Shown here in pieces: positions 1 through 64,000 of a DNA stretch of 64,000 nt (positions are counted from its first letter, which is position 1; every line of letters starts with the position of its first letter). The notes beneath the pieces are model-generated. The model saw nothing but the letters and a program-made list of their open reading frames with translations, was not told where the DNA came from and ran no database searches. The position numbers were made by a program, and so were the translations under genes. Origin of the DNA: Faecalibacterium langellae (GTDB lineage Bacteria > Bacillota > Clostridia > Oscillospirales > Ruminococcaceae); contig NZ_NMTR01000019.1 in the NCBI RefSeq assembly GCF_002549775.1, forward strand, positions 62,001 to 126,000. The letters are read 5' to 3'.

Positions 1-1103
1 GCGCCGATGTCACCGGCGATGATGCCGTCGGAGTCCACCTGCTTTTTGCCGATGACGGTGAGGGGCTTGGAAATTTTCTCCACGTCGCCGGTGCGGGCGT
101 TGGTGAGGGGCTCACCGGCCGTCACCTTGCCGCTGACCACGCGCAGATAGCTCAGCTTGCCCACAAACGGGTCGGCCACGGTCTTGAAGACGTAGGCGGC
201 GGTGGGTTCGTCCACGGTGCAGTGCAGCTCCACGGGCTCGCCGTTTGCATCCTCGGCCAGGGTGCTGGCTTCGTGCTCCGGGCTGGGCAAGAGCTTATGC
301 ATGTTGAACAGCAGCATATCCAGTGCCTGCTGGTTCACGGCGCTGCCGCAGAACACGGGGGTGATCAGGCCGTCCTTGACGCCCTTGCGCATACCCTCGA
401 CGATCTCCTCGGTGGTGAAGGGCTCACCGCCGAAGAATTTCTCCATCAGCTCATCGTCGGTCTCGGCAATGGCCTCGCTCATGGCCTCGATCAGGCCCTG
501 GAAGCGGTGGCCGATGTCGGGCAGGTCCACCTGGATCTGCTTGCCGCCCTCGTACTTGAAGGCCTTCTGGCTGAACAGGTTGATGTACACGGGGGTGCCG
601 TCGTCGAGCTTTGCCGGCACGACGCAGGGGCAGACGGTGGAGCCGAACTTGATCTTCATGTCCTCGAGGATCTTGAAGTAGTTCGCGTTCTCCAGATCGC
701 ACTTGGAGACAAAGACCATCGTTGCCTTGTTGTTTTTGCGGGCCAGCTGGAAGGCCTTCTCGGCACCCACGGTGACGCCGCTGCGGCCGGACACTACCAC
801 CAGCACGCTCTCGGCGGCGCGGATGCCCTCGTACTCACCGGCCTCGAAGTCGAACAGGCCCGGCGCGTCGATCAGGTTGTACTTGATACCCTCGTACTCC
901 ACGGGCACCACGGATGCCGACAGGCTGGCCTTGCGCTTTGCTTCCTCGGGGTCAAAGTCCGAAATCGTGGTGCCGTCTTCCACACGGCCCATACGCTCGG
1001 CAGCGCCCGAAAAATAGACCAGCGCCTCGGTGAGCGTGGTCTTGCCGCTGCCGGCATGACCGGCAATCAAGATATTGCGGATGTTGTTGCTTGCGTATTT
1101 CAT
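1..1103 (-). CDS. EF-G-like translational GTPase, 5' part (continues past window start)
   Basis: The first 367 residues of an elongation factor G family protein are visible; the 3' part lies outside the window. The P-loop GHAGSGKT is at residues 15-22. The G3 element reads DAPGL (79-83) rather than DTPGH, and the G4 element reads SKCD (133-136) rather than NKxD. This marks a divergent EF-G paralogue rather than the main translocase. Homologous proteins of this class act on the ribosome, but their exact role is poorly defined. The ATG at 1103 has a GAGGGA ribosome site about 7 nt upstream. An extended -10 (TATTAT on the minus strand, 1170-1175) precedes it. Family assignment is firm; the paralogue subtype is inferred from the G motifs. 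Confidence 0.88.
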   Translation of the reverse strand, partial: MKYASNNIRNILIAGHAGSGKTTLTEALVYFSGAAERMGRVEDGTTISDFDPEEAKRKASLSASVVPVEYEGIKYNLIDAPGLFDFEAGEYEGIRAAESVLVVVSGRSGVTVGAEKAFQLARKNNKATMVFVSKCDLENANYFKILEDMKIKFGSTVCPCVVPAKLDDGTPVYINLFSQKAFKYEGGKQIQVDLPDIGHRFQGLIEAMSEAIAETDDELMEKFFGGEPFTTEEIVEGMRKGVKDGLITPVFCGSAVNQQALDMLLFNMHKLLPSPEHEASTLAEDANGEPVELHCTVDEPTAAYVFKTVADPFVGKLSYLRVVSGKVTAGEPLTNARTGDVEKISKPLTVIGKKQVDSDGIIAGDIG

Positions 1104-1169
1104 ATCGGTTTTTCCCTCATTTCCGCCGCACGGAGCATTCTCTCCGCTTTTGTGGCATATTTTACAAAG

Positions 1170-1208
1170 ATAATACCACACTCAAAACGAATTTTAAATA
1201 TTTCGTTT
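1170..1208 (-). promoter_or_regulatory. Promoter of the EF-G-like gene with overlapping palindrome
   Basis: On the minus strand an extended -10 (TGG then TATTAT) lies at 1170-1175. An inverted repeat AAACGAA...TTCGTTT (1185-1208) covers the -35 region, as a repressor operator would. No convincing -35 hexamer is present. Operator function is inferred only from symmetry and position. Confidence 0.35.
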
Positions 1209-1349
1209 GAAAATTCTGGCGAATCGGCCGCCAAACTTCGCGGCGTTGTTTTGTGCAAGTTGACGTGAGGGGCGGCGCAAAACGGTACGGTTGTGCATTG
1301 TGCCGAAAAATGGCGAAAAACTTTGGTGGGGCGAAAAAGTCCGAAACTA

Positions 1350-1387
1350 TTGCAACTGAATAAGGGGGGGGGGGGGGGGGGTATAAT
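1350..1387 (+). promoter_or_regulatory. Putative phase-variable promoter: -35, G18 spacer tract, -10
   Basis: TTGCAA (1350-1355) is followed by 8 nt, then 18 consecutive G residues (1364-1381), then TATAAT (1382-1387). The spacer is therefore 26 nt in this copy. A tract of 9 G would give the optimal 17 nt. No hexamer resembling -35 occurs 16-18 nt from the -10 at the present length. Homopolymers in promoter spacers are a known substrate for slipped-strand switching. This promoter faces the leucine-rich-repeat surface gene. The hexamers and tract are seen; switching is inference. Confidence 0.6.
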
Positions 1388-1449
1388 GAAAATGAGGTGC
1401 CATGCCTTCGGGGGGGCACCCGGACAACAAAGAGAGCGAGGGATAAACA

Positions 1450-1491
1450 ATGAGAAAAAAAAAAACGCGATTTCTCAGTGCAGCGCTTTAG
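1450..1491 (+). other. Signal-peptide start of the LRR protein, ended by an in-frame TAG
   Basis: An ATG at 1450 has GAGGG 7 nt upstream and starts MRKKKTRFLSAAL, a typical Sec signal n-region and early h-region. It is followed by TAG at 1489-1491. The same frame then continues PCMMASTLPVGAFA, which completes a plausible signal peptide with an AFA cleavage site. An A11 run (1455-1465) lies inside the n-region. Adding or removing one A does not restore the reading frame. The TAG is therefore a nonsense mutation, a recoded codon or a sequencing error, with possible reinitiation at 1498. Confidence 0.6.
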
Positions 1492-1497
1492 CCGTGC

Positions 1498-3714
1498 ATG
1501 ATGGCATCCACCCTGCCGGTGGGCGCATTTGCAGCGGCACCGGCTGCGGCCAGCACAGAAAGCGCAGTGAGCACGCAGGCGGAGGAAGAATTTGTACAGC
1601 CGGAGTCTGTTGAAATCAATAGCACAAACTTCCAGGATATGAACTTCCAAAACTATGTCAAACGGTATGACACAGATGGAAATGGCAGCCTCAGCCTGGA
1701 GGAGCGAAATAAGGTAACAACGATCGAATTGCCAGATGGCTTATATTGCCCGACAATGAAGGGTATTGAGTATTTCCCGGAACTAGTCACATTGAAATGC
1801 CCTAATGCCAATGTGCGCTCGCTGGACGTGAGCAAGAACCTGAAACTGGAAACGCTGTGGTGCTTTTGGAACAGCCTGAAGCAGCTTGATGTCAGCAAGA
1901 ATAAGGCATTGAAAGATCTGCGGTGTGGTTACAACTACCTGACGACGTTGAATGTGAGCCAAAATGAAGCACTGGAACATCTGAGCACGAATGATATGCG
2001 AAGTAAGCTGAACTCGCTGGATGTGAGTTACAATAAAGCACTAAAACACTTGGAGTGCATGAAGAATGGTCTTACATCATTGGATGTAAGCAGTAATGAA
2101 GCATTGGAACGGCTGGTTTGTGATAAAAACCCGCTGACTGAGCTGGACGTGAGCAAGAACGATAAGCTGACAAGCCTGGATTGCAAAGGGTGTGGACTGA
2201 CTTCACTAAAGTTTGATTCAGCAGTGAGCTCAATGGATTGCAGTGAAAATCTGCTGACAGAATTGGATGTAAGTCAGAACACAAGGTGGTCTTATCTGAG
2301 GTGCAACGATAATAAACTGACCTCGCTGAGTTTCAATGAAAATGCGGTAATGGCTCCGTATGCTGATATTTATACAAGCAACAACCATTACCAGATTGCC
2401 GTGGATGCAGATGGCATCTACGACCTGAGTCAGCTGCCGGGAAATTTTGATGTCAGCAAGACCAGCGACTGGACGAATGGCGAGCAGAACGGAACTGTGC
2501 TGAGAGTTACCCCGGGCAGCACCACAGTTACTTATAAGTACGATACCGGCAACACCTATACCGGCCGTAAAACCTTTAACCTGGATGTGCATTGGCACAA
2601 CTACCAGTGGGAACATGATGGCACCGAACACTGGAAGGTGTGCACCACCGCAAACTGCCCGGGCCTGACGGCAGACCAGGAGGCCGAAGGCCCCCATATC
2701 TACACCAACGCAAAAGACATTGACTGCAACACCTGCGGCTATGTGCGCCCGATGTACACTGTGACCACCGGTGAGAATGTTACCGCAGAACTTGATGACG
2801 AAGTGCTGAATGCACCTGTAGCCGCAGGCACTGAAGTGGCTTTGATCGCTGGAAACGACCCCGAAGGTAAGGCATTCGCCGGTTGGAAACTGTATAAGGT
2901 GGCCGCAGACGGCACCGAGACCGAAATTACGGATACGACCGGCCTGCTGAGCGGCAGTGTCCGCGTGGTGACCCTGACCGTGCCCGCCTATAACGTGAAG
3001 GCCGTGCCGGACTACGCAGATATTCTGTATGACGTGAACCCCGTGAACTGCACCGTGACCCGGAACAACGTAGAAGTGGACGCCGCCGCAAAGGGCGATG
3101 TGATCACTGCCACCCCGAACGAGCAGGGCCCCGGCAAGAAGTTCACGGGCTGGACGGTGACCAAGACCGTCAACGGCGTGGAAGTGGACATCACCGACGA
3201 GCTGCGCGACGTCAGCCAGAACGGCATGACCATTGCAGAGCTGACCATGCCCGGCGCGAACGTGACCATTGAAGCGCGCTTTGACGATGACTCCGGGCCT
3301 GACCTGGACCAGCCGGTCGTCACCGACGACGGCAGCGGCGATATCGTGGCCGGTGTGGTCATTGGCGGCATCGCGGCTGTGGGTGCTTACGAAGTGGGCA
3401 CCGGCCTGTACCGCATTACCCAGATGGACGACGTGGCCATGCCCACGAACCGCATTGCTCTGGCAAAGCTGATGTGGGAGCGCGCAGGCAAGCCGGAGCC
3501 AGAGAGCACGGCCCTCTACAGCGACATTGACGCTGAGGATACCGATGCTCAGAAGGCCGCCCGCTGGGCCGTGGAGCAGGAACTGCTGAAGGATGACACC
3601 AACGAGGATGAGCAGAAGTTCCACCCGGCTTTCCCCGTGAGCAAACTGCGCGTCTGCCTGACCTGGGAAAAGGCAAAGCAGAAGGGCCTGTTTGACCAGA
3701 ACACCGAAGCATAA
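1498..3714 (+). CDS. Leucine-rich-repeat surface protein, probable start region mutated
   Basis: The open frame from 1498 encodes 738 residues. Residues 1-19 form the end of a signal peptide whose true start is probably 1450, upstream of an in-frame TAG; the ATG at 1498 has no ribosome site. Residues 58-69 (DTDGNGSLSLEE) are an EF-hand-like calcium loop, as is usual ahead of Firmicute LRR blocks. About ten repeats of the type LxxLDVSxNxxL span residues 85-290. Two InlB-B-like repeats (motifs FAGWKLYKV and FTGWTVTKT) follow. A hydrophobic stretch near 614-632 precedes a C-terminal domain of about 100 residues that resembles a cell-wall-binding SLH-like module; that last assignment is weak. The likely role is surface adhesion. 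A terminator follows at 3731. Expression may depend on the G18 promoter. Confidence 0.75.
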   Translation: MMASTLPVGAFAAAPAAASTESAVSTQAEEEFVQPESVEINSTNFQDMNFQNYVKRYDTDGNGSLSLEERNKVTTIELPDGLYCPTMKGIEYFPELVTLKCPNANVRSLDVSKNLKLETLWCFWNSLKQLDVSKNKALKDLRCGYNYLTTLNVSQNEALEHLSTNDMRSKLNSLDVSYNKALKHLECMKNGLTSLDVSSNEALERLVCDKNPLTELDVSKNDKLTSLDCKGCGLTSLKFDSAVSSMDCSENLLTELDVSQNTRWSYLRCNDNKLTSLSFNENAVMAPYADIYTSNNHYQIAVDADGIYDLSQLPGNFDVSKTSDWTNGEQNGTVLRVTPGSTTVTYKYDTGNTYTGRKTFNLDVHWHNYQWEHDGTEHWKVCTTANCPGLTADQEAEGPHIYTNAKDIDCNTCGYVRPMYTVTTGENVTAELDDEVLNAPVAAGTEVALIAGNDPEGKAFAGWKLYKVAADGTETEITDTTGLLSGSVRVVTLTVPAYNVKAVPDYADILYDVNPVNCTVTRNNVEVDAAAKGDVITATPNEQGPGKKFTGWTVTKTVNGVEVDITDELRDVSQNGMTIAELTMPGANVTIEARFDDDSGPDLDQPVVTDDGSGDIVAGVVIGGIAAVGAYEVGTGLYRITQMDDVAMPTNRIALAKLMWERAGKPEPESTALYSDIDAEDTDAQKAARWAVEQELLKDDTNEDEQKFHPAFPVSKLRVCLTWEKAKQKGLFDQNTEA

Positions 3715-3730
3715 CCCCTGAAAACCAACG

Positions 3731-3769
3731 AGAGCCGCCGCACGAGGGACACTGTGCGGCGGCTCTTTT
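3731..3769 (+). terminator. Intrinsic terminator of the LRR gene
   Basis: A 13-bp perfect stem AGAGCCGCCGCAC / GTGCGGCGGCTCT (3731-3743, 3754-3766) with a 10-nt loop is followed by TTT. Confidence 0.85.
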
Positions 3770-3865
3770 CATTGCAAACGGGGCAGGGCTGTGGTATACT
3801 GAAAGCGCCGCGCAGACGGCCGTGTGCCGCCCGCTGAACCATTTCTCGGAAAGAGGTCTCCCGCG

Positions 3866-4345
3866 ATGAAACGTACCGACTATATCAACTGGGATGAATA
3901 TTTTATGGGTATCGCCCTGCTCACGGCCATGCGCTCCAAGGACCCCAACAGCCAGGTGGGCGCGTGCATCGTCAGCCCGGAGAACAAGATCCTCTCCCTG
4001 GGCTACAACGGTATGCCCATTGGCTGCAACGACGACGAGATGCCCTGGGAGCGCGAGGGTGCCCCGCTGGACACCAAGTATATGTACGTCTGCCACGCGG
4101 AGCTCAACGCCATCCTCAACAGCGCCCACAACAACCTGAAAGGCGCCCGGGTGTATGTGACCCTGTTCCCCTGCAACGAGTGCACCAAGGCGATCATCCA
4201 AAGCGGCATCGCCGAGGTGGTGTACTACGGCGACAAGTACCACGACAGCGATTCCAGCGTGGCCGCGCGGTTCATGTTCAAGAAGGCGGGCGTGAAGCTG
4301 ACCGCCTACCGGCCCACCGGACGCCGGGCAGAGCTGGAGCTGTAA
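3866..4345 (+). CDS. dCMP deaminase (ComEB family)
   Basis: This 159-residue zinc-dependent cytidine/deoxycytidylate deaminase converts dCMP to dUMP for dTTP synthesis in the cytoplasm. The catalytic signature is complete: HAE at 77-79 supplies one zinc ligand and the proton shuttle, and PCNEC at 102-106 supplies two cysteine ligands. Length fits the family. The ATG at 3866 is chosen because AAAGAGG sits about 10 nt upstream and the protein then begins [14 protein letters not shown], typical of the family; an upstream in-frame ATG at 3824 lacks a ribosome site. A TATACT -10 lies near 3794. In competent bacteria ComEB is linked to competence operons, but no com genes are adjacent here. Confidence 0.9.
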
Positions 4346-4353
4346 GCTTCCTC

Positions 4354-4382
4354 TTGACCTTCCCGATGCAACGTACTATAAT
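4354..4382 (+). promoter_or_regulatory. Sigma-A promoter of argF
   Basis: TTGACC (4354-4359), a 17-nt spacer and TATAAT (4377-4382) lie just downstream of the dCMP deaminase stop codon and upstream of argF. Confidence 0.85.
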
Positions 4383-4392
4383 AGAATCATGA

Positions 4393-4410
4393 TTCGAATA
4401 AATATTCAAG
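4393..4410 (+). promoter_or_regulatory. ArgR-type operator (ARG box)
   Basis: The site TTCGAATAAATATTCAAG closely matches the ARG-box consensus (TGAATA-type half-sites, AT-rich centre). It begins 11 nt after the argF -10 hexamer, where bound ArgR would block initiation. Arginine repression of argF is well established in Firmicutes; use of this site is inferred. Confidence 0.7.
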
Positions 4411-4438
4411 AATGTTTGCATAGAGAGGGAAATATACA

Positions 4439-5437
4439 ATGGAACTGAAAAATCGCAGCTTTCTGAAGCTATTGGACTACACCCCTGCCGAGATCGAGCA
4501 GCTGCTGGACCTCGCCGCCGACCTCAAGGCCCAAAAAAAGGCCGGCATCCGCCACAACGACCAGCTGGCGGGCAAGAACATCGCCCTGATCTTTGAAAAG
4601 ACCTCCACCCGCACCCGCTGCAGCTTCGAGGTGGCTGCCCACGATCTGGGCATGGAAGTGACCTACCTGGACCCCTCGGGCAGCCAGATCGGCAAGAAGG
4701 AGTCCATCGCCGACACCGCCCGGGTGCTGGGCCGCATGTTTGACGGCATCGAGTACCGCGGCTACGGCCAGCAGATCGTGGAAGACCTGGCCCACTACGC
4801 CGGGGTGCCCGTGTGGAACGGCCTGACCAACGAGTTCCACCCCACCCAGATTTTGGCCGACTTCCTCACCATCCGGGAGCACTTCGGCAAGCTGAAGGGC
4901 ATCCACTTCGTCTACTTCGGCGACGCCCGCTACAACATGGGCAACAGCCTGATGGTGGGCTGTGCCAAGATGGGCCTGCACTTCACCGCCTGCGCCCCCA
5001 AGAAGTACCAGCCGGACCCGGCCCTCGTGGCCCAGTGCCAGGCCATCGCCGCCGAGACCGGCGCGACCATCTCCTTTGAGGAGGACCCCGCCAAGGCTGC
5101 CAAGGGTGCCGACGTGCTCTACACCGACGTGTGGGTGTCCATGGGCGAGCCGGTGGAGGTCTGGGCCGAGCGCATCAACGACCTCGCCGCCTACCAGATC
5201 AACCAGCAGCTGATGGACATCGCCGGTCCGCATGCCGTGTTCATGCACTGCCTGCCCGCCTTCCACGACCACAAGACCACCGTGGGCAAGGAGATGGGCG
5301 AGCGCTTTGGCCGCGACGCCATGGAAGTGACCGATGAGGTCTTCGAGGGCCCCCAGAGCATCGTGTTCGACGAAGCCGAGAACCGGATGCACACCATCAA
5401 GGCCGTCATGGCGGCCACGCTGGGGTACGAGAAATGA
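4439..5437 (+). CDS. argF: Ornithine carbamoyltransferase
   Basis: This 332-residue enzyme joins carbamoyl phosphate and ornithine to make citrulline in arginine synthesis. The carbamoyl-phosphate loop STRTR is at residues 56-60 within [15 protein letters not shown]. The ornithine-binding HCLPAFHD motif is near residue 270. Length is standard for anabolic and catabolic OTCs. The gene stands alone between its own promoter and terminator, with an ARG box just after the -10, which argues for an anabolic, arginine-repressed enzyme. GAGAGGG precedes the ATG. Its product feeds argG at 22.4-23.6 kb. Confidence 0.95.
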
Positions 5438-5528
5438 TGCATCCCGCGTGCGCGGGACATGATGTTCTGCCAGCGCAGAAATGATGCTGCTCCTGCGGAG
5501 CAATGATGTGCCTGCTGCGCAGGCATGA
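5434..5528 (+). repeat. ATGATG-spaced mini-hairpin array (argF side)
   Basis: ATGATG (or ATGA) recurs at 5434, 5459, 5481, 5503 and 5525, a period of 22 nt after the first unit. Each gap holds a different small hairpin: TCCCGC/GCGGGA, TTCTGC/GCAGAA, GCTCC/GGAGC and GCCTGC/GCAGGC. The stems vary in sequence but keep the spacing and loop size. The first ATGATG overlaps the argF stop codon. Confidence 0.75.
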
Positions 5529-5550
5529 ACCAAACCGATAGAAACAGCAA

Positions 5551-5590
5551 AGCCCTGCATGGAAAAACTCCCATGCAGGGCTTGTTTTAT
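5551..5590 (+). terminator. Intrinsic terminator of argF
   Basis: A 12-bp perfect stem AGCCCTGCATGG / CCATGCAGGGCT (5551-5562, 5571-5582) is followed by TGTTTT. It lies between two hairpin arrays and may also serve the convergent bioY gene. Confidence 0.85.
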
Positions 5591-5615
5591 AGCAGCAGCT
5601 GCCTGAACCGAACAT

Positions 5616-5705
5616 TTGTGCGCAAAGCGCACAACATCATTGCGAAGCAGCATCATGCCGCAGGCACATCATGTTCCGCGAAGCAGGGAACACATCATGC
5701 CGCTG
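5616..5705 (-). repeat. CATCAT-spaced mini-hairpin array (bioY side)
   Basis: CATCAT recurs at 5635, 5651, 5667 and 5693. It separates or flanks hairpins TTGTGCGC/GCGCACAA (5616-5634), TGC/GCA, TGCC/GGCA (5656-5666) and TGTTCC/GGGAACA (5672-5692). It is the mirror image of the array next to argF, so both read ATGATG-hairpin toward the shared terminator. Confidence 0.7.
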
Positions 5706-6269
5706 TCAGGCGGCTTCTTTCAGCTTCAGCACACCGGCCTGCTCCAGCCGCTTGCGCAGCAGGGTGCCCAGCAGGCAGGCGACCACGATCTTGGCCAGGT
5801 CCCAGACGATGAACGGGTACACGCACACGGCCAGCGCATAGCCCAGCTCGCACTTCATCTGGAACACGAACCATGCCGTGCCCAGCACATAGCAGGCGGC
5901 GTCGCCCAGAATGAGGCCCACGGCAGAGACCACCGGCTGGCCTTTGCTCTTTTCAATGAACAGGCCGCCGATGAAGGCCATGAGCAGGTAGCCCACCAGA
6001 TAGCCGCCGGTGGGGCCGGCCAGCTTGGCAATGCCCGCGCCGTAGCCGGAGAACACCGGCACGCCCACCAGACCGATGGCCAGATAGATGGCGACGCTCA
6101 GGGTGCCGAACCTGGCTCCCAGCAGCCATGCGGCAAGGCAGATGACAAAGTTGGACAGCGAGATGGGGATGGCCCCGATGGGCACGCTCAGCGGGCCCAG
6201 CACACACAGCACGGCGGCCATCAGTGCAGTGACGGCCATCTGGTAAGTGGTCAGTTTTTTGTTTTTCAT
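5706..6269 (-). CDS. bioY: Biotin transporter substrate-binding protein BioY
   Basis: This 187-residue integral membrane protein is the S component of an ECF-type biotin transporter. It has about six hydrophobic segments and the family pattern near PIGAIPISLSN and GPTGGYLVGY. It captures biotin and works with the shared energy-coupling module EcfA/A'/T, which is not encoded in this window. No bioM or bioN gene is adjacent, so it is a solitary BioY of the kind that borrows the common ECF module. A minus-strand promoter (TTGACC, 18 nt, TATACT; 6316-6345) drives it. No biotin-synthesis genes are nearby. Confidence 0.92.
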   Translation of the reverse strand: MKNKKLTTYQMAVTALMAAVLCVLGPLSVPIGAIPISLSNFVICLAAWLLGARFGTLSVAIYLAIGLVGVPVFSGYGAGIAKLAGPTGGYLVGYLLMAFIGGLFIEKSKGQPVVSAVGLILGDAACYVLGTAWFVFQMKCELGYALAVCVYPFIVWDLAKIVVACLLGTLLRKRLEQAGVLKLKEAA

Positions 6270-6315
6270 AATCGTAATTCCCCTCTTAAAAAATGAAGCA
6301 AGGCATCTGTGCCCG

Positions 6316-6345
6316 AGTATAGCGCACCGGGCTGCAGCTGGTCAA
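6316..6345 (-). promoter_or_regulatory. Promoter of bioY
   Basis: Read on the minus strand: TTGACC (6340-6345), an 18-nt spacer and TATACT (6316-6321). Confidence 0.75.
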
Positions 6346-6365
6346 CAGGAAATTTGCAAAGGGGT

Positions 6366-6389
6366 TTACAATCGGAGAACCGGTTGTAA
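6366..6389. promoter_or_regulatory. 24-bp palindrome between bioY and the divergent hypothetical gene
   Basis: TTACAATCGG-agaa-CCGGTTGTAA is symmetric apart from one base. It ends in the TTGTAA (6384-6389) that serves as -35 for the rightward gene (17 nt to TACAAT at 6407-6412) and lies 20 bp upstream of the bioY -35. Its half-sites face the opposite way to a standard BirA operator, although GTTTACAA within it resembles a BirA half-site. A shared operator is inferred. Confidence 0.5.
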
Positions 6390-6460
6390 TGCGGCGGGAA
6401 CCATGATACAATAAAAAAACTTGAATGGACGTATAAACACAGACAAGGAGGGACCACCCC

Positions 6461-7036
6461 ATGGGCGGAGGACACGTTTCCCGGCCGGACTTCGGCATGC
6501 CGCAGCCGGACCCAGCTTACCCGCTGACCGAGTTCTATCTGCTGCTGCAGCGCGCGCTGGATGCAGCGGGCTGCTTTGCGCTGCCGGCCTTGTATGCGGC
6601 CCTGCAGGCCCCGGCCCGGCACATCTATCTGGACGAGGCGCGGGACTACCTCACCCTTTCGCCCACCGCAGCCGAGGGCAGCACCCGGCTGCTGGCCGAG
6701 GGCAGCCTGCAGCTTTTATACAGCACCCTGCATGTGCAGCCGGACGGCACGCCTGCGGCCCTGCTGCTCACCGAGGAGTGCACCCGCACCACCGTGGCGG
6801 TGCAGCTGCTGCCGCCCTTCGTGTGGGAGGACCCGCTGCCGCCTTTGCCGGACACCCCGGCGGCGCTGACGCTGCAGCTGACCGGGCAGGATGTGCTGCT
6901 GGCCGACACCGACCCGGCCGCCCTGGGCCGCAGGCTGGTGCACACCGCCGCGGGCAAGCGCTGGCTGCACCACCCCAGGGCCGACACCTTCCTTGCGGAG
7001 AAGGTGGCCGTGCTGCAGCGGGTCTACCGCCGGTGA
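6461..7036 (+). CDS. Hypothetical protein
   Basis: A 191-residue, leucine- and alanine-rich soluble protein with no signal peptide or membrane segment. I do not recognise the family. Translation is supported by AAGGAGG 9 nt before the ATG and by a promoter at 6384-6412. The mix of proline-rich turns and amphipathic stretches suggests a small folded cytoplasmic domain. It is divergent from bioY and shares a palindromic site with it, which hints at linked regulation but not at function. About 100 nt separate it from the sigma-factor gene downstream. Confidence 0.6.
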   Translation: MGGGHVSRPDFGMPQPDPAYPLTEFYLLLQRALDAAGCFALPALYAALQAPARHIYLDEARDYLTLSPTAAEGSTRLLAEGSLQLLYSTLHVQPDGTPAALLLTEECTRTTVAVQLLPPFVWEDPLPPLPDTPAALTLQLTGQDVLLADTDPAALGRRLVHTAAGKRWLHHPRADTFLAEKVAVLQRVYRR

Positions 7037-7137
7037 TTTTTCCATAAATTTTTCCAGCCGTGCAATCTTCGGGGCCGCTCAGCCGTGTATAGGGTGAATG
7101 TCCCCCATTCCACTGCTTTAAAGGAGAGCTAGAAACT

Positions 7138-7629
7138 ATGGGACAGCTGACCAGAAACGAATTGTTTACGCTGGCTGTGCAGAAATACAGCGATGCTGTG
7201 TACCGTGCCGCCATGCACAACTGCCGATGTGCCGCAGACGCCGAGGATGTGGTGCAAGACGTGTACGAGAAGCTCCTGCACTACACCGGCACCTTTGAGA
7301 ATGAGGAGCATCTCAAAGCGTGGCTGCTGCGGGTGGCCATCAACCGCTGCCGGGACCTGACCCGCGCAGCCCACCAGAAGGACACCGAGCTGGACGAGAA
7401 TCTGCCCGCGCCGGATGCCTTCCCGGATGGCAGTGTGATGGACGCGGTGCGCGCTCTGCCGGAGAACTACCGCAACGCTATTTACTTACATTATTATGAA
7501 GGCTACACGGCGGCAGAGATCGGGCGGATGCTGGGTGCACCGGCCAACACGGTGCTGAGCTGGCTGCGGCGGGGCCGCGCACAGCTGCAGACGATGCTGA
7601 AGGAGGAGATCGAAGATGAGGTGGTATGA
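7138..7629 (+). CDS. ECF-type RNA polymerase sigma factor
   Basis: This 163-residue protein has the two-domain layout of extracytoplasmic-function sigma factors. Region 2 (about residues 10-75) contains DAEDVVQDVYEKLL, the core-binding helix. Region 4 (about 105-155) contains ALPENYRNAIYLHYYEGYTAAEIGRMLG, the -35-binding helix-turn-helix. AAGGAGAGCT precedes the ATG. The next gene starts 14 nt before this stop codon and encodes a membrane protein with a short cytoplasmic N-terminus, the usual position of a cognate anti-sigma factor. Its target promoters cannot be read from the window. Confidence 0.88.
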   Translation: MGQLTRNELFTLAVQKYSDAVYRAAMHNCRCAADAEDVVQDVYEKLLHYTGTFENEEHLKAWLLRVAINRCRDLTRAAHQKDTELDENLPAPDAFPDGSVMDAVRALPENYRNAIYLHYYEGYTAAEIGRMLGAPANTVLSWLRRGRAQLQTMLKEEIEDEVV

Positions 7630-8764
7630 GTACAAGATGGAGGCCGATGACCTGGCCGCCCCGGACGACCTCAAAGCGAAGCTGCTGGCCATGACAAGCC
7701 AGCTGACCGAAGAAGAAAAGAACCAGCCCATGATGCAGGCCGCTGCCCCGGCACAGCCTGCCCCAGAGAAAAAGAAAAAGGGCAAGCTCATCCACTTCCC
7801 GCGCAAGCAGGTGGGCATGCTGGCCGCCTGCCTTGCCGTGTGCGTGGTGGGCTATGGTGCCTTTGCCACCGGCCAGATCGGCCTTGGTGCAAAGAGCAGC
7901 AGCCCGGCGGCCTATTATTCGGCGGACAGCACTGCGGCGGTGATGGCGGCAGGCGGCGTGGACCGCGCCGCGGTGGACAGCCCCATGGCAGCCGATTACA
8001 GCCTGGATACCATGGCGCTGGAAAGCAGCGCGGATATCGGCGTCTCCACCTTCTCTGCGGATGATGCCGCCGCAGCCGAGGGTACCCACAGCACCGACAG
8101 CGCCAGTGCGAAGATTATCTATACCGCGAACCTCAGCCTCGAAAGCAAGGACTACGACGCGGCACGCGCCGCGCTGGACGCTGCCCTGCAGGCGGCGGGC
8201 GGCTATCTGGAGTCCAGCAGCGAGTACTCGGGCACCGACGACAGCCGCAGCGTCAGCCTGACTTACCGGGTGCCGCAGGAGAACTACGACAGCTTCCTCG
8301 CCGCCATTGCCGAGGCGGGCAACGTGACCTACAAAAACCAGCAGGCCGACGACGTCACCGCCCAGTATCTGGACGTGGAGACCCGGCTCGAGAACCTCAA
8401 GGCCCAGCGCACCCGTCTGCAGCAGCTGCAGCAGCAGGCCGACAGCCTCTCGGACCTTTTGGAAATCGAGTCCAGCCTGACCGACGTGCAGAGCCAGATC
8501 GAGAGCTGGCAGAGCCAGATGGACTGGTACAGCGATCAGGTGGAACAGTGCACGGTCTACGTGAGCCTGAGCGAGGTGAGCACCTACTCGCCGCCCAGCG
8601 AGGGTTTTGGCAGCCGCATCGCCAGCGCCTTTGCCGACGGCTGGCAGAACTTTGTGGACGGCGTGCAGCAGCTGGCCGTCACCCTCGCCGGTGCCTGGCC
8701 GGTGGTGGTGATCGCGGCAGCGGTCGCAGCCGGTGTGGTCGTCTGGAAAAAGAAGAAAAAATAA
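7616..8764 (+). CDS. DUF4349 membrane protein, likely cognate anti-sigma factor
   Basis: The 382-residue product has a cytoplasmic N-terminus of about 65 residues, a membrane segment near 66-88 (MLAACLAVCVVGYGAFA), a low-complexity extracytoplasmic stretch, then a DUF4349 domain at about 160-330. That domain includes a coiled coil rich in Gln and Leu (KAQRTRLQQLQQQADSLSD). A second membrane segment (about 350-375) ends in a lysine tail. The gene overlaps the sigma factor by 14 nt with AAGGAGGAG upstream, so the two are translationally coupled. Family members are often annotated as hypothetical or lipoproteins; the anti-sigma role is inferred from gene order and topology. Confidence 0.82.
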   Translation: MRWYEYKMEADDLAAPDDLKAKLLAMTSQLTEEEKNQPMMQAAAPAQPAPEKKKKGKLIHFPRKQVGMLAACLAVCVVGYGAFATGQIGLGAKSSSPAAYYSADSTAAVMAAGGVDRAAVDSPMAADYSLDTMALESSADIGVSTFSADDAAAAEGTHSTDSASAKIIYTANLSLESKDYDAARAALDAALQAAGGYLESSSEYSGTDDSRSVSLTYRVPQENYDSFLAAIAEAGNVTYKNQQADDVTAQYLDVETRLENLKAQRTRLQQLQQQADSLSDLLEIESSLTDVQSQIESWQSQMDWYSDQVEQCTVYVSLSEVSTYSPPSEGFGSRIASAFADGWQNFVDGVQQLAVTLAGAWPVVVIAAAVAAGVVVWKKKKK

Positions 8765-8777
8765 TTCGAAAAAACTA

Positions 8778-8806
8778 TTGACATCTGCCCCGCCCTGTGG
8801 TATTAT
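8778..8806 (+). promoter_or_regulatory. Promoter of tRNA-fMet
   Basis: TTGACA (8778-8783), 17 nt, TATTAT (8801-8806); transcription would start about 40 nt before the mature tRNA. Confidence 0.85.
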
Positions 8807-8851
8807 ACTTGAGCAGTCAGCGAGAACCGCTGAGATGCAAAAAGTAAATAT

Positions 8852-8928
<77 letters not shown>

Positions 8929-8931
8929 CCA

Positions 8932-8963
8932 AGCATCTTGAAGTGATTCAAGGTGCTTTTTCT
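8932..8963 (+). terminator. Terminator of tRNA-fMet
   Basis: AGCATCTTGAA / TTCAAGGTGCT (8932-8942, 8947-8957) with a 4-nt loop, then TTTTTCTT. Confidence 0.85.
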
Positions 8964-8983
8964 TATCTCTGCGTTCCCTGGCG

Positions 8984-9012
8984 TTGTAAGCAGGGGAGCG
9001 ATGTGATATAAT
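8984..9012 (+). promoter_or_regulatory. Promoter of the toxin-antitoxin operon
   Basis: TTGTAA (8984-8989), 17 nt, TATAAT (9007-9012). Confidence 0.75.
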
Positions 9013-9083
9013 AGAGAAAAAGAAACGCCCGCATACACTGAGACAGCCGGGCTGTAAACTGCACAGGAAAGGAAGGTGGTAAT

Positions 9084-9308
9084 ATGAGTACCAGAGAATT
9101 GGCCAGAAGCCTGCTTGACCAGGTGCCGGAAAGCAAGCTGCTCTATGTGGTCGCATATCTGCAGGGCGTGACCACCCCGGAAGACGATGAGACGCCCAAT
9201 GCGGAAACGCTGGAAGCCTTTGAAGAACTGGATAACGGCGGCGGGCACACATACAATGGCCCGGTCGAAAACCTGATCGACTCGCTGCTGGGGGACGAAA
9301 GTGCTTGA
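9084..9308 (+). CDS. Antitoxin of a YafQ-type toxin-antitoxin pair
   Basis: A 74-residue acidic protein with a short helical N-terminus (STRELARSLLDQVPESKLLYVVAYLQG) that may form a dimerisation or DNA-binding helix pair. The acidic C-terminal half is suited to wrapping a basic toxin. GGAAAGGAAGG precedes the start. It overlaps the toxin gene by 8 nt, the standard antitoxin-first arrangement. Sequence alone does not place it in a named antitoxin family with certainty; the pairing is what supports the call. Confidence 0.8.
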   Translation: MSTRELARSLLDQVPESKLLYVVAYLQGVTTPEDDETPNAETLEAFEELDNGGGHTYNGPVENLIDSLLGDESA

Positions 9309-9573
9309 AGTAAAATATTCCACGAAGTTCAAGAAGGACTTGAAGACGTGTCAGAAGCGGCACTGCAATATGACCTTGCTTCAGCAGGTCATTAACGTGT
9401 TGGCCGCCCCGGCGGTGCTTCCGCCAAAGAACAAAGACCACTGTTTAACAGGCAGTTATGTTCCGCACCGCGAGTGCCGCATTCAGCCGGATTGGCTGCT
9501 GATCTATTACCAGACGGATACAGAACTTTATCTGTATCGCACCGGCACCCACGCAGACCTGTTCGGGCTGTAA
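9301..9573 (+). CDS. YafQ/RelE-family mRNA interferase toxin
   Basis: This 90-residue basic protein has the YafQ-family pattern: KYSTKFKKDLK at the N-terminus, LTGSYVPHRECRIQPDWLLIYY in the middle and RTGTHADLF at the C-terminus. Those His, Asp and Arg residues match the ribosome-dependent RNase site. It starts at a GTG inside the antitoxin gene (8-nt overlap), so it is translationally coupled. YafQ toxins cut mRNA on the ribosome under stress. The family normally has HxLxG ahead of REC; here DHCLTG fits. Length is normal and no damage is visible. Confidence 0.88.
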   Translation: MLEVKYSTKFKKDLKTCQKRHCNMTLLQQVINVLAAPAVLPPKNKDHCLTGSYVPHRECRIQPDWLLIYYQTDTELYLYRTGTHADLFGL

Positions 9574-9591
9574 AAACAAACCATAAACAGG

Positions 9592-9631
9592 AAAGGCCGC
9601 TCCCCGGTTTTGATACGGGGAGCGGCCTTTT
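9592..9631 (+). terminator. Terminator of the toxin-antitoxin operon
   Basis: AAAGGCCGCTCCCCG / CGGGGAGCGGCCTTT forms a 15-bp stem and ends in TTTT. It is bidirectional and also suits the convergent C-S lyase gene. Confidence 0.88.
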
Positions 9632-9649
9632 GCGCACTTTTTCGTTCTT

Positions 9650-10864
9650 TTACACCCACGCGCCGTTGAACACGTGCCTGTCCAGCCGGTCAAAGGCTTC
9701 CTGCACGCGGGAAAGCGGCAGGGCCAGGTTCATGCGGATGGAGCAGGGGCCGTGGAACATGCGGCCGTCCTGCACGGCCACGCCCACGTTCCAGCAGGCC
9801 TTTTCCACTTCCGCGATGGTTCTGCCGTGGGCTTTGCACCACTGGGTGCAGTCCACGAACAGCATGTAGGTGCCCTGGGGCTTTGCCACTTCCACGCCCG
9901 GGAAGTGCTCTGCGATGTAGCGGCAGGCGTAATCCACGTTGCTGGTGATGGTCTGGCACAGCTCGTCCGCCCATTCATGCCCTTCGGGCTTGTAGGCACC
10001 GATCAGGGCGTGCATGGACAGCACGTTCATGTCGTTGTAGTGGGGCTTTGAGCTCTTGGCTACCACGCGGTCCCGCAGGGCGGGATCATAAATAATGTGG
10101 TAGCTGCCCACAAGGCCCGCCAGGTTGAAGGTCTTGCTGGGGGCGTAGAGGGCCACGGTGCGCATCCGGGCGTCCTCGCTCACCATCTGGGTGGGCGTGT
10201 GCCTGTGGCCCGCCAGAATGATGTCGGACCAGATCTCGTCCGAGATCACGATGCAGTCGTTGGCCTTGTAGACCTCCATGGCCTTCTCGATCTCCCAGCG
10301 CTCCCACACACGGCCGCAGGGGTTGTGGGGGCTGCAGAAGATGGCCGCATGGATGTGGTTTGCCTTGAGCTTTTTGTCCATGTCATCGTAGTCCATGCGC
10401 CAGACGCCGTCTGCGTCCTTCACCAGCGGGCTGTGGACGATCTTGTAGCCGTTGTTTTCCAGGCTGAAGGTGAAGCCGATGTAGGTGGGGCTGTGCACCA
10501 GCACCGCGTCGCCGGGGGCGGCAAAGCAGGTCAGGGCGGAGATGACACCGCCCAGCACGCCGTTCTCGTAGCCGATGCATTCCTTCGTCAGGCCGGTGAC
10601 GCCGTTGCGCTTTTCGTGCCACCGGATGATGGAGTCATAGTATTCGTCGGCGGCGTCAAAGTAGCCGTAGGCCGGGTGCTTTGCGCGCTCGATGATGGCC
10701 TCCGGGATGGTGGGCACGGTGGGGAAGTTCATGTCCGCCACCCACATGGGGATGACGTCCCAGCCTTCTTTGGGCGGGTCCGGCGCAAAGCCGTGGCCCA
10801 GGCCGTCCACGGCGATGGCGTCCATGCCGCGGCGGTCCATGATGGAAGTGAAATCGTATTTCAT
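9650..10864 (-). CDS. PLP-dependent C-S lyase / aminotransferase (MalY/PatB family)
   Basis: A 404-residue class I/II PLP enzyme. The PLP lysine lies in SKTFNLAGL near residue 245. The N-terminal motif WVADMNFPTVP and the SPHNPCGRVW element are typical of MalY/PatB cystathionine beta-lyases, which split cystathionine or cysteine conjugates to a thiol, pyruvate and ammonia. Plain aminotransferase activity cannot be excluded. The ATG at 10864 is preceded by AAGGAGC at 9 nt. The frame stays open for about 490 more codons upstream, but that stretch is antisense to the CobW-type gene and is not coding. Confidence 0.88.
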   Translation of the reverse strand: MKYDFTSIMDRRGMDAIAVDGLGHGFAPDPPKEGWDVIPMWVADMNFPTVPTIPEAIIERAKHPAYGYFDAADEYYDSIIRWHEKRNGVTGLTKECIGYENGVLGGVISALTCFAAPGDAVLVHSPTYIGFTFSLENNGYKIVHSPLVKDADGVWRMDYDDMDKKLKANHIHAAIFCSPHNPCGRVWERWEIEKAMEVYKANDCIVISDEIWSDIILAGHRHTPTQMVSEDARMRTVALYAPSKTFNLAGLVGSYHIIYDPALRDRVVAKSSKPHYNDMNVLSMHALIGAYKPEGHEWADELCQTITSNVDYACRYIAEHFPGVEVAKPQGTYMLFVDCTQWCKAHGRTIAEVEKACWNVGVAVQDGRMFHGPCSIRMNLALPLSRVQEAFDRLDRHVFNGAWV

Positions 10865-11062
10865 ACAAATGCTCCTTTTCCGGCGTGGGCCGGGCAGTGG
10901 TCGGTGTTTTTTCTGCAGCAAGCATAGCACAACCGGCGGCCGAGGGCAAGACGGTGCGGGCAGGGCACACCCCAAAATTTTCATCGCCCACTGGCGCACA
11001 GCGCCGCGATGCGGTATACTGGGAAGCGGAATGAATGTTCGGCACGGGAGGTGCTTTTTGAT

Positions 11063-12007
11063 ATGGTACAGGTAGATCTTATCACCGGCTTTCTGGGCGC
11101 AGGCAAAACCACGTTCCTGCGGCAGTATGTCCGGTATCTGGTGGCGCAGGGCCACAACGTCTGCATTCTGGAAAACGACTTTGGCGCGGTGAATGTGGAC
11201 GCCATGCTGGTGCAGGACCTGCTGGGCGACCGGTGCGACCTGGAGACCATCAGCGGCGGGTGCGACTGCGACACCCACCAGCGCCGGATGCGCACCAAGC
11301 TCATCGCCATGGCCATGCGCGGGTTCGACCGGGTGGTGGTGGAGCCCAGCGGCATCTTTGATGTGGACGAGTTCTTTGACGTGCTGCGGGACGACCCGTT
11401 GGACCGCTGGTATCAGATCGGCAACGTCATCGCCATCGTGGACGCCATGCTGCCAGAGACCCTCTCGCCCCAGGCAGAGTACATTCTGGCCTCTGAGACA
11501 GCCAACGCGGGCCGGGTGCTGCTCAGCCGCACAAAGCAGGCCGGGCCGGAGCGGTGCAAGGCCGCCGCTGCCCACCTGACCCGTGCGCTGGAAGGCTGCA
11601 AGTGCTCCCGCCGGTTCGCGCCGGAGGAGATCATCACAAAGGACTGGGCCGACCTGACCGACGAAGACCTGGCCGCCATTGCCGCCTGCGGCACCCGGCA
11701 GGCCAGCTGCGAAAAGCTGCACTTCGACGAGCACGAGGCCTTCAGCTCCCTGTGCTTCCTGGAGCAGCACCTGACGTTGGCCCAGCTGCAGGCCGCCGCC
11801 GACCGCCTGTTTGCGGATGCTGCCTGCGGCCATGTGCTGCGGGTGAAGGGCTTTGCTCCGGACCCCCAAGGCGAAACCGGCTGGCTGGAGCTGAACGCCA
11901 CCGCTGCCGGAAAAACGCTGGCCCCCATCCCGCAGGGGCAGGACGTGCTCATCGTCATCGGCGAAGGGCTGGACAAGGCGGCCATCGAGGCCCGCCTGCA
12001 CGGCTGA
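11063..12007 (+). CDS. CobW/G3E-family GTPase (metallochaperone-like)
   Basis: This 314-residue protein begins with a P-loop GFLGAGKTT at residues 9-17. SGGCDCD (64-70) occupies the place of the CxCC metal site of CobW/YjiA proteins, here with only C67 and C69. The C-terminal half resembles the CobW C-terminal domain (GHVLRVKGFA). G3E GTPases deliver metals or cofactors to target enzymes; the substrate here is unknown. The ATG at 11063 is chosen over an upstream in-frame ATG (11009) because the family starts right before the P-loop strand and GGGAGGTG lies 10-15 nt upstream. A TATACT -10 is near 11014-11019. Confidence 0.85.
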   Translation: MVQVDLITGFLGAGKTTFLRQYVRYLVAQGHNVCILENDFGAVNVDAMLVQDLLGDRCDLETISGGCDCDTHQRRMRTKLIAMAMRGFDRVVVEPSGIFDVDEFFDVLRDDPLDRWYQIGNVIAIVDAMLPETLSPQAEYILASETANAGRVLLSRTKQAGPERCKAAAAHLTRALEGCKCSRRFAPEEIITKDWADLTDEDLAAIAACGTRQASCEKLHFDEHEAFSSLCFLEQHLTLAQLQAAADRLFADAACGHVLRVKGFAPDPQGETGWLELNATAAGKTLAPIPQGQDVLIVIGEGLDKAAIEARLHG

Positions 12008-12053
12008 GTTTTCCACAGCGCGGACACAACACGGTGAAAAAAGGAGAAGGAAC

Positions 12054-12698
12054 ATGGAAAAGACCCGGCAGACCCCCTCGGCACGACGCATCCTCGGCAT
12101 GGTGGTTGGCGTCATCATCATCGGCCTCGGCATCGCGCTGTTCAAGCAGTCCCACCTCGGCAACGACTCCATCAGTGCGCTGAACATGCGCCTGGCAGAG
12201 CTGCTGGGCATCTCGCTGGGCGCGATGAACATCGGCATCAACGTGCTGTTCTTCGTGGTCGAGTTCTGGTTCGGACGCAAGTACATCGGCCTTGGCACCT
12301 TCGTCAACGGCCTTGGCATGGGGTATATCGTCACGGCGTTCTATGACCCCATCGCCGCCGCCTTCGGCCCGGCGGAAGCGCTGGGCCTGCCGGTGCAGCT
12401 GCTGTGGATGGCCGTGGCCGTGCCGGTGACGGCGCTGGGTGTTTCGCTCTACCAGACCGCCGACCTCGGCGTCGCGCCTTATGACTACCTCTCCCTCGGC
12501 CTGCGGGACCACACCCCCTTCCCGTACTTTGGGTGCCGCGTGTTCACGGACGCCCTGTGTGCGCTGCTGTGCTGGCTGCTGGGCGGCCTTGTGGGCCTGG
12601 GCACCCTCCTCTGCGCCTTCTGCCTTGGACCCTTCATCCAGTTCTTTGATGGCCGCTTCTCCCGGAAGGTGCTGCAGTATCAGCCGGACAAAGAGTAA
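12054..12698 (+). CDS. YczE/YitT-like integral membrane protein
   Basis: A 214-residue protein with five or six hydrophobic segments. The pattern GLGIALFKQSHLGNDSISA near the N-terminus and LGVSLYQTADLGVAPYDYLS in the second half are two related units, as in the YczE/YyaS family. The function is not established. It begins 46 nt after the CobW-type gene with AAGGAGAAGGAAC ahead of the ATG, so the two are probably cotranscribed. The 3' end meets a 320-bp inverted-repeat element. Confidence 0.82.
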   Translation: MEKTRQTPSARRILGMVVGVIIIGLGIALFKQSHLGNDSISALNMRLAELLGISLGAMNIGINVLFFVVEFWFGRKYIGLGTFVNGLGMGYIVTAFYDPIAAAFGPAEALGLPVQLLWMAVAVPVTALGVSLYQTADLGVAPYDYLSLGLRDHTPFPYFGCRVFTDALCALLCWLLGGLVGLGTLLCAFCLGPFIQFFDGRFSRKVLQYQPDKE

Positions 12699-12763
12699 GT
12701 TTCTGATTTTAAATGGCTCCGCGTGCGCTGCGCCATAAATAGCGGAAATATTATTTTTTAGAT

Positions 12764-12806
12764 TGCAAACAAAGCCAGCCCTGCGGGGCTGGCTTGTTTG
12801 CTTTTT
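12764..12806 (+). terminator. Terminator downstream of the YczE-like gene
   Basis: GCAAACAAAGCCAGCC / GGCTGGCTTGTTTGC with a short loop, followed by TTTTT. Confidence 0.85.
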
Positions 12807-12919
12807 CACCCGGAGGGGCCGTAATTGTCAACGGCATATTTTCATGCTGACGCGGATACTCCCGCAGGGAGCCAGCGACAGCAAATGCCGTTGATCTTAA
12901 CGACCTTTCCCGTGAAAAA

Positions 12920-12955
12920 GTAAATCCGAAAAGCTCGCAGGCTTTTCGGATTTAC
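12920..12955 (-). terminator. Strong hairpin downstream of the PTS IIA gene
   Basis: A perfect 15-bp stem GTAAATCCGAAAAGC / GCTTTTCGGATTTAC with a 6-nt loop. On the minus strand it is followed by TTTTTC, so it can terminate the PTS IIA transcript. Confidence 0.8.
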
Positions 12956-13014
12956 AAATTAAAAAATAATTTTTCCTCTGAATATGCCCAGAGCGAAGCG
13001 GAGGGCATTTAAAC

Positions 13015-13530
13015 TCAGAACTTGAACAGCGGGGTGCCTGCCAGCACATCGCCCTCGGCCAGCATCTTCAGCTCGCCCAGGTCGTCGCCGTTGGTCACGA
13101 TGATGGCGGTGGCGGTGGGGTGGCCTGCAGCCTTGATGGCGTCCAGATCGACCTTCAGCAGCGGGGTGCCTGCCTTGACCTTGTCGCCTTCCTTCACCAG
13201 AGCCTTGAAGCCCTTGCCGTTCATCTCCACGGTGTCCATGCCGACGTGGATGAGCACCTCGATGCCGTCGTCGCTGGTCAGGCCCACGGCGTGCAGGGTG
13301 GAAGCCACCTGGTTCACGGTGCCGTCAAAGGGGGCATAGACGGTCTTGCCGGTGGGCTCGATGCCGCAGCCGGGGCCCAGGATGCCCTGTGCAAAGGTCT
13401 CGTCGGGGATGTCGGCCTGCGCCAGCACCTTGCCGCGGATGGGGGTCAGCACGGTCTTGCTCTGGCCGAAGAACTTTGCGGTCTCCTCCTGCTCTGCCTT
13501 GCCGCCGAACAGCTTGTCAAAAAATCCCAT
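13015..13530 (-). CDS. PTS system glucose-type EIIA component
   Basis: This 171-residue cytoplasmic phosphocarrier has both active-site histidines: H80 in ASTLHAVGL and H95 in EVLIHVGMDT, the latter accepting phosphate from HPr. The C-terminal LLKVDLDAIKAAGHPTAT element is typical of the EIIA(Glc) fold. It is a stand-alone IIA with no IIB/IIC gene nearby, so it may serve several glucose-family permeases and also act in signalling. AAGGAAGG precedes the ATG. The gene is alone and convergent with the YczE-like gene. Confidence 0.92.
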   Translation of the reverse strand: MGFFDKLFGGKAEQEETAKFFGQSKTVLTPIRGKVLAQADIPDETFAQGILGPGCGIEPTGKTVYAPFDGTVNQVASTLHAVGLTSDDGIEVLIHVGMDTVEMNGKGFKALVKEGDKVKAGTPLLKVDLDAIKAAGHPTATAIIVTNGDDLGELKMLAEGDVLAGTPLFKF

Positions 13531-13700
13531 ATCAAAATACCTTCCTTCCGATCACTTCATCCGGGCGCGGCGGATGCGGGACAGCCCCGCAGGGCCTGCC
13601 GGGCCCGGTTCGCAATTCGCTCTATCCAAAAGATATCATACTGTGCCGAAAAATTCAATTGCTATCCTGCATAAAGTCTGGGCCGTTTCCCTGTCACAGC

Positions 13701-14723
13701 TCACATCAGGGCAATGAGCTGCTCGATCTCCTCCATGCGGGTGGCCCAGCTGGTGGCGATGCGCATGACGGTGTGGGTGTCGTTGTATTTTTCCCAGAAG
13801 CCGAACTTGGCCTTGCCTTCCAGCGCGGCCAGCTGGCTGTTTTCCAGGATGGGGAACACCTGGTTCGTGGGCGAATCCATATAGAAGCGGTAGCCCTTGG
13901 CGGCAAGGCCCTCCTTCAGCCGGTCGGCGGTGTCGATGGCGTTCTTGCTGATGCGGGTGTAGAGGTCGTCGGTGAACAGCACATCGAACTGCAGGCCCAT
14001 CAGGCGGCCTTTGGCAAGCAAAGCGCCCTGCTGCTTGACCATGGTCATGAAGTGGGCCGGGGCACCCTTGGGGAACACCACGGCTTCGCCGCACAGGGCA
14101 CCCACCTTGGTGCCGCCGATGTAGAACACGTCGGTGAGCTTTGCGATGTCGGCCAGGGTCACGTCGGTGCCCTTGGCCATCAGGCCGTAGCCCAGCCGCG
14201 CGCCGTCCATGAACAGGGGCATGTGGTACTGCTGACACACGGCGTGCAGTTCTTCCAGCTCAGCTTTCGTGTACAGGGTGCCGTACTCGGATGGATGGGA
14301 GATGTACACCATGCCGGGGAACACCATGTGGTCGTGGTTCTCATCGGCGTAGAAGGTGGCGCACCAGCTGCGCACATCGTCGGCGCACACCTTGCCCTCG
14401 TGGGCGGGCAGGGCGATGACCTTGTGGCCGGTGTACTCGATGGCACCAGCTTCGTGGGCGGCCACATGGCCGGTGGCGGCGGCCATCACGCCCTGCCAGC
14501 GCTGCAGCATGGACGCAATGACGATGGCGTTGGTCTGGGTGCCGCCGGAGATGAAGAACACGTCCGCCTCCGGGCAGGCGCAGGCGGCGCGGATCTTCTC
14601 CTTCGCGCTGGCGCAGTAGGGGTCGGTGCCGTAGCCGGGCACCTTTTCAAAGTTGGTCTCGGTCAGTTTCTGTAAAATAGCGGGGTGTGCACCCTCGCAG
14701 TAGTCGTTTTCAAAATACAGCAT
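13701..14723 (-). CDS. Threonine aldolase / beta-eliminating lyase family enzyme
   Basis: A 340-residue fold-type I PLP enzyme of the low-specificity L-threonine aldolase group, which splits threonine or allo-threonine to glycine and acetaldehyde. Visible signatures are ISGGTQTNA (58-66, phosphate site), FMDGARLG (171-178, aspartate for the pyridine nitrogen) and GGTKVGALCGE with K206 as Schiff-base lysine. The ATG at 14723 has AGGAG 9 nt upstream; in-frame codons further upstream have no ribosome site and read as non-native sequence. It is a single-gene unit. Substrate preference among L-threonine, allo-threonine and related beta-hydroxy amino acids cannot be told from sequence. Confidence 0.88.
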   Translation of the reverse strand: MLYFENDYCEGAHPAILQKLTETNFEKVPGYGTDPYCASAKEKIRAACACPEADVFFISGGTQTNAIVIASMLQRWQGVMAAATGHVAAHEAGAIEYTGHKVIALPAHEGKVCADDVRSWCATFYADENHDHMVFPGMVYISHPSEYGTLYTKAELEELHAVCQQYHMPLFMDGARLGYGLMAKGTDVTLADIAKLTDVFYIGGTKVGALCGEAVVFPKGAPAHFMTMVKQQGALLAKGRLMGLQFDVLFTDDLYTRISKNAIDTADRLKEGLAAKGYRFYMDSPTNQVFPILENSQLAALEGKAKFGFWEKYNDTHTVMRIATSWATRMEEIEQLIALM

Positions 14724-14832
14724 GGCAAAAACTCCTGATTCAGTGGTGTAAAGTGTCGATGAGGCTATTTTACTACAGGGGAGAAGTGCTGTCAAATGGC
14801 GGCATCTGGGCCAGCGTGCCGGTAACCACCAT

Positions 14833-14880
14833 ACCAAAGCAGGGCCTGCCCCCGAAGGAACAGGCCCTGCTTTGGTTTAT
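14833..14880 (-). terminator. Hairpin between the aldolase and AraC genes
   Basis: A 16-bp stem ACCAAAGCAGGGCCTG / CAGGCCCTGCTTTGGT (14833-14848, 14861-14876). The T-run is weak on both strands, but it sits just after the AraC-family gene and probably ends that transcript. Confidence 0.6.
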
Positions 14881-14902
14881 GATGAAGTATGAGGATGTCT
14901 TT

Positions 14903-15868
14903 TTACGGCTCCATTGTAGCATCCGAAGCGGCAGTCCTGCTATCGGATTTGTGCCCGGGCGTATCAATATCCTGCCATTTTGCCCGGTAGGCGGTGGGCG
15001 AACAGCCGAAATGCTGTCGGAATTGCGCCCCAAAGTAGCTGCTGCTGCCAAGGCCGCAGCGCTGGGCGATGTCGGTGACGGCAAGCTTTGTCTGGAGGAG
15101 CAGCTGGCTTGCCATCTGCAGCCGGATGTTCTGCAGGCAGTCCGAGGGGGTGGTGTGCAGGCAGGTGCCAAAGCAGCGGTAACATTCCCGTTCGCTGCAA
15201 AACGCTGCGGCTGCGATGTCGGCCACCGAGAGCTTTTCGGCAGCATGAGCCGTCATGAACAGGATCATCTGCTTCACCTTGTCGCTGGCAGTGCTGCGTT
15301 CCGGTGCGGCAGGGGCAAGCTGCGGCAGCTGCTGCACAAAGGCCAGCCACACTTCGCTCAGCAAAGCCTGCAGCCGCAGCTCGTAGCCAAAGGCATCATC
15401 GTCCAGATACAGGCTCTGGCGCAGCAGGTCCAGCGCTGCCGCCTGTCCGGGCACCTCCGGCGAAAGGGCCAGCAGTTCCAGCCCGGGCCGCTGCACCAGC
15501 GGGGTGATATAGCGCTGCTGCACCGTGCCGCCCGGCACACCGGCCAAGAGTTCCGCCTCGAACAGATGCAGCCGGAGGGCGGTGCCGTTTTTCAGCGACT
15601 GGGTGCGGTGCAGCACGTTGCTGTTCACCATGCCGCCGCTGCCCGCCCGGAACAGCCGCTGCCCGCCGGGCGTATGGTAGACGAGGGCACCCTTCTCCAC
15701 ATAGAACAGCTCCATGCTTTTGTGCCAGTGCCAGGTGCAGGCCCCGGCGGGGCCGTCCGGCAGCAGCACATGGCTGCAGATGTGGGGGAACTGTGCCGAG
15801 AACCCGGGCAGGCGTTCTTCCTGACTGCCGGGGTAGAGGTCGATGTCTGAAGAACGGATCGTGAGCAT
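14903..15868 (-). CDS. AraC-family transcriptional regulator
   Basis: A 321-residue regulator. The N-terminal cupin-like sensor domain includes WHWHKSMELFYVEKGALVY, typical of sugar- or metabolite-sensing AraC proteins. The C-terminal pair of helix-turn-helix motifs (about 210-300) shows LSVADIAAAAFCSERECYRCF and VTDIAQRCGLGSSSYFGAQFRQHFG broken across two helices. The ATG at 15868 is favoured over one at 15889 because GGGAGG lies 8 nt upstream of it. The target is unknown; the divergently placed two-component operon at 16 kb is one candidate. Confidence 0.88.
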   Translation of the reverse strand: MLTIRSSDIDLYPGSQEERLPGFSAQFPHICSHVLLPDGPAGACTWHWHKSMELFYVEKGALVYHTPGGQRLFRAGSGGMVNSNVLHRTQSLKNGTALRLHLFEAELLAGVPGGTVQQRYITPLVQRPGLELLALSPEVPGQAAALDLLRQSLYLDDDAFGYELRLQALLSEVWLAFVQQLPQLAPAAPERSTASDKVKQMILFMTAHAAEKLSVADIAAAAFCSERECYRCFGTCLHTTPSDCLQNIRLQMASQLLLQTKLAVTDIAQRCGLGSSSYFGAQFRQHFGCSPTAYRAKWQDIDTPGHKSDSRTAASDATMEP

Positions 15869-15982
15869 GAACGTTGCCTCCCTTCGCACGTTCAGTATAA
15901 TTCGAGGGGGAGGGAAAAGTCAAATCGGACCGGCCCCGTTTGCGGCAAAGGATTTTTGCTGATTCTTTAACAGGGACTGTGG

Positions 15983-15988
15983 TATAAT
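15983..15988 (+). promoter_or_regulatory. Extended -10 of the kdpD-like operon
   Basis: TGTGGTATAAT ends at 15988: a TG one base upstream of TATAAT, with no clear -35 at the expected distance. Confidence 0.6.
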
Positions 15989-16030
15989 TTATACTCGAAC
16001 AAGAATATCCTTTGGAAAGGGAGCGGCCGA

Positions 16031-17113
16031 ATGAAAAAGAAAATGTTGCTGCACGATGCGCTGGTCATGGCCGGAGCGCTGTGCGGGGCCTATGCCATGG
16101 TGCTGCTGACCCAGGTGGTCATGGGCCGCATCGACGGCGTTGCCATGCTCATCTTTATGCTGGCAGTATTTATCACGTCGATGTATACAGAGGGTTACTT
16201 CTGGGGCGCGGCGGCGTCGGTCATCAGCGTGCTGGCGGTGAACTTCGCCTTCCTCTCGCCGTATTTTGCCTTCAACTTTACCCTGTCGGAAAACCTGTTC
16301 TCCGGCTTGGTGATGCTGGTGGTGTCCATCATGACCAGCACCCTCACCACCCGCATCAAGCGGCAGGAGCAGCTGCGCATGGAGAGCGAGAAGGAAAAAA
16401 TGCGCGCGAACCTGCTGCGCGCGGTCTCCCACGACCTGCGCACGCCGCTGACTTCCATTTACGGCGCGTGCTCCACCGTCATTGAAAACTATGACTCGCT
16501 GGATAAAACCAAAACGATAAAACTCCTCGGCGAGGCCTGCTCGGACGCCCAGTGGCTGAACCGCATGGTGGAGAACCTGCTTTCCGTCACCCGCATCGAC
16601 AGCGAGAAGGTCACCGTGCAGAAGACCCCCACCGTGTTGGACGAACTGGTGGATGCCGTGGTGGTCAAGTTCAAAAAGCGCTATCCCGCCGTGCCGGTGC
16701 AGCTGGACCTGCCGGATGCCTTCATCGTGATCCCCATGGACTCCATGCTGATCCAGCAGGTGCTGATGAACCTGCTGGAGAACGCCGCCCTCCACGCCAA
16801 GGGCATGACGAAGCTGGTTTTGAAGGTGTTCACGGTGGACGACCGCGCGGTGTTCGAGGTGACGGACGACGGCTGCGGCATCCCGAAGGAACGGCTGAAG
16901 AACCTGTTCTCCGGCACCGGCGGCACCGACCCGGACGCCCCGGCGGACAGCCGCAAGCACGGCATGGGCATCGGCCTGTCGGTGTGCGCGGCCATCATCA
17001 AGGCCCACGGCGGCGAGATCCGGGCCGAGAGCCGCCCCGGCGAGGGCACCACCATCCGCTTCTGGCTGAAGACCGAAGAAATTGAACTGGAGGATGCAGA
17101 AGATGAGCAATAA
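16031..17113 (+). CDS. Sensor histidine kinase, KdpD C-terminal type
   Basis: The 360-residue kinase has four closely packed membrane segments (about residues 8-105, DUF4118-like), a HisKA domain with phospho-accepting H134 in RAVSHDLRTPL, and a HATPase domain with NLLENAALHA (N box), DDGCGIP (G1) and GMGIGLSV (G2). It matches the C-terminal half of KdpD but lacks the N-terminal KdpD/UspA input domain of about 400 residues. It therefore probably senses through the membrane or the short periplasmic loops. It overlaps the response-regulator gene by 11 nt. No kdpFABC genes are present. Confidence 0.9.
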   Translation: MKKKMLLHDALVMAGALCGAYAMVLLTQVVMGRIDGVAMLIFMLAVFITSMYTEGYFWGAAASVISVLAVNFAFLSPYFAFNFTLSENLFSGLVMLVVSIMTSTLTTRIKRQEQLRMESEKEKMRANLLRAVSHDLRTPLTSIYGACSTVIENYDSLDKTKTIKLLGEACSDAQWLNRMVENLLSVTRIDSEKVTVQKTPTVLDELVDAVVVKFKKRYPAVPVQLDLPDAFIVIPMDSMLIQQVLMNLLENAALHAKGMTKLVLKVFTVDDRAVFEVTDDGCGIPKERLKNLFSGTGGTDPDAPADSRKHGMGIGLSVCAAIIKAHGGEIRAESRPGEGTTIRFWLKTEEIELEDAEDEQ

Positions 17114-17840
17114 CAAGTTCAAGGTCCTCATCGTGGAGGACGAAGCGAATATCTGCAGCTTTATCGAAACGCTGCTGACCACCAATGATTATCAGGCGCT
17201 GGTGGCCCACACCTGCACCATGGGCCTGACTTTGTTCGCCTCCCACAATCCGGACCTGGTCATTCTGGACCTGGGCCTGCCGGACCGGGACGGCCTGGAG
17301 CTGATCCGCACCGTGCGGCAGAAGTACATGACCCCCATCATCGTGCTGTCGGCCCGCACCGACGAGATGGACAAGATCGAAGCGCTGGATCTGGGGGCCA
17401 ACGATTACATCACAAAGCCCTTCGGCACCGGCGAGCTGCTGGCCCGGGTGCGCGCGGCGCTGCGGCTGAACCGCTACGGTGCCCCGCTGGGCGGTGCGGC
17501 CCCCAACGGCGAGTTCTGCGCCCAGGGCCTGCGCATCAACTACGACCGCCGCAAGGTGTTCGTGGAAGGCGAGGAGGTCAAGCTGACCCAGACCGAGTAC
17601 AACATCGTGGCCTTCCTTTCCCAGCACGCAGGCCGGGTGATGACCTATGCGGCCATCGTCAAGGCCATCTGGGGCGACACCGACATCGGCAGCACCAAGA
17701 AGCTGCAGGTGAACATGGCCAACATCCGCAAAAAGCTGGGCAGCCGCCCGGGCAGCAATTCCTACATCCTCAACGAACTGGGCGTTGGCTACCGGATGCT
17801 CGACGAGGACTCCGGCCCCCGCAGCGAGGGCCTGGAATGA
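17103..17840 (+). CDS. Response regulator, KdpE/OmpR family
   Basis: A 245-residue regulator. The receiver domain has acidic pocket VEDE (11-14), phospho-acceptor D56 in VILDLGLPD and K105 in ITKPF. A winged helix with the KLTQTEYNIV and KKLQVNMANIRKKL elements completes the OmpR-type DNA-binding domain. GGAGG 9 nt before the ATG at 17103 fixes the start. It is coupled to the kinase upstream (11-nt overlap) and to the transporter downstream (ATGA overlap), so it probably controls that transporter. Confidence 0.93.
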   Translation: MSNNKFKVLIVEDEANICSFIETLLTTNDYQALVAHTCTMGLTLFASHNPDLVILDLGLPDRDGLELIRTVRQKYMTPIIVLSARTDEMDKIEALDLGANDYITKPFGTGELLARVRAALRLNRYGAPLGGAAPNGEFCAQGLRINYDRRKVFVEGEEVKLTQTEYNIVAFLSQHAGRVMTYAAIVKAIWGDTDIGSTKKLQVNMANIRKKLGSRPGSNSYILNELGVGYRMLDEDSGPRSEGLE

Positions 17841-19159
17841 TCCCGGCCCTTGCGCTGTTCGCGCTGACCTATGTGCTGATGCTGCGCCTGCCGCAGGAGC
17901 GGCCCTGGGTGGCGCTGTGCAGCGCGGCGGTGTTCATTGCGCTGGGCGAAGTGGGAATTTATGATTTCTCGCTGGGCGCAGCGCTGCGGGCCGTGGATTA
18001 CAACGTCCTGCTGATGATGGCGGGCACCATGGGCACGGTGTCGCTGTTCATTGAGAGCAAGATGCCCGCCCGCCTGGCCGAGATGCTCATCGTTCGGGTG
18101 CCGGACGTGCGCTGGGCGGTGTGCGCGCTGGCGCTGTTCGCGGGGTTCGTCAGCGCCTTTGTGGACAATGTGGCCACGGTGCTCATGGTGGCCCCGGTGG
18201 GCCTTGCCATTGCTCGCAAGCTGAAAATTTCGCCGGTGCCGGTGCTCATCGCCATTGCGGTGTCCTCCAACCTGCAGGGCGCGGCCACCCTGGTGGGCGA
18301 TACCACCAGCATCCTGCTGGGCAGCTTTGCGGACATGAACTTCTTCGATTTCTTCTGGATGCGGGGTCGCCCGGGCATCTTCTGGGGCGTGGAGCTGGGC
18401 GCGCTGGCGTCGATGGCGGTGCTGCTGTGGCTGTTCCGGCGCGAAACGCAGCCCGTGACCGCCAAAGTGGAGACCGAGGTGGAGGACGACGTGCCCGCCG
18501 CCCTCATGCTGCTGACGGTGGGCCTGCTCATCGCGGCATCCTTCCTGCCCCAGCCGGGCGGCGATGTGCTGCGCGCGTTGTATGAACTTCGCAGCGGGCT
18601 TGTGTGCATGGGGCTGTGCCTGTTCGGCGTTGTGCGCGCCTGCCTGCGGGCCCGCAGTGCAAAGCCGCTGGGCCGCGTGGTGCGGGAGCTGGACCGGGAC
18701 ACCCTGCTGCTGCTGTTCGGGCTGTTCATCGTCATTGCGGGCGTCCGCGCGGCGGGCGTCATCGACGCGGCGGCAGCGCTGTTCCACGCCATCGCCGGAG
18801 AGGACCCCTTCCGGCTGTACCTGCTGCTGGTGGCGGTGTCGGTGGTGCTGTCTGCCTTCATTGACAACATCCCCTATGTGGCCGCCATGCTGCCGGTGGT
18901 GCAGGGCATTGCCGGGCTCATGAACAACGGTGCGGGCATGGAGCCCTATGTGTTCTACTTCGGCCTGCTCACCGGCGCGACCCTGGGCGGCAACCTGACG
19001 CCCATCGGCGCTTCGGCCAACATCGCCGCCATTGGCATCCTGCGCAAGAACGGCGAGGCCGTGGCCACGAAGGACTTTCTGCGCATCGGTGTGCCCTTCA
19101 CGCTGGCAGCCGTGCTGGCCGGGGCGGCGTATCTGTGGCTGGTGTGGGGCCGGGCGTGA
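17837..19159 (+). CDS. ArsB/NhaD-type (SLC13-like) ion transporter
   Basis: This 440-residue membrane protein has about 10-12 hydrophobic helices and two inverted halves. Each half has the ion-transporter signature: FVSAFVDNVATVLMVAP in the first and LSAFIDNIPYVAAMLP in the second, plus GATLGGNLTPIGASANIAAIG. That set is typical of the ArsB/NhaD and citrate/anion carrier superfamily. The substrate could be Na+, an oxyanion or a dicarboxylate. The ATG overlaps the kdpE-like stop (ATGA). Coupling to a KdpDE-like pair suggests control by ionic or osmotic stress; this is inference. Confidence 0.85.
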   Translation: MIPALALFALTYVLMLRLPQERPWVALCSAAVFIALGEVGIYDFSLGAALRAVDYNVLLMMAGTMGTVSLFIESKMPARLAEMLIVRVPDVRWAVCALALFAGFVSAFVDNVATVLMVAPVGLAIARKLKISPVPVLIAIAVSSNLQGAATLVGDTTSILLGSFADMNFFDFFWMRGRPGIFWGVELGALASMAVLLWLFRRETQPVTAKVETEVEDDVPAALMLLTVGLLIAASFLPQPGGDVLRALYELRSGLVCMGLCLFGVVRACLRARSAKPLGRVVRELDRDTLLLLFGLFIVIAGVRAAGVIDAAAALFHAIAGEDPFRLYLLLVAVSVVLSAFIDNIPYVAAMLPVVQGIAGLMNNGAGMEPYVFYFGLLTGATLGGNLTPIGASANIAAIGILRKNGEAVATKDFLRIGVPFTLAAVLAGAAYLWLVWGRA

Positions 19160-19199
19160 CCGGCGGGTACCCATGGGGACACGAAAACAAGAAACTTCT

Positions 19200-19244
19200 G
19201 CCCGCCGCAGGGCCCGGGAAACCGGCTTCGCGGCGGGCTTTTTC
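19200..19244 (+). terminator. Terminator of the two-component/transporter operon
   Basis: GCCCGCCGC / GCGGCGGGC (19200-19208, 19230-19238) followed by TTTTT. Confidence 0.8.
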
Positions 19245-19294
19245 ACGAAAGTATGACGTTTTGCGAAAAGGCAAAAGTTTTTTGCAAAAAATGC

Positions 19295-19322
19295 TTGACA
19301 ATTCCCGCATATCTGGTATAAT
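19295..19322 (+). promoter_or_regulatory. Promoter of tRNA-Leu
   Basis: TTGACA (19295-19300), 16 nt, TATAAT (19317-19322). Confidence 0.85.
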
Positions 19323-19366
19323 TACTATCGTTCCGAGCGACACGGCTCACGAACAAAACAGAATAT

Positions 19367-19453
19367 GCGGATATGGCGGAATTGGCAGACGCGTTAGATT
19401 CAGGTTCTAATCGGGGCAACTCGGTGGAGGTTCAAGTCCTCTTATCCGCACCA
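19367..19453 (+). tRNA. tRNA-Leu (CAG)
   Basis: An 87-nt class II tRNA with acceptor GCGGATA/TATCCGC, anticodon CAG at 19401-19403 in loop TTCAGGT, a variable arm (CGGGGCAACTCG) and encoded CCA. The long variable arm and A73 agree with leucine identity. Confidence 0.96.
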
Positions 19454-19460
19454 AACAATG

Positions 19461-19507
19461 AAAATCCGAACCTTTTTCTCGATAGGAGAAGGGTTCGGAT
19501 TTTTTAT
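19461..19507 (+). terminator. Terminator of tRNA-Leu
   Basis: AAAATCCGAACC pairs with GGTTCGGATTTT around an inner CTC/GAG stem, followed by a T-rich tail. Confidence 0.85.
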
Positions 19508-19514
19508 TTTGGGT

Positions 19515-19760
19515 AGCTTGAGCGAGCGACAACCACCAGCTCCGCTGGTGGAGTAGAAAATGCTTTAGCTATAAGATTCGAGCGAAGCGAGATGACAAAG
19601 AAATTGTCATCCTAGAAGATGCATTTTGCAACATAGCTCGTTAGAGCGGTAGGGCAGGTAATGCAGATGAAAGAAGCTTGCTCGTGGCCCCTTGCAGGGG
19701 CTTTGCTAGTAAAGTGCCCTTCTAGGGCTTACTCAAGCCACCGGCTCAGCCGGTGGTTTT
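19515..19760. mobile_element. Hairpin-rich remnant, possibly non-autonomous IS200/IS605-like
   Basis: The 245-bp stretch is bounded by CCACCAGC-tcc-GCTGGTGG (19533-19551) and CCACCGGC-tca-GCCGGTGG (19739-19757). Between them lie ATGACAA/TTGTCAT (about 19591-19609), GGCCCCT/AGGGGC and GCCCT/AGGGC hairpins. IS200/IS605 elements carry subterminal hairpins of this kind, and transposase-less derivatives are known. No transposase frame is present. The call rests on structure, not on a match to a named element. Confidence 0.5.
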
Positions 19761-19796
19761 GACTGTCTGTATCGCTCTCCCCGAAAACAGCAAAAG

Positions 19797-19836
19797 ATCC
19801 CATGCCGCATCGCAATGTGTCCGGCATGGGATTTTT
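19797..19836 (+). terminator. Intrinsic terminator with no clear upstream gene
   Basis: ATCCCATGCCG / CGGCATGGGAT (19797-19807, 19822-19832) followed by TTTT. It lies about 40 bp past the hairpin-rich remnant and may end read-through or an untranslated RNA from it. Confidence 0.7.
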
Positions 19837-19939
19837 GCACAGAGGTGGAATTTGGTGCCTGAGTATGTTATACTTAACCCGAAGTTCCAACCAATGGTTC
19901 TGCCACTCCAGGTGGTGGGTCATCCCCGGCACCGAGGAC

Positions 19940-20056
19940 ATGACCGAAGCTTACCACGACTATGCCTTCCACTGGAAGTGGCTCTTCATCGGGCTTGTTT
20001 CCAGCCTGCTTTTGTCGGCTGTCTGCGGCGGCATCACGGTGCTTCTGGGCAGGTAA
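19940..20056 (+). CDS. Possible 38-residue single-pass membrane peptide
   Basis: The frame from ATG 19940 starts MTEAYHDYAFHWKW and continues into one hydrophobic helix of about 20 residues ending GGITVLLGR. A TATACT -10-like element lies at 19869-19874. The ribosome site is poor, and an in-frame start further upstream (19865 or 19802) is possible. A terminator at 20081 follows. It could be a real small protein or chance. Confidence 0.35.
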   Translation: MTEAYHDYAFHWKWLFIGLVSSLLLSAVCGGITVLLGR

Positions 20057-20080
20057 GTTCCCGCGTTCATTTTCCATCAC

Positions 20081-20129
20081 AAACAAAACCCGGCAGAGCC
20101 CTTTTCGAAAGGCCCTGCCGGGTTTGTTT
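20081..20129. terminator. Bidirectional terminator at the pyrB 3' end
   Basis: AAACAAAACCCGGCAG pairs with CTGCCGGGTTTGTTT, with CCTTTTCGAAAGG inside as an inner stem. T or A runs lie on both sides. Confidence 0.85.
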
Positions 20130-20140
20130 CTTTGCTTTGT

Positions 20141-21094
20141 TCAGTGGTCCAGCACCTTTTTGCCGGTCACGGGGTCCGGGATGCCCAGCACAGCCAGGAT
20201 GATGGCCATGCGGATATACACGCCGTTGTGCACCTGATCAAAATAGGCTGCACGGGGGTCGTCGTCCACGTCCTTTTTGATCTCGTCGATGCGGGGCAGC
20301 GGGTGCAGCACCGGCATGTCGGCCGGGGCCTTCTGCAGCAGCGCTTCGTCCAGCTGGTAGCAGCCTTTCAGCCGCAGATATTCTTCTTCGTTGAAAAAGC
20401 GTTCCTGCTGGATGCGGGTCATGTACAACACGTCGAGGTGCGGCAGCTCGGCTTCCAGGTCGGCCGTCTCCTTGTACACCTGATGGGTCGGGGCCAGCGA
20501 TTCCGCCTTTACATACTGCGGCAGGCGCAGGTCTTCCGGCGAGATGAACACGAACCGGTTGCCCTCAAACTGGCTCAGCGCTGCGGTCAGGGAGTGGACC
20601 GTGCGGCCAAACTTGAGGTCGCCGCAAAAGCCGATGGTCAGATGATCCAGCCGCCCTTTGCGCTGACGGATGGTCATCAGGTCGATCATGGTCTGGCTGG
20701 GGTGGGCGTGGCCGCCGTCGCCTGCATTGATGACGGGCACCCGGGCAGACAGCGACGCCCGCAGCGGCGCGCCCTCTTTGGGGTGGCGCATGGCGATGAC
20801 GTCGGCGTAGTTGCTCACCACACGGGCGGTGTCCTCCACGGTCTCGCCCTTGCTGGCCGAGGACAGCTGGGCCCCTGCAAAGCCCAGTGTCTTGCCGCCC
20901 AGCCGCAGCATGGCGGACTCGAACGAAAGGCGGGTGCGGGTGGAGGGCTCGTAGAACAGCGTTGCCAGAATGCGTCCGTCGCACAGGTGGGCGTAGGGGG
21001 CGGGGTCTGCTTCCATGCGGTCAGCAAGGTTCAGCAGGCGCAGCTGCTCGTCCAGAGAAAAGCTGTTCGGCTCAATGAAATGTCTCACAGCCAT
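20141..21094 (-). CDS. pyrB: Aspartate carbamoyltransferase catalytic subunit
   Basis: This 317-residue enzyme condenses aspartate with carbamoyl phosphate in the first committed step of pyrimidine synthesis. FYEPSTRTR (47-55) is the carbamoyl-phosphate loop, and HPLPRIDEI near residue 270 is the aspartate-side signature. No pyrI regulatory gene is adjacent. It is the last gene of argG-purA-pyrB and overlaps purA by 10 nt, so it is translationally coupled. None of the other pyr genes are here, which makes this a split pathway. Confidence 0.95.
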   Translation of the reverse strand: MAVRHFIEPNSFSLDEQLRLLNLADRMEADPAPYAHLCDGRILATLFYEPSTRTRLSFESAMLRLGGKTLGFAGAQLSSASKGETVEDTARVVSNYADVIAMRHPKEGAPLRASLSARVPVINAGDGGHAHPSQTMIDLMTIRQRKGRLDHLTIGFCGDLKFGRTVHSLTAALSQFEGNRFVFISPEDLRLPQYVKAESLAPTHQVYKETADLEAELPHLDVLYMTRIQQERFFNEEEYLRLKGCYQLDEALLQKAPADMPVLHPLPRIDEIKKDVDDDPRAAYFDQVHNGVYIRMAIILAVLGIPDPVTGKKVLDH

Positions 21095-22386
21095 TCTCCC
21101 TTCAGCACAAACTTCTCGCGCTCGGCCCCGGTGGAGACGAACTGAATTTCGTGGCCCAGCTGCTTTTCCAGGAACGCCACATAGGCCTTTGCCTCTTTGG
21201 GCAGCGCGTCCCAGCTGGCGCAGCCGGAGATATCCTTGTTCCAGCCGGGCAGCATGGTGACCACCGGCTGCACACGTTCCAGATCGGACAGCGGGTCGAA
21301 GCGGGGGACTTCCTTGCCGTCCAGCTTGTAGCCGGTGATGACCGGGATCTCCTTCATGCTGCTCAGCACGTCCAGCTTGGTCAGGGCAATCTTATCTGCA
21401 CCCTGGCAGGCCAGACCGTAGCGGCTGGCCACGCAGTCAAAGGGGCCCACCCGGCGGGGACGGCCGGTGGCGGCACCGTATTCACCGCCCGCCCGGCGCA
21501 GCTGCTCGTTCCACGCTTCGCCCATGGCATTCTCGGCGGCAAAGGGGCCTGCACCCACACAGGTGGAGTAAGCTTTCAGCACGCCCACCACATGGTCGAG
21601 CCTGCAGTTCGGGATGCCTGCACCCAGCGGCGCATAGGCTGCCAGCGTGTTGGAGCTGGACGTGAAGGGGAAGATGCCGTAGTCGATGTCGCGCATGGCA
21701 CCCAGCTGGGCTTCCAGCACGATGCGCTTGCCGGCATCGTGGGCCTGCTGCAAAAACGCGCCTGCATCGCAGATGTACGGTGCAAACTGCCCGGCCTGCA
21801 TCCGGCACCACTCCAACAGGGCGTCATAGCTCATGGGCTCCTGGCGGTAGCAGCCCGCCAGCTCCATGTTCTTGGAGTCCAGGATCATGTGCAGACGGTC
21901 CTGCACCCGCTTTTCATCCAGATGCAGCAGATCGCCCAGACGCAGGGTCTTCTTGCGGTATTTGTCGCTGTAGGCATAGGCGATGCCGCGGCGGGTGGAG
22001 CCGAAGGCGGTGCCCTTTTTGGCAAGGCGGTCTTCTTCCAGCTCGTCCTGCACCTTGTGCCACGGCATGGAGATGGTGGCCTTATCCGAGAGCTTGAGGT
22101 TCTCGGGGCCCACCTTCACGCCGCGCTGCTCGATGGCGTCCATCTCGCCCGCCAGATGGTCCAGGTCGATGACCATGCCCGCGCCCAGCACACAGACAAC
22201 GTCCGGGTGCAGGATGCCGGAGGGCAGCAGGTTCAGGATGAACTTGCCCTGCGCGGTGACGACGGTGTGCCCGGCGTTGTTGCCACCCTGATAGCGGGCC
22301 ACCACATCGGCGTTTTCCGCCAGCAGGTCGATGACGCGGCCCTTGCCTTCATCGCCCCAATTGATACCAGTAACTGCGGTAAGCAT
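21085..22386 (-). CDS. purA: Adenylosuccinate synthetase
   Basis: This 433-residue GTP-dependent enzyme joins IMP and aspartate to adenylosuccinate on the way to AMP. The N-terminal P-loop variant GDEGKG (11-16) and QGGNNAGHTVV are diagnostic. STRRGIAYAYSDKY in the middle and GPFDCVASRYG further on fit the family. It begins 6 nt after argG ends and overlaps pyrB by 10 nt. purB is not in the window. A second substrate-level link with its neighbours is the use of aspartate. Confidence 0.95.
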   Translation of the reverse strand: MLTAVTGINWGDEGKGRVIDLLAENADVVARYQGGNNAGHTVVTAQGKFILNLLPSGILHPDVVCVLGAGMVIDLDHLAGEMDAIEQRGVKVGPENLKLSDKATISMPWHKVQDELEEDRLAKKGTAFGSTRRGIAYAYSDKYRKKTLRLGDLLHLDEKRVQDRLHMILDSKNMELAGCYRQEPMSYDALLEWCRMQAGQFAPYICDAGAFLQQAHDAGKRIVLEAQLGAMRDIDYGIFPFTSSSNTLAAYAPLGAGIPNCRLDHVVGVLKAYSTCVGAGPFAAENAMGEAWNEQLRRAGGEYGAATGRPRRVGPFDCVASRYGLACQGADKIALTKLDVLSSMKEIPVITGYKLDGKEVPRFDPLSDLERVQPVVTMLPGWNKDISGCASWDALPKEAKAYVAFLEKQLGHEIQFVSTGAEREKFVLKGEWL

Positions 22387-22392
22387 AACTTC

Positions 22393-23616
22393 TTATAACC
22401 CTTCTTTTTCGCTGTTTATGATGGCCTGCACCTTGGTGGGCAGACCGTAGATGCTGATGAAGCCGGTGGCATCGCTCTGCTTGTAGTCGCCGCCTGCGGC
22501 AAAGGTGGCGATGTCCTCGCGGTACAGGGAGTAGGGCGACCAGACGCCTGCATTGATCAGGTTGCCCTTGTACAGCTCCAGACGCACCTTGCCGGTGACG
22601 TGCTCCTGCGTGGAGGTGACGAAGGCGCTCAGGGCCTTACGCAGCGGGCTGAACCACTGGCCGTCATAGACCAGCTCGCCAAAGGTGATGGCAAGTTCAC
22701 GCTTCTTGTGGGCAGTGAGCTTGTCCAGCGTCAGGGTCTCCAGCACTTCATGGGCCTTGTAGAGGATGGTGCCGCCCGGCGTCTCGTACACGCCGCGGCT
22801 TTTCATGCCCACAAGGCGGTTCTCCACCACATCGTACAGGCCGATGCCGTTGCGTCCGCCGATCTCGTTCAGGCCCGCAATGATGGCGGCGGGCTTCATC
22901 TTCTCGCCGTTCAGGGCAACGGGTACGCCCTGCTCGAATTCCAGCTCCACGAACTCGGACTTGTCTGGCGCGGTCTTGGGGCTGACGCCCAGTTCGAGGA
23001 AGCCCGGCTTGTCGTACTGGGGCTCGTTGCCCGGGTCTTCGAGGTCCAGGCCCTCGTGGCTCAGGTGCCACAGGTTCTTGTCCTTGGAGTAGTTGGTCTC
23101 GCGGCTGATCTTCAGCGGGATGTGGTGGGCCTCGGCGTAGTCGATCTCCTCATCGCGGCTCTGGATATCCCACTCGCGCCACGGGGTGATGATCTTCAGG
23201 TCCGGGGCAAAGTGCATGATGGCCAGCTCGAAACGCACCTGGTCGTTGCCCTTGCCGGTGCTGCCGTGGCAGACGGCGTCGGCACCCTCGGCGCGGGCGA
23301 TCTCCACCACGCGCTTTGCCAGGATGGGCCGCGCGAAGCTGGTGCCCAGCAGGTAGCCCTCATAGTCGGCACCGGCCTGCATGGTGGGGATGACGTAATC
23401 CTCCACGAATTCATCGGTCAGATCTTCCACATACAGCTTGGAAGCGCCGCTTGCCTTGGCGCGCTCCTCCAGACCTTCCAGCTCACCCTTCTGGCCCACA
23501 TTGCCGCAGACTGCAATGACCTCGCAGTTGTTGTAATGCTCTTTCAGCCACGGGATGATGATGGACGTATCCAGACCACCGGAATAAGCCAGCACGACTT
23601 TTTTGATCTCAGACAT
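22393..23616 (-). CDS. argG: Argininosuccinate synthase
   Basis: This 407-residue ATP pyrophosphatase joins citrulline and aspartate in arginine synthesis. AYSGGLDTS (10-18) is the PP-loop, and [13 protein letters not shown] is the second signature. It is first in argG-purA-pyrB and follows a promoter at 23692-23720. argH is not adjacent, unlike in many Firmicutes. No ARG box was found in front of it, whereas argF at 4.4 kb has one, so the two arginine genes may be under different control. Confidence 0.96.
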
Positions 23617-23668
23617 GATAACGTCCTCCGTTCAAACCACTTGATATACTCTTTTTGAATTTCCCTCT

Positions 23669-23720
23669 TGCAATTCTCGATTGCAGTTGCTATTATACGA
23701 GCAGCAAGAGAATGTGTAAA
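23669..23720 (-). promoter_or_regulatory. argG operon promoter with downstream palindrome
   Basis: On the minus strand TTTACA (23715-23720), 17 nt, TATAAT (23692-23697). A 17-bp palindrome TGCAAT-tctcg-ATTGCA (23669-23685) sits just after the -10, around the transcription start. It lies in the 159-bp gap shared with the divergent LysR gene, where a LysR protein would bind. Promoter seen; regulator identity inferred. Confidence 0.7.
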
Positions 23721-23775
23721 AAGTATCCTGCACATGGTCACAATATGATTTTGATATGAAAGAGGGCCTGCTGCC

Positions 23776-24678
23776 ATGTATGTGGACTGGGAATACTACA
23801 AAATCTTCTATTATGTTGCGAAGTATCAGAATTTTACCAAAGCCGCCCGGGTGCTGGGCAACAACCAGCCCAACATCACCCACGCCATGAACCGGCTGGA
23901 AAGCCAGCTGAACTGCGTGCTGTTCATCCGCTCCAACCGGGGCGTGACCCTGACGCCCGAGGGTGCGATGCTCTATTCCCGCATCGCATCGGCGGCGGTA
24001 CAGATCCAGGATGCGGAGGAAGAACTGAGCGCCAGCGCCACGCTGGAACACGGTGCCATCAGCATCAGTGCCACCGAGACCGCGCTGAACATCTATCTTT
24101 CGGAAAAACTGCGGGCCTTCCACACCGAGTACCCCGGCATCCGGCTGCGCATCTCCAACCACTCCACCCCGCAGGCGGTGCAGGCCGTGAAGAACGGCGA
24201 GGTGGATTTTGCCATCGTGACCACCCCCGCCGAGGTGGATGTCGGCCTGAAAATGGTGGAGCTGATGCCCTTTTATGAGGTGCTGGTGGGCGGCCGGAAC
24301 TTCACGGCGCTGGCCAGCCAGAGCCTGACCCTGAAGGAGCTGGGCAGCTACCCCCTCATCAGCCTGAGCGAGGAGAGCATGACCCGCAGCTTTTACCGGC
24401 AGTTCTTCCTGGACCACGGCGCGGTGCTCAAGCCCGACACCGAGGCCGCCACCACCGACCAGATGCTCACGCTGGTGAAAAGCGAGCTGGGCCTTGCCTT
24501 TCTGCCCCAGCCCATGGCCGGAGAACCGCTGGCCCGGGGCGAGATCGTGCAGCTGCATTTGCAGGAGATCATCCCGCAGCGCTCGGTCTGCCTTGTCTAC
24601 GACCATCATCGCCCGCTGAACACGGCGGCGCGCAAGTTCCAGCAGATGCTGACCAAAACGCTGCCAAAGCACGCGTGA
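23776..24678 (+). CDS. LysR-family transcriptional regulator
   Basis: A 300-residue regulator with an N-terminal winged helix-turn-helix (QNFTKAARVLGNNQPNITHAMNRLE in two helices, about 18-45) and a periplasmic-binding-like effector domain (about 90-295). It is divergent from argG-purA-pyrB across 159 bp, the usual LysR arrangement, so it is the prime candidate regulator of that operon and of itself. The effector is unknown; aspartate, an arginine intermediate or a nucleotide are possibilities. Confidence 0.9.
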   Translation: MYVDWEYYKIFYYVAKYQNFTKAARVLGNNQPNITHAMNRLESQLNCVLFIRSNRGVTLTPEGAMLYSRIASAAVQIQDAEEELSASATLEHGAISISATETALNIYLSEKLRAFHTEYPGIRLRISNHSTPQAVQAVKNGEVDFAIVTTPAEVDVGLKMVELMPFYEVLVGGRNFTALASQSLTLKELGSYPLISLSEESMTRSFYRQFFLDHGAVLKPDTEAATTDQMLTLVKSELGLAFLPQPMAGEPLARGEIVQLHLQEIIPQRSVCLVYDHHRPLNTAARKFQQMLTKTLPKHA

Positions 24679-24683
24679 ATACA

Positions 24684-24718
24684 AAAGGGGCCGCTGCACA
24701 CTGCAGCGGCCCCTTTGC
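24684..24718. terminator. Bidirectional terminator between lysR and DUF1275 genes
   Basis: AAAGGGGCCGCTGCA / TGCAGCGGCCCCTTT, a perfect 15-bp stem between convergent genes. Confidence 0.85.
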
Positions 24719-24730
24719 GCACCCCGGCCC

Positions 24731-25528
24731 TTATTTTTCCGGGTGCGTGCTTTCCTTCAATTCGCGGTGTTCTTCTTCCAGCTCCTGCTTTAAAGCGTGG
24801 TCGATCTCTCTGGTCTCCTGCCGGATCTCGACAAGGTCTTTTTCGATGACGGGGTTTTCCTCCAGGTCTTCGCGGATGAACATCAGCGCAAAGCTCACCA
24901 GCAGCAGCCCGCAGGAGAGCCAGATGGCTTTGTCGCCAAAGGCTGCAGCGCTCTTGCTGCCGATGCCGGCACCAATGGCGAACAGCAGGATGATGCCGAA
25001 ATAGCGCAGCATCCGGTCCCGGGCTTTGGCGTCCCGGGTCTTGCGCCAGATGCACAACGCTTCCATGCCGCTGCGCAGGTCGCCGATGCACATGGTGCTG
25101 GCAAAGGCGTAGCCGTCCACCTTGCGGAAGGCCTGCACCTGCATGGCACAGGAGAAAGAGACGATGGCGTTGGCCAGCAGGTCCAGCGCGGGCGGCAGAA
25201 AGCCCACGAGGAACAGCAGCAGCACTTCGCCCAGCACCACCAGCTGCCGCCAGTGCAGCCGCTGCATGTCGCGGAAGCGCTCCCGCATCTTTTCGGCGGT
25301 GAGCACGCCCAGCGCAAAGGCGCACAGCGGCACCAGATAGTGCACCGCCCGCCCCCAATTGCCATCCATGAGGTTTGCGCTCAGCAGCACGATGTTGCCG
25401 GTCTGGGCGTTGGCGAACACCTTGCCCCGGAACAGATAGGTATAGGCATCCTGCAGGCCGCCGGACAGCGAAAGGAACACGGCGGTGAGGAAGGACTCGG
25501 ACATTTGCCCGTGATGATTCGGTTTCAT
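24731..25528 (-). CDS. DUF1275 (YoaK-type) membrane protein
   Basis: A 265-residue protein with six hydrophobic segments and the family pattern SGGLQDAYTYLFRGKVFANAQTGN near the N-terminus (in two halves, SGGLQDAYTY and FANAQTGN). The C-terminal 45 residues are highly charged (EEEHRELKESTHPEK). Function is unknown for the family. ATG 25528 is preceded by AGAGGGTG. An ATTATA box (minus-strand TATAAT) at 25553-25558 is its likely -10. Confidence 0.85.
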   Translation of the reverse strand: MKPNHHGQMSESFLTAVFLSLSGGLQDAYTYLFRGKVFANAQTGNIVLLSANLMDGNWGRAVHYLVPLCAFALGVLTAEKMRERFRDMQRLHWRQLVVLGEVLLLFLVGFLPPALDLLANAIVSFSCAMQVQAFRKVDGYAFASTMCIGDLRSGMEALCIWRKTRDAKARDRMLRYFGIILLFAIGAGIGSKSAAAFGDKAIWLSCGLLLVSFALMFIREDLEENPVIEKDLVEIRQETREIDHALKQELEEEHRELKESTHPEK

Positions 25529-25741
25529 AGATACACCCTCTTTGCACACCCTATTATAATCCATTTCGGCGGGTTTGCTGATATCCGTTTTACATGGCAG
25601 ATATGTGCGCAGCGCAGAAGGAACGCTTGGAAAAAGTAGCACTTTCCCAAAACGGCTGATTTGACAAAAATGAAGTGATAACTTTGTATAACTTTACAAA
25701 ACATGGAAAAACGGAGGGCAAAAGTTGTTGCAGTTTTCGGA

Positions 25742-25770
25742 TTGAAAGCAAACGGAGAAAACGCTATACT
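25742..25770 (+). promoter_or_regulatory. Promoter of the polar amino-acid ABC operon
   Basis: TTGAAA (25742-25747), 17 nt, TATACT (25765-25770). The start site would be about 25777, only about 12 nt before the leader terminator. The 170 bp upstream, back to the DUF1275 gene promoter, are AT-rich with no other feature seen. Confidence 0.8.
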
Positions 25771-25788
25771 TTAAGCATCGAAGGCAAA

Positions 25789-25822
25789 GGCGCTTGGTGA
25801 GAGATCACCGAGCGCCTTTTTT
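25789..25822 (+). terminator. Leader terminator / attenuator of the amino-acid ABC operon
   Basis: A 12-bp stem GGCGCTTGGTGA / TCACCGAGCGCC (one G-U pair) with a GAGA loop, then six T. It stands between the promoter and the first gene (start 25884). An uninterrupted read would give an RNA of about 45 nt unless termination is overridden. Confidence 0.8.
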
Positions 25823-25883
25823 CGTTTCCTGCGGGGCAATGCGGCCCCGGGGACGAGATGCAAGAGGAAAAGGGGAATGTACC

Positions 25884-26609
25884 GTGATCAAGCTGGAACA
25901 TGTGGAAAAATACTTCGGTGATCTGCACGTTTTGAAGGATATCAACCTGGAAGTGGCCGAGGGCGAAAAGCTGGTCATCATTGGGCCGTCCGGTTCGGGC
26001 AAGTCCACCACCGTGCGCTGCATGAACTTTCTGGAGGAGCCCACCAGCGGCCACGTCTACATCGACGGCCAGGAGCTGACCAGCAAGAACAAGACAAAGC
26101 TCGTGCGCGAGACCACCAGCATGGTGTTCCAGCAGTTCAACCTCTACCCGCACATGACGGTGCTGAAGAACCTGACCCTGGCCCCCATGAAGCTGCACCA
26201 CAAGACAAAGCAGGAGGCCGAGGAGCTGGCTTATCATTACCTTGAGGTCGTGGGGCTGCGGGATAAGGCAAATGTCTACCCCACCCAGCTTTCCGGCGGC
26301 CAGCAGCAGCGCATCGCCATTGCGCGGGCATTGTGTGCACAGACCAAGATCATCCTGTTTGATGAGCCCACCAGTGCGCTGGACCCGGAGACCATTCAGG
26401 AAGTGCTGGATGTCATGGTGAACCTGGCCCACGAGAAGAACATCACGATGGTGGTGGTCACCCACGAGATGGGCTTTGCCCGTCAGGTGGCGGACCGGGT
26501 GGTGTTCATGGCCGACGGCCAGATCATTGAGGAAGGCACACCGGAGCACTTCTTCACCAACCCCAAGAACGAGCGTGTGCGCCAGTTTCTGGGCAAGATC
26601 ATCCGGTAA
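25884..26609 (+). CDS. Polar amino-acid ABC transporter ATP-binding protein (GlnQ type)
   Basis: A 241-residue ATPase with Walker [10 protein letters not shown] (34-42), Q-loop [11 protein letters not shown], signature LSGGQQQR, Walker [13 protein letters not shown] and the H-loop THEMGF. It powers import together with the two permeases and lipoprotein that follow. The start is the GTG at 25884 after AAAAGGGGA; longer in-frame readings upstream run into the leader terminator. GlnQ-like order (ATPase first, then binding protein, then two permeases) indicates a polar or acidic amino acid. Confidence 0.92.
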
Positions 26610-26730
26610 AAACATTGGTCAACGCGGGGGATGCCGCAAATGTGGGCGGCACACCGCTGCTGATAGCGCAGCCACGAGGGGCGGAAGGGAAAGCCGCCCG
26701 GCTGCAAAATTGATAGAGGAGTGGATACTT

Positions 26731-27642
26731 ATGAAAAAGATCTCGCGTCGTAGTTTCGTCAAGGCCGCTGGCACGGTCCTTGCTCTCACCGCTCTGACCG
26801 CCTGCGGCGGCTCGGCCGGCTCCACGGCTGCTTCCGGCAGCACGGCATCTTCTGCCGCCTCCGGCAGCGCAGCCGCTTCCTCCGAAGCACTGTCTGCCGA
26901 CGTGCAGGCCATCGTGGACCGCGGTGTGCTGAAGGTCGGCGTCAAGAACGCCGTCAAGGGCTTCAGCTTCCAGGATACCCTCACCGGCGAGTACACCGGC
27001 CTTGAGGACAGCCTGGCTGAGATGATCGCCGAACACCTGGGTGTGGACGTGGAGTTCACCACCGTCACCGCCGCCACCCGCGGCGAACTGCTGGATTCCG
27101 GCGACATCGACTGCGTGCTGGCCACCTTTACCATCACCGACGAGCGCCGCAAGAGTTGGGATTTCTCCACCCCCTACTACACCGACTACGTCAGCGTGCT
27201 GGTGGAGGATGCTTCCGGCATCAAGGAGCTGGCCGACCTGAAGGATAAGGTCGTGGGCGTTTCCTCCGGTTCTACCTCCGCCCGTGCACTGGTGCAGGCC
27301 ATGATCGACGCCAGCGTCATCTCCGGCGACGGCTTTGACGCCGACACCTTCAATGCCGATACCTGGAAGGACGGCATCTCCTTCCGTCAGTACGATGACT
27401 ACCCCGCCATCAGCACGGCTCTGAGCGCCGGTGAAGTGGACGGCTTCTGCGTGGATAAGTCCATCCTGGCCATCTACAAGACCGATGGCCGCAGCTACAT
27501 CGACGCCGAGTTCAGCCCGCAGGAGTACGGCATCGCCACCAAGAAGGGCAGCGGTTTCTCCGCATTGTGTGACGAGCTGGTGACCGGCTGGCTGGCCGAC
27601 GGCACCATTGACGGCCTGATCAAGGACAACGGCCTGGATTAA
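26731..27642 (+). CDS. Amino-acid ABC transporter substrate-binding lipoprotein
   Basis: A 303-residue lipoprotein. The N-terminus MKKISRRSFVKAAG shows a twin-arginine-like pattern and the lipobox LTAC (Cys near residue 24), followed by a Ser/Ala linker. The rest is a type II periplasmic-binding (SBP_bac_3) domain with FTGLEDSLAEMIAEHLG-like and FSTPYYTDYVSVLV elements. It captures the substrate at the outer face and hands it to the permeases. Selectivity for glutamine, glutamate, aspartate or cystine cannot be settled from motifs alone. Confidence 0.9.
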   Translation: MKKISRRSFVKAAGTVLALTALTACGGSAGSTAASGSTASSAASGSAAASSEALSADVQAIVDRGVLKVGVKNAVKGFSFQDTLTGEYTGLEDSLAEMIAEHLGVDVEFTTVTAATRGELLDSGDIDCVLATFTITDERRKSWDFSTPYYTDYVSVLVEDASGIKELADLKDKVVGVSSGSTSARALVQAMIDASVISGDGFDADTFNADTWKDGISFRQYDDYPAISTALSAGEVDGFCVDKSILAIYKTDGRSYIDAEFSPQEYGIATKKGSGFSALCDELVTGWLADGTIDGLIKDNGLD

Positions 27643-27685
27643 ATTTGATCGCAGCCAAACGGGTTGTAGGAAAGGGGAGTTCACC

Positions 27686-28423
27686 ATGTCTGGTCTGTTT
27701 TCGTGGGACGCATGGGCAACGGTGTGGAACCACCGGGAAAGTTTTCTGCTGGGGCTGGGCAACACACTGCTCACGGCATTCAGTGCGCTGGTGCTGGCGT
27801 TTGCCATTGGCGCGGTCATCGGCCTGATGGCCACCAGCGGCAAGAAACCGCTCAAGTTCATCGCCCGGGTGTATGTGGAGTTCATTCAGAATACGCCGCT
27901 GCTGCTGCAGCTGTGCTTTTTGTACTACGCGCTGGCCTTTGCGGGCCTGAGTCTGGGCGTCATCCGCACCGGCATCATTGCACTGGGTGTTTACACCGGT
28001 GCCTATATGGGCGAGGTCGTCCGCGCTGCCATCGAGTCGGTGCCCAAGGGACAGTTTGAAGCCGCACAGGCGCAGGGTTTCAACTACCTGCAGCGCATGG
28101 GCTACATCATCCTGCCCCAGAGCATCCCGGTCATGCTGCCTCCCATGGTCAATCAGGTGGTCAACCTGTTCAAAAACACCTCCTGCCTGTACATCGTGGG
28201 CGGTGCGGACCTCATCAGTGTGACTTACAGCTTTGTCACCGGTGCTTCCACCGGCGGTGCCTATGCACCGGCCTATATCGTCTGCGGTGCGATCTTCTTT
28301 GTGGTGTGCTTCCCGCTGTCTACGCTGGCCACCCGCTGGGAAGCTTCCCTCAAGGAGCGCAAGGGCAAGGCAGACCCGGCCCTGCGTGCCGTGAAGCGCA
28401 CGGCTCTGAAGGAGGCGGCATAA
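27686..28423 (+). CDS. Amino-acid ABC transporter permease 1
   Basis: A 245-residue HisM/GlnP-family permease with about five membrane helices. The EAA motif (EAAQAQGFNYLQRMGYIILPQ) and the family string EFIQNTPLLLQL are present. It pairs with the next gene to form a heterodimer, which is typical of glutamate/aspartate-type importers. AGGAAAGGGGAG precedes the ATG. Confidence 0.9.
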   Translation: MSGLFSWDAWATVWNHRESFLLGLGNTLLTAFSALVLAFAIGAVIGLMATSGKKPLKFIARVYVEFIQNTPLLLQLCFLYYALAFAGLSLGVIRTGIIALGVYTGAYMGEVVRAAIESVPKGQFEAAQAQGFNYLQRMGYIILPQSIPVMLPPMVNQVVNLFKNTSCLYIVGGADLISVTYSFVTGASTGGAYAPAYIVCGAIFFVVCFPLSTLATRWEASLKERKGKADPALRAVKRTALKEAA

Positions 28424-28424
28424 G

Positions 28425-29198
28425 ATGAGCACACTTGCTTCCAGCTTTTCCATCCTTGCGCAGCCGGGCGTGTTCGTGTACCTGCTGCGGGGCGTGGCCT
28501 TTACCTGCATCATCTCGGTGCTGGGCGTCATCCTCGGCCTGATTTTGGGCTCTCTGCTGGCGCTGGCCCGCACCTACTGCAAAAAAGGCCCGGCCCGCAT
28601 TCTGGGCTGGCTCTCGGCGGCATACATCGAGCTGTTCCGCAATACGCCGTATCTTTTGTGGATCTTCGTGTGTGTCGTGTTCTGCCCCTGCCCGGCCTTC
28701 TTTGCCCGCAAGATGTTCGGCCTGACCAGCGTGGAGATGAAGCTGCTGTTCAAGGCGGCACTGGCGCTGATTTTGTTCAACTCCTCGGTCATTGCCGAGA
28801 TCGTCCGCGGCGGCCTGAACGGCGTGGCCAAGGGCCAGTTCGAAGCCGGTTATGCACAGGGCTTCAACACCGCCGAGGTGCTGCTCTACATCATCCTGCC
28901 GCAGGCCTACCGCAACATCGTGCCTACTCTGCTGAGCCAGGTCATCACCACCATCAAGGATTCTTCTTACCTTGCCAATGTGGCCACCATTGAGCTGATG
29001 GCCCGCATCCGTCAGCTGCTGAGCGCCGCAGGCACCTACAACGGCCTTGGCACGGTGAATGTCTCGGACGTGATGGTGCTGTTCGGCACGGCATGTGTCA
29101 TCTACTTTATCATCAACTTCACGCTGAGCTGCATCGTCCGCGCGATGCAGGCCCGGCGGAAGAAAGCACTGGTCTTTGCCCCGGCAAAGGCCGCATAA
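28425..29198 (+). CDS. Amino-acid ABC transporter permease 2
   Basis: A 257-residue HisM/GlnP-family permease that starts 1 nt after permease 1 ends. It has the ELFRNTPYLLWI and EAGYAQGFNTAEVLLYIILPQ (EAA loop) motifs and five or six helices. Two different permeases in one operon point to an asymmetric transport channel. A terminator follows at 29251. Confidence 0.9.
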   Translation: MSTLASSFSILAQPGVFVYLLRGVAFTCIISVLGVILGLILGSLLALARTYCKKGPARILGWLSAAYIELFRNTPYLLWIFVCVVFCPCPAFFARKMFGLTSVEMKLLFKAALALILFNSSVIAEIVRGGLNGVAKGQFEAGYAQGFNTAEVLLYIILPQAYRNIVPTLLSQVITTIKDSSYLANVATIELMARIRQLLSAAGTYNGLGTVNVSDVMVLFGTACVIYFIINFTLSCIVRAMQARRKKALVFAPAKAA

Positions 29199-29250
29199 AA
29201 AGCCAATTCTCTTTTACCTTCTTTTCCTTTTTCCGACTTTCTTACCCCCA

Positions 29251-29304
29251 CAAAACGCCCGCCCCCGGCAAGCTGCACATAGCTGCTGGGGGCGGGTGTT
29301 TTGT
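29251..29304 (+). terminator. Terminator of the amino-acid ABC operon
   Basis: CAAAACGCCCGCCCCC pairs with GGGGGCGGGTGTTTTG, with an inner GCAGCT-type loop; T-rich tail. Confidence 0.8.
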
Positions 29305-29321
29305 GCGGTAAAAAGTGGGAA

Positions 29322-30266
29322 TCAATGAATGTTCACAATGGAATCTTTGTTGCTCTCGGAGATGATGAAGTGCGGGCGGTGTTTGGTCTCTGCGTAGATT
29401 TTGGCAATGTATTGGCCGATAATGCCCAGGCAGAACAACTGCAGGCCGGAAACGAACAGAAGAATGCAGATAGTGGATGCCCAGCCCGCAACCGGGTCGC
29501 CAAAAATCAGCCGACGGACCACCACAAAAAGAAGACCAAGGAAAGAGACTAGCGTCATAAGGATACCGAACCAGGAGGCGATACTCAGTGGTGCCTGCGA
29601 AAAATTGATGATGCCGTCAATGGCGTAGCGGGAAAGCTTCCAGAAGCTCCACTTGGTTTGGCCTGCGGCACGCTCAATATTTTCGTAAGAAAGCCAGAAG
29701 GTCTTGAAGCCGACCCAGCCGAAAATGCCCTTTGAGAAGCGATTATACTCATTCATGGAAAGGATGGCGTCCACCATGTTCCGCCGCATGAGCCGGAAAT
29801 CACGGGCACCGTCCATGATGTCGGCATCCGAGATCAGGTTGATGATCTTATAGAACAGGTGGGCAAACCAGCTGCGTACCGGAGGTTCGCCTTTCCGGTC
29901 TGCACGGCGCGTTGCAACACAGTCGTAGTCTTCGGTCTCGAGAATGTGGAGCATTTGGGGCAGAAGGGCAGGAGGATCCTGCAGGTCGGCGTCCATCACC
30001 GCGACATAATCGCCGTTCATGTTGCAAAGCCCCGCCAAAAGAGCGGATTCTTTTCCAAAATTGCGGGAAAAGGACAAATAGGTAATGTGAGGGTCCCTCT
30101 GTGCAAGCTGGCGGATCACCGGCAATGTCTGATCCGAGGAGCCGTCGTTGACGAACAAAATCTCATAAGGGGTATCCATGGTCTGCAGAACGCGGGTGGC
30201 CTCCTGATAGAACAGAGGAATGGAAGCTTCTTCGTTATAGCACGGAACAATGATTGAAATACTCAT
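29322..30266 (-). CDS. Family 2 glycosyltransferase, GtrB/DPM1 type
   Basis: A 314-residue polyprenyl-phosphate glycosyltransferase. The GT-A domain has VPCYNEE (about 7-13), VNDGSSD, and the metal-binding DADLQDPP. Two C-terminal membrane helices (about 230-300) anchor it. Such enzymes load a sugar onto undecaprenyl phosphate for later transfer outside the membrane. The ATG at 30266 is chosen since SIIVPCYNEE then starts at residue 3-4. Local GC is lower than in the flanking metabolic genes, hinting at transfer. Its partner GT-C enzyme may be the truncated gene upstream or the frameshifted gene at 49.7 kb. Confidence 0.9.
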   Translation of the reverse strand: MSISIIVPCYNEEASIPLFYQEATRVLQTMDTPYEILFVNDGSSDQTLPVIRQLAQRDPHITYLSFSRNFGKESALLAGLCNMNGDYVAVMDADLQDPPALLPQMLHILETEDYDCVATRRADRKGEPPVRSWFAHLFYKIINLISDADIMDGARDFRLMRRNMVDAILSMNEYNRFSKGIFGWVGFKTFWLSYENIERAAGQTKWSFWKLSRYAIDGIINFSQAPLSIASWFGILMTLVSFLGLLFVVVRRLIFGDPVAGWASTICILLFVSGLQLFCLGIIGQYIAKIYAETKHRPHFIISESNKDSIVNIH

Positions 30267-30318
30267 AAGATAAAACGCCTCGCTGTTTTCAGATGTTGTT
30301 GGAAATTGGGCCGGAGGG

Positions 30319-31152
30319 TCAGTAAATGCAAAGATGCAGCGTATCACCGTCAAAGATCAATTGCTGCGCAGATAAGGCATCCCAGTTCCGGCCCGCAAAG
30401 TAGGTACGGTAGGTTTCCGATGGCTCAGCACGCGAATAATTGTCCCCGAGGTAATAGTTCAGCGCGTTGAGGTCGCTCCAATCCTGGTTGAAAGAACTGC
30501 AGATCAAATCGCCTGAGTGACTGTACAGGTTCGGGTAGGCCGGTACAGCGGATTCAGCGTCGGCATAAAATGCAATCTTTCGGACCTTGATGCCGCTGGT
30601 CGCTTCGTACTCGGCAATGGCCTGCCCGACATAGTAACAGCGGTTCTCGTCCAGTGCGTTCAGCTTGTACTTATCAATATAAAGCTTGTGGAAGCCGAAA
30701 TACTGCACGACCAGCAATGTGGCAACAGCGGCGACAGAGAGGACCTTTGCGGTGTGAGCGATGGCCGCAGCACCGGGCGAGCTGCGGTGATTGACCAGTG
30801 TGTTGATCGTCAGCACTCCGACGACACTTGCCAGAGGATAGACTGTCCGCGGCGCCCACCAGCCGGAACCCTGTAAAATGGTTGCGGCTGAGAAAACGCA
30901 TGCAGAAGCAAAAAGGACAAAGAGATTCAGCATTTTAAAATGCGCATTTTTTTCGGAATTGCGGGTGGAGACCACAGCCGCCAGAAACACAAGGAAGACA
31001 AGTAGCAAAAAAGCAAAGTGCGGCAAAATGTCGAAAGTTTCCATATCGCACACCCAGAGCCCGCCGAAGAATTCTTTCAGGTTGGCAAGAAGATGAAATT
31101 CTGTCTGGAGCCTTGTGCCACTGAATACGGTTTTGAATGCGACAAAAGCCAA
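30319..31152 (-). pseudogene. 5'-truncated multipass membrane protein (possible GT-C/GtrC-like)
   Basis: The 277-residue frame can start only at a TTG (31152). The same frame stays open upstream to a TGA near 31218 with no ATG or GTG. The N-terminus begins in the middle of a hydrophobic domain, followed by three or four membrane segments and a soluble C-terminal part of about 110 residues (from YLYSHSGD-like region to the end). Large O-antigen or wall-polymer glucosyltransferases have this tail after many more helices, so the 5' portion seems lost. I do not recognise the family firmly. Low GC matches the adjacent GtrB-like gene. Confidence 0.5.
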
Positions 31153-31253
31153 AAGGACCGGAATGGCATCCCCTTTCCGTGGATCGCGCAGATTATAACA
31201 GGTGAATATAGCCCTATGATATCATAAAGTATGGAAAAATCAAATTTTTACGC

Positions 31254-31275
31254 AAAAAGCCCCCCGTAGGGAGCT
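31254..31275 (-). terminator. Terminator of the acetolactate synthase gene
   Basis: On the minus strand AGCTCCC-tac-GGGGGGCT followed by TTTTTGC. Confidence 0.65.
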
Positions 31276-31310
31276 GGATGCGAACGAAGTGAGCAGACTG
31301 AGAGGGTTTA

Positions 31311-32966
31311 TCAGTTGCTCTGCTGATACACTTCTTTCAGGTGGGCGGAAAGCTTCATGTTCTCGCTGTAATCCACCGGCACCACAATGACGCTGGGCAC
31401 GGTCTGCCGGAACGCTTCTTCCAGCGTGGGGATGAGGTCGGCGGCCTTTTCCACCCGGTAGCCCTTGCAGTGCATGGCCTCGGCCAGCAGCTTGAAGTCC
31501 GGGTTCGAGAAGTCCACATAGCAGTGCTCTCCGCCGAACTGCTCCTGCTCCTTCCACTTGATCAGGCCGTAGCTGGAATCCTCCCAGATGAGGGTGACGA
31601 AGGGCACCTTCTCGCGCACGGCAGTCTCAAGCTCCTGACTGTTCATCATGAAGCCGCCGTCGCCGCAGACGGCCAGAACCTTCTTGTCCGGGTTCAGCAG
31701 CTTGGCCGCAAAGGCACCGGGGATGGAAAAGCCCATGCTGGCAAAACCGTTGGAGATCAGGCAGGTGTTGGGCTCGTAGCAGTCATAGTGGCGGGCGATC
31801 CACATCTTGTGGGCACCCACGTCGCTGACGAGGATATCCTCCCGGCCCATCACCTTGCGCACGTCGGCAAGGATGCGGGCAGGCTTCATGGGGCAGCTGT
31901 CGTCGTCGGCCATGGCGGCGTGTTCGGCCACCATGGTCTCGCGCAGCTGGAGCGCAAACTCCGGTTCGCTGTCCCGGTGGGCGCAGCGCAGAATTTCGTA
32001 AAGGCTCTCGGAGATATCGCCCACCACTTCCACAGCGGGCTGATACCGCTTGTTGACGTCGGCCGGGGCATTGTCGATGTGCAGGATGGTCATATCCGGC
32101 CGTGCGCCCCACTTGGCGGGAGCACACTCCACGATGTCGTAGCCGATGGCAATGACCAGATCGGCCCGGTCGAACAGCTGGTTCACATAATCTTTCTGGG
32201 GGATGCCGATGGTCCACAGGCTGTACTTGTCGTCCATGGGGATGATGCCCTTGGCCATCATGGTGTTCACCACCGGGATGTGCAGCCGGTCGGCCAACTC
32301 GGTGACGGCAGCGGCGGCGTGGCCGCGCACCGCGCCCACACCGGCCAGAATGACCGGGTTCTTGGCCTCGCTGATGATCTTGCCCGCAGCGGCAATGTGG
32401 GTGGGGTCGGCGTAAAGGTCGTGCAGCTGCTGGCGCTTCAGCGGTACGGCGTCGGCTGGCATCTTGGCAATGTTCTGGGGCAGGTCGATGTGGGTGGCAC
32501 CAGGCTTGCCTTTTTCGGCGTGCTTGAAGGCCAGCCGCACGATCTCACCCACCGTGTCGGGCCGGATGATCTGCTTGGAGCGCTTGGTGATCGGCTCGAA
32601 CATGGCGGTCAGGTCCAGGTACTGGTGGCTGGTCAGCTGCATCCGGTCGGTGCCCACCTGCCCGGTGATGGCCACCAGCGGTGCGCCGTCCAGATAGGCG
32701 TCGGCTACGCCAGTGACAAGGTTCGTTGCACCGGGGCCCAGGGTGGACAGGCACACGCCTGCCCGGCCGGTCAGACGGCCGTAGACATCCGCCATAAAGG
32801 CCGCGCCCTGCTCGTGGCGCACCGGGATAAAGCGGATATGGCTGTCCCGGATGGCAAACATCAGGTCCAGCGTTTCCTCGCCGGGGATTCCGAACATCAC
32901 GTCCACACCTTCCGCTTCCAGACAGTCCACAAGGACCTGGGCGGTGGTTTTCTGTTTTTCCTGCAT
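31311..32966 (-). CDS. alsS: Acetolactate synthase, catabolic (AlsS-like)
   Basis: This 551-residue thiamine-diphosphate enzyme makes 2-acetolactate from two pyruvates. The catalytic glutamate is E52 in PVRHEQGA. The TPP/Mg motif GDGGFMMNSQELETA is in the third domain. It is a single-gene unit without an ilvN regulatory subunit or ilvC, which favours the catabolic, FAD-independent AlsS type over anabolic IlvB. No alsD is adjacent. ATG 32966 is chosen because AGGAG lies 11 nt upstream; an ATG at 32987 lacks one. A role in branched-chain amino acid synthesis cannot be excluded, given the neighbouring liv importer. Confidence 0.85.
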   Translation of the reverse strand: MQEKQKTTAQVLVDCLEAEGVDVMFGIPGEETLDLMFAIRDSHIRFIPVRHEQGAAFMADVYGRLTGRAGVCLSTLGPGATNLVTGVADAYLDGAPLVAITGQVGTDRMQLTSHQYLDLTAMFEPITKRSKQIIRPDTVGEIVRLAFKHAEKGKPGATHIDLPQNIAKMPADAVPLKRQQLHDLYADPTHIAAAGKIISEAKNPVILAGVGAVRGHAAAAVTELADRLHIPVVNTMMAKGIIPMDDKYSLWTIGIPQKDYVNQLFDRADLVIAIGYDIVECAPAKWGARPDMTILHIDNAPADVNKRYQPAVEVVGDISESLYEILRCAHRDSEPEFALQLRETMVAEHAAMADDDSCPMKPARILADVRKVMGREDILVSDVGAHKMWIARHYDCYEPNTCLISNGFASMGFSIPGAFAAKLLNPDKKVLAVCGDGGFMMNSQELETAVREKVPFVTLIWEDSSYGLIKWKEQEQFGGEHCYVDFSNPDFKLLAEAMHCKGYRVEKAADLIPTLEEAFRQTVPSVIVVPVDYSENMKLSAHLKEVYQQSN

Positions 32967-32991
32967 TTTTACGATTACTCCTATCATTCAA

Positions 32992-33035
32992 AAAAGAAAA
33001 AAGGCAGTGCAGCCCGTCTGGGCCACACTGCCTTT
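32992..33035 (-). terminator. Terminator of the liv operon
   Basis: On the minus strand AAAGGCAGTG pairs with CACTGCCTTT around a GGCCCAGACGGGCT inner stem, followed by TTTTCTTTTTT. Confidence 0.85.
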
Positions 33036-33114
33036 GCAGCTATTATTCTACCTTTTTTGCGCGGTTTCCACAAGAGCAAACTTCCACAAAAATACGCTGC
33101 TGCCCAGGGGAAAT

Positions 33115-33837
33115 TCAGGCGCGGTCGGCGCGCTTTTTGCCGAGGTAAGCGGCCTTGACGTTTTCGTCGGCCAGCAGCTCGGCACCGGTGCCGGAGAGGG
33201 TCAGGGTGCCGGTCTCCAGCACATAGGCGTAGTCGGCCACTTTCAGAGCCATGTTGGCGTTCTGCTCGTTCAGCAGCACGGTGATGCCCTGCTGATTCAC
33301 AGTGCGGATGATGTCAAAGATCTCCCGCACTACGATGGGCGCAAGGCCCAGGCTGGGCTCGTCCAGCATCAGGAGTTTGGGCTTGCTCATCAGGGCGCGG
33401 CCCACGGCCAGCATCTGCTGCTCGCCGCCGGAAAGGGTGCCGGCGCTCTGCCAGCTGCGCTCCTTCAGGCGGGGGAACAGGCTGTAGACCCACTCCAGGT
33501 CTTTTTCGGTCTCGGCCTTGTCCTTGCGCAGGTAGGCACCGATCTTCAGGTTTTCGACGACGGTCAGGTCGGCGAACACCCGGCGGCCCTCCGGCGACAT
33601 GGCAATGCCGCTGGCCACGATCTGGTCAATGGGCTTGCCCAGCAGCTCCTGCCCGTTCCACAGGATGGAACCGCTCTGCGCCTTGACAAGGCCGGAGATG
33701 GTGCGCATCAGGGTGGATTTGCCCGCGCCGTTGGCACCGATCAGGGTGACGATTTTGTCATCGGGTACATTCAGCGACACACCGCGCAGGGCCTGAATGC
33801 CGCCGTAGGAAACATGTAAATCCTTGATCTCAAGCAT
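33115..33837 (-). CDS. livF: Branched-chain amino-acid ABC transporter ATPase LivF
   Basis: A 240-residue ATPase with Walker A GANGAGKST, LSGGEQQM signature and Walker B LLMLDEPSLGLAP, the last characteristic of LivF. It overlaps livG by 8 nt. Start M at 33837 gives MLEIKDLHVSYGG, the normal LivF N-terminus. It is the last gene of livK-livH-livM-livG-livF. Confidence 0.93.
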   Translation of the reverse strand: MLEIKDLHVSYGGIQALRGVSLNVPDDKIVTLIGANGAGKSTLMRTISGLVKAQSGSILWNGQELLGKPIDQIVASGIAMSPEGRRVFADLTVVENLKIGAYLRKDKAETEKDLEWVYSLFPRLKERSWQSAGTLSGGEQQMLAVGRALMSKPKLLMLDEPSLGLAPIVVREIFDIIRTVNQQGITVLLNEQNANMALKVADYAYVLETGTLTLSGTGAELLADENVKAAYLGKKRADRA

Positions 33838-34672
33838 CTTCGTCCACCCCCAGATAAGCATCAATGACCCGCGGATCGTTCTGCACCTCGGCCGGTGTGC
33901 CCTCGGCGATCAGGCGGCCAAAGTCCAGCACATACACCCGGTCGGAAATATCCATGACCAGATCCATGTGGTGCTCGATCATGAACACGGTCAGGTTGAA
34001 ATCGGTGCGGATGCGGTCGATGAACGCGGTCAGTTCTTCGGTCTCCTGCGGGTTCATACCGGCGGCGGGCTCGTCCAGCAGCAGCAGCTTCGGCTGAGTG
34101 GCCAGTGCGCGTGCGATCTCCACCCGGCGCTGCAGGCCGTAGGGCAGGCCGGTGGCCAGCTCGTCCCGCACATCCTCAAGGCCCAGCACCTTCAAAAGCT
34201 CCTCGCACTCCTCGCGCTGGCGCTTTTCCTCGTCGGCGTTCAGCCGGAAGGTGGCGCTGAGCAGGTTCGCCGACCGGCGGCAGTGCTTGGCGATGAGCAC
34301 GTTCTCGAACACGGTCTGGCTTTTCCACAGACGGATGTTCTGGAAGGTGCGGGCAATGCCCATCTGGGTGATCTTATCCGGCGTGGGCGCAATGATGTGG
34401 GAATACTGGCCCGCGTTCTGGCCCTTGTAGAGCTTTTTCATCTTGCCGTGGGGCGTGTTCTCGATGATCTTGCGTCCCTCGAACCACACCGCGCCGTTGG
34501 TGGGGGCATACACGCCCGTCACAACGTTGAACGCCGTGGTCTTGCCCGCACCGTTGGGGCCGATCAGGGAGACGATCTGGTTCTTGTCTACTTTCAGGTT
34601 CAGGTTGTCCACGGCCACCACGCCGCCAAACTGCATGGTGGCGTTTTCAATGGTCAATACATTTTCACTCAT
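33830..34672 (-). CDS. livG: Branched-chain amino-acid ABC transporter ATPase LivG
   Basis: A 280-residue ATPase with Walker A GPNGAGKTT, the family signature LPYGLQRRVEIARALA and Walker B LLLLDEPAAGMNP. LivG proteins have the longer insert between Walker A and the signature seen here (about 90 residues, including a KMKKLYKGQNAGQYS stretch). The start at 34672 overlaps the livM stop (ATGA), so it is coupled. Confidence 0.93.
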   Translation of the reverse strand: MSENVLTIENATMQFGGVVAVDNLNLKVDKNQIVSLIGPNGAGKTTAFNVVTGVYAPTNGAVWFEGRKIIENTPHGKMKKLYKGQNAGQYSHIIAPTPDKITQMGIARTFQNIRLWKSQTVFENVLIAKHCRRSANLLSATFRLNADEEKRQREECEELLKVLGLEDVRDELATGLPYGLQRRVEIARALATQPKLLLLDEPAAGMNPQETEELTAFIDRIRTDFNLTVFMIEHHMDLVMDISDRVYVLDFGRLIAEGTPAEVQNDPRVIDAYLGVDEDA

Positions 34673-35829
34673 TTGGAACGCACCTCCTTCTTGGCAGCCT
34701 TTGCCGCGGATGCAGGCTTTTTCTGGAACAGTTCCCGGTCGCCCATGATGCCCTTGCGGAAGAACAGCACCACCGCCATAATGATGACGCTGAACACCAC
34801 CATGCGGAAGCCGGAGCGCAGCAGCGGCACCCGGAAGCCGCCGATCCAGGTCTCGTTGTCCAAAAAGCGCAGCAGCCATTCGGAGCTTGCAATGAACAGG
34901 AAGGACGCGATGATGGAGCCGGACACCGAGCCGATGCCGCCGATGACCACGATGAGCAAAATCTCATAGGTCATGCTGGACTTGAAGGTGGTGGCCTGCA
35001 CGCTGGCCTGATACATGGCCAGCATCGCGCCGGAGATGCCGGCAAAGAAGCTGCTAATGATAAAGCTCATGCGCTTGTGGCTGGCAAGGTTGATGCCCAT
35101 GGCCTCGGCGGCGATCTCATCGTCACGGATGGCCTTGAAGGCGCGGCCGTAGGTGGAGTTGATGAGCAGCAGGATGATGGCAATGCAGATGCCCGAGAAC
35201 AGGAAGGGCATCACCGTTTCCAGATGCAGGGTGAAGCCGCCCAGTGTGATGTTGAAATTGGAAAAGCTGGTGAAGCCGTACAGCAGGTTGGAGCCGTTGG
35301 TCAGCGGGCCAAAGCCCTCGTACACCACGGCGGCGCGGATGATCTCCGCAAAGCCCAGGGTGGCGATGGCAAGGTAGTCGCTTTTCAGCTTCAGCACCGG
35401 CAGGCCGATGAGGAAGGCGAACAGCGCTGCGATGCATCCCGCAAGGATCAGGCAGAAGATGACGCCCAGCAGCAGGCCGAAACCGCCCAGGGGCTTCGAG
35501 AGCAGTTCCGGGATGGAAAAGCCGATGCCGCCGTTTGCGTAGCGCTGGTAGATGGACTTCTGCGATGCGGCAGGGATGGTGAGGATGGCGTAGGTGTAGG
35601 CACCCAGCAGCATAAAGCCTGCCTGGCCCAAGCTGAACAGGCCGGTAAAGCCGTTCAGCAGGTTCATGGAGACGGCCACCAGTGCGTAAATGGCGCCTTT
35701 GCGCAGCACCGTCAGCAGCATGGAGGGCACAAAGCTCAGGTTATCCAGCGCCAGCAGCACGGCCAGCAGAGCGATGAGGCCCAGCGCCGCCCGGAGATAG
35801 ATGCGTTTTTTCTCTTGTTTCATGGTCAT
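34669..35829 (-). CDS. livM: Branched-chain amino-acid ABC transporter permease LivM
   Basis: A 386-residue permease with about ten membrane helices, an N-terminal basic tail and the LivM loop ALGFAEIIRA. NGFTGLFSLGQAGFM is the typical N-terminal signature. The ATG at 35829 shares its A with the livH TGA (TGATG); starts at 35832 (GTG) or 35823 are also possible. It forms the channel with LivH. Confidence 0.92.
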   Translation of the reverse strand: MTMKQEKKRIYLRAALGLIALLAVLLALDNLSFVPSMLLTVLRKGAIYALVAVSMNLLNGFTGLFSLGQAGFMLLGAYTYAILTIPAASQKSIYQRYANGGIGFSIPELLSKPLGGFGLLLGVIFCLILAGCIAALFAFLIGLPVLKLKSDYLAIATLGFAEIIRAAVVYEGFGPLTNGSNLLYGFTSFSNFNITLGGFTLHLETVMPFLFSGICIAIILLLINSTYGRAFKAIRDDEIAAEAMGINLASHKRMSFIISSFFAGISGAMLAMYQASVQATTFKSSMTYEILLIVVIGGIGSVSGSIIASFLFIASSEWLLRFLDNETWIGGFRVPLLRSGFRMVVFSVIIMAVVLFFRKGIMGDRELFQKKPASAAKAAKKEVRSK

Positions 35830-36707
35830 CACACTTTCTCGGTCAGGTTTTCACTGAACAGGCCGGTGGGCTTGACGGCCAGCACCACGATCAGCAAAGC
35901 AAAGGTGAAGGCATCACTGAAGGTGGTGGCACCGGCACCCTTGATAAGACTTTCGCAGATGCCAATGAGGAAGCCGCCGATGACGGCACCCGGGATGGAG
36001 CCGATGCCGCCGAACACGGCGGCCACAAAGGCTTTCAGGCCCGGCATGGCACCCACGGTGGGGGTGACGGCGGTGTAGTTCGAGAAGTACATCATGGAGC
36101 CGATGGCCGCCAGGAAGCTGCCCACCGCAAAGGTAAAGGAGATGACGTTGTTGATCTTGATGCCCATGAGCTGGGCGGTCTCAAAATCGCGGGAAGCGGC
36201 ACGCATGGCCATGCCGATCTTGGTCTTCTGGATCAGGGTAACAAGGGCCGCCACCAGCACGATGACGAGGAACGGCGTGATGACCGTCACCCGCTTGGTC
36301 TGGCAGCCAAGCACCGTGACGGTGTCACTGATCCAGGGCAGGGCGGGGTACTGCTTGGCCAGGCCGCCGGTGACGTACCACATCAGGTTTTGCAGCAGGT
36401 AAGACATGCCGATGGCGGAGATCATAACGGACATGCGCGGTGCGGTGCGCAGGGGCTTGTAAGCCACTTTCTCCACCGCGATGCCCAGCAGCACGGTGGC
36501 CGCAATGACCAGCGGGATGGAAACGGTCAGCGGCAGGGAAGCGGTGGCGTACACCATCAGAAAGCCTGCCACCGTAAAGATATCGCCGTGGGCAAAGTTG
36601 ATGAGGCGCAGGATGCCGTACACCATCGTGTAGCCGATGGCGATCAGCGCATACTGGCCGCCCACCGAGATGCCCGCCAGCAGATAGGGCAGAAACTTTG
36701 CAGCCAT
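35829..36707 (-). CDS. livH: Branched-chain amino-acid ABC transporter permease LivH
   Basis: A 292-residue permease with eight or so helices and the signature YGILRLINFAHGD. VFGGIGSIPGAVIGG near the C-terminus is shared by the LivH family. The ATG at 36707 is preceded by GAGGG; an in-frame codon at 36749 would add a non-hydrophobic tail and has no ribosome site. It is coupled to livM. Confidence 0.92.
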   Translation of the reverse strand: MAAKFLPYLLAGISVGGQYALIAIGYTMVYGILRLINFAHGDIFTVAGFLMVYATASLPLTVSIPLVIAATVLLGIAVEKVAYKPLRTAPRMSVMISAIGMSYLLQNLMWYVTGGLAKQYPALPWISDTVTVLGCQTKRVTVITPFLVIVLVAALVTLIQKTKIGMAMRAASRDFETAQLMGIKINNVISFTFAVGSFLAAIGSMMYFSNYTAVTPTVGAMPGLKAFVAAVFGGIGSIPGAVIGGFLIGICESLIKGAGATTFSDAFTFALLIVVLAVKPTGLFSENLTEKV

Positions 36708-36802
36708 AAGGGGAACCCTCCATTTCTTACATCTTTTATCAGGATACAAGCAAAGCGCAGACAGGAGTTTTCCTGCCTGCGTTCTGCTGTTTTAAAAGCT
36801 TA

Positions 36803-38020
36803 TCAGTCTTCCACGCTTTGGGTCTTGACGAACTCGAAGGCACCGTCAGCGGCCTTCTTGATGTAGGCCATGTCCTTGTTGGCGTCGCCGGTGGTCTGGT
36901 CAAAGGTGATGCTGCCGGTCACGCCGTCGTAGTTCACACCGTACAAAGCGTCCCGGATGGCGGTGCCGTCGGTGCTGCCTGCGGCCTTGATGGCTTCCAG
37001 AGCCACCATGTAACCGTCGTAGCCCAGTGCCGAGACAGCGGCCACGATGTCGTTGCCGCCGTTGTTGGTCAGCTTCTGGCTGTCGGCGTTCAGCCACTCC
37101 TTGAAGCCGGTGACGAACTCCTTGGCAATGCCGGAGTCATCGTTCTCATCAAAGAAGGTGGAGCAGTACACCTGCACATCGGTGCCCTTCTGGGCATCCA
37201 GAATGACGCTGGACTCCCAGGTGTCGCCTGCGGTGATGGGCTTATCGAAGCCTGCCGAAGCCGCCTGGGTGATGATCTGTGCCGCATAGGTGGTGGCGCA
37301 GGGGGCAAAGATGACATCCGCACCGGCGTTGATGGCGTTCTGGATGTAAGCGGAGAAGTCGGAGGTGCCCTCGGGGAACTGCTCGTTGGTCACGGTGCCG
37401 CCCAGTGCTTCAAAGGCGTTCACAAAGTAGGTGGCAAGGCCGGAACCGTAATCCTCGCCCAGCATACTCAGCACATAAGCGTTGGAAGCACCAAACTGAT
37501 CCTTGGCAAAGCTGGCCATAACGGAACCCTGGAACGGGTCCAGGAAGCAGACACGGAAGTAATAGGGGTTTGCCTCGGTCACGGCGGGGTTGGTGCAGGA
37601 GCAGCCGATGGCCGGGATGGAAGCAGCCTGGAAGGTGGGGGCTGCTGCGATGGAGCAGCCGGAACCGTAGTTGCCCAGCACGATGGAGACCTTCTTGGAG
37701 ACCAGTTCCTGTGCGGCGGTCACGGCCTTGTCGGTGCTGGACTGGTTATCCACTTCCACCAGCTCCACATTGTAGGTCTCGCCGCCGATGTCCACGGTGG
37801 GCGCAATGCTGTTGGCGTACTCGATGGCCAGCACTTCCTGCTTGCCGCCTGCGCCGTTATCACCGGAAGCCGGCTCAAACACACCGATCTTGATGGTCTT
37901 GCCGCCTGCAGCAGAACCGCTGGCGGAGCCACTCGAAGACGAGCAGCCTGCCAGAGCTGCGGCCGCAGCGGTGACGCCTGCCGCCTTCAGGAAATCACGA
38001 CGAGAAATGAATGCCTTCAT
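36803..38020 (-). CDS. livK: Branched-chain amino-acid binding lipoprotein LivK
   Basis: A 405-residue lipoprotein with a twin-arginine-like start (SRRDFLKAAG) and lipobox LAGC, then a type I periplasmic-binding fold (KIGVFEPASGDNGAGGKQ, CTNPAVTEANPYYFRVCF). It captures leucine, isoleucine, valine or related substrates for LivHMGF. A leader terminator lies between the promoter and this gene. It is separated from livH by about 95 nt. Confidence 0.92.
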   Translation of the reverse strand: MKAFISRRDFLKAAGVTAAAAALAGCSSSSGSASGSAAGGKTIKIGVFEPASGDNGAGGKQEVLAIEYANSIAPTVDIGGETYNVELVEVDNQSSTDKAVTAAQELVSKKVSIVLGNYGSGCSIAAAPTFQAASIPAIGCSCTNPAVTEANPYYFRVCFLDPFQGSVMASFAKDQFGASNAYVLSMLGEDYGSGLATYFVNAFEALGGTVTNEQFPEGTSDFSAYIQNAINAGADVIFAPCATTYAAQIITQAASAGFDKPITAGDTWESSVILDAQKGTDVQVYCSTFFDENDDSGIAKEFVTGFKEWLNADSQKLTNNGGNDIVAAVSALGYDGYMVALEAIKAAGSTDGTAIRDALYGVNYDGVTGSITFDQTTGDANKDMAYIKKAADGAFEFVKTQSVED

Positions 38021-38069
38021 AAGAAATGCCTCCTCTATTATTTCTTAACACTTTCCCAGATAAAACAAG

Positions 38070-38121
38070 AAAAACCCGCAGCGGCGCAGTGATCCTCAGA
38101 TCCTGCATCGTTGCGGGTTTC
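38070..38121 (-). terminator. Leader terminator / attenuator of the liv operon
   Basis: On the minus strand GAAACCCGC pairs with GCGGGTTT, enclosing GCAGGATC-tgag-GATCACTGC, and is followed by TTCTTGTTTT. It lies between the promoter (38130-38158) and livK, immediately after the predicted start site. Confidence 0.7.
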
Positions 38122-38129
38122 TTAGCAAT

Positions 38130-38158
38130 GTTTTAGCACATGAAAAGGAACTTGTCTA
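38130..38158 (-). promoter_or_regulatory. Promoter of the liv operon
   Basis: On the minus strand TAGACA (38153-38158), 17 nt, TAAAAC (38130-38135). Both hexamers match consensus at 4-5 of 6 positions. Confidence 0.55.
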
Positions 38159-38200
38159 GGCTAAATTTGATTTTTTTCAAATTTTCGTCAGATGATAAAA

Positions 38201-38273
38201 AGAAACTGTACTTGAATAGCGTGCATTTTGGGCGGTTTTGATACAAACTGCCCTTGCTACAAATACAGTTTCG
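38201..38273 (-). terminator. Terminator of the polyamine operon
   Basis: On the minus strand AAACTGTA pairs with TACAGTTT (38203-38210, 38264-38271), enclosing GGGCAGTTT/AAACCGCCC. TCTTTTT follows. Confidence 0.75.
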
Positions 38274-38289
38274 CACAAAAGGTCGGACT

Positions 38290-39507
38290 TTATCTAGCCG
38301 CGTTCCCGAGGCGCATTTTAAAATCGCGGTAGCCGAACCGCACCAGCTCCCGGCAGGAGCCGTCCTCGGCCAGTGCCCAGATGGGCGGCAGGGGCATGCC
38401 GTTGAAGGTGTTGTTCTTGCAGGTGGTGTAAATGGCCATATCGCCAAAGATGAGCTTATCCCCCTCGGTAAGAGGAGCGTCAAAGCTGTAGTCCCCGATG
38501 ACATCTCCGGCAAGACAGGTGGGCCCACCCAAGCGGATGGTGCACGGCTTTTCTTCCGGCTCACCTGCGTCCAGCAGGGGCGGGCGGTAGGGCATCTCAA
38601 TGACATCCGGCGTGTGGCAGGCAGCGGACATGTCCAGAATGGCAAGGTTCGTCTCGCCATTGCACAGGGTGTCCAGCACCGTGGTGACCAGATACCCGGC
38701 GTTCAGCGCCCAGGCTTCACCCGGTTCCAGATACACCTGCACACCGTACTTTTTCTGCGTCTCAGTGATGCACTGTTCCAGCGTGGCAAGGTCGTAACCG
38801 GGGCGGGTGATGTGGTGCCCGCCGCCGAAGTTGAGCCACTTCATCCGGGGCAGCAGGTCCCTGAACTTCTCCTCCACCGCCGCCAGTGTCGTGGCCAGTG
38901 CATCCGCGTCCTGCTCGCACAGGGTATGAAAGTGCAGACCGTCCAGCAGGGCGGTCAGCTCCGGGTGCGCCGCCACGGCGGCGTCCCACTGGGCGCGGGT
39001 GGTACCCAGACGACTGCCGGGGGCGCAGGGGTCATAGATGGCGTGGCCCTCCTGCGTGGAACACTCCGGGTTGATGCGCAGACCAATGCTTTTGCCCGCT
39101 GCCTTTGCCGCCGGGCCGAACTTTGCCAGCTGCCGGGGCGAGTTGAACACGATGTGGTCCGCGTAGTGCAGCAGCTCGGTGAACTCGTCTGCCCGGTAGG
39201 CGGCGCAGAACACATGATTCTCTTTCTCCGGCAGTTCTTCTCTGCCCAAACGGCTCTCGTACAGGCCGCTGGCCTCGGTGCCCGCAAGGTAAGGGGCCAG
39301 CACCGGGTAGACGTCAAAGTTGGAGAACGCCTTCTGCGCCAGCAGAATCTTGCAGCCGGTGCGCTGCTGCACGCCAAACAGAATCTCACCATTGCGGCGC
39401 AGCTGCCCTTCGTCCAGCAGGTAGCAGGGGGTGGGCAGGCGGTGCAGCTGCTCCTCGGACAGGTTTGCCAGCCCCGCAAAGGGCGGGCGGCTGTCGCGCA
39501 CCCGCAT
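38290..39507 (-). CDS. nspC: Carboxynorspermidine decarboxylase
   Basis: A 405-residue PLP-dependent fold-type III decarboxylase that converts carboxy(nor)spermidine to (nor)spermidine. KAFSNF near residue 59 carries the PLP lysine of the family. HFHTLCEQ, the GGGHHITRPGYD loop and the C-terminal CLAGDVIGDYSF element fit NspC. It is the last gene of the polyamine operon, and its start codon overlaps the stop of the carboxynorspermidine synthase gene by one base. Confidence 0.93.
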   Translation of the reverse strand: MRVRDSRPPFAGLANLSEEQLHRLPTPCYLLDEGQLRRNGEILFGVQQRTGCKILLAQKAFSNFDVYPVLAPYLAGTEASGLYESRLGREELPEKENHVFCAAYRADEFTELLHYADHIVFNSPRQLAKFGPAAKAAGKSIGLRINPECSTQEGHAIYDPCAPGSRLGTTRAQWDAAVAAHPELTALLDGLHFHTLCEQDADALATTLAAVEEKFRDLLPRMKWLNFGGGHHITRPGYDLATLEQCITETQKKYGVQVYLEPGEAWALNAGYLVTTVLDTLCNGETNLAILDMSAACHTPDVIEMPYRPPLLDAGEPEEKPCTIRLGGPTCLAGDVIGDYSFDAPLTEGDKLIFGDMAIYTTCKNNTFNGMPLPPIWALAEDGSCRELVRFGYRDFKMRLGNAAR

Positions 39508-40766
39508 CAGTCCACCAGAGCCGGGCTGTGGCTCTCGGAGCGGGGCAGGCCGTACTTGTCCAGAGCGTCCAGATACGGGTCCGGATCAAACTCCTCCACG
39601 GTGTGCACGCCCTTGGTGGTCCACTTGCCGGTCAGCAGCATCAGCGCGCCGCACATGGCAGGCACGCCGGTGGTGTAGCTGATAGCCTGAGAGCCGACTT
39701 CCTTGTAGCACTCCTGATGGTCGCAGACGTTGTAGATGTAGTAGGTCTTTTCCTTGCCGTCCTTTTTGCCGGTGAAGATGCAGCCGATGTTGGTCTTGCC
39801 CTTGGTGCGGGGGCCAAGGCTTGCGGGGTCCGGCAGCAGAGCCTTCAGGAACTGGATGGGCACGATCTCCTGCCCATTGAAGTTGACCGGGGTGGTGGAC
39901 AGCATGCCCACGTCCTCCAGACAGCGCATGTGATCCAGATAGCTCTGACCAAAGGTCATAAAGAAGCGGATGCGCTTTGCCTCCGGGATGTTCTTTGCCA
40001 GCGACTCGATCTCCTCGTGGTGCAGCAGGTACATATCCTTCTGGCCCACTTTGTCGAAGTTGTATTCCCGCTTGATGCTCATGGCCGGGATCTCCACCCA
40101 GTGGCCGTTCTCCCAGTAGCTGCCGGGTGCGGACACTTCGCGCAGGTTGATCTCGGGGTTGAAGTTGGTGGCAAAGGCATAGCCATGGTCGCCGCCGTTG
40201 CAGTCCAGAATGTCGATGGTGTCAATGGTATCGAACTCGTGCTTCTTGGCATAAGCGCAGTAAGCCTGGGTCACGCCCGGGTCAAAGCCGCTGCCCAGCA
40301 GAGCAGTCAGGCCGGCTTCCTCAAACTTTTTGGCATAGGCCCACTGCCAGCTGTAGTCAAAGTAAGCGGAGAAGCCGGCTTCCTTGCAGCGCTTCTCATA
40401 GATGGCACGCCATTCGGGGTCGTCGGTGTTCTCGGGCTCATAGTTGGCGGTGTCCATGTAGTTGACGCCGCAGGCAAGGCAGGCGTCCATGATGGTCAGG
40501 TCCTGATAGGGCAGGGCGATGTTCATCACGAGGTCGGGCTGATACGCCTTGATGAGGGCGATCACTTCCTCAGTCTTGTCGGCGTCCACCTGAGCGGTGG
40601 TGATTTTAGTCGTGGTCTTCGGGGCCAGCTCTGCAGCCAGCTTGTCGCACTTTGCCTTGGTGCGGCTGGCAATGCAGATCTCGGTAAACACTTCGGGCAC
40701 CTGGCAGCACTTGTGGATGGCAACGGAGGCCACGCCGCCGCAGCCGATGATCAGAACTTTGCTCAT
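39507..40766 (-). CDS. Carboxynorspermidine synthase (saccharopine-dehydrogenase family)
   Basis: A 419-residue NAD(P)H-dependent enzyme that forms carboxy(nor)spermidine from putrescine or diaminopropane and aspartate semialdehyde. The Rossmann motif IIGCGGVASVAIHKC is at residues 6-20. GSGFDPGVTQAY and the C-terminal YTTGVPAMCGALMLL match the family. Pairing with nspC in the same operon makes the polyamine role much more likely than lysine metabolism. AGGAGAACC precedes the ATG. Confidence 0.92.
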   Translation of the reverse strand: MSKVLIIGCGGVASVAIHKCCQVPEVFTEICIASRTKAKCDKLAAELAPKTTTKITTAQVDADKTEEVIALIKAYQPDLVMNIALPYQDLTIMDACLACGVNYMDTANYEPENTDDPEWRAIYEKRCKEAGFSAYFDYSWQWAYAKKFEEAGLTALLGSGFDPGVTQAYCAYAKKHEFDTIDTIDILDCNGGDHGYAFATNFNPEINLREVSAPGSYWENGHWVEIPAMSIKREYNFDKVGQKDMYLLHHEEIESLAKNIPEAKRIRFFMTFGQSYLDHMRCLEDVGMLSTTPVNFNGQEIVPIQFLKALLPDPASLGPRTKGKTNIGCIFTGKKDGKEKTYYIYNVCDHQECYKEVGSQAISYTTGVPAMCGALMLLTGKWTTKGVHTVEEFDPDPYLDALDKYGLPRSESHSPALVD

Positions 40767-40850
40767 GTTGGGTTCTCCTTTGATTTTTTACAGTGAATTC
40801 AGAAAAGCAGACCTGGGGCCTGCGGCCCGGACTCTGCATACAGTTACAGT

Positions 40851-41726
40851 TTAGACCTGAAACCCGGGCCAGCCCTTGTCGAGGGCAATGAGGGTCTCTC
40901 GCAGCACCTTGCAGGCGGTGGCGGTGGAAACGCCGGTGGTGTCCAGCGTGGGAGCCAGCTCGTTGAGGTCAGCCGCCACGATGTTTGCTTTGGTCACGGT
41001 GCGGATGGCGTCCAGCAGCTGCAAAAAGCTGACGCCGCCAGCCTCCGGAGTACCGGTGCCGGGGAAGCAGGAGGGGTCCAGGCAGTCCAGGTCAATGGTG
41101 AGATACACCGGCACCTTGCTTGCACACAGCTGTTCGGTCAGCTCGGCAAGGCCGGTAAAGTCGAATTTGTGCATCTCGGTGTGCTGGGCCGCGAACTCAA
41201 ACTCGGCGCGGTCACCGCTGCGGATGCAGAACTGGTGGATATGCCCGTCGCCCACCAGCTCGTGGCAGCGGCGCAGCACACAGGCATGGCTCAGCTTTGC
41301 ACCAAGGTAGTCGTCCCGCAGGTCAGCGTGGGCATCAAAGTGGACGATGTGCAGGTCCGGGTATTTCTTCACGGCGGCCCGCACGGCACCCAGGGTCACC
41401 AGATGTTCGCCGCCCAGCAGCAGCGGGAACTTGCCGTCGTGCAAAATTTCCTCTGCCCGGGCCTCGATGTCCGCAAGGGCGCTCTCACTGGAGCCGAAGC
41501 ACAGCTCCAAGTCGCCGCTGTCGAAGACGTCAAAATCGGTCAGGTCGGCGTTCTGGTAGGGACTGTAGGTCTCCAGACCATAGCTTTCGTGCCGGATGGC
41601 CGCCGGGCCAAAGCGTGCACCCGGGCGGTAGCTGGTGGTGGAATCGTAAGGCGCGCCGTACAGCACGATGCTGGCGGCACGGTAGCTGCTGTCGCAGCCG
41701 ATGAAGGTCTCAACATTGGGTTGCAT
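40851..41726 (-). CDS. speB: Agmatinase (ureohydrolase family)
   Basis: A 291-residue binuclear manganese enzyme that hydrolyses agmatine to putrescine and urea. Metal-site motifs GGEHLVT, HFDAHADLR and LTIDLDCLDPSCFPGTGTPE are intact. It lies between speE and the carboxynorspermidine synthase gene. Its ATG overlaps the speE stop (one shared base). Enzymes of this family can also cleave N1-aminopropylagmatine; that alternative fits the gene order speA-speE-speB. Confidence 0.93.
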   Translation of the reverse strand: MQPNVETFIGCDSSYRAASIVLYGAPYDSTTSYRPGARFGPAAIRHESYGLETYSPYQNADLTDFDVFDSGDLELCFGSSESALADIEARAEEILHDGKFPLLLGGEHLVTLGAVRAAVKKYPDLHIVHFDAHADLRDDYLGAKLSHACVLRRCHELVGDGHIHQFCIRSGDRAEFEFAAQHTEMHKFDFTGLAELTEQLCASKVPVYLTIDLDCLDPSCFPGTGTPEAGGVSFLQLLDAIRTVTKANIVAADLNELAPTLDTTGVSTATACKVLRETLIALDKGWPGFQV

Positions 41727-42583
41727 CAGTGTTCCTCCACTTCCCGCAGCATTTCCTCAAGGAATGCCGGCAGGTAGAATGCCCCGACGTGCAGCCGGGT
41801 GGTGTAATAGCGGGTGCGCATGTTCAGCGCTTTCCACGCTGCGGCATCCAGGTCGTCGATGGGGTGGTACTTCTTGCTGGCAAAGCCGAATAGCCAGTAG
41901 CCTGCGGCAAAGGTGGGGATGTGGGCCTGATACACGCGGCTGATGGGAAAGGTGGACGCGATGCGCTTGTGGCTGCGCTGCATGGCGCTGGCGTCCTCGG
42001 CGTAGAAGGGGCTGCCCTGCTGGTTGACCATGATGCCGTCGTCTTTCAGGGCGTTGAAGCAGCAGCCGTAGAACTCGCGGGTGAACAGGCCTTCGCTGGG
42101 GCCGAAGGGGTCCGAGGAATCCACGATGATCAGGTCGTATTCCTCCTCACAGCGGCGGATGAACTTCAGGGCGTTCTCAAAGTAGATGTGCACCCGGCGG
42201 TCATCCATGCGGCAGGCATTGCCGGGCAGGTAGGCACGGCAGGCTTCCACCACCTGCGGGTCCATCTCCACCAGGTCGATGCGCTCCACCCGGTCGTAGC
42301 GGGTCAGCTCCCGCACCACGCCGCCGTCCCCGGCACCGATGACGAGGATATCCTTGGCCTCCTTGTGCACCGCCATGGGCACATGGACGATCATTTCATC
42401 GTAGATGAACTCGTCGCGCTCGGTGAGCATCACGTTGCCGTCCAGTGTGAGCACCCGGCCGAACTCGGGCGTCTCAAAGATATCGATGCGCTGGTAGTCG
42501 CTCTGCTTGGAGTAGAGCTGTTTATTCACCCGGATGCTGTGCTTCACGTCCGGGGTGTGAAACTCGGAAAACCAGAATTCCAT
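41726..42583 (-). CDS. speE: Spermidine synthase / aminopropyltransferase
   Basis: A 285-residue aminopropyltransferase with the gate motif VIGAGDGGVVREL and the catalytic aspartate region IIVDSSDPFGPSEGLF. It transfers aminopropyl from decarboxylated SAM to putrescine, or to agmatine in some relatives. No SAM decarboxylase gene (speD) is in the window. It is coupled to speA upstream (13 nt apart) and speB downstream. Confidence 0.93.
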   Translation of the reverse strand: MEFWFSEFHTPDVKHSIRVNKQLYSKQSDYQRIDIFETPEFGRVLTLDGNVMLTERDEFIYDEMIVHVPMAVHKEAKDILVIGAGDGGVVRELTRYDRVERIDLVEMDPQVVEACRAYLPGNACRMDDRRVHIYFENALKFIRRCEEEYDLIIVDSSDPFGPSEGLFTREFYGCCFNALKDDGIMVNQQGSPFYAEDASAMQRSHKRIASTFPISRVYQAHIPTFAAGYWLFGFASKKYHPIDDLDAAAWKALNMRTRYYTTRLHVGAFYLPAFLEEMLREVEEH

Positions 42584-42596
42584 AAAGGTTCCTCCT

Positions 42597-44063
42597 TTAC
42601 GCCAGAACGTTCAGGTGTAAAATGTCGGGGTCCTCGGGGCCGGTCATGCTGCAGCCCTTGGCCTTGGCGTACTCAATGTAGTTGAGAATTTCTTTGGTGA
42701 TGCGCTCGCCCGGGGCCAGAATGGGGATTCCCGGCGGGTAGCACATGACGAACTCGCTGCACACCATGCCCTCGGTCTCGCGCAGCGGCAGGCTCTTTTT
42801 GGGGGCATAGAAGGCCTCCTGTGGGCTGGCGGCCACCACGGGGTCAATGTATTCCTGACTCAGCAGGCCGGTGCCGTCGGTGTGGTAGCGGCGCTTGATC
42901 TCGGCCAGCGCGCTCACCAGCCGCTCGATCTCCTGCGGGCGGTCGCCGATGGAGAGATAGGCCAGAATGTTGCCGATATCGCCGAACTCGATCTGGATAT
43001 CGTACTCGTCGCGGAGGATATCGTACACCTCAATACCGGCAAGGCCGATGTCCAGCGTGTGGACGCTGAGCTTGGTGGTGTCAAAATCAAAGACAGAGTT
43101 GCCGTTGCACAGCTCCTTGCCAAAGGCGTAGTAGCCGCCCACGGCGTTGATCTCCTCGCGGGCATACTCGGCCATGTCGGCCACCTGATGAAAGACCTGC
43201 CGACCCCGCAGCGCCAGATTGCGGCGGGAAATGTCCAGACTGGACATCAGCAGGTAGCTGCCGGAGGTGGTCTGGGTCAGGTTGATGATCTGCCGCACAT
43301 AGCCCGGGTGCACGTTGGGCCCGATGAGCAGCAGGCTGGACTGGGTCAGGCTGCCGCCGCTCTTGTGCATGGAGACGGAGGCCATATCCGCGCCTGCTGC
43401 CATGGCAGAAACGGGCAGGCCGCCGCCAAAGTAGAAGTGGGTGCCGTGGGCTTCGTCGGCAAGGCAGAGCATGCCCGCATCGTGGGCCATCTTGACGATG
43501 GCGCGCAGGTCTGAGCAGATGCCGTAGTAGGTGGGATTGTTCACCAGCACGGCCACGGCGTTGGGGTGCTCTTTGATGGCCTTTTCCACCTGCTCGCGCT
43601 TCATGCCCAGCGAGATGCCCAGGCGCTTGTCCACCTCGGGGTTCACATACACCGGGATGGCACCGCACAGCACCAGCGCGTTCAGCACGCTGCGGTGCAC
43701 GTTGCGGGGCAGGATGATCTCATCGCCCCGCTTGCAGGCGGTGAGCACCATGCTCTGCACACTGCTGGTGGTGCCGCCCACCATCAGAAAGGCGTGGGCC
43801 GCGCCAAAGGCGTCGGCCGCCAGTTCTTCTGCTTCCCGGATAACCGATACCGGGTGGCAGAGGTTGTCCAACGGCTTCATGCTGTTCACGTCCACGCCCA
43901 CGCACTGCTGGCCCAGAAAGGCCGTCAGCTCCGGGTTGCCGCGGCCCCGCTTGTGGCCGGGCACGTCAAAGGGCACCACACGCATCTGGCGGAAGCGTTC
44001 CAGTGCTTCGTAGATGGGCGCACGGTTCTGGTTCAGCCGGAACCGTGTACGATTTTCACTCAT
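42597..44063 (-). CDS. speA: Arginine (Orn/Lys/Arg) decarboxylase, fold-type I
   Basis: A 488-residue PLP decarboxylase of the Orn/Lys/Arg family. The PLP lysine is in SMHKSGGSLTQSS. DEAHGTHFYFGGG and PGHKRGRGNPEL are signature segments. Gene order (before speE and speB) supports arginine as substrate and agmatine as product. The ATG at 44063 has GGAGG 7 nt upstream; the in-frame ATG at 44120 lies inside the leader terminator and is rejected. Expression probably depends on the structured leader. Confidence 0.92.
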   Translation of the reverse strand: MSENRTRFRLNQNRAPIYEALERFRQMRVVPFDVPGHKRGRGNPELTAFLGQQCVGVDVNSMKPLDNLCHPVSVIREAEELAADAFGAAHAFLMVGGTTSSVQSMVLTACKRGDEIILPRNVHRSVLNALVLCGAIPVYVNPEVDKRLGISLGMKREQVEKAIKEHPNAVAVLVNNPTYYGICSDLRAIVKMAHDAGMLCLADEAHGTHFYFGGGLPVSAMAAGADMASVSMHKSGGSLTQSSLLLIGPNVHPGYVRQIINLTQTTSGSYLLMSSLDISRRNLALRGRQVFHQVADMAEYAREEINAVGGYYAFGKELCNGNSVFDFDTTKLSVHTLDIGLAGIEVYDILRDEYDIQIEFGDIGNILAYLSIGDRPQEIERLVSALAEIKRRYHTDGTGLLSQEYIDPVVAASPQEAFYAPKKSLPLRETEGMVCSEFVMCYPPGIPILAPGERITKEILNYIEYAKAKGCSMTGPEDPDILHLNVLA

Positions 44064-44099
44064 GCTTTTTCCTCCGTCCCTGGTCCCTTCGGCGCAAAA

Positions 44100-44146
44100 C
44101 AAAAAGCGCAGGCCGCACACAAAGGTGCAGACCTGCGCTTTGAACG
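44100..44146 (-). terminator. Leader terminator in front of speA
   Basis: On the minus strand CAAAGCGCAGGTC pairs with GGCCTGCGCTTTTTG around a GCACCTTTGTGTGC inner stem, and is followed by TTTTTGTTTTG. It lies 37 nt before the speA start codon. Confidence 0.85.
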
Positions 44147-44478
44147 ATCATTTGAAGGCGCGGGCAGAATCCCCCCGGCCATTGCGCCGGAGAACGCCCA
44201 CTTCGCATGATTCAAAAAGACGGGATGACGAGAGTCTATATAGCAATTACACTTTTACTACTCTTATTGACCGTTTCACAAGTCTGCGCACCGGGTGCGC
44301 AATTTCATGGTTGTAAAGGAACCAACTTATAAAATTTGAGCTTTCAACTCAATCAATAATGGCAGCTTGCGCCGCCGGTCGGCAGTGGACCCGGCTGTCC
44401 GTATGGCCTTAGCCCCGCTGGGCGGTCCTTGAGTAAATTGCTTTGAAAAGACCCTGTTCTACGTCGCCTCTCAAAATC
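44147..44478 (-). ncRNA. Structured leader RNA of the polyamine operon (candidate riboswitch or ncRNA)
   Basis: Transcription on the minus strand from about 44478 gives about 330 nt before the terminator at 44146. Strong local pairings include CTTTCA/TGAAAG and ACTCAA/TTGAGT (a stem with a 9-nt bulge enclosing a GC-rich core, about 44340-44450), GGACC/GGTCC inside it, and TGCGCACC/GGTGCGCA (44285-44301). None of the T-box, SAM, lysine, TPP, FMN, cobalamin, glycine or guanidine signatures is visible. A stand-alone RNA such as 6S cannot be excluded. Confidence 0.45.
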
Positions 44479-44485
44479 GTGTGTT

Positions 44486-44514
44486 AGCATACCATGCCGT
44501 TTTTTGCTTGTCAA
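44486..44514 (-). promoter_or_regulatory. Promoter of the speA leader
   Basis: On the minus strand TTGACA (44509-44514), 17 nt, TATGCT (44486-44491). Confidence 0.8.
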
Positions 44515-44646
44515 GGCGTTTTACAAAAAATGTCAAAGATTTTTCACAAAGTATCACTTTTTCTTTGCTGGATCTTTGCTCGGTTTTGTGCGCGAATGGC
44601 GTCGTTTTGTGCGCAAACGGCAGGTTCTTTTCCCCGGGAAGTGTGC

Positions 44647-44652
44647 TATAAT
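44647..44652 (+). promoter_or_regulatory. -10 box of the LytTR regulator gene
   Basis: TATAAT preceded by a poor -35; 34 nt upstream of the GTG start. Confidence 0.6.
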
Positions 44653-44686
44653 AAAAATGACAAGAAGTGGAAAGTGAGGGAAAAAC

Positions 44687-45403
44687 GTGGCATTGCAGAT
44701 CGCCATCGTGGAGGACCTGCAGCCGGATGCGCAGCGGCTGCAGGCATTGGTCCGGCAGGAGCTTGGGGCAGTGGAGTGCGGCATTTTCCCCAGCGGGGAT
44801 GCCTACCTGCAGCAGATGCCCGCCCGGAAGGATGACCTTGTGTTTCTGGATATCTGTATGGAGGGCACCAGCGGCATCGAGACCGCCCAGCAGCTGCGCC
44901 GGGCAGACCCAGAAGTGCTCATCGTGTTCGTGACCTCCTCGCCGGAATATGTGTGGGACGCCTTCCCGGTGCACCCGTTCGATTACCTGCTCAAACCCTA
45001 TGAGGAAGAAAAGTTCCGCAAACTTGCTGCCGAGCTGCGGCGGGTGCTCTGCCGCACCGAGCCGGAGCTGGAAGTGCGCATTGCCCGCCAGACCGTGCAG
45101 CTGCCGCTGCGCAAGGTGCTGTACGCCATGGCGCAGAACCATTTCGTCCGGGTGGTGAGCGAGGACGGCGAGTGCCGGGCCGCGTGCGGCTTTGCGCAGG
45201 TGGAAGAAAAACTGCGCACCGAAGAAAATTTTATGAGCTGCAACCGCGGCATCGTCATCAACATGGATAAGGTGCTGCGCTTTGAGGACGACTGCATTGA
45301 AATGCTGGACGGCACCCGCCTGCCCGTGCGGCAGAAAGACAAAAACGCCCTGTTCGCCCATTTTACCCAGTACCAGTTCCGCCACATGCGGCGGGAACTG
45401 TGA
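44687..45403 (+). CDS. LytTR-family response regulator
   Basis: A 238-residue regulator with a receiver domain (VED near 8-10, phospho-acceptor Asp in LVFLDICMEGTSG, Lys in LLKPYEE) and a C-terminal LytTR DNA-binding domain (MSCNRGIVINMDKVLRF). It starts at GTG 44687 after GAGGG. The paired GHKL kinase follows 21 nt downstream. Such AgrA/LytR-like pairs often control bacteriocins, quorum responses or cell-wall genes; the target is not evident here. Confidence 0.92.
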   Translation: MALQIAIVEDLQPDAQRLQALVRQELGAVECGIFPSGDAYLQQMPARKDDLVFLDICMEGTSGIETAQQLRRADPEVLIVFVTSSPEYVWDAFPVHPFDYLLKPYEEEKFRKLAAELRRVLCRTEPELEVRIARQTVQLPLRKVLYAMAQNHFVRVVSEDGECRAACGFAQVEEKLRTEENFMSCNRGIVINMDKVLRFEDDCIEMLDGTRLPVRQKDKNALFAHFTQYQFRHMRREL

Positions 45404-45424
45404 GCCAGGAAAGGAGCCGCCGCC

Positions 45425-46741
45425 GTGAACGCTGCCATCTTCGGACGTTATTTTCTGGATTATGCCCTGCTGTACCCCAGCGGCTTTCTGTGCCTGGCCT
45501 GCCTGTGGGAAAAGGTGCGCAGCCCCAGGCGCACCGCCTGCATCGCGGCGGTCGGCATCACGGCCGTGTGCCTGGTGTGCGCTGCGCTGTGCACGATCTT
45601 TGAGCTGGACAGCAACTTTTTGCTTCTGCCCATCGTGCTGTGCACCTTCTGGCTTTTGCGCTGGCGCATGAACGCGGAAGTGACCGTGAGCCAGACGGCC
45701 TTTCTGTTCTCCATCTCTGCCGTGATGATGGCCGTGTGTTCGCTGCTTTCCAGCATCCTGAACGCTCGGGCGGAGGCGGACAACCCCGGGACGGTCTGCC
45801 TGCTTTCCACTTCGCTGCTGCGCATGGTGCTGGCGGCAGTGCTGTGCACCCTGTTCTGGTTCACCGTGGTCAAGTGGAGCCGGTGGCTGCTGCGGGAGTA
45901 CCGCGGCGAAGCGTTCTGGCAGTCGGCCTGGCCGCTGCCCGCCATCTATGCCGTCTACCTGATGTACTGTATGCCGAAGGACTCTGCCATTGTGCTGATG
46001 AACCGGGTGATGATCATCGCGGTGCTGGCGGTGTCCATCTCGCTGTTCGGCATCTTTCTGCTGCTGTACGAGATGTACCGCGTGGCGAAGGAGTTTACCC
46101 GCAGTTCCCAGCTGGACCGCGAAAACCAGCTGCTGGGCATGGAAGCCCGCCGGTATACTGAGCTGCGGACCTACATGGAAAACACCCGCCGCCTGCGGCA
46201 CGACTTCCGCCAGCACCTGCACGTCATTGCGGGCCTGACCGAGGCCGGGCAGCTGGAGGAGCTGAAAAGCTACCTGCACCAGTATGAGAGCGAGCTGAGC
46301 GAACAGCGGTCTGCGCTGTGTGCCAACGCCGCCGTGGATGCCCTGGCCGGGCACTACGACAACGAGGCAAAGCAGCAGGCAACGCCCATCGAGTGGAAGC
46401 TGGAGCTGCCCCGCCAGCTGCCGCTGCCGGAAGCCGACCTGTGCACGATGCTGGGCAATCTGCTGGAGAACGCCCTGCACGCCAGCCAGCGGCTGCCGCC
46501 CGAGCAGCGGCAGGTGCGGGTGATGGCCCGGATGCTGAGCCCCGCCATGCTGGGCATTGTGGTGGAGAACAACTACGACGGCGTGCTGAAAAAGCAGAGC
46601 GGCATTTTGCACTCCACCAAGCACGAGGGCGTGGGCGTCGGGCTGGTGTCCATCGAGACGGCAGTGCACAAATACAGCGGCAGCCTGAACATCGAGACCC
46701 AGAACCATGTGTTCCGGGTGAATGTGCTGCTGAACCTGTAA
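45425..46741 (+). CDS. GHKL-domain sensor histidine kinase (AgrC/LytS-like)
   Basis: A 438-residue kinase. Six hydrophobic segments fill residues 1-215. The DHp-like helix carries the histidine in RRLRHDFRQHLHV. The GHKL ATPase domain has LLENALHASQ and GVGVGLVSIETAVHKYSG. No peptide precursor gene of the AgrD type is next to it. GTG 45425 follows AAAGGAGCC. A terminator at 46755 ends the two-gene operon. Confidence 0.9.
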   Translation: MNAAIFGRYFLDYALLYPSGFLCLACLWEKVRSPRRTACIAAVGITAVCLVCAALCTIFELDSNFLLLPIVLCTFWLLRWRMNAEVTVSQTAFLFSISAVMMAVCSLLSSILNARAEADNPGTVCLLSTSLLRMVLAAVLCTLFWFTVVKWSRWLLREYRGEAFWQSAWPLPAIYAVYLMYCMPKDSAIVLMNRVMIIAVLAVSISLFGIFLLLYEMYRVAKEFTRSSQLDRENQLLGMEARRYTELRTYMENTRRLRHDFRQHLHVIAGLTEAGQLEELKSYLHQYESELSEQRSALCANAAVDALAGHYDNEAKQQATPIEWKLELPRQLPLPEADLCTMLGNLLENALHASQRLPPEQRQVRVMARMLSPAMLGIVVENNYDGVLKKQSGILHSTKHEGVGVGLVSIETAVHKYSGSLNIETQNHVFRVNVLLNL

Positions 46742-46752
46742 GACAAATAAGA

Positions 46753-46804
46753 CAAAAACCTCCGCAGTTTCGTCCGTTTCGGGCGGCTGCGGAGGTCTTT
46801 TTGT
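46753..46804 (+). terminator. Terminator of the LytTR/GHKL operon
   Basis: AAACCTCCGCAG / CTGCGGAGGT enclosing CGTCC/GGGCG; TTTTT follows. Confidence 0.85.
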
Positions 46805-46815
46805 ATGTGGGAGAG

Positions 46816-48062
46816 TTACTCCCGGTTCTTGAGCACTTCGGCAGGGGTCATGCGGTCGAGCCTGCGCACCAGCACCAGGTCGATGAGCAGGTAGCACGCC
46901 AGCACGCCTGCGTAGATGACGGCGTACAGCTGCGGCGGGAAGCTCAGCTCCAGCCCGGCGGCAACGTTGGACACGAAGTAGGGGTAGATGATGTCCATCA
47001 GCCCCTTTGCGGCCGGGATGCACACCAGCGCGCCCAGCGCCACCACCACAAAGTTGCCGTCCAGATACAGCCGCCGCACTTCGCCGGTGCAGTAGCCGAA
47101 CACCTTCAGCAGCGAGATGGAATAGGATGCGCGGTCGATCATCACCTTGATCATCAGGTACAGCACCACCAGGAAGATGACCACCGAGAGCACGCTGACC
47201 AGGATGACCATGGGCATCATCAGGTCGGTGAACACCGCCGAGGCCTGCTCGATGTTCTGGCGGCTGACGGTGGCGTACAGCAGCCCGGTGTCGATGTCCA
47301 GCGCGTGGTCGGAGAACACCGTGTTGTAGTAGTCGTCGCTGCGGCCGAACAGCTCCTGCATGGCGTCACGGTCCATGAAGATATAGAGCTCGCTGGCGTA
47401 ATGGACCACGTCCGTCACCGTGAAGGCGTAGTTCACGTCGTTCACTTCGTCCCGCAGCACCAGCACATCGCCCTTGCCCACACCGAATTTCTGGGCCACA
47501 GAGCTGGCAATGACCACCTCGCTCTTTTTGGCGGTGGGGGCCACCTCCGGGAAATAGGGGCAGCCCGGGTCGATGCCCAGCATGGTCACATCCAGATCGT
47601 AGCCGTAGGAAGTCTGGCGGAGGGTCTCAGCGTAGGCCGGGGTGCCGCCCTCCGGCACCTCCTCGGTGGGGTATTTGTAGGTGTAGCAGTATTCGTAGGT
47701 GGTCTCCAGAATGCTGCGCCGGTTGAAGTTGTCGCAGTAAACATAGCAGTCCAGCGCGATCATCAGCACCAGCAGGCAGATGAACATGCCGCCCAGCACC
47801 GCAAAGGCCGAGCGCAGCTCCCGCAGCAGCTGGCGCAGCTGGAACCGGGGCAGGAAGCTCAGGTGCCCCAGGTCGATGCGGGAGATCCTGCTGGCGTGGC
47901 TGGCCTTCTGCTCACTGCGCAGCAGTGAAAGGGCGGTGCGGCTGAGCGACTTGCGGATGACGATGCAGTTGACGGCAGCCGCGATCACCGGCGGCATCAC
48001 CAGTGCATACACCAGCAGCAGGCCCGGCAGCCGGACGCCCAGCTGCGGCAGGGAGTAATACA
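46816..48062 (-). pseudogene. FtsX-type ABC permease, 5' half missing
   Basis: The frame encodes about 415 residues of a MacB/FtsX-like permease: the end of a first membrane unit (LLVYALVMPP, then a basic linker), a long extracytoplasmic domain and a complete C-terminal FtsX unit ending LDRMTPAEVLKNRE. There is no start region. The coding sequence fuses out of frame to the 3' end of the ATPase gene near 48060-48080. Family members are usually 750-800 residues, so roughly the first half is gone, most simply by deletion. Upstream of the junction this frame only reads antisense-like sequence. Confidence 0.7.
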
Positions 48063-48746
48063 GGCAGCGGGGGTGCGCACCTCGTTGCGGTAGTTCTTGT
48101 GGATCTGGCCGTCCTTCAGGAGGACCACCTGATGCACCATGTTCTTGATGGCGTTGTTGTGGGTGACGATGAGCATGGTGGTGCCGTACTGGGCGTTCAC
48201 CCGCTCCAGCAGGGTGAGGATCTCCCGCGAGGTCTTGCTGTCCAGCGCGCCGGTGGGCTCGTCGCAGAGCAGCAGGCGCGGATTTTTGATGAGGGCCCGG
48301 GCGATGGCGCAGCGCTGCTGCTGGCCGCCCGAAAGCTGGGCCGGGAACTTGTTCTTGTGCTCGGTCAGGCCAAGCACCTGCAAAAGCTCGCCGAGGTCCA
48401 GCGGGCTGCGGGTGAGGTACTGGCACACCTGAATGTTCTCCTGCACGGTCAGGTCCGGCACGAGATCGTAGAACTGGAACACGAAGCCCAGCTCCTCCCG
48501 GCGGTAATCCGAGAGCTGCTTTGCGTTCAGGCCCACGATCTCCTTGCCGTCCACCACGATGGAGCCGCTGTCCACCGTGTCCAGCCCGCCGATGCAGTTG
48601 AGCAGGGTGGATTTGCCTGAGCCGCTGGTGCCCTGAATGACGCACATGTCACCCTGATGCACCTCCAATGAGACATTTTTCAGCACCTGCGTGTAGCTGC
48701 CGCCTTCGCCGTAGCTCTTGCACAGGTCGTTTACTTCCAGATACAT
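47997..48746 (-). CDS. ABC transporter ATP-binding protein (MacB/LolD type)
   Basis: A 249-residue ATPase with Walker A GTSGSGKSTLL, signature [15 protein letters not shown] and Walker B LLLCDEPTGALDSKT. These mark the MacB/LolD-type exporter and peptide-resistance class. The last 20 or so residues (after KNYRNEVRTPA) read into the truncated permease in a foreign frame, so the native C-terminus is probably altered by the same deletion. GGAGG lies 10 nt before the ATG. A TetR-type operator (48778-48792) lies just upstream. Confidence 0.82.
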   Translation of the reverse strand: MYLEVNDLCKSYGEGGSYTQVLKNVSLEVHQGDMCVIQGTSGSGKSTLLNCIGGLDTVDSGSIVVDGKEIVGLNAKQLSDYRREELGFVFQFYDLVPDLTVQENIQVCQYLTRSPLDLGELLQVLGLTEHKNKFPAQLSGGQQQRCAIARALIKNPRLLLCDEPTGALDSKTSREILTLLERVNAQYGTTMLIVTHNNAIKNMVHQVVLLKDGQIHKNYRNEVRTPAACITPCRSWASGCRACCWCMHW

Positions 48747-48777
48747 GATTCCGTTCCTCCTCAAAAAGTTTACACAG

Positions 48778-48792
48778 CATAACACTGTTATG
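48778..48792. promoter_or_regulatory. TetR-type operator in front of the ABC ATPase
   Basis: CATAACA-C-TGTTATG, a perfect 15-bp palindrome 32 nt upstream of the ATPase start. A near copy is in front of the tetR gene at 49507. Confidence 0.75.
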
Positions 48793-48849
48793 TAAAAGGG
48801 CTTATAAAAACCATGACGCAGCAAATGCGCCATGGAAAAAGCGGCGGAT

Positions 48850-49485
48850 TCAGGGGCCGGGGCTGACGGGGGGCTGGAACAGGCCGTTCCAGCCGCTGAG
48901 CATATACTGCAGGATGTCCTGCAGGTGGGCCAGGGCCTTCTGCTCGTCCGGCTCGTGGGTGAGCAGGTGCACAAAGGCGTCGATCTGCATGTGGGCCAGC
49001 CAGTGGATGGTGTAGTCCTGCGGCGGGGTCACGCCCAGCAGCGCGGCCTGCCGGTCGGCCAGCTTGCGGTAGTGCTCCTCCGAGATGGCCACCAGCTCGT
49101 CCACAAAGTGTTCCAGGCTGGAGCCGTAGCTGCCGGTGAGCAGCAGCAGAAACAGGTCGTAGTTCTGGTACAGCAGGTGCAGCACCTGCTGGGACGCATA
49201 GGCATCGTCGCGGAAATCGTTCTCCGCCGCGTCCTCGCCGCTGTCCAGCACCAGCAGCTCCTGCCGCATGTGCTCGGTGAGCATGGCTTTGAGGGTGTTC
49301 AGCTGCGGGGCCACCAGCGAGGTGAACAGATCGTCCTTATCCTTAAAAAAGAAATACAGCGCACCGGTGGTCACGCCGGAGGCTTTGCAGATGCTGCGCA
49401 GGGAAGCGCCCTGGTACCCCTTGGCCAGAAACTCGGCCCGGGCGCTCTGCAGCAGCTTTTCTTTGGTTTCGCGTTCGTCTTTCAT
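48850..49485 (-). CDS. TetR-family transcriptional regulator
   Basis: A 211-residue repressor with an N-terminal TetR helix-turn-helix (ARAEFLAKGYQGASLRSIC and GVTTGALYFFFKDKDDL) and an all-helical effector domain. It is upstream of, and in the same direction as, the ABC exporter genes. Matching palindromes occur before both units, so it very likely represses itself and the exporter. The ligand is probably an antimicrobial or lipid-like substrate of the exporter, but this is inference. Confidence 0.9.
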   Translation of the reverse strand: MKDERETKEKLLQSARAEFLAKGYQGASLRSICKASGVTTGALYFFFKDKDDLFTSLVAPQLNTLKAMLTEHMRQELLVLDSGEDAAENDFRDDAYASQQVLHLLYQNYDLFLLLLTGSYGSSLEHFVDELVAISEEHYRKLADRQAALLGVTPPQDYTIHWLAHMQIDAFVHLLTHEPDEQKALAHLQDILQYMLSGWNGLFQPPVSPGP

Positions 49486-49506
49486 GCAGTCTCCTGTATC
49501 AAGCTG

Positions 49507-49550
49507 GATAACACCGTTATGTTAGCATAAACGAACGGACCTTGTCAAGA
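49507..49550 (-). promoter_or_regulatory. tetR promoter and operator
   Basis: On the minus strand TTGACA followed by 18 nt and TAACAT overlaps GATAACACCGTTATG (49507-49521), which matches the operator at 48778 in 13 of 15 bases. The operator covers the -10, so autorepression is likely. The rest of the gap to 49746 contains a TAGAAT near 49624 and no other feature seen. Confidence 0.7.
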
Positions 49551-49746
49551 GCAAACTTGCCCGGACAGGGCGGAGCGGGTGGCTGCACTTCCGCTGCCCC
49601 CTATCGTTTTTGCCAAAAGTGTGCTAGAATAGACACAAAACAAACATCGAACGGCAATGGCTGGGCAGCGCATATCGGTTTTGCAAAGAGCCCGGATGCA
49701 GCGTGAAATGCGGAAAGAGAGCCGGACGGGAAAAATGAGGAACAGT

Positions 49747-50970
49747 ATGAAACAGACAGAACAGAGAATGAAAACGCGGTGGATCCTTGTGTTCCTTGCC
49801 ATGTTGGTCTGCTTTTGTGGCTGGTGGGCAGTGCGCAAAGAAGGATTTTTTGCGGATGAACTTTATTCTTATGGACTTTCAAACAGCGATTATGCGCCGT
49901 TTTTGAGTTGGTATTATAACGGTGAACGCGCGTACAGCGGCACGAGCGCCGAACACATTTACAGTCGGGAGGACTTTATGTCCTATGTTGCTGTGCAGGA
50001 GGGCCAACGCTTCGACTATGCGTCGGTTTATTATAATCAGACGCAGGATGTCCACCCGCCGGTATTCTACTTTTTATTGCACACGGTTTGCTCGCTGTTC
50101 CCGGGCAGCTTTACAAAATGGACTGGCCTTGGTCTGAATTTTGCACTGTTCGGCGGCACCATTGCGGCATTGTATGCACTTGGCATGGAGATTTTTGAAG
50201 GGGAGAACAGTTGGAAAAAGTCGCTGTTCGTCTGCGCGCTGTATGCATTCAGTGGAGAGGCAATCTCAAATGCAACGATGATACGAATGTATATGCTTCT
50301 GACCCTGTTTACCACCATGTTGGCGCTGCTGCTGGCAAAGGCTCTGCGCAGGCCGACGCTTGTCCGGTATCTGTTGATCGGCATCGTCATTTATCTTGGA
50401 ATGCTCACGCAGTATTTCTATGTGATCTATGCATTTTTATTGTGTGCAGTGTATGATTTTTACCTCATGCTGCGGCGGGAGTGGAAACATGTGGTGCAGT
50501 TTTCAGCGGCGGCTTTGGCTGGTGTTGGCGGAATGATGCTTACATTCCCCTGTTGGCTTGCGCAGCTGCACTCCCAATCGACGGTCTCGCTGGACACTAC
50601 AACGGATAATATCCTGAACTTGAGCCAGTACCCCAAGGGCCCGTTGGAATTGACGGGATGGAGCATTGTGGAGTTTGGCGTGGGCGCGGGGATCATGGCG
50701 CTGCTGCTCCTTGTGGCATTGACGAAAAGATTTCTTCCGGGAAAACTGCGGCAGACTGTGCTGATTGCACCCCGCGCAAAACTAATAACGATCCCGGCGC
50801 TGGCTGCGTTCATCGTGATTGCAGTGATCTCGCCGTATAAATCCCTGCGGTATGTATACCATCTGCAGCCGCTGGAAGCACTCTTTTGCGGCTGTGGCTT
50901 TTTTGCTGTGCTGGATACGCTGGGACAGAATGCACGAAAGAAAATCACACAGGCTGTGTGTGTGCACTGA
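49747..50970 (+). CDS. GT-C membrane glycosyltransferase, N-terminal part (frameshifted)
   Basis: The 407-residue frame starts with a membrane segment and the GT-C catalytic-loop motif FFADELYSYGLSN, typical of the PMT/ArnT-like family that uses polyprenyl-phosphate sugars outside the membrane. DVHPPVFYFLLH is a second family element. About ten helices follow. It ends at TGA 50968-50970 directly after (TG)5 (50955-50964). Removing one TG restores a continuous frame of about 541 residues that runs to 51374. ATG 49747 has GAGG close upstream. It may donate its sugar in concert with the GtrB-like enzyme at 29.3 kb. Confidence 0.72.
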   Translation: MKQTEQRMKTRWILVFLAMLVCFCGWWAVRKEGFFADELYSYGLSNSDYAPFLSWYYNGERAYSGTSAEHIYSREDFMSYVAVQEGQRFDYASVYYNQTQDVHPPVFYFLLHTVCSLFPGSFTKWTGLGLNFALFGGTIAALYALGMEIFEGENSWKKSLFVCALYAFSGEAISNATMIRMYMLLTLFTTMLALLLAKALRRPTLVRYLLIGIVIYLGMLTQYFYVIYAFLLCAVYDFYLMLRREWKHVVQFSAAALAGVGGMMLTFPCWLAQLHSQSTVSLDTTTDNILNLSQYPKGPLELTGWSIVEFGVGAGIMALLLLVALTKRFLPGKLRQTVLIAPRAKLITIPALAAFIVIAVISPYKSLRYVYHLQPLEALFCGCGFFAVLDTLGQNARKKITQAVCVH

Positions 50971-51374
50971 TGCTTGTGCTGGCCTTTGTGTTGACGCCGG
51001 AGCGGATGTACATTGGTAACCGGAAGGTGAATGAAGAACTGGAACAGTACAGCGACGCGCAGTGTGTGTCGCTGATCGGAGATATGACGGCATTCACATC
51101 GGAGCTCCCGGAGTATCTGCACTTCAAAGAGATTTGTGCGGTGCAGGACACTTCCAGCACGCTGCTCCGGGAATATTGCACCGGTGAGAGTGATTCCATG
51201 GTGGTGTTCATTTGCGGGCGCGGCCTGTGGCAATTCGTCACTCCAGGCGAAGTGGAGCAGATCACGCAGGAAAATCAGGTGTCAGCAGAGAAAATCGCAC
51301 GGCTGGGCGGATATACATCCGTTGAAATGCTGGATACGCAGGAATTTTCTCAGATCTGGGTGCTGAAAAAATAA
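50965..51374 (+). pseudogene. C-terminal part of the frameshifted GT-C glycosyltransferase
   Basis: After the (TG)5 frameshift the other frame continues the last membrane helix (ALMLVLAFVLTPERMYIG) and a soluble tail of about 130 residues ending FSQIWVLKK. It has no ribosome site of its own. Translation would need a slip or a different repeat length. Confidence 0.65.
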
Positions 51375-51426
51375 GTATGCGGCACCATCAATAAAAAATC
51401 AAACGATCGCTCAGGAGGTCTCCCTC

Positions 51427-52266
51427 ATGCTCAAACGACTGCGCAACGCGCACCCGGTCCTGTTCTGCATCCTGGTCGAGGTGCTGTTCCTCGGCAGCCT
51501 GTTCGTATCGGACCTGGTCTTTACCTTTGTACTGCTCTTTGCCCGGGCAGATTTTTCCGCCCTGGACGGCTATCTTTACAGCGGCCTGCAGGAGCTTGTG
51601 GGCACGCTGGTGGTGGTGCTGGTGCTGCAAAAGACTGGCCGCCTCGGGCTGCTGCGGCGGCGCGGCAGCGGTTTTTTCAATGGCCTGCTGGTGGGCATGT
51701 ACCCGCTGGTGATGATCGGCTACAGCCTGGCGGGCTCGCTGATGTTCGAGCGGCCGGACGACCGGGCGCTGCTGCCGCTGCCGCGCATCCTGAGCTTTCT
51801 GGTCAGCATGATGCTGGTGGGCGTGGCAGAGGAGTTCGTCTTCCGCGGCGTGGTGGCCCAGACCCTGCTGGAGCACTACGGCACCAGCCGGGGCGGCATC
51901 TGGAAAGCCTGCCTTGTGTCCGGCGTGCTGTTCGGCGCGGCCCACCTGACGAACCTTCTGGGGTCGGCACCCTTCGGCGTGCTGATGCAGTGCCTGTTTG
52001 CGGCATCGCTGGGCAGCCTGTTCGCGGCCATCTACTTCCGCACCGGCAACATCTGGGTGACGGTCTTCCTGCATGGCATGATGGATATCTCCTCCATGAT
52101 CATCGGCGGCATGTACGGCACCGTGACCATGGCCGAGAGCGTGAGCAGCTACGATTCCTCCATGCTGATCTCGGTGGCCGTGTATCTGATCCCCATGCTG
52201 TTTTTGCTGCGCAGAAAGAAGCTGCCGGAGGTGCAGCTCTACTGGAACGCCTACGCCAAAAAATAA
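51427..52266 (+). CDS. CPBP-family intramembrane metalloprotease
   Basis: A 279-residue membrane protein with about eight helices and the three CPBP (Abi) motifs: VAEEFVFRG (EExxxR), FGAAHL (FxxxH) and FLHGMMD (HxxxD-like). The family includes prenyl-protein-type proteases and bacteriocin-immunity proteins. AGGAGG precedes the ATG. The gene begins 52 nt after the GT-C tail and 157 nt before rpsO; no functional link is evident. Confidence 0.88.
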   Translation: MLKRLRNAHPVLFCILVEVLFLGSLFVSDLVFTFVLLFARADFSALDGYLYSGLQELVGTLVVVLVLQKTGRLGLLRRRGSGFFNGLLVGMYPLVMIGYSLAGSLMFERPDDRALLPLPRILSFLVSMMLVGVAEEFVFRGVVAQTLLEHYGTSRGGIWKACLVSGVLFGAAHLTNLLGSAPFGVLMQCLFAASLGSLFAAIYFRTGNIWVTVFLHGMMDISSMIIGGMYGTVTMAESVSSYDSSMLISVAVYLIPMLFLLRRKKLPEVQLYWNAYAKK

Positions 52267-52423
52267 AGGCAGAAGGCAAAAAAATCCTTGCTTTTTGCAA
52301 GGGGTTCTGGTATACTGTATCTGTTACCGTGGTACGGGGCTGGGAGTATGCCCGCTTTTTGGGAATGCCGTTTCCCGCCGCTGTTCCATTGGCACATAAA
52401 ATTTTATAAAGAGGTATGTAACT

Positions 52424-52678
52424 ATGAACAAGCAGGAAGTTATGGCCAAAGTCGCTCTGACCGAGAAGGACACTGGCTCTCCCGAGGTCCAGGTCGCTCT
52501 GCTGACCGCTCACATCAACGAGCTGAACGAGCACCTGAAGAAGAACCCGAACGATCACCACAGCCGCCGCGGCCTGATGAAGATGGTTGGCCGCCGCCGC
52601 AATCTGCTGGCTTATCTCCAGAAGAAGGACATCGAGCGTTACCGTGCTCTGATCGCAACTCTGGGTCTGCGTAAGTAA
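52424..52678 (+). CDS. rpsO: 30S ribosomal protein S15
   Basis: An 84-residue small-subunit protein with the S15 signature [13 protein letters not shown] and [18 protein letters not shown]. It binds 16S rRNA early in assembly. It is a few residues shorter than the usual 88-89. A strong ribosome site (AAAGAGGTATG region) precedes the ATG. rpsO-pnp is a very conserved gene order; a terminator lies between the two here. Confidence 0.97.
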
Positions 52679-52689
52679 TTTAAACAGAG

Positions 52690-52720
52690 GGCAGGTACCG
52701 CAAAGGTGCCTGCCTTTTGC
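52690..52720 (+). terminator. Terminator between rpsO and pnp
   Basis: GGCAGGTACC / GGTGCCTGCC followed by TTTTGCTTT. In other bacteria this gap also carries a processing site for RNase III or self-regulation. Confidence 0.75.
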
Positions 52721-52872
52721 TTTATGTACAAATGGCAGCGGCTGCGTATTGCAGCAGTAAATCGAGCGCCCGTGCCGAAAAAGCAGTGCACGGACGTTGG
52801 ATTTATTGCTATGATGCGCGTGCCACCGCCTTTTGGATAGAAAAAAATAAAAGATCCAAGGAGGCAAAAACA

Positions 52873-55020
52873 ATGGCAATTGAATTTGGTTCCCGCAGAG
52901 AGACCTTTGAAAACTACAAGGTCTACGAGACCATGCTGGCAGGCCGCCCGTTCAAGGTCGAGATGGGCAAGATGTGCGGTCTGTCCAACGCCAGTGCGCT
53001 GATCCGCTACGGCGAGACCTGCGTCATGTGCAACGTGGTCATGAGCCCCAAGCCCCGCGAAGGCGTGGACTTCTTCCCCCTGAACGTGGAGTATGAGGAG
53101 AAGCTCTACGCCGCAGGCCGCATCCCCGGCAGCTTCATGCGCCGCGAGGGCCGCCCCGGTGAGCGCGCCATCCTCACCAGCCGCGTGGTGGACCGCCCCA
53201 TGCGCCCGCTGTTCCCCAAGGAGATGCGCAATGACGTGTGCATCACCATGACCGTCATGAGCCTGGACCCCGACTGCAGCCCTGAGATCGCCGGTATGAT
53301 CGGTGCGTCTCTGGTCACTGCCGTGTCCGACATCCCCTGGAACGGCCCCATCGGCGGCGTGCAGGTGGGTCTGGTGGACGGCGAGATCGTGCTGAACCCC
53401 ACCCAGGAGCAGCGCAAGGTCAGTGACCTGGCCCTGACCGTTGCCGCCACCATGGACAAGATCGTCATGATCGAAGCCGGTGCCAACGAGGTGGACGAGG
53501 ACACCATGCTGAACGCCATCAAGGCCGCTCACGTGGAGATCAAAAAGACCATCGAGTTCATCAACAAGATCGTGGCCGAGCGCGGCAAGAAGAAGATCGA
53601 CTTCCAGGTCGTGGGTCTGGATATGGACGTGTTCCACGCCATTCAGGACAAGTATCTGGACGACTTCAAGGCTGCCATGGACACCGACGACAAGAACGTG
53701 CGTGACGCCGCTCTGCTGCCCATCATGGACAAGATCGCCGAGGAGTACCCCGACCTGTCCGCTGCCGACCTTGACCTGGTCAGCTACAAGATGCAGAAGT
53801 TCGTCGTGCGCCGCTGGCTGCTGGACGAGGGCAAGCGCGTGGACGGCCGCGGCATCAACGAGATCCGCCCGCTGGCTGCAGAAGTGGGCATTCTGCCCCG
53901 TGTGCATGGCTCCGGTATGTTCACTCGCGGTCAGACCCAGGTGCTCACCACCTGCACCCTGGGCGGCACCAAGGACAACCAGCTCATGGACGACCTGACC
54001 GACGAGCAGACCAAGCGCTACATCCATCACTATAACTTCCCGCCGTACTCCGTCGGCGAGGCCCGCGCACCCCGCAGCCCCGGCCGCCGCGAGATCGGTC
54101 ACGGCGCACTGGCCGAGCGCGCTCTGGTGCCCGTGCTGCCCTCGCTGGAGGAGTTCCCCTACACCATCCGCTGCGTGTCTGAGGTGCTGAGCTCCAACGG
54201 CTCCACCTCGCAGGCTTCCATCTGTGGTTCGACCCTGGCTCTGATGGACGCCGGCGTGCCCATCAAGGCACCTGTTGCCGGCATCTCCTGCGGCCTGATC
54301 ACCGAGGGCGACCGCTGGATGACTATGCTGGACATCCAGGGCGTGGAGGACTTCCACGGTGATATGGACTTCAAGGTGGGCGGCACCCGCAAGGGCATCA
54401 CCGCCATCCAGATGGATATCAAGATCGACGGCCTGACCTACGATATCATTGCCGAGGCATTTGAGAAGTGCCGCAAGGGCCGCCTGTATATCCTGGATGA
54501 GATCATCAAGCCCGTCATCGCTGAGCCGCGCCACGAGCTGAGCCGCTACGCCCCCAAGATGTTCAGCATGATGATCCCCACCGATAAGATCAAGGACGTC
54601 ATCGGCAAGGGCGGCAAGGTCATTCAGGACATCTGCGCCACCTGCAACTGCAAGATCGACGTGCAGGAGGACGGCCACGTCTTTGTCTCCGCCGTGGATC
54701 AGGAGGACGCAAAGCGCGCTATCTTCACCATCAAGACCATTGTGGAGGACCCGGAGATCGGTGCCATCTACAAGGGCAAGGTCACCCGCCTGATGAACTT
54801 CGGTGCCTTCGTTGAGATCGCACCGGGCAAGGAAGGTCTGGTGCACATCTCCAAGCTGGACACCAAGCGTGTGGAGCGCGTGGAGGATGTGGTCGCTGTG
54901 GGCGACGCCATCGTGGTCAAGGTGACCGATATCGACCAGCAGGGCCGCATCAACCTGAGCCGCCGCGACGCCATTCTGGCACTGGAAGCCAAGCGCGCCG
55001 AGCAGGCACAGCAGCAGTAA
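52873..55020 (+). CDS. pnp: Polynucleotide phosphorylase
   Basis: A 715-residue 3'-5' exoribonuclease of the RNA degradosome or exosome-like trimer. Two RNase PH domains (about 10-235 and 325-550), a linking helical domain, a KH domain (IGKGGKVIQ near 577-585) and a C-terminal S1 domain (YKGKVTRLMNFGAFVEI) are all present. The start at 52873 follows AAGGAGG and gives MAIEFGSRRETFE; in-frame codons before it lack a ribosome site. The antisense strand of this gene also stays open for 800 codons, which reflects its GC-rich codon use. Confidence 0.96.
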   Translation: MAIEFGSRRETFENYKVYETMLAGRPFKVEMGKMCGLSNASALIRYGETCVMCNVVMSPKPREGVDFFPLNVEYEEKLYAAGRIPGSFMRREGRPGERAILTSRVVDRPMRPLFPKEMRNDVCITMTVMSLDPDCSPEIAGMIGASLVTAVSDIPWNGPIGGVQVGLVDGEIVLNPTQEQRKVSDLALTVAATMDKIVMIEAGANEVDEDTMLNAIKAAHVEIKKTIEFINKIVAERGKKKIDFQVVGLDMDVFHAIQDKYLDDFKAAMDTDDKNVRDAALLPIMDKIAEEYPDLSAADLDLVSYKMQKFVVRRWLLDEGKRVDGRGINEIRPLAAEVGILPRVHGSGMFTRGQTQVLTTCTLGGTKDNQLMDDLTDEQTKRYIHHYNFPPYSVGEARAPRSPGRREIGHGALAERALVPVLPSLEEFPYTIRCVSEVLSSNGSTSQASICGSTLALMDAGVPIKAPVAGISCGLITEGDRWMTMLDIQGVEDFHGDMDFKVGGTRKGITAIQMDIKIDGLTYDIIAEAFEKCRKGRLYILDEIIKPVIAEPRHELSRYAPKMFSMMIPTDKIKDVIGKGGKVIQDICATCNCKIDVQEDGHVFVSAVDQEDAKRAIFTIKTIVEDPEIGAIYKGKVTRLMNFGAFVEIAPGKEGLVHISKLDTKRVERVEDVVAVGDAIVVKVTDIDQQGRINLSRRDAILALEAKRAEQAQQQ

Positions 55021-55045
55021 GCGCCCGATCCAATCAGCAATCAGC

Positions 55046-55090
55046 AAAAAAGAGGACCCGATGCAGACGATGCATCGGGTCCTCTTTGTA
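55046..55090. terminator. Terminator between pnp and the pilus locus
   Basis: AAAGAGGACCCGATGCA / TGCATCGGGTCCTCTTT, a 17-bp stem, with T-runs on both sides. Confidence 0.88.
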
Positions 55091-55104
55091 TAACAAGATG
55101 AAAT

Positions 55105-55926
55105 TTATACCGTGCGGTACCGACGGTCCAACGTCCAGCCGAAGGCGAACAGCAGCAGGCCGCTCACGGCCATCACCGGCACGGGCCAGTTCAGCTGGCC
55201 GGTCTTGGGCAGGGCGGGGTTCGCCGGGCGGCCGGGCTGAGCCGGAGTATCCGTGTCGGCGGGAGTGGACGGCTCATTGGGTGCGTCCGGGAAATCCGGC
55301 GTGGCCGGGGTGCTCGGGCCGTCGGGGGAGACGGGCGTGCTGGGAGTGTCCGGCGTTTCCGGAGTCTCCGGCGTGTACGCGCCCACCTTCGGGCTGGCGT
55401 CCACATCGTAGAGCCACTGGCCGTCCTCTGCCAGCGGCAGGGAAACCAGGAAGGGGTTCACGGCCTTGTAGCCTGCGGAAGCCTTGGTCTGCGCCACGAG
55501 GTACAGGCCCAGCTCCAGATCTTCAAAGACTGCGTTGCCGTCGTTGTCCACGGCCTGCACCGTGCCTTCCGAGCCCGGGGCCAGATAGTCCAGCAGGCGG
55601 CCTGCCAGAGAGCTGTCGCCCAGATCGTTCAGGTCGCCCAGCTCGATGCCGCAGCCGTAGAAGTCGCCGCAGTATTCAAAGCTCAGGTCGCCGTTTTTGC
55701 GCTGGACCTCGGCCACGCGGTAGATGGTCAGCTCGCCGCCGCGCAGGGCCTTCTGGCTGGCTTCGTCGTACAGGCGCACCCGGATGGTGCCGGTCATGGG
55801 GTCGCCGTTGCGGTCGGTCAGCTTGATGTTGGCGCTGGTGGCAAAGGCGGGCAGTGCGCTCACCGCCAGAAGACACAGCATCAAAAGCAGGGCCGCAGCG
55901 TGCTTTTTGAGATCAGTGCGTTTCAT
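55105..55926 (-). CDS. Minor (basal) pilin with Cna-B-like domain, LPKTG anchor
   Basis: A 273-residue surface protein. Signal peptide 1-30 ends PAFA. One prealbumin/Cna-B-like module (NIKLTDRNGDPMTGTIRVRLYD ... GLYLVAQTKASAGYKAVN, residues about 33-165) is followed by a Pro/Thr/Asp-rich stalk and the sorting signal LPKTGQ, a hydrophobic helix and RRYRTV. The sortase C gene overlaps it by 14 nt. Its position last in the operon and its short length suit a basal pilin that is joined to the cell wall. ATG 55926 is used; GTG 55935 is in frame. Confidence 0.88.
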   Translation of the reverse strand: MKRTDLKKHAAALLLMLCLLAVSALPAFATSANIKLTDRNGDPMTGTIRVRLYDEASQKALRGGELTIYRVAEVQRKNGDLSFEYCGDFYGCGIELGDLNDLGDSSLAGRLLDYLAPGSEGTVQAVDNDGNAVFEDLELGLYLVAQTKASAGYKAVNPFLVSLPLAEDGQWLYDVDASPKVGAYTPETPETPDTPSTPVSPDGPSTPATPDFPDAPNEPSTPADTDTPAQPGRPANPALPKTGQLNWPVPVMAVSGLLLFAFGWTLDRRYRTV

Positions 55927-56758
55927 TTCTTTCACCTCTTGAAGATTTGCGTTTGCGGGTGGAGAACAGCAGCCAAATCAGCAGTGCCAGCAGCAGCGGC
56001 AGGGCAATGATGGGCGCCGTGATGATAGGTTCGATCTTGGTGGCTTCGCTGGTGACGCGGATGTGCTTGAGCTTGTCCGGCGTCTCGATGCGTCGGCCGC
56101 GTACCAGCAGGCGGTGGGAGTTGATGCCGTAGGGGGTGCAGGTCATCAGGGTGACGTAGTCCTTGCCTTCGGTCACCTTCAGGTTATCAGTCTCGGTGGG
56201 CAGCACGATGGAGATGTTGTCCACCTCATAGGTGAGCACCCGGTCCAGCACCGTGATGGTGAAGGTGTCGCCCACTTCCAGCTGGTCAAGGTTGGTGAAC
56301 AGCTTGGCGCTGGGCAGGCCCCGGTGGGCCGAGATGACCGCGTGGGTGCTCTCGCCGCCCACCGGCAGGCTGGTGCCTTCCAGATGGCCCGCGGCCACCT
56401 GCAGCACGCCGTCGCTGGTGCCGTGGTAGATGGGCAGCTCCACGCCGATCTTTTCAATGGTGATGTAGCCCATGATGCCGGTGCCGGTCACGTCCAGCGT
56501 GCTTTCGTAGCTGGGGAAGCGGTCCGGGTGGTACAGGGCGTCCGGGTCGGCGGCAATCTGCGCGTTGAAGGCGTCTGCGGCGTCAAAATAGGCGCTGTAA
56601 TCGGCGTCGGTCAGCTTGTCCACATCGGCGGCGTAGGTGGCCACTGCGCGGGACTGGTGCCGCTGGTTGACGTAGTCGCTGAGGGTGGGGTATAACATCA
56701 CGGATAGACCCACGAAAAAGACGAGGATCAGGATGATTGTGCTTTTGTTCTTTTTCAT
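55913..56758 (-). CDS. Class C (pilus-specific) sortase
   Basis: A 281-residue transpeptidase with an N-terminal membrane segment and a C-terminal hydrophobic helix (about 250-270). The catalytic triad is visible: His in AVISAHRGLPSAKLF, Cys in TLMTCTPYGINSHR and Arg in RLLVRGRR. A lid-like stretch (HPDRFPSYESTLDV) precedes the fold. Class C sortases join pilin subunits through the motif LPxTG. The gene lies between the major and minor pilin genes, as in many Gram-positive pilus islands. Confidence 0.92.
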   Translation of the reverse strand: MKKNKSTIILILVFFVGLSVMLYPTLSDYVNQRHQSRAVATYAADVDKLTDADYSAYFDAADAFNAQIAADPDALYHPDRFPSYESTLDVTGTGIMGYITIEKIGVELPIYHGTSDGVLQVAAGHLEGTSLPVGGESTHAVISAHRGLPSAKLFTNLDQLEVGDTFTITVLDRVLTYEVDNISIVLPTETDNLKVTEGKDYVTLMTCTPYGINSHRLLVRGRRIETPDKLKHIRVTSEATKIEPIITAPIIALPLLLALLIWLLFSTRKRKSSRGERNETH

Positions 56759-56780
56759 GGGCTACTCCCTAATGTTATAA

Positions 56781-56821
56781 GGATAGGAGCCGGAGGCCTT
56801 TTGGGCCCCGCGCTCCGGTGC
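56781..56821 (-). other. Hairpin between major pilin and sortase genes
   Basis: On the minus strand CCGGAG pairs with CTCCGG around GGGCC/GGCC. There is no T-run, so it could stabilise or process the pilin mRNA rather than end it. Confidence 0.45.
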
Positions 56822-56841
56822 TGTGGGGGATAAAGGAGAAA

Positions 56842-58395
56842 TTACTTGTTCTCCATGCGCTTCTTGGTGACCAGCAGGACGATGGCTGCCACCATCAGGC
56901 CGCCGCCGATGACATAGAACAGGGTGGTGCCCATGCCGCCGGTGCTGGGCAGCACAGTACCGGCCTTGTTCTCAACGCGAACAACGTGGTCGTCAGCAGT
57001 AGTATCGCCGTACTTAACAGTGTAAGAAATGGTCTGACTTGCAACCGTGGGCAGAGTACCGCGATCAATCACAACGGTAATAGGAGCGGTCAGCTTGTTA
57101 TAGCCCACAGGAGCCTTGGTCTCCTCCAGATAGTAGGTGCCAGCGTCCAGACCCTCAAACGTGATGTTACCATTAGCAGGGGTCTTGACCTTTGTGGCGG
57201 CAGAATCGGTGGCAGTCCAGTCGGTCAGCTTATACTCAGCATTCTCAGCAGCAGAGCCGTCTTTGATTTTAGTCAGCACAGCGTATTTAATGGTTTCACC
57301 GTCCTTCTTGTACAGCTGGAACTCAGCATCTGCCAGAGCGTGGTTAGTATCATCACCGCCGAGGTTTGCAAACTTGCGCACGCCCATCTCCCAGACGTAG
57401 GTCTTGGTGGTGGAGGACTCGGTCGTGGAGTTGTTACCGTACGTCAGAACGGCTTTGTTGTCGTTGCCCGTAGTACCAATTACTGCATCAGAAGTAACAG
57501 TGGCACTATAATCTACTTGGATGTAATCATAAGGTTTCAGAGCCTTGAGGAACTTGATCTCAAAGGTGCAGGTATCAGAGGTAGAAGTTACCAGCTCATA
57601 ATCAGTACCAGGGGTGAGATTATCACCGTCGTTGCTGCCACCGGTCTTAGGGTCACGCACGAGCAAAACCGTAACGGACTTTTCATTGAATTTCAACCCG
57701 TTGGACATGGTATCGTGCAGAACGTAGTTGGTGGGATTACCATCGGTCACATGAATGCGGGTTTGGAATTTCACCGTGTCACCAATGCCGGCATCATTGC
57801 TGTAGCCAAGAGTATTGCCTTCGTAAACTTCCTTTTCGATAGTGGGCTTGCTGTTCTTCTCTCTGATTACTGCGTTCGGGTCGGTAGTACCAATGGAGCA
57901 CATAGCACCATTGTTCAGATCAGAAACCACCAGATACCAGCCGAGGGGCAGATTGCTAAATGTAAGAGTAATGCCGTTAGCCTTGGCAGAGCCATCTTCA
58001 GGGACATTATTGGGAGTAAATTTAGCATATGTACCGGCATCGTTTGCAAATTTCTGAATAGCAGTGTCATTATTCTTGGAATTGCTATTGATCCAGGTAA
58101 CAGCACCGGTTTCTTCGTCTAACTTCAAGTCACCGGTTTGGTTGCGAACGAAGGCTCTCCAAGCTTCATTCGCCGTATAACGGTAAGAGTTGGTATCTGC
58201 GTGGTACTCCAGATTCAGAATACGGTAAATTTTATAAGTCTGGTTCGTAACGGCGTTCTCGATGGTAATGCTACCAGTGCCAGTGGCAGCAGCAGCGGTA
58301 GCATCACCATCAGTCGCAAATGCCGGGATCGCCATGGCGCACACCATGGCAGCTGCCAGCAGTACAGCCATGAGTTTCTGAATGGTCTTTTTCAT
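56842..58395 (-). CDS. Major pilin (SpaA-type shaft), LPSTG anchor
   Basis: A 517-residue protein with a signal peptide (to PAFA near 27) and at least two Cna-B or D2-type domains. The last contains the E-box-like YYLEETKAPVGYN, whose glutamate promotes an isopeptide bond. TIEKEVYEG near residue 185 may hold the pilin-motif lysine. The sorting signal LPSTGG is followed by a helix and KKRMENK. Length and position suggest the shaft subunit. The ribosome site (AAGGAG) is 13 nt from the ATG, a longer gap than usual. Confidence 0.88.
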   Translation of the reverse strand: MKKTIQKLMAVLLAAAMVCAMAIPAFATDGDATAAAATGTGSITIENAVTNQTYKIYRILNLEYHADTNSYRYTANEAWRAFVRNQTGDLKLDEETGAVTWINSNSKNNDTAIQKFANDAGTYAKFTPNNVPEDGSAKANGITLTFSNLPLGWYLVVSDLNNGAMCSIGTTDPNAVIREKNSKPTIEKEVYEGNTLGYSNDAGIGDTVKFQTRIHVTDGNPTNYVLHDTMSNGLKFNEKSVTVLLVRDPKTGGSNDGDNLTPGTDYELVTSTSDTCTFEIKFLKALKPYDYIQVDYSATVTSDAVIGTTGNDNKAVLTYGNNSTTESSTTKTYVWEMGVRKFANLGGDDTNHALADAEFQLYKKDGETIKYAVLTKIKDGSAAENAEYKLTDWTATDSAATKVKTPANGNITFEGLDAGTYYLEETKAPVGYNKLTAPITVVIDRGTLPTVASQTISYTVKYGDTTADDHVVRVENKAGTVLPSTGGMGTTLFYVIGGGLMVAAIVLLVTKKRMENK

Positions 58396-58500
58396 AGTGG
58401 GTGAAAGTCTCCTTCCTATTTTTTATGATTCCTCGTTGTAAAAACGGTCCTGTCTGCGGCGCAGAGAGTTTTGCGGCCGCAATGGAGGGTGCAGCTTGTT

Positions 58501-61500
58501 TTAATCTGCCCTCCTCTCGCGTCTGCGCTTTTGACAGAAACCACACACCAGTGCGGCAAGCACCATGGTGCCGCCCACTGCTGTATACAAAGTGGTACCG
58601 GCTCCGCCGGTAGAGGGGAGTTCGTAGCCCCCGGCGGGGGTCAGCTTGTTGGTCACAGTCAGCAGGCCGCCGCCTGTGACGCCGAGAGTATTGCTTTCAC
58701 TGTATGTAGCAGTGTATTTGCTGTTTTCCGGTTCTTCAATATAATAACTATAGCCGTTTGTAACATCGGAATAAACAGCAGTCCAGTTGTTATCCTTATT
58801 CAAGGTAATGGTCTGAGCAAAGCTGGTATCGCGCTCTGCCTTGGTGTGGCCGCTTTGGTAGCGGTAAAGGTTGACGGTGATGCTATCCACTGGGATGTCA
58901 GAACTGTTCGTAATCATTTTGCCGTCCTGATCCCGCCAGAACTTCTGAATCGTCAGCTGGCTGCGTTCGTTGGGCACATACAGTTCCGGCGAGGTGTGAT
59001 ACTTATATATGGATACCTCTGTCTGTGCCGGGACACTGATTGTGTTGTTGCCAACAGCTTTCTTATAAGCATCCTCTGCGGTCTGGCTGTCATTGTCCGT
59101 CCAGATAAAGAAGTATTCCTTATCCGACTTACGGTAGCCACTCGGCGGGTCTGTCTCCTTCAGCTTGTACAGGGTAGAAGTGTTGATGGTTACATTGTTT
59201 TTTTCTCCAACGTAAAGGCCTAAGCTGCCGTCTTCTCCGGTCTTTGGCAGTTCCGTACCGTTATCCCATTTGCCGGTGGTGGAATCGAATTTGTACAGCG
59301 TAAACACGGCACCGGGCAAACCAAGATTCTGGTTCGCACTGTCTACCTTATATAGGGTCAGCAGATTCTGCGTGATACCACCCCAACCATTGACAGCGTC
59401 TAGTTTGGTCTCTTTTTTACTGTCCTCATAACCGTCAATGTGCGCTGTGTTTTCAAGCGTGACCTTATCATTACTTGCGTCGGTCACATAGTCGTATTCC
59501 AGCACAAAAGCTTGTTCATCCGGAAATGTGAGCGTCATTTCATACACATTCTTGTTATTCTTGTCGGTATAGGAACGGAGACTAAGGCCGTAATAATTAT
59601 CCGGCAGGGGAGTATCACCATCCTGCTTGGGGTAGCTGTACAGCTTGACCGTACTTCGGTCCAGATGAGCGGTAATGCCCGCCGTGTTTACGGTCATTGT
59701 ATCCGTCATGGTGACCGTTCCGGTTGTAGAAAGCTTTTTTGCGGCAGGATTGATCACAATGGAATAACTGGCACGGCGGTCCCCGTGTCCGTCGTTTTTC
59801 GTACCGGTTTTGTTCAGTACAGGGGCGGTAAAGGTGGCGTCTGCATGTGCTGTATTCTCTCCCCACGCCGCTGCATTCGTATAAGTCTCTGTTTCCTTAT
59901 TCGGGTCATCGGTCCACGCAGAGTCGTTAACCTTGACTCTATAGCGAATCAAAATGGCCTGCACGTTTGCAGCATCTTCAGCACTGAGGTTTTTCAGGTT
60001 AGCCAGAGAGAAAGTAATTTTACCGTCATCCACGGACCAGCTAAAGTTATCACTCAGCTTATAATTGCCAAGTTTTTGAGTGACTTTCGTATCGCCGGTT
60101 TTGAAAACAGCATAGAAGTACTTATTGCTTGCGTTATCGAGAACTACACGGCTGTCCGGTGTATCGGTGACCGTAACAGAATCATTGGCGGAGAAAGACG
60201 CCCAATCCTCAACCTTCAATGTCAGCTGGTAATAAATGTAATTATCCTTTTCTCTATTATAGTCTGTCGTAAGGCTGTCGTCATAGTTTCCGATTTTCTT
60301 ACTACCAAGGTCGCTTGTAGAAACACCCTTGCTCAGCGTAGGGGTAGGCTTGGTCTTGGTGTAAGTGTACTTTGCATCCTTGCCACCGGCCTTGTTGATA
60401 AAATCAACCGCATCACCCTCGCTGATCCCGCTCACATTGATATAGGTGTGGTACCCATCAATGGAAAGGGATTTGATGGGGGGTTCCCCGCTATAGTTAT
60501 TGGTCAGCTTAATTTTAAAGGACTGAACATGCGCGGTACTGTTCGGAAGCGTGATTTCAGTACCACTCTTTGCGCCTTCAGAGGTGTAGTACGTGATTTG
60601 AACGTCGATATTTGCCTCGGTGGCTGTGAGCACTGTATTGTCTGTACAGGTAAAACGCAGATTTTTGCGGATTTCTTTGTCCAGTTCATCGGCAATACCG
60701 TAGTGGTCACCCGTTTGGGGCTTTTTGATAGTATCGGTGAATGTGTAGCTGTTCCATTCAGCAGGCACCGGGGTGGAAACACTCCATTTACCTGTATAGA
60801 GATCGTCGGTGCCGGTCTCAGTCAGGCTGTCGGGGGCAGTCTTCGTGAAAGACCAATCGCGTTTGGTCACCTTGCAGGTATCATCTGCACTGTAGGTATC
60901 GTCGCCGCGCTTGACTTCAGCATGGTTTTCTACAGAAGTTTGACCTTCTGGTACCGTGGTCTTGTAAGTAAAGGTGTAAAGCTTGTCAATGGCAGTTTTA
61001 CTGAAGGTGTATGTAAATGTATTCGCACCATTTGCGCTGCTAACAGTATCAAACAGCGTACCTGTGTCACTGGTTTTGCTCTTTGCGGTAACGGTAATAT
61101 CACCCACGATCGTGGCACCATTGGTTTGAATGGTATCAGTCAGGGTCGTATTATTCAGGTCGCCGCCGTCCGGGTTGTAGACGGTAACAGTCCAGTAGAT
61201 GTAACCATCTTCGGAATCGTACTGCGAAGATTTTTCAATGTACTTGCTATGGGTAGCTGGGGTTTCGTGCTTGTCGTCCTCTTGCACCCATGCGGTGTTG
61301 TAAAATTTGCCGGAACCGTCTGTGCTCTTGTTCGTGATCTCTACCTCGTAGGTCAGAGTGTACTTTTGGCCGGCAGCAAGTTCGGGCAGGTCCTTGATCT
61401 CAAAGCTGCTGCCAGCGCCGTCAATTGTCAAGTTGTATTTTTTGAGTTCACCATCCGGTCCCTTCAGGACAAAACTGTCCGAAACGTATTTGCCGTTCAG

Positions 61501-63618
61501 GCCGCTGGCGGTGTTAGAATTGTCCAGCTCATCGTGGATGGTGATAGAATCTTTCCAGCCATTCTTAGAGGAAACAGTGACTGTGTATTTTGCATAGACC
61601 TTGCCATTCTTTTCCTCAAAGCCATTTGCCTTTTTGGAAAGGCTCAGGTTGGTTTTATCGTAGACAGTGATGACGGTGCCACCCGGAAATTCGATTTTTC
61701 CGCCGTCACCGATCGTATCGGTGGTCACTTTGGCCTCGAAGCCAAATGTACCGTCAAACGGCTGCGATACATCAAAGCTGTCGTTAAAGACAAGCGTGAC
61801 CTCGCCGTCTTTAGTTACAGATAGGGTACCGACAGGCTTATCATTTTGCAGGATAGCTCTGTCGGTAACGGGAGTGCTGAGGTAGATGCCGTCCGGCAGA
61901 TGATAAGTCAGGGTGTGGTTGCCGTTTTTCTTGATGGTGCCAGCGGGAATGCTGTAACTATAATCTAGTGTCAGCGTGTCACCGGCGGTCATGTCAAAGG
62001 GGGTGCCAGTAACATCTTTTTTGTTCACCGTAACAGTAACGCCAGTGATAGTGCCGCCGGGGGTCATGGTGTACAGCTCCACGGGATCTTCCGCTGCCCG
62101 GAAGCTCTCTTCCTCCTGCACGGCAGCCAGCGAGATCAGGCCGGTGAGCTGCGAGATGTTCACCTGCACGCTGTCCACCTTGCCGTCCACATTGCCGGAG
62201 ATGACCGACAGCGTACCGGCGTCCTCATCCACATCGGACACGATGCCCACCGTCTCATAGGTGACCGTGCGCTGCTCGGTCTGCGGTTCCGTCTCGACCG
62301 GGTCCAGCGACAGCAGGGCAATGTCTGCATCCGGGGAATCGTCCTCGACCACAGCCGGAGTGTCGTCCACGGCCACGGTCTCGGTGACCATGGTGTTGTA
62401 GAACACGATATCGCCGGGCTGGATGCTGCAGAAGGACGATGCACTGTCCGCAAAGCCAAGGTCATCGGCGTCCGCATCGGCAAAGCTCTCCTCCTCCGGC
62501 AGTCCCTCATCGCACAGGGCAATGGCGTCCTGCTGCGCGGCGGGGATACTCTGGGGGTCCATCAGGTAGCCGGCACCGCGCAGGTCGCTGCGCAGGGCCA
62601 GCACACCGGCGCGCTGCGGGATGGCAGACTGCGGGATGCCCGCGTAGTTCAGGCAGTAAGAAAGGAACATCACGTCCCATTCGCCGTAGGGGTTGCCGTA
62701 CCACTCGCCGTAGCGGGTGTAGTGGCGGACGGTCACGCCGTCATCGGCATCCACTTCAAAGTTCTTTTCGCTCTGGGTGTAGCCCAACTGGCTCTGCGCC
62801 ACGGTCAACAGGTCTGCGGACCAGTCGCCGCTGAGGGAGGTGCTGGTCTTGGCCAGCCATTCGGATTCGTCTTCCACATCGGCCAGCGGGTCGGCCAGAC
62901 AGTTCACGGTGTGGTGATGCTCCTCCAGGCCGCAGGTCAGCACTTCTTCATAGCAGTCGTCGGTGTGGTAGTGGATGGGTGCCTCGATCACCGGGCTCAC
63001 GACTACGGGCTTCGCGGCCACCGGCGCCTCAAACGCCGCCACAGCCGTGTAGGCCGGGTTCAGCTCCTCCACCAGCTCGCCGTCTTCCAGGCCGCACACC
63101 AGTTCATAATCGGTGGTGTAGCAGCTGTCGTCGTGGACGTGCTCAAACTGTTCGCAGATCAGGCTGCCGTCCTCGGGGTCAAAGCAGTCGTCGCCATGGA
63201 CGTGCTCCTCCTCGAGACAGGTCAGAGTCTTCACTTCCTGATAGCAGTCGTCGGTGTGCTCATGCGGCACATAGATGTACTCCGGTTCGGCAGAAAACAG
63301 CGCAATGCCGTCGTCTTCTGCGTCCACGCCAATGCTCTCGTCAAGCGAAGCGCTGTCATCGAAGGTGGCGTTCCAGTCCTCGGGCTGGCCTTCCTCATAA
63401 CCGCAGACCAGCACTTTGGTGTAGCAGTCCGCCGTGTGCGTGTGCTCCTCCTGGTTGCACTGGTACTGCGCGGTGGCCGCAATGCCATCGCTGTGCAGCT
63501 GCCAGTTCACGAACAGCGTCGTGATCATGGCCAGCACAAGCAGCAGCGCCGTGTAGCGCCGCAGTGCTTTCCGCTGCAGACGGAACCTTTCCCGATAATC
63601 TCCCACAATGTCTTTCAT
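58501..63618 (-). CDS. Giant pilus tip/surface protein with His-Cys repeats, degenerate CHAP-like domain, LPSTG anchor
   Basis: A 1705-residue protein. A hydrophobic segment (about 24-40) follows a long basic N-terminus. Six HxHxxxC-type repeats occur at residues 59-66, 119-126, 139-146, 160-167, 216-223 and 234-240. A cysteine-peptidase (CHAP/NlpC)-like region follows at about 265-400 with YGEWDVMFLSYC, where the catalytic Cys is Asp (D315). Many Cna-B or IgG-like adhesin modules fill residues 530-1660, and LPSTGG near the C-terminus is the sortase signal. It is the first pilin-type gene after the signal peptidase and is probably the tip adhesin. Confidence 0.85.
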   Translation of the reverse strand: MKDIVGDYRERFRLQRKALRRYTALLLVLAMITTLFVNWQLHSDGIAATAQYQCNQEEHTHTADCYTKVLVCGYEEGQPEDWNATFDDSASLDESIGVDAEDDGIALFSAEPEYIYVPHEHTDDCYQEVKTLTCLEEEHVHGDDCFDPEDGSLICEQFEHVHDDSCYTTDYELVCGLEDGELVEELNPAYTAVAAFEAPVAAKPVVVSPVIEAPIHYHTDDCYEEVLTCGLEEHHHTVNCLADPLADVEDESEWLAKTSTSLSGDWSADLLTVAQSQLGYTQSEKNFEVDADDGVTVRHYTRYGEWYGNPYGEWDVMFLSYCLNYAGIPQSAIPQRAGVLALRSDLRGAGYLMDPQSIPAAQQDAIALCDEGLPEEESFADADADDLGFADSASSFCSIQPGDIVFYNTMVTETVAVDDTPAVVEDDSPDADIALLSLDPVETEPQTEQRTVTYETVGIVSDVDEDAGTLSVISGNVDGKVDSVQVNISQLTGLISLAAVQEEESFRAAEDPVELYTMTPGGTITGVTVTVNKKDVTGTPFDMTAGDTLTLDYSYSIPAGTIKKNGNHTLTYHLPDGIYLSTPVTDRAILQNDKPVGTLSVTKDGEVTLVFNDSFDVSQPFDGTFGFEAKVTTDTIGDGGKIEFPGGTVITVYDKTNLSLSKKANGFEEKNGKVYAKYTVTVSSKNGWKDSITIHDELDNSNTASGLNGKYVSDSFVLKGPDGELKKYNLTIDGAGSSFEIKDLPELAAGQKYTLTYEVEITNKSTDGSGKFYNTAWVQEDDKHETPATHSKYIEKSSQYDSEDGYIYWTVTVYNPDGGDLNNTTLTDTIQTNGATIVGDITVTAKSKTSDTGTLFDTVSSANGANTFTYTFSKTAIDKLYTFTYKTTVPEGQTSVENHAEVKRGDDTYSADDTCKVTKRDWSFTKTAPDSLTETGTDDLYTGKWSVSTPVPAEWNSYTFTDTIKKPQTGDHYGIADELDKEIRKNLRFTCTDNTVLTATEANIDVQITYYTSEGAKSGTEITLPNSTAHVQSFKIKLTNNYSGEPPIKSLSIDGYHTYINVSGISEGDAVDFINKAGGKDAKYTYTKTKPTPTLSKGVSTSDLGSKKIGNYDDSLTTDYNREKDNYIYYQLTLKVEDWASFSANDSVTVTDTPDSRVVLDNASNKYFYAVFKTGDTKVTQKLGNYKLSDNFSWSVDDGKITFSLANLKNLSAEDAANVQAILIRYRVKVNDSAWTDDPNKETETYTNAAAWGENTAHADATFTAPVLNKTGTKNDGHGDRRASYSIVINPAAKKLSTTGTVTMTDTMTVNTAGITAHLDRSTVKLYSYPKQDGDTPLPDNYYGLSLRSYTDKNNKNVYEMTLTFPDEQAFVLEYDYVTDASNDKVTLENTAHIDGYEDSKKETKLDAVNGWGGITQNLLTLYKVDSANQNLGLPGAVFTLYKFDSTTGKWDNGTELPKTGEDGSLGLYVGEKNNVTINTSTLYKLKETDPPSGYRKSDKEYFFIWTDNDSQTAEDAYKKAVGNNTISVPAQTEVSIYKYHTSPELYVPNERSQLTIQKFWRDQDGKMITNSSDIPVDSITVNLYRYQSGHTKAERDTSFAQTITLNKDNNWTAVYSDVTNGYSYYIEEPENSKYTATYSESNTLGVTGGGLLTVTNKLTPAGGYELPSTGGAGTTLYTAVGGTMVLAALVCGFCQKRRRERRAD

Positions 63619-63638
63619 TGCCCCAAAGCCCTCCTAAT

Positions 63639-64000
63639 TTAATGGATCAATGAGAAACTGGACAAGGGCCATACCCTTATAAAGACCTTGCCCACGATCT
63701 GATTCTTTTCTACGCAGCCAATAACGCTGCTGCGGCTGTCGATGGACGTTGCGCGATGGTCGCCCAGAACGAAGTACCGGTTCTCCGGCACCTGATAGGG
63801 GAACTTGATGTCGCATTCGCCCAGGGCCAGCTCGTCCACATAGGGCTCGTCCAGCACCGTGCCGTTCACGGTGACCACGCCGTTCTCATCCAGCGAGATG
63901 ATATCGCCCGGCAGGCCGATGACCCGCTTGAGCAGGAGCTTGTTCTGCCAGTAAAACCCGCACAGATCGCCGGTTTTCAGGCTGCCGCTCTTGACAAGGA
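63639..64000 (-). CDS. Signal peptidase I, C-terminal part (continues past window end)
   Basis: The visible 120 residues include KRVIGLPGD, which holds the catalytic-lysine region, and GDHRATSIDSR, the family box D-E motif. The N-terminal helix and catalytic serine lie outside the window. Signal peptidases of this sort are common in pilus islands, where they mature or fold the tip and shaft pilins. The stop is 20 nt before the tip gene, so the two are in one operon. Confidence 0.9.
   Translation of the reverse strand, partial: LVKSGSLKTGDLCGFYWQNKLLLKRVIGLPGDIISLDENGVVTVNGTVLDEPYVDELALGECDIKFPYQVPENRYFVLGDHRATSIDSRSSVIGCVEKNQIVGKVFIRVWPLSSFSLIH

Follow-up and report, generated by a model that had tools for sequence, protein, structure and literature searches.

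Homopolymeric G tracts at the promoters of surface-protein genes are already known from two pathogens. In Neisseria meningitidis, such a tract occupies the promoter spacer of porA, and the spacing between the -35 and -10 boxes is the proposed means of control (PMC2791445 and PMC7864442, in the sections available to us). Effects of the promoter poly-G have been measured for porA and for tp0126 of Treponema pallidum, whose promoter is best at a 17-nt spacer; the T. pallidum genome carries several poly-G tracts at promoters of surface-protein genes (tp0126, tprL and tprE/G/J), and in tprL the tract covers part of the -10 box (PMC7864442, same sections). Among gut commensals, Bifidobacterium breve UCC2003 switches its pilus by slippage in G-tracts; the tracts demonstrated there lie in coding sequence and act via the reading frame, and the paper mentions further G-tracts in promoter spacers (PMC9187656, in the part available to us). 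The statement of the original prediction that homopolymer promoter switching is known in other bacteria thus has published precedents in porA and tp0126 (PMC7864442, as above).

The window, a 64,000-nt stretch of the Faecalibacterium langellae genome, contains the following features at the locus studied here:

1350..1355, plus strand: -35-like box TTGCAA, with 4/6 identity to TTGACA; an identical box occurs in paralogue L041
1356..1363, plus strand: non-tract part of the spacer, CTGAATAA, 8 nt
1364..1381, plus strand: G18 tract, of uncertain length given short-read behaviour at poly-G
1382..1387, plus strand: -10 box TATAAT, adjoining the G tract without a gap
1434..1443, plus strand: purine-rich ribosome-binding-like sequence before ATG 1450, recognised by eye and common to paralogues L033 and L041
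1450..1491, plus strand: start of a signal-peptide frame, up to an in-frame TAG at 1489-1491, with an A11 run inside it at 1455-1465
1498..3714, plus strand: 738-aa open frame with LRR repeats, an InlB-B-like repeat below cut-off and a C-terminal region

The predicted layout, TTGCAA followed by 8 nt, 18 G and TATAAT with a total spacer of 26 nt, is present exactly at 1350-1387. As in the porA and tp0126 promoters, recognisable -35 and -10 boxes stand on either side of the homopolymer. In contrast to tprL, the tract abuts an intact -10 box, and in contrast to the tracts demonstrated in B. breve, which share with this locus the association of G-tracts with surface structures in a gut commensal, it lies outside the coding sequence. 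The G18 tract is the only run of eight or more G or C in the window, where G10TATAAT matches once as against 0 of 100 dinucleotide-preserving shuffles. A simple plus-strand scan of 1100-4000 for promoter-like sites with spacers of 16-18 nt found none before the gene start. The leader (1396-1420) could form a short hairpin, judged by eye, between 1396-1401 and 1415-1420, and the arms are similar in paralogues L033 and L041.

We interpret the locus as a promoter of sigma-70 type, with a spacer made up mostly of G homopolymer, that may be tuned or phase-varied by slippage through the -35/-10 spacing, in the manner of porA and tp0126; we assign this reading a probability of about 0.72. DNA polymerase slippage would add or remove Gs in the tract, and a changed G count would alter the spacing of the two boxes and hence promoter strength. 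From the arrangement we infer slippage within the strain, an effect of tract length on transcription and a benefit of surface variation. With its spacer of 26 nt, the window locus as assembled is probably off or very weak.

The window promoter is one of seven found in the genome, each leading into a gene for a surface protein of signal-peptide type. Genome-wide, runs of nine or more G gave 13 matches, 12 of them with at least 11 G and one with 10. Under an independent-base model with the G+C content of the window, about 62 runs of 9-10 would be expected and about 6 of 11 or more, so that mid-length runs are scarce and long ones appear to have been kept. Two of the 12 long matches, at the end of contig C1 and the start of contig C11, seem to represent a single locus, which brings the count to 11 loci. 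At seven of these 11, TANAAT (TATAAT, TAAAAT or TAGAAT) directly follows the tract (binomial P about 2.5e-22); with both contig ends counted there are eight such matches, and a 6-G version of the pattern read backwards gave one. The claim that a G tract fills a sigma-70-type promoter spacer is therefore borne out at seven loci of this genome and also in relatives. All seven promoters lead into an ORF with a signal-peptide-like start (in the window copy, with a stop inside), and all seven precede a gene or region matching the window protein, mostly its C-terminal part; at the C76 locus, it is not the first ORF but a second frame behind it that contains the matching part. Conversely, seven of the 12 genes of this genome that match the window protein sit behind a poly-G promoter (14 matches, grouped by hand into 12 genes). 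This recalls the several poly-G promoters of T. pallidum and differs from porA, a single locus with measured length variants, in that seven loci with totals of 16-26 nt are known here from sequence.

The remaining four of the 11 loci stand in other settings. At L037 (G000:C11, near 969803), a signal-peptide gene has a C11 run inside what looks like its promoter spacer, and this run does not abut the -10 box. The ORF at L036 (G000:C11, near 815862, on the minus strand) carries a G11 run in its 5' end, immediately ahead of a signal-peptide-like stretch; a change in length there would shift the frame, making this a possible translational switch. The G14 run of L039 (G000:C33:94852) and the G17 run of L042 (G000:C78:17876) are located just 3' of the stops of genes on the opposite strand, as judged by eye. 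Loss of MutS was considered as an aid to slippage and rejected: two MutS-family matches score over cut-off in the genome, so slippage would proceed without help from the loss of these homologues.

If the C11 case at L037 is included, the eight homopolymer spacers of the genome total 19 nt (2+G17, at a contig end), 20 nt (8+G12), 19 nt (8+G11), 19 nt (8+G11), 16 nt (5+G11), 26 nt (8+G18, the window), 19 nt (8+G11) and 19 nt (3+C11+5, L037). Five of the eight thus reach 19 nt, through differing mixes of tract and other bases, and the window stands at 26 nt against 16-20 nt elsewhere. The non-tract part measures 8 nt in four of the six other G-tract promoters of the genome and 5 and 2 nt in the remaining two. 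With 8 nt held constant, 9 G would give a 17-nt spacer, and the original prediction accordingly placed the ON state near 9 G. This is not supported: tracts of 9 or 10 G are absent among those that abut a -10 box in this genome, and 19 nt is the most frequent total, unlike tp0126, where 17 nt is best (PMC7864442, sections as above). This leaves two readings: a poly-G spacer works best nearer 19 nt, or the majority of these promoters are away from their best length. In the family set, totals were 15-19 nt at 22 of 24 sites. A scan of named genomes gave a 19-nt peak (50 of 123 among the matches listed), which is biased because the scan accepted only tracts of 10 G or more with TTGA at fixed distances. 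Two spacers of 23 and 30 nt occur among loci L060-L078 of a genus genome assembled as one contig (G002).

The layout is present in relatives. In the genus (31 genomes), G7 directly before TANAAT gave 21 matches in seven genomes (control, 0), eight of them in G002 with tracts of G8-G12, and one-contig genomes of the genus carry the layout with 8-12 G. Several of the G002 tracts (L060-L078) precede small lipoprotein-like proteins, a product family unlike that of the window. A scan of 297 family genomes for G9TATAAT gave 33 matches, spread over 15 genomes and including five in the genome studied here, as against 0 for the sequence read backwards, 0 for C9TATAAT and 1 with one base between tract and TATAAT. 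Of the 28 family matches from other genomes, two have no locus in the scan, one of these apparently being L144. A plausibly placed TTG-type -35 box was found at 24 of 26 family and 19 of 20 genus sites, three of these lying outside 15-26 nt. The sample outside the family shows little: among 398 genomes of the phylum, G9TATAAT gave 13 matches in nine genomes, five of them again from the genome studied here, and a -35 box at only two of the eight other sites. A search of named genomes for TTGA N9-14 G10 TATAAT matched at least 117 stretches; by a hand count of titles, the matches listed include about 40 from Bacilli and 19 from Clostridia, as well as Streptobacillus, Streptococcus, Treponema, Saccharibacteria and others. 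A phage-borne origin was considered and rejected, TTGACA N5-12 G8 TATAAT having matched one stretch in a viral collection.

Genes downstream of these promoters favour exported products. By a crude hydrophobicity rule, applied to sites with a downstream ORF found, an N-terminal signal or membrane segment is encoded by 11 of 14 downstream genes in the genus (14 of 20 sites), as against 10 of 46 neighbours, and by 16 of 21 in the family (21 of 26 sites), as against 11 of 40. In the phylum set the figures are 1 of 5 (5 of 8 sites) and 6 of 22. In the named set, among the matches listed, they are 77 of 101 (101 of 124 sites) and 174 of 629, with a Fisher P of 2e-20 that is too small because related copies are not independent. 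Two sites in S. suis and some others in the named scan, among the matches listed, lack a downstream signal segment. The enrichment under this crude rule and the LRR repeats of the window protein thus indicate a product that is exported or on the surface, like those of porA and tp0126.

Tract length is unequal in six of the eight promoter pairs whose flanks are both at least 90% identical, drawn from three independent groups; the pairs are paralogues or come from different species, with one genome per species, partly short-read data and sites with short flanks left out. One group, in a single MAG, comprises four copies with G11, G11, G12 and G13 that have no indels in 70-135 nt downstream and are unrelated further upstream. 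The second group is an orthologue pair with 10 and 9 G, yet both spacers total 16 nt, and the third is an orthologue pair with 11 and 11 G and totals of 19 and 20 nt. L041, the closest paralogue of the window locus, carries 11 G where the window carries 18, with flanks 93% and 89% identical. Tract length is likewise unequal (18 and 11 G) between L258 and L259, a pair that has no -35 box, so a change of length alone is no proof of promoter function.

Such lengths have to be read with the sequencing in mind. G-tracts reportedly cause Illumina reads to fail (PMC9187656, in the part cited above), so the count of 18 G is an assembly value. The assembly itself breaks at a poly-G promoter, L031 and L032 being the ends of contigs C1 and C11. 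On the 3' side of the G tract, 10 substitutions separate these two ends, and each of them copies a neighbouring base; this fits read-phasing error after poly-G and calls for caution about sequence 3' of long G tracts. In the window, the first 115 nt 3' of the tract show eight substitutions relative to both agreeing paralogues and one missing base; six of the eight are neighbour copies, which is suggestive only, since about half or more would be expected by chance.

The same caution bears on the window gene. Its well-placed ATG at 1450 starts the peptide MRKKKTRFLSAAL, which ends inside the signal peptide at the TAG (1489-1491), and the long ORF begins at ATG 1498. Two paralogues are open at the position of this TAG, which reflects either decay or sequencing error. 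The A11 run was considered as a second, frame-shifting switch and rejected, since by hand a gain or loss of one A leaves the signal-peptide start unjoined to the main frame. The predicted LRR surface protein stands as regards its repeats (Pfam LRR_4, 28.2 bits against a cut-off of 27), whereas its signal peptide is broken as assembled. The C-terminal region, which has no Pfam match up to E 1, is common to other surface proteins of the genome and has what we take to be an S-layer-like look.

Several other explanations can be set against spacing control by slippage. One is that the architecture is fixed, the G tract being kept for DNA shape or for contact with sigma factor or a regulator upstream of the -10 box and marking a surface-protein regulon in which length is no switch. 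The strictness of the G-only, abutting rule (backwards 0, C 0, offset 1, as against 33, in the 297 family genomes) speaks for it, all the more as plain spacing control does not require this rule and leaves it unexplained. So do the 19-nt totals of five of the eight spacers, more uniform than free switching would suggest, and the orthologue pairs: the equal totals of 16 nt in one and the 11 and 11 G in the other fit a length that is held and not switched. However, near-identical copies are unequal in length, and the window's 26 nt is far from the other spacers. Long homopolymers have, to our knowledge, proved mutable wherever they have been studied, which also counts against a fixed architecture, and we regard it as unlikely.

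The window locus might alternatively be decaying, its spacer run out to 26 nt (16-20 nt elsewhere) and its signal-peptide stop together indicating the silent remnant of a formerly tuned gene. The TAG is indeed absent from the paralogues, but the 738-aa frame is otherwise open and the differences just 3' of the tract partly, if weakly, resemble read error; this history seems improbable to us. That poly-G artefacts of assembly or sequencing, or chance, produced the pattern is very improbable and, as the whole story, excluded. The documented Illumina failure at G-tracts and a G39 run beside low-complexity sequence at the start of C11 show where such artefacts could enter, but paralogues have 11-12 G at the equivalent place, one-contig genus genomes show the layout with 8-12 G, and the sequence controls are zero or near zero. 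Chance or base composition was likewise rejected on the shuffles, on the backwards, C and offset controls and on the genome census.

Slippage-tuned spacing thus remains our preferred reading, and the poly-G layout before many exported proteins is probably a slip-prone dial of a kind already known from the meningococcus and the syphilis spirochaete. If so, gut Clostridia and their relatives would, like those pathogens, use slippage to diversify their surface, a single assembled genome would misreport which surface proteins are expressed, and a G homopolymer set against a -10 box would serve as a sequence rule for listing candidate variable surface proteins in uncultured commensals. More tentatively, the sites may belong to a widespread, undescribed G-only class (TTGACA, a few nt, about G9-18, abutting TATAAT) that preferentially serves genes for exported proteins, both in many Bacillota of the gut and in some phyla beyond. 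The seven promoters of this genome would then act together as one combinatorial phasome for surface proteins, in which the spacer works near 19 and not 17 nt; a possible reason is that poly-G DNA is packed more compactly than ordinary B-form DNA. A search of openly licensed PMC articles listed, among titles and abstract beginnings, no paper on poly-G promoter spacers in Clostridia, which is weak evidence.

Elsewhere in the window, positions 44379-44428 on the minus strand match the Rfam family of the Streptococcus sRNA SpF59 (65.9 bits against a gathering score of 37.2), an unexpected find in this organism.
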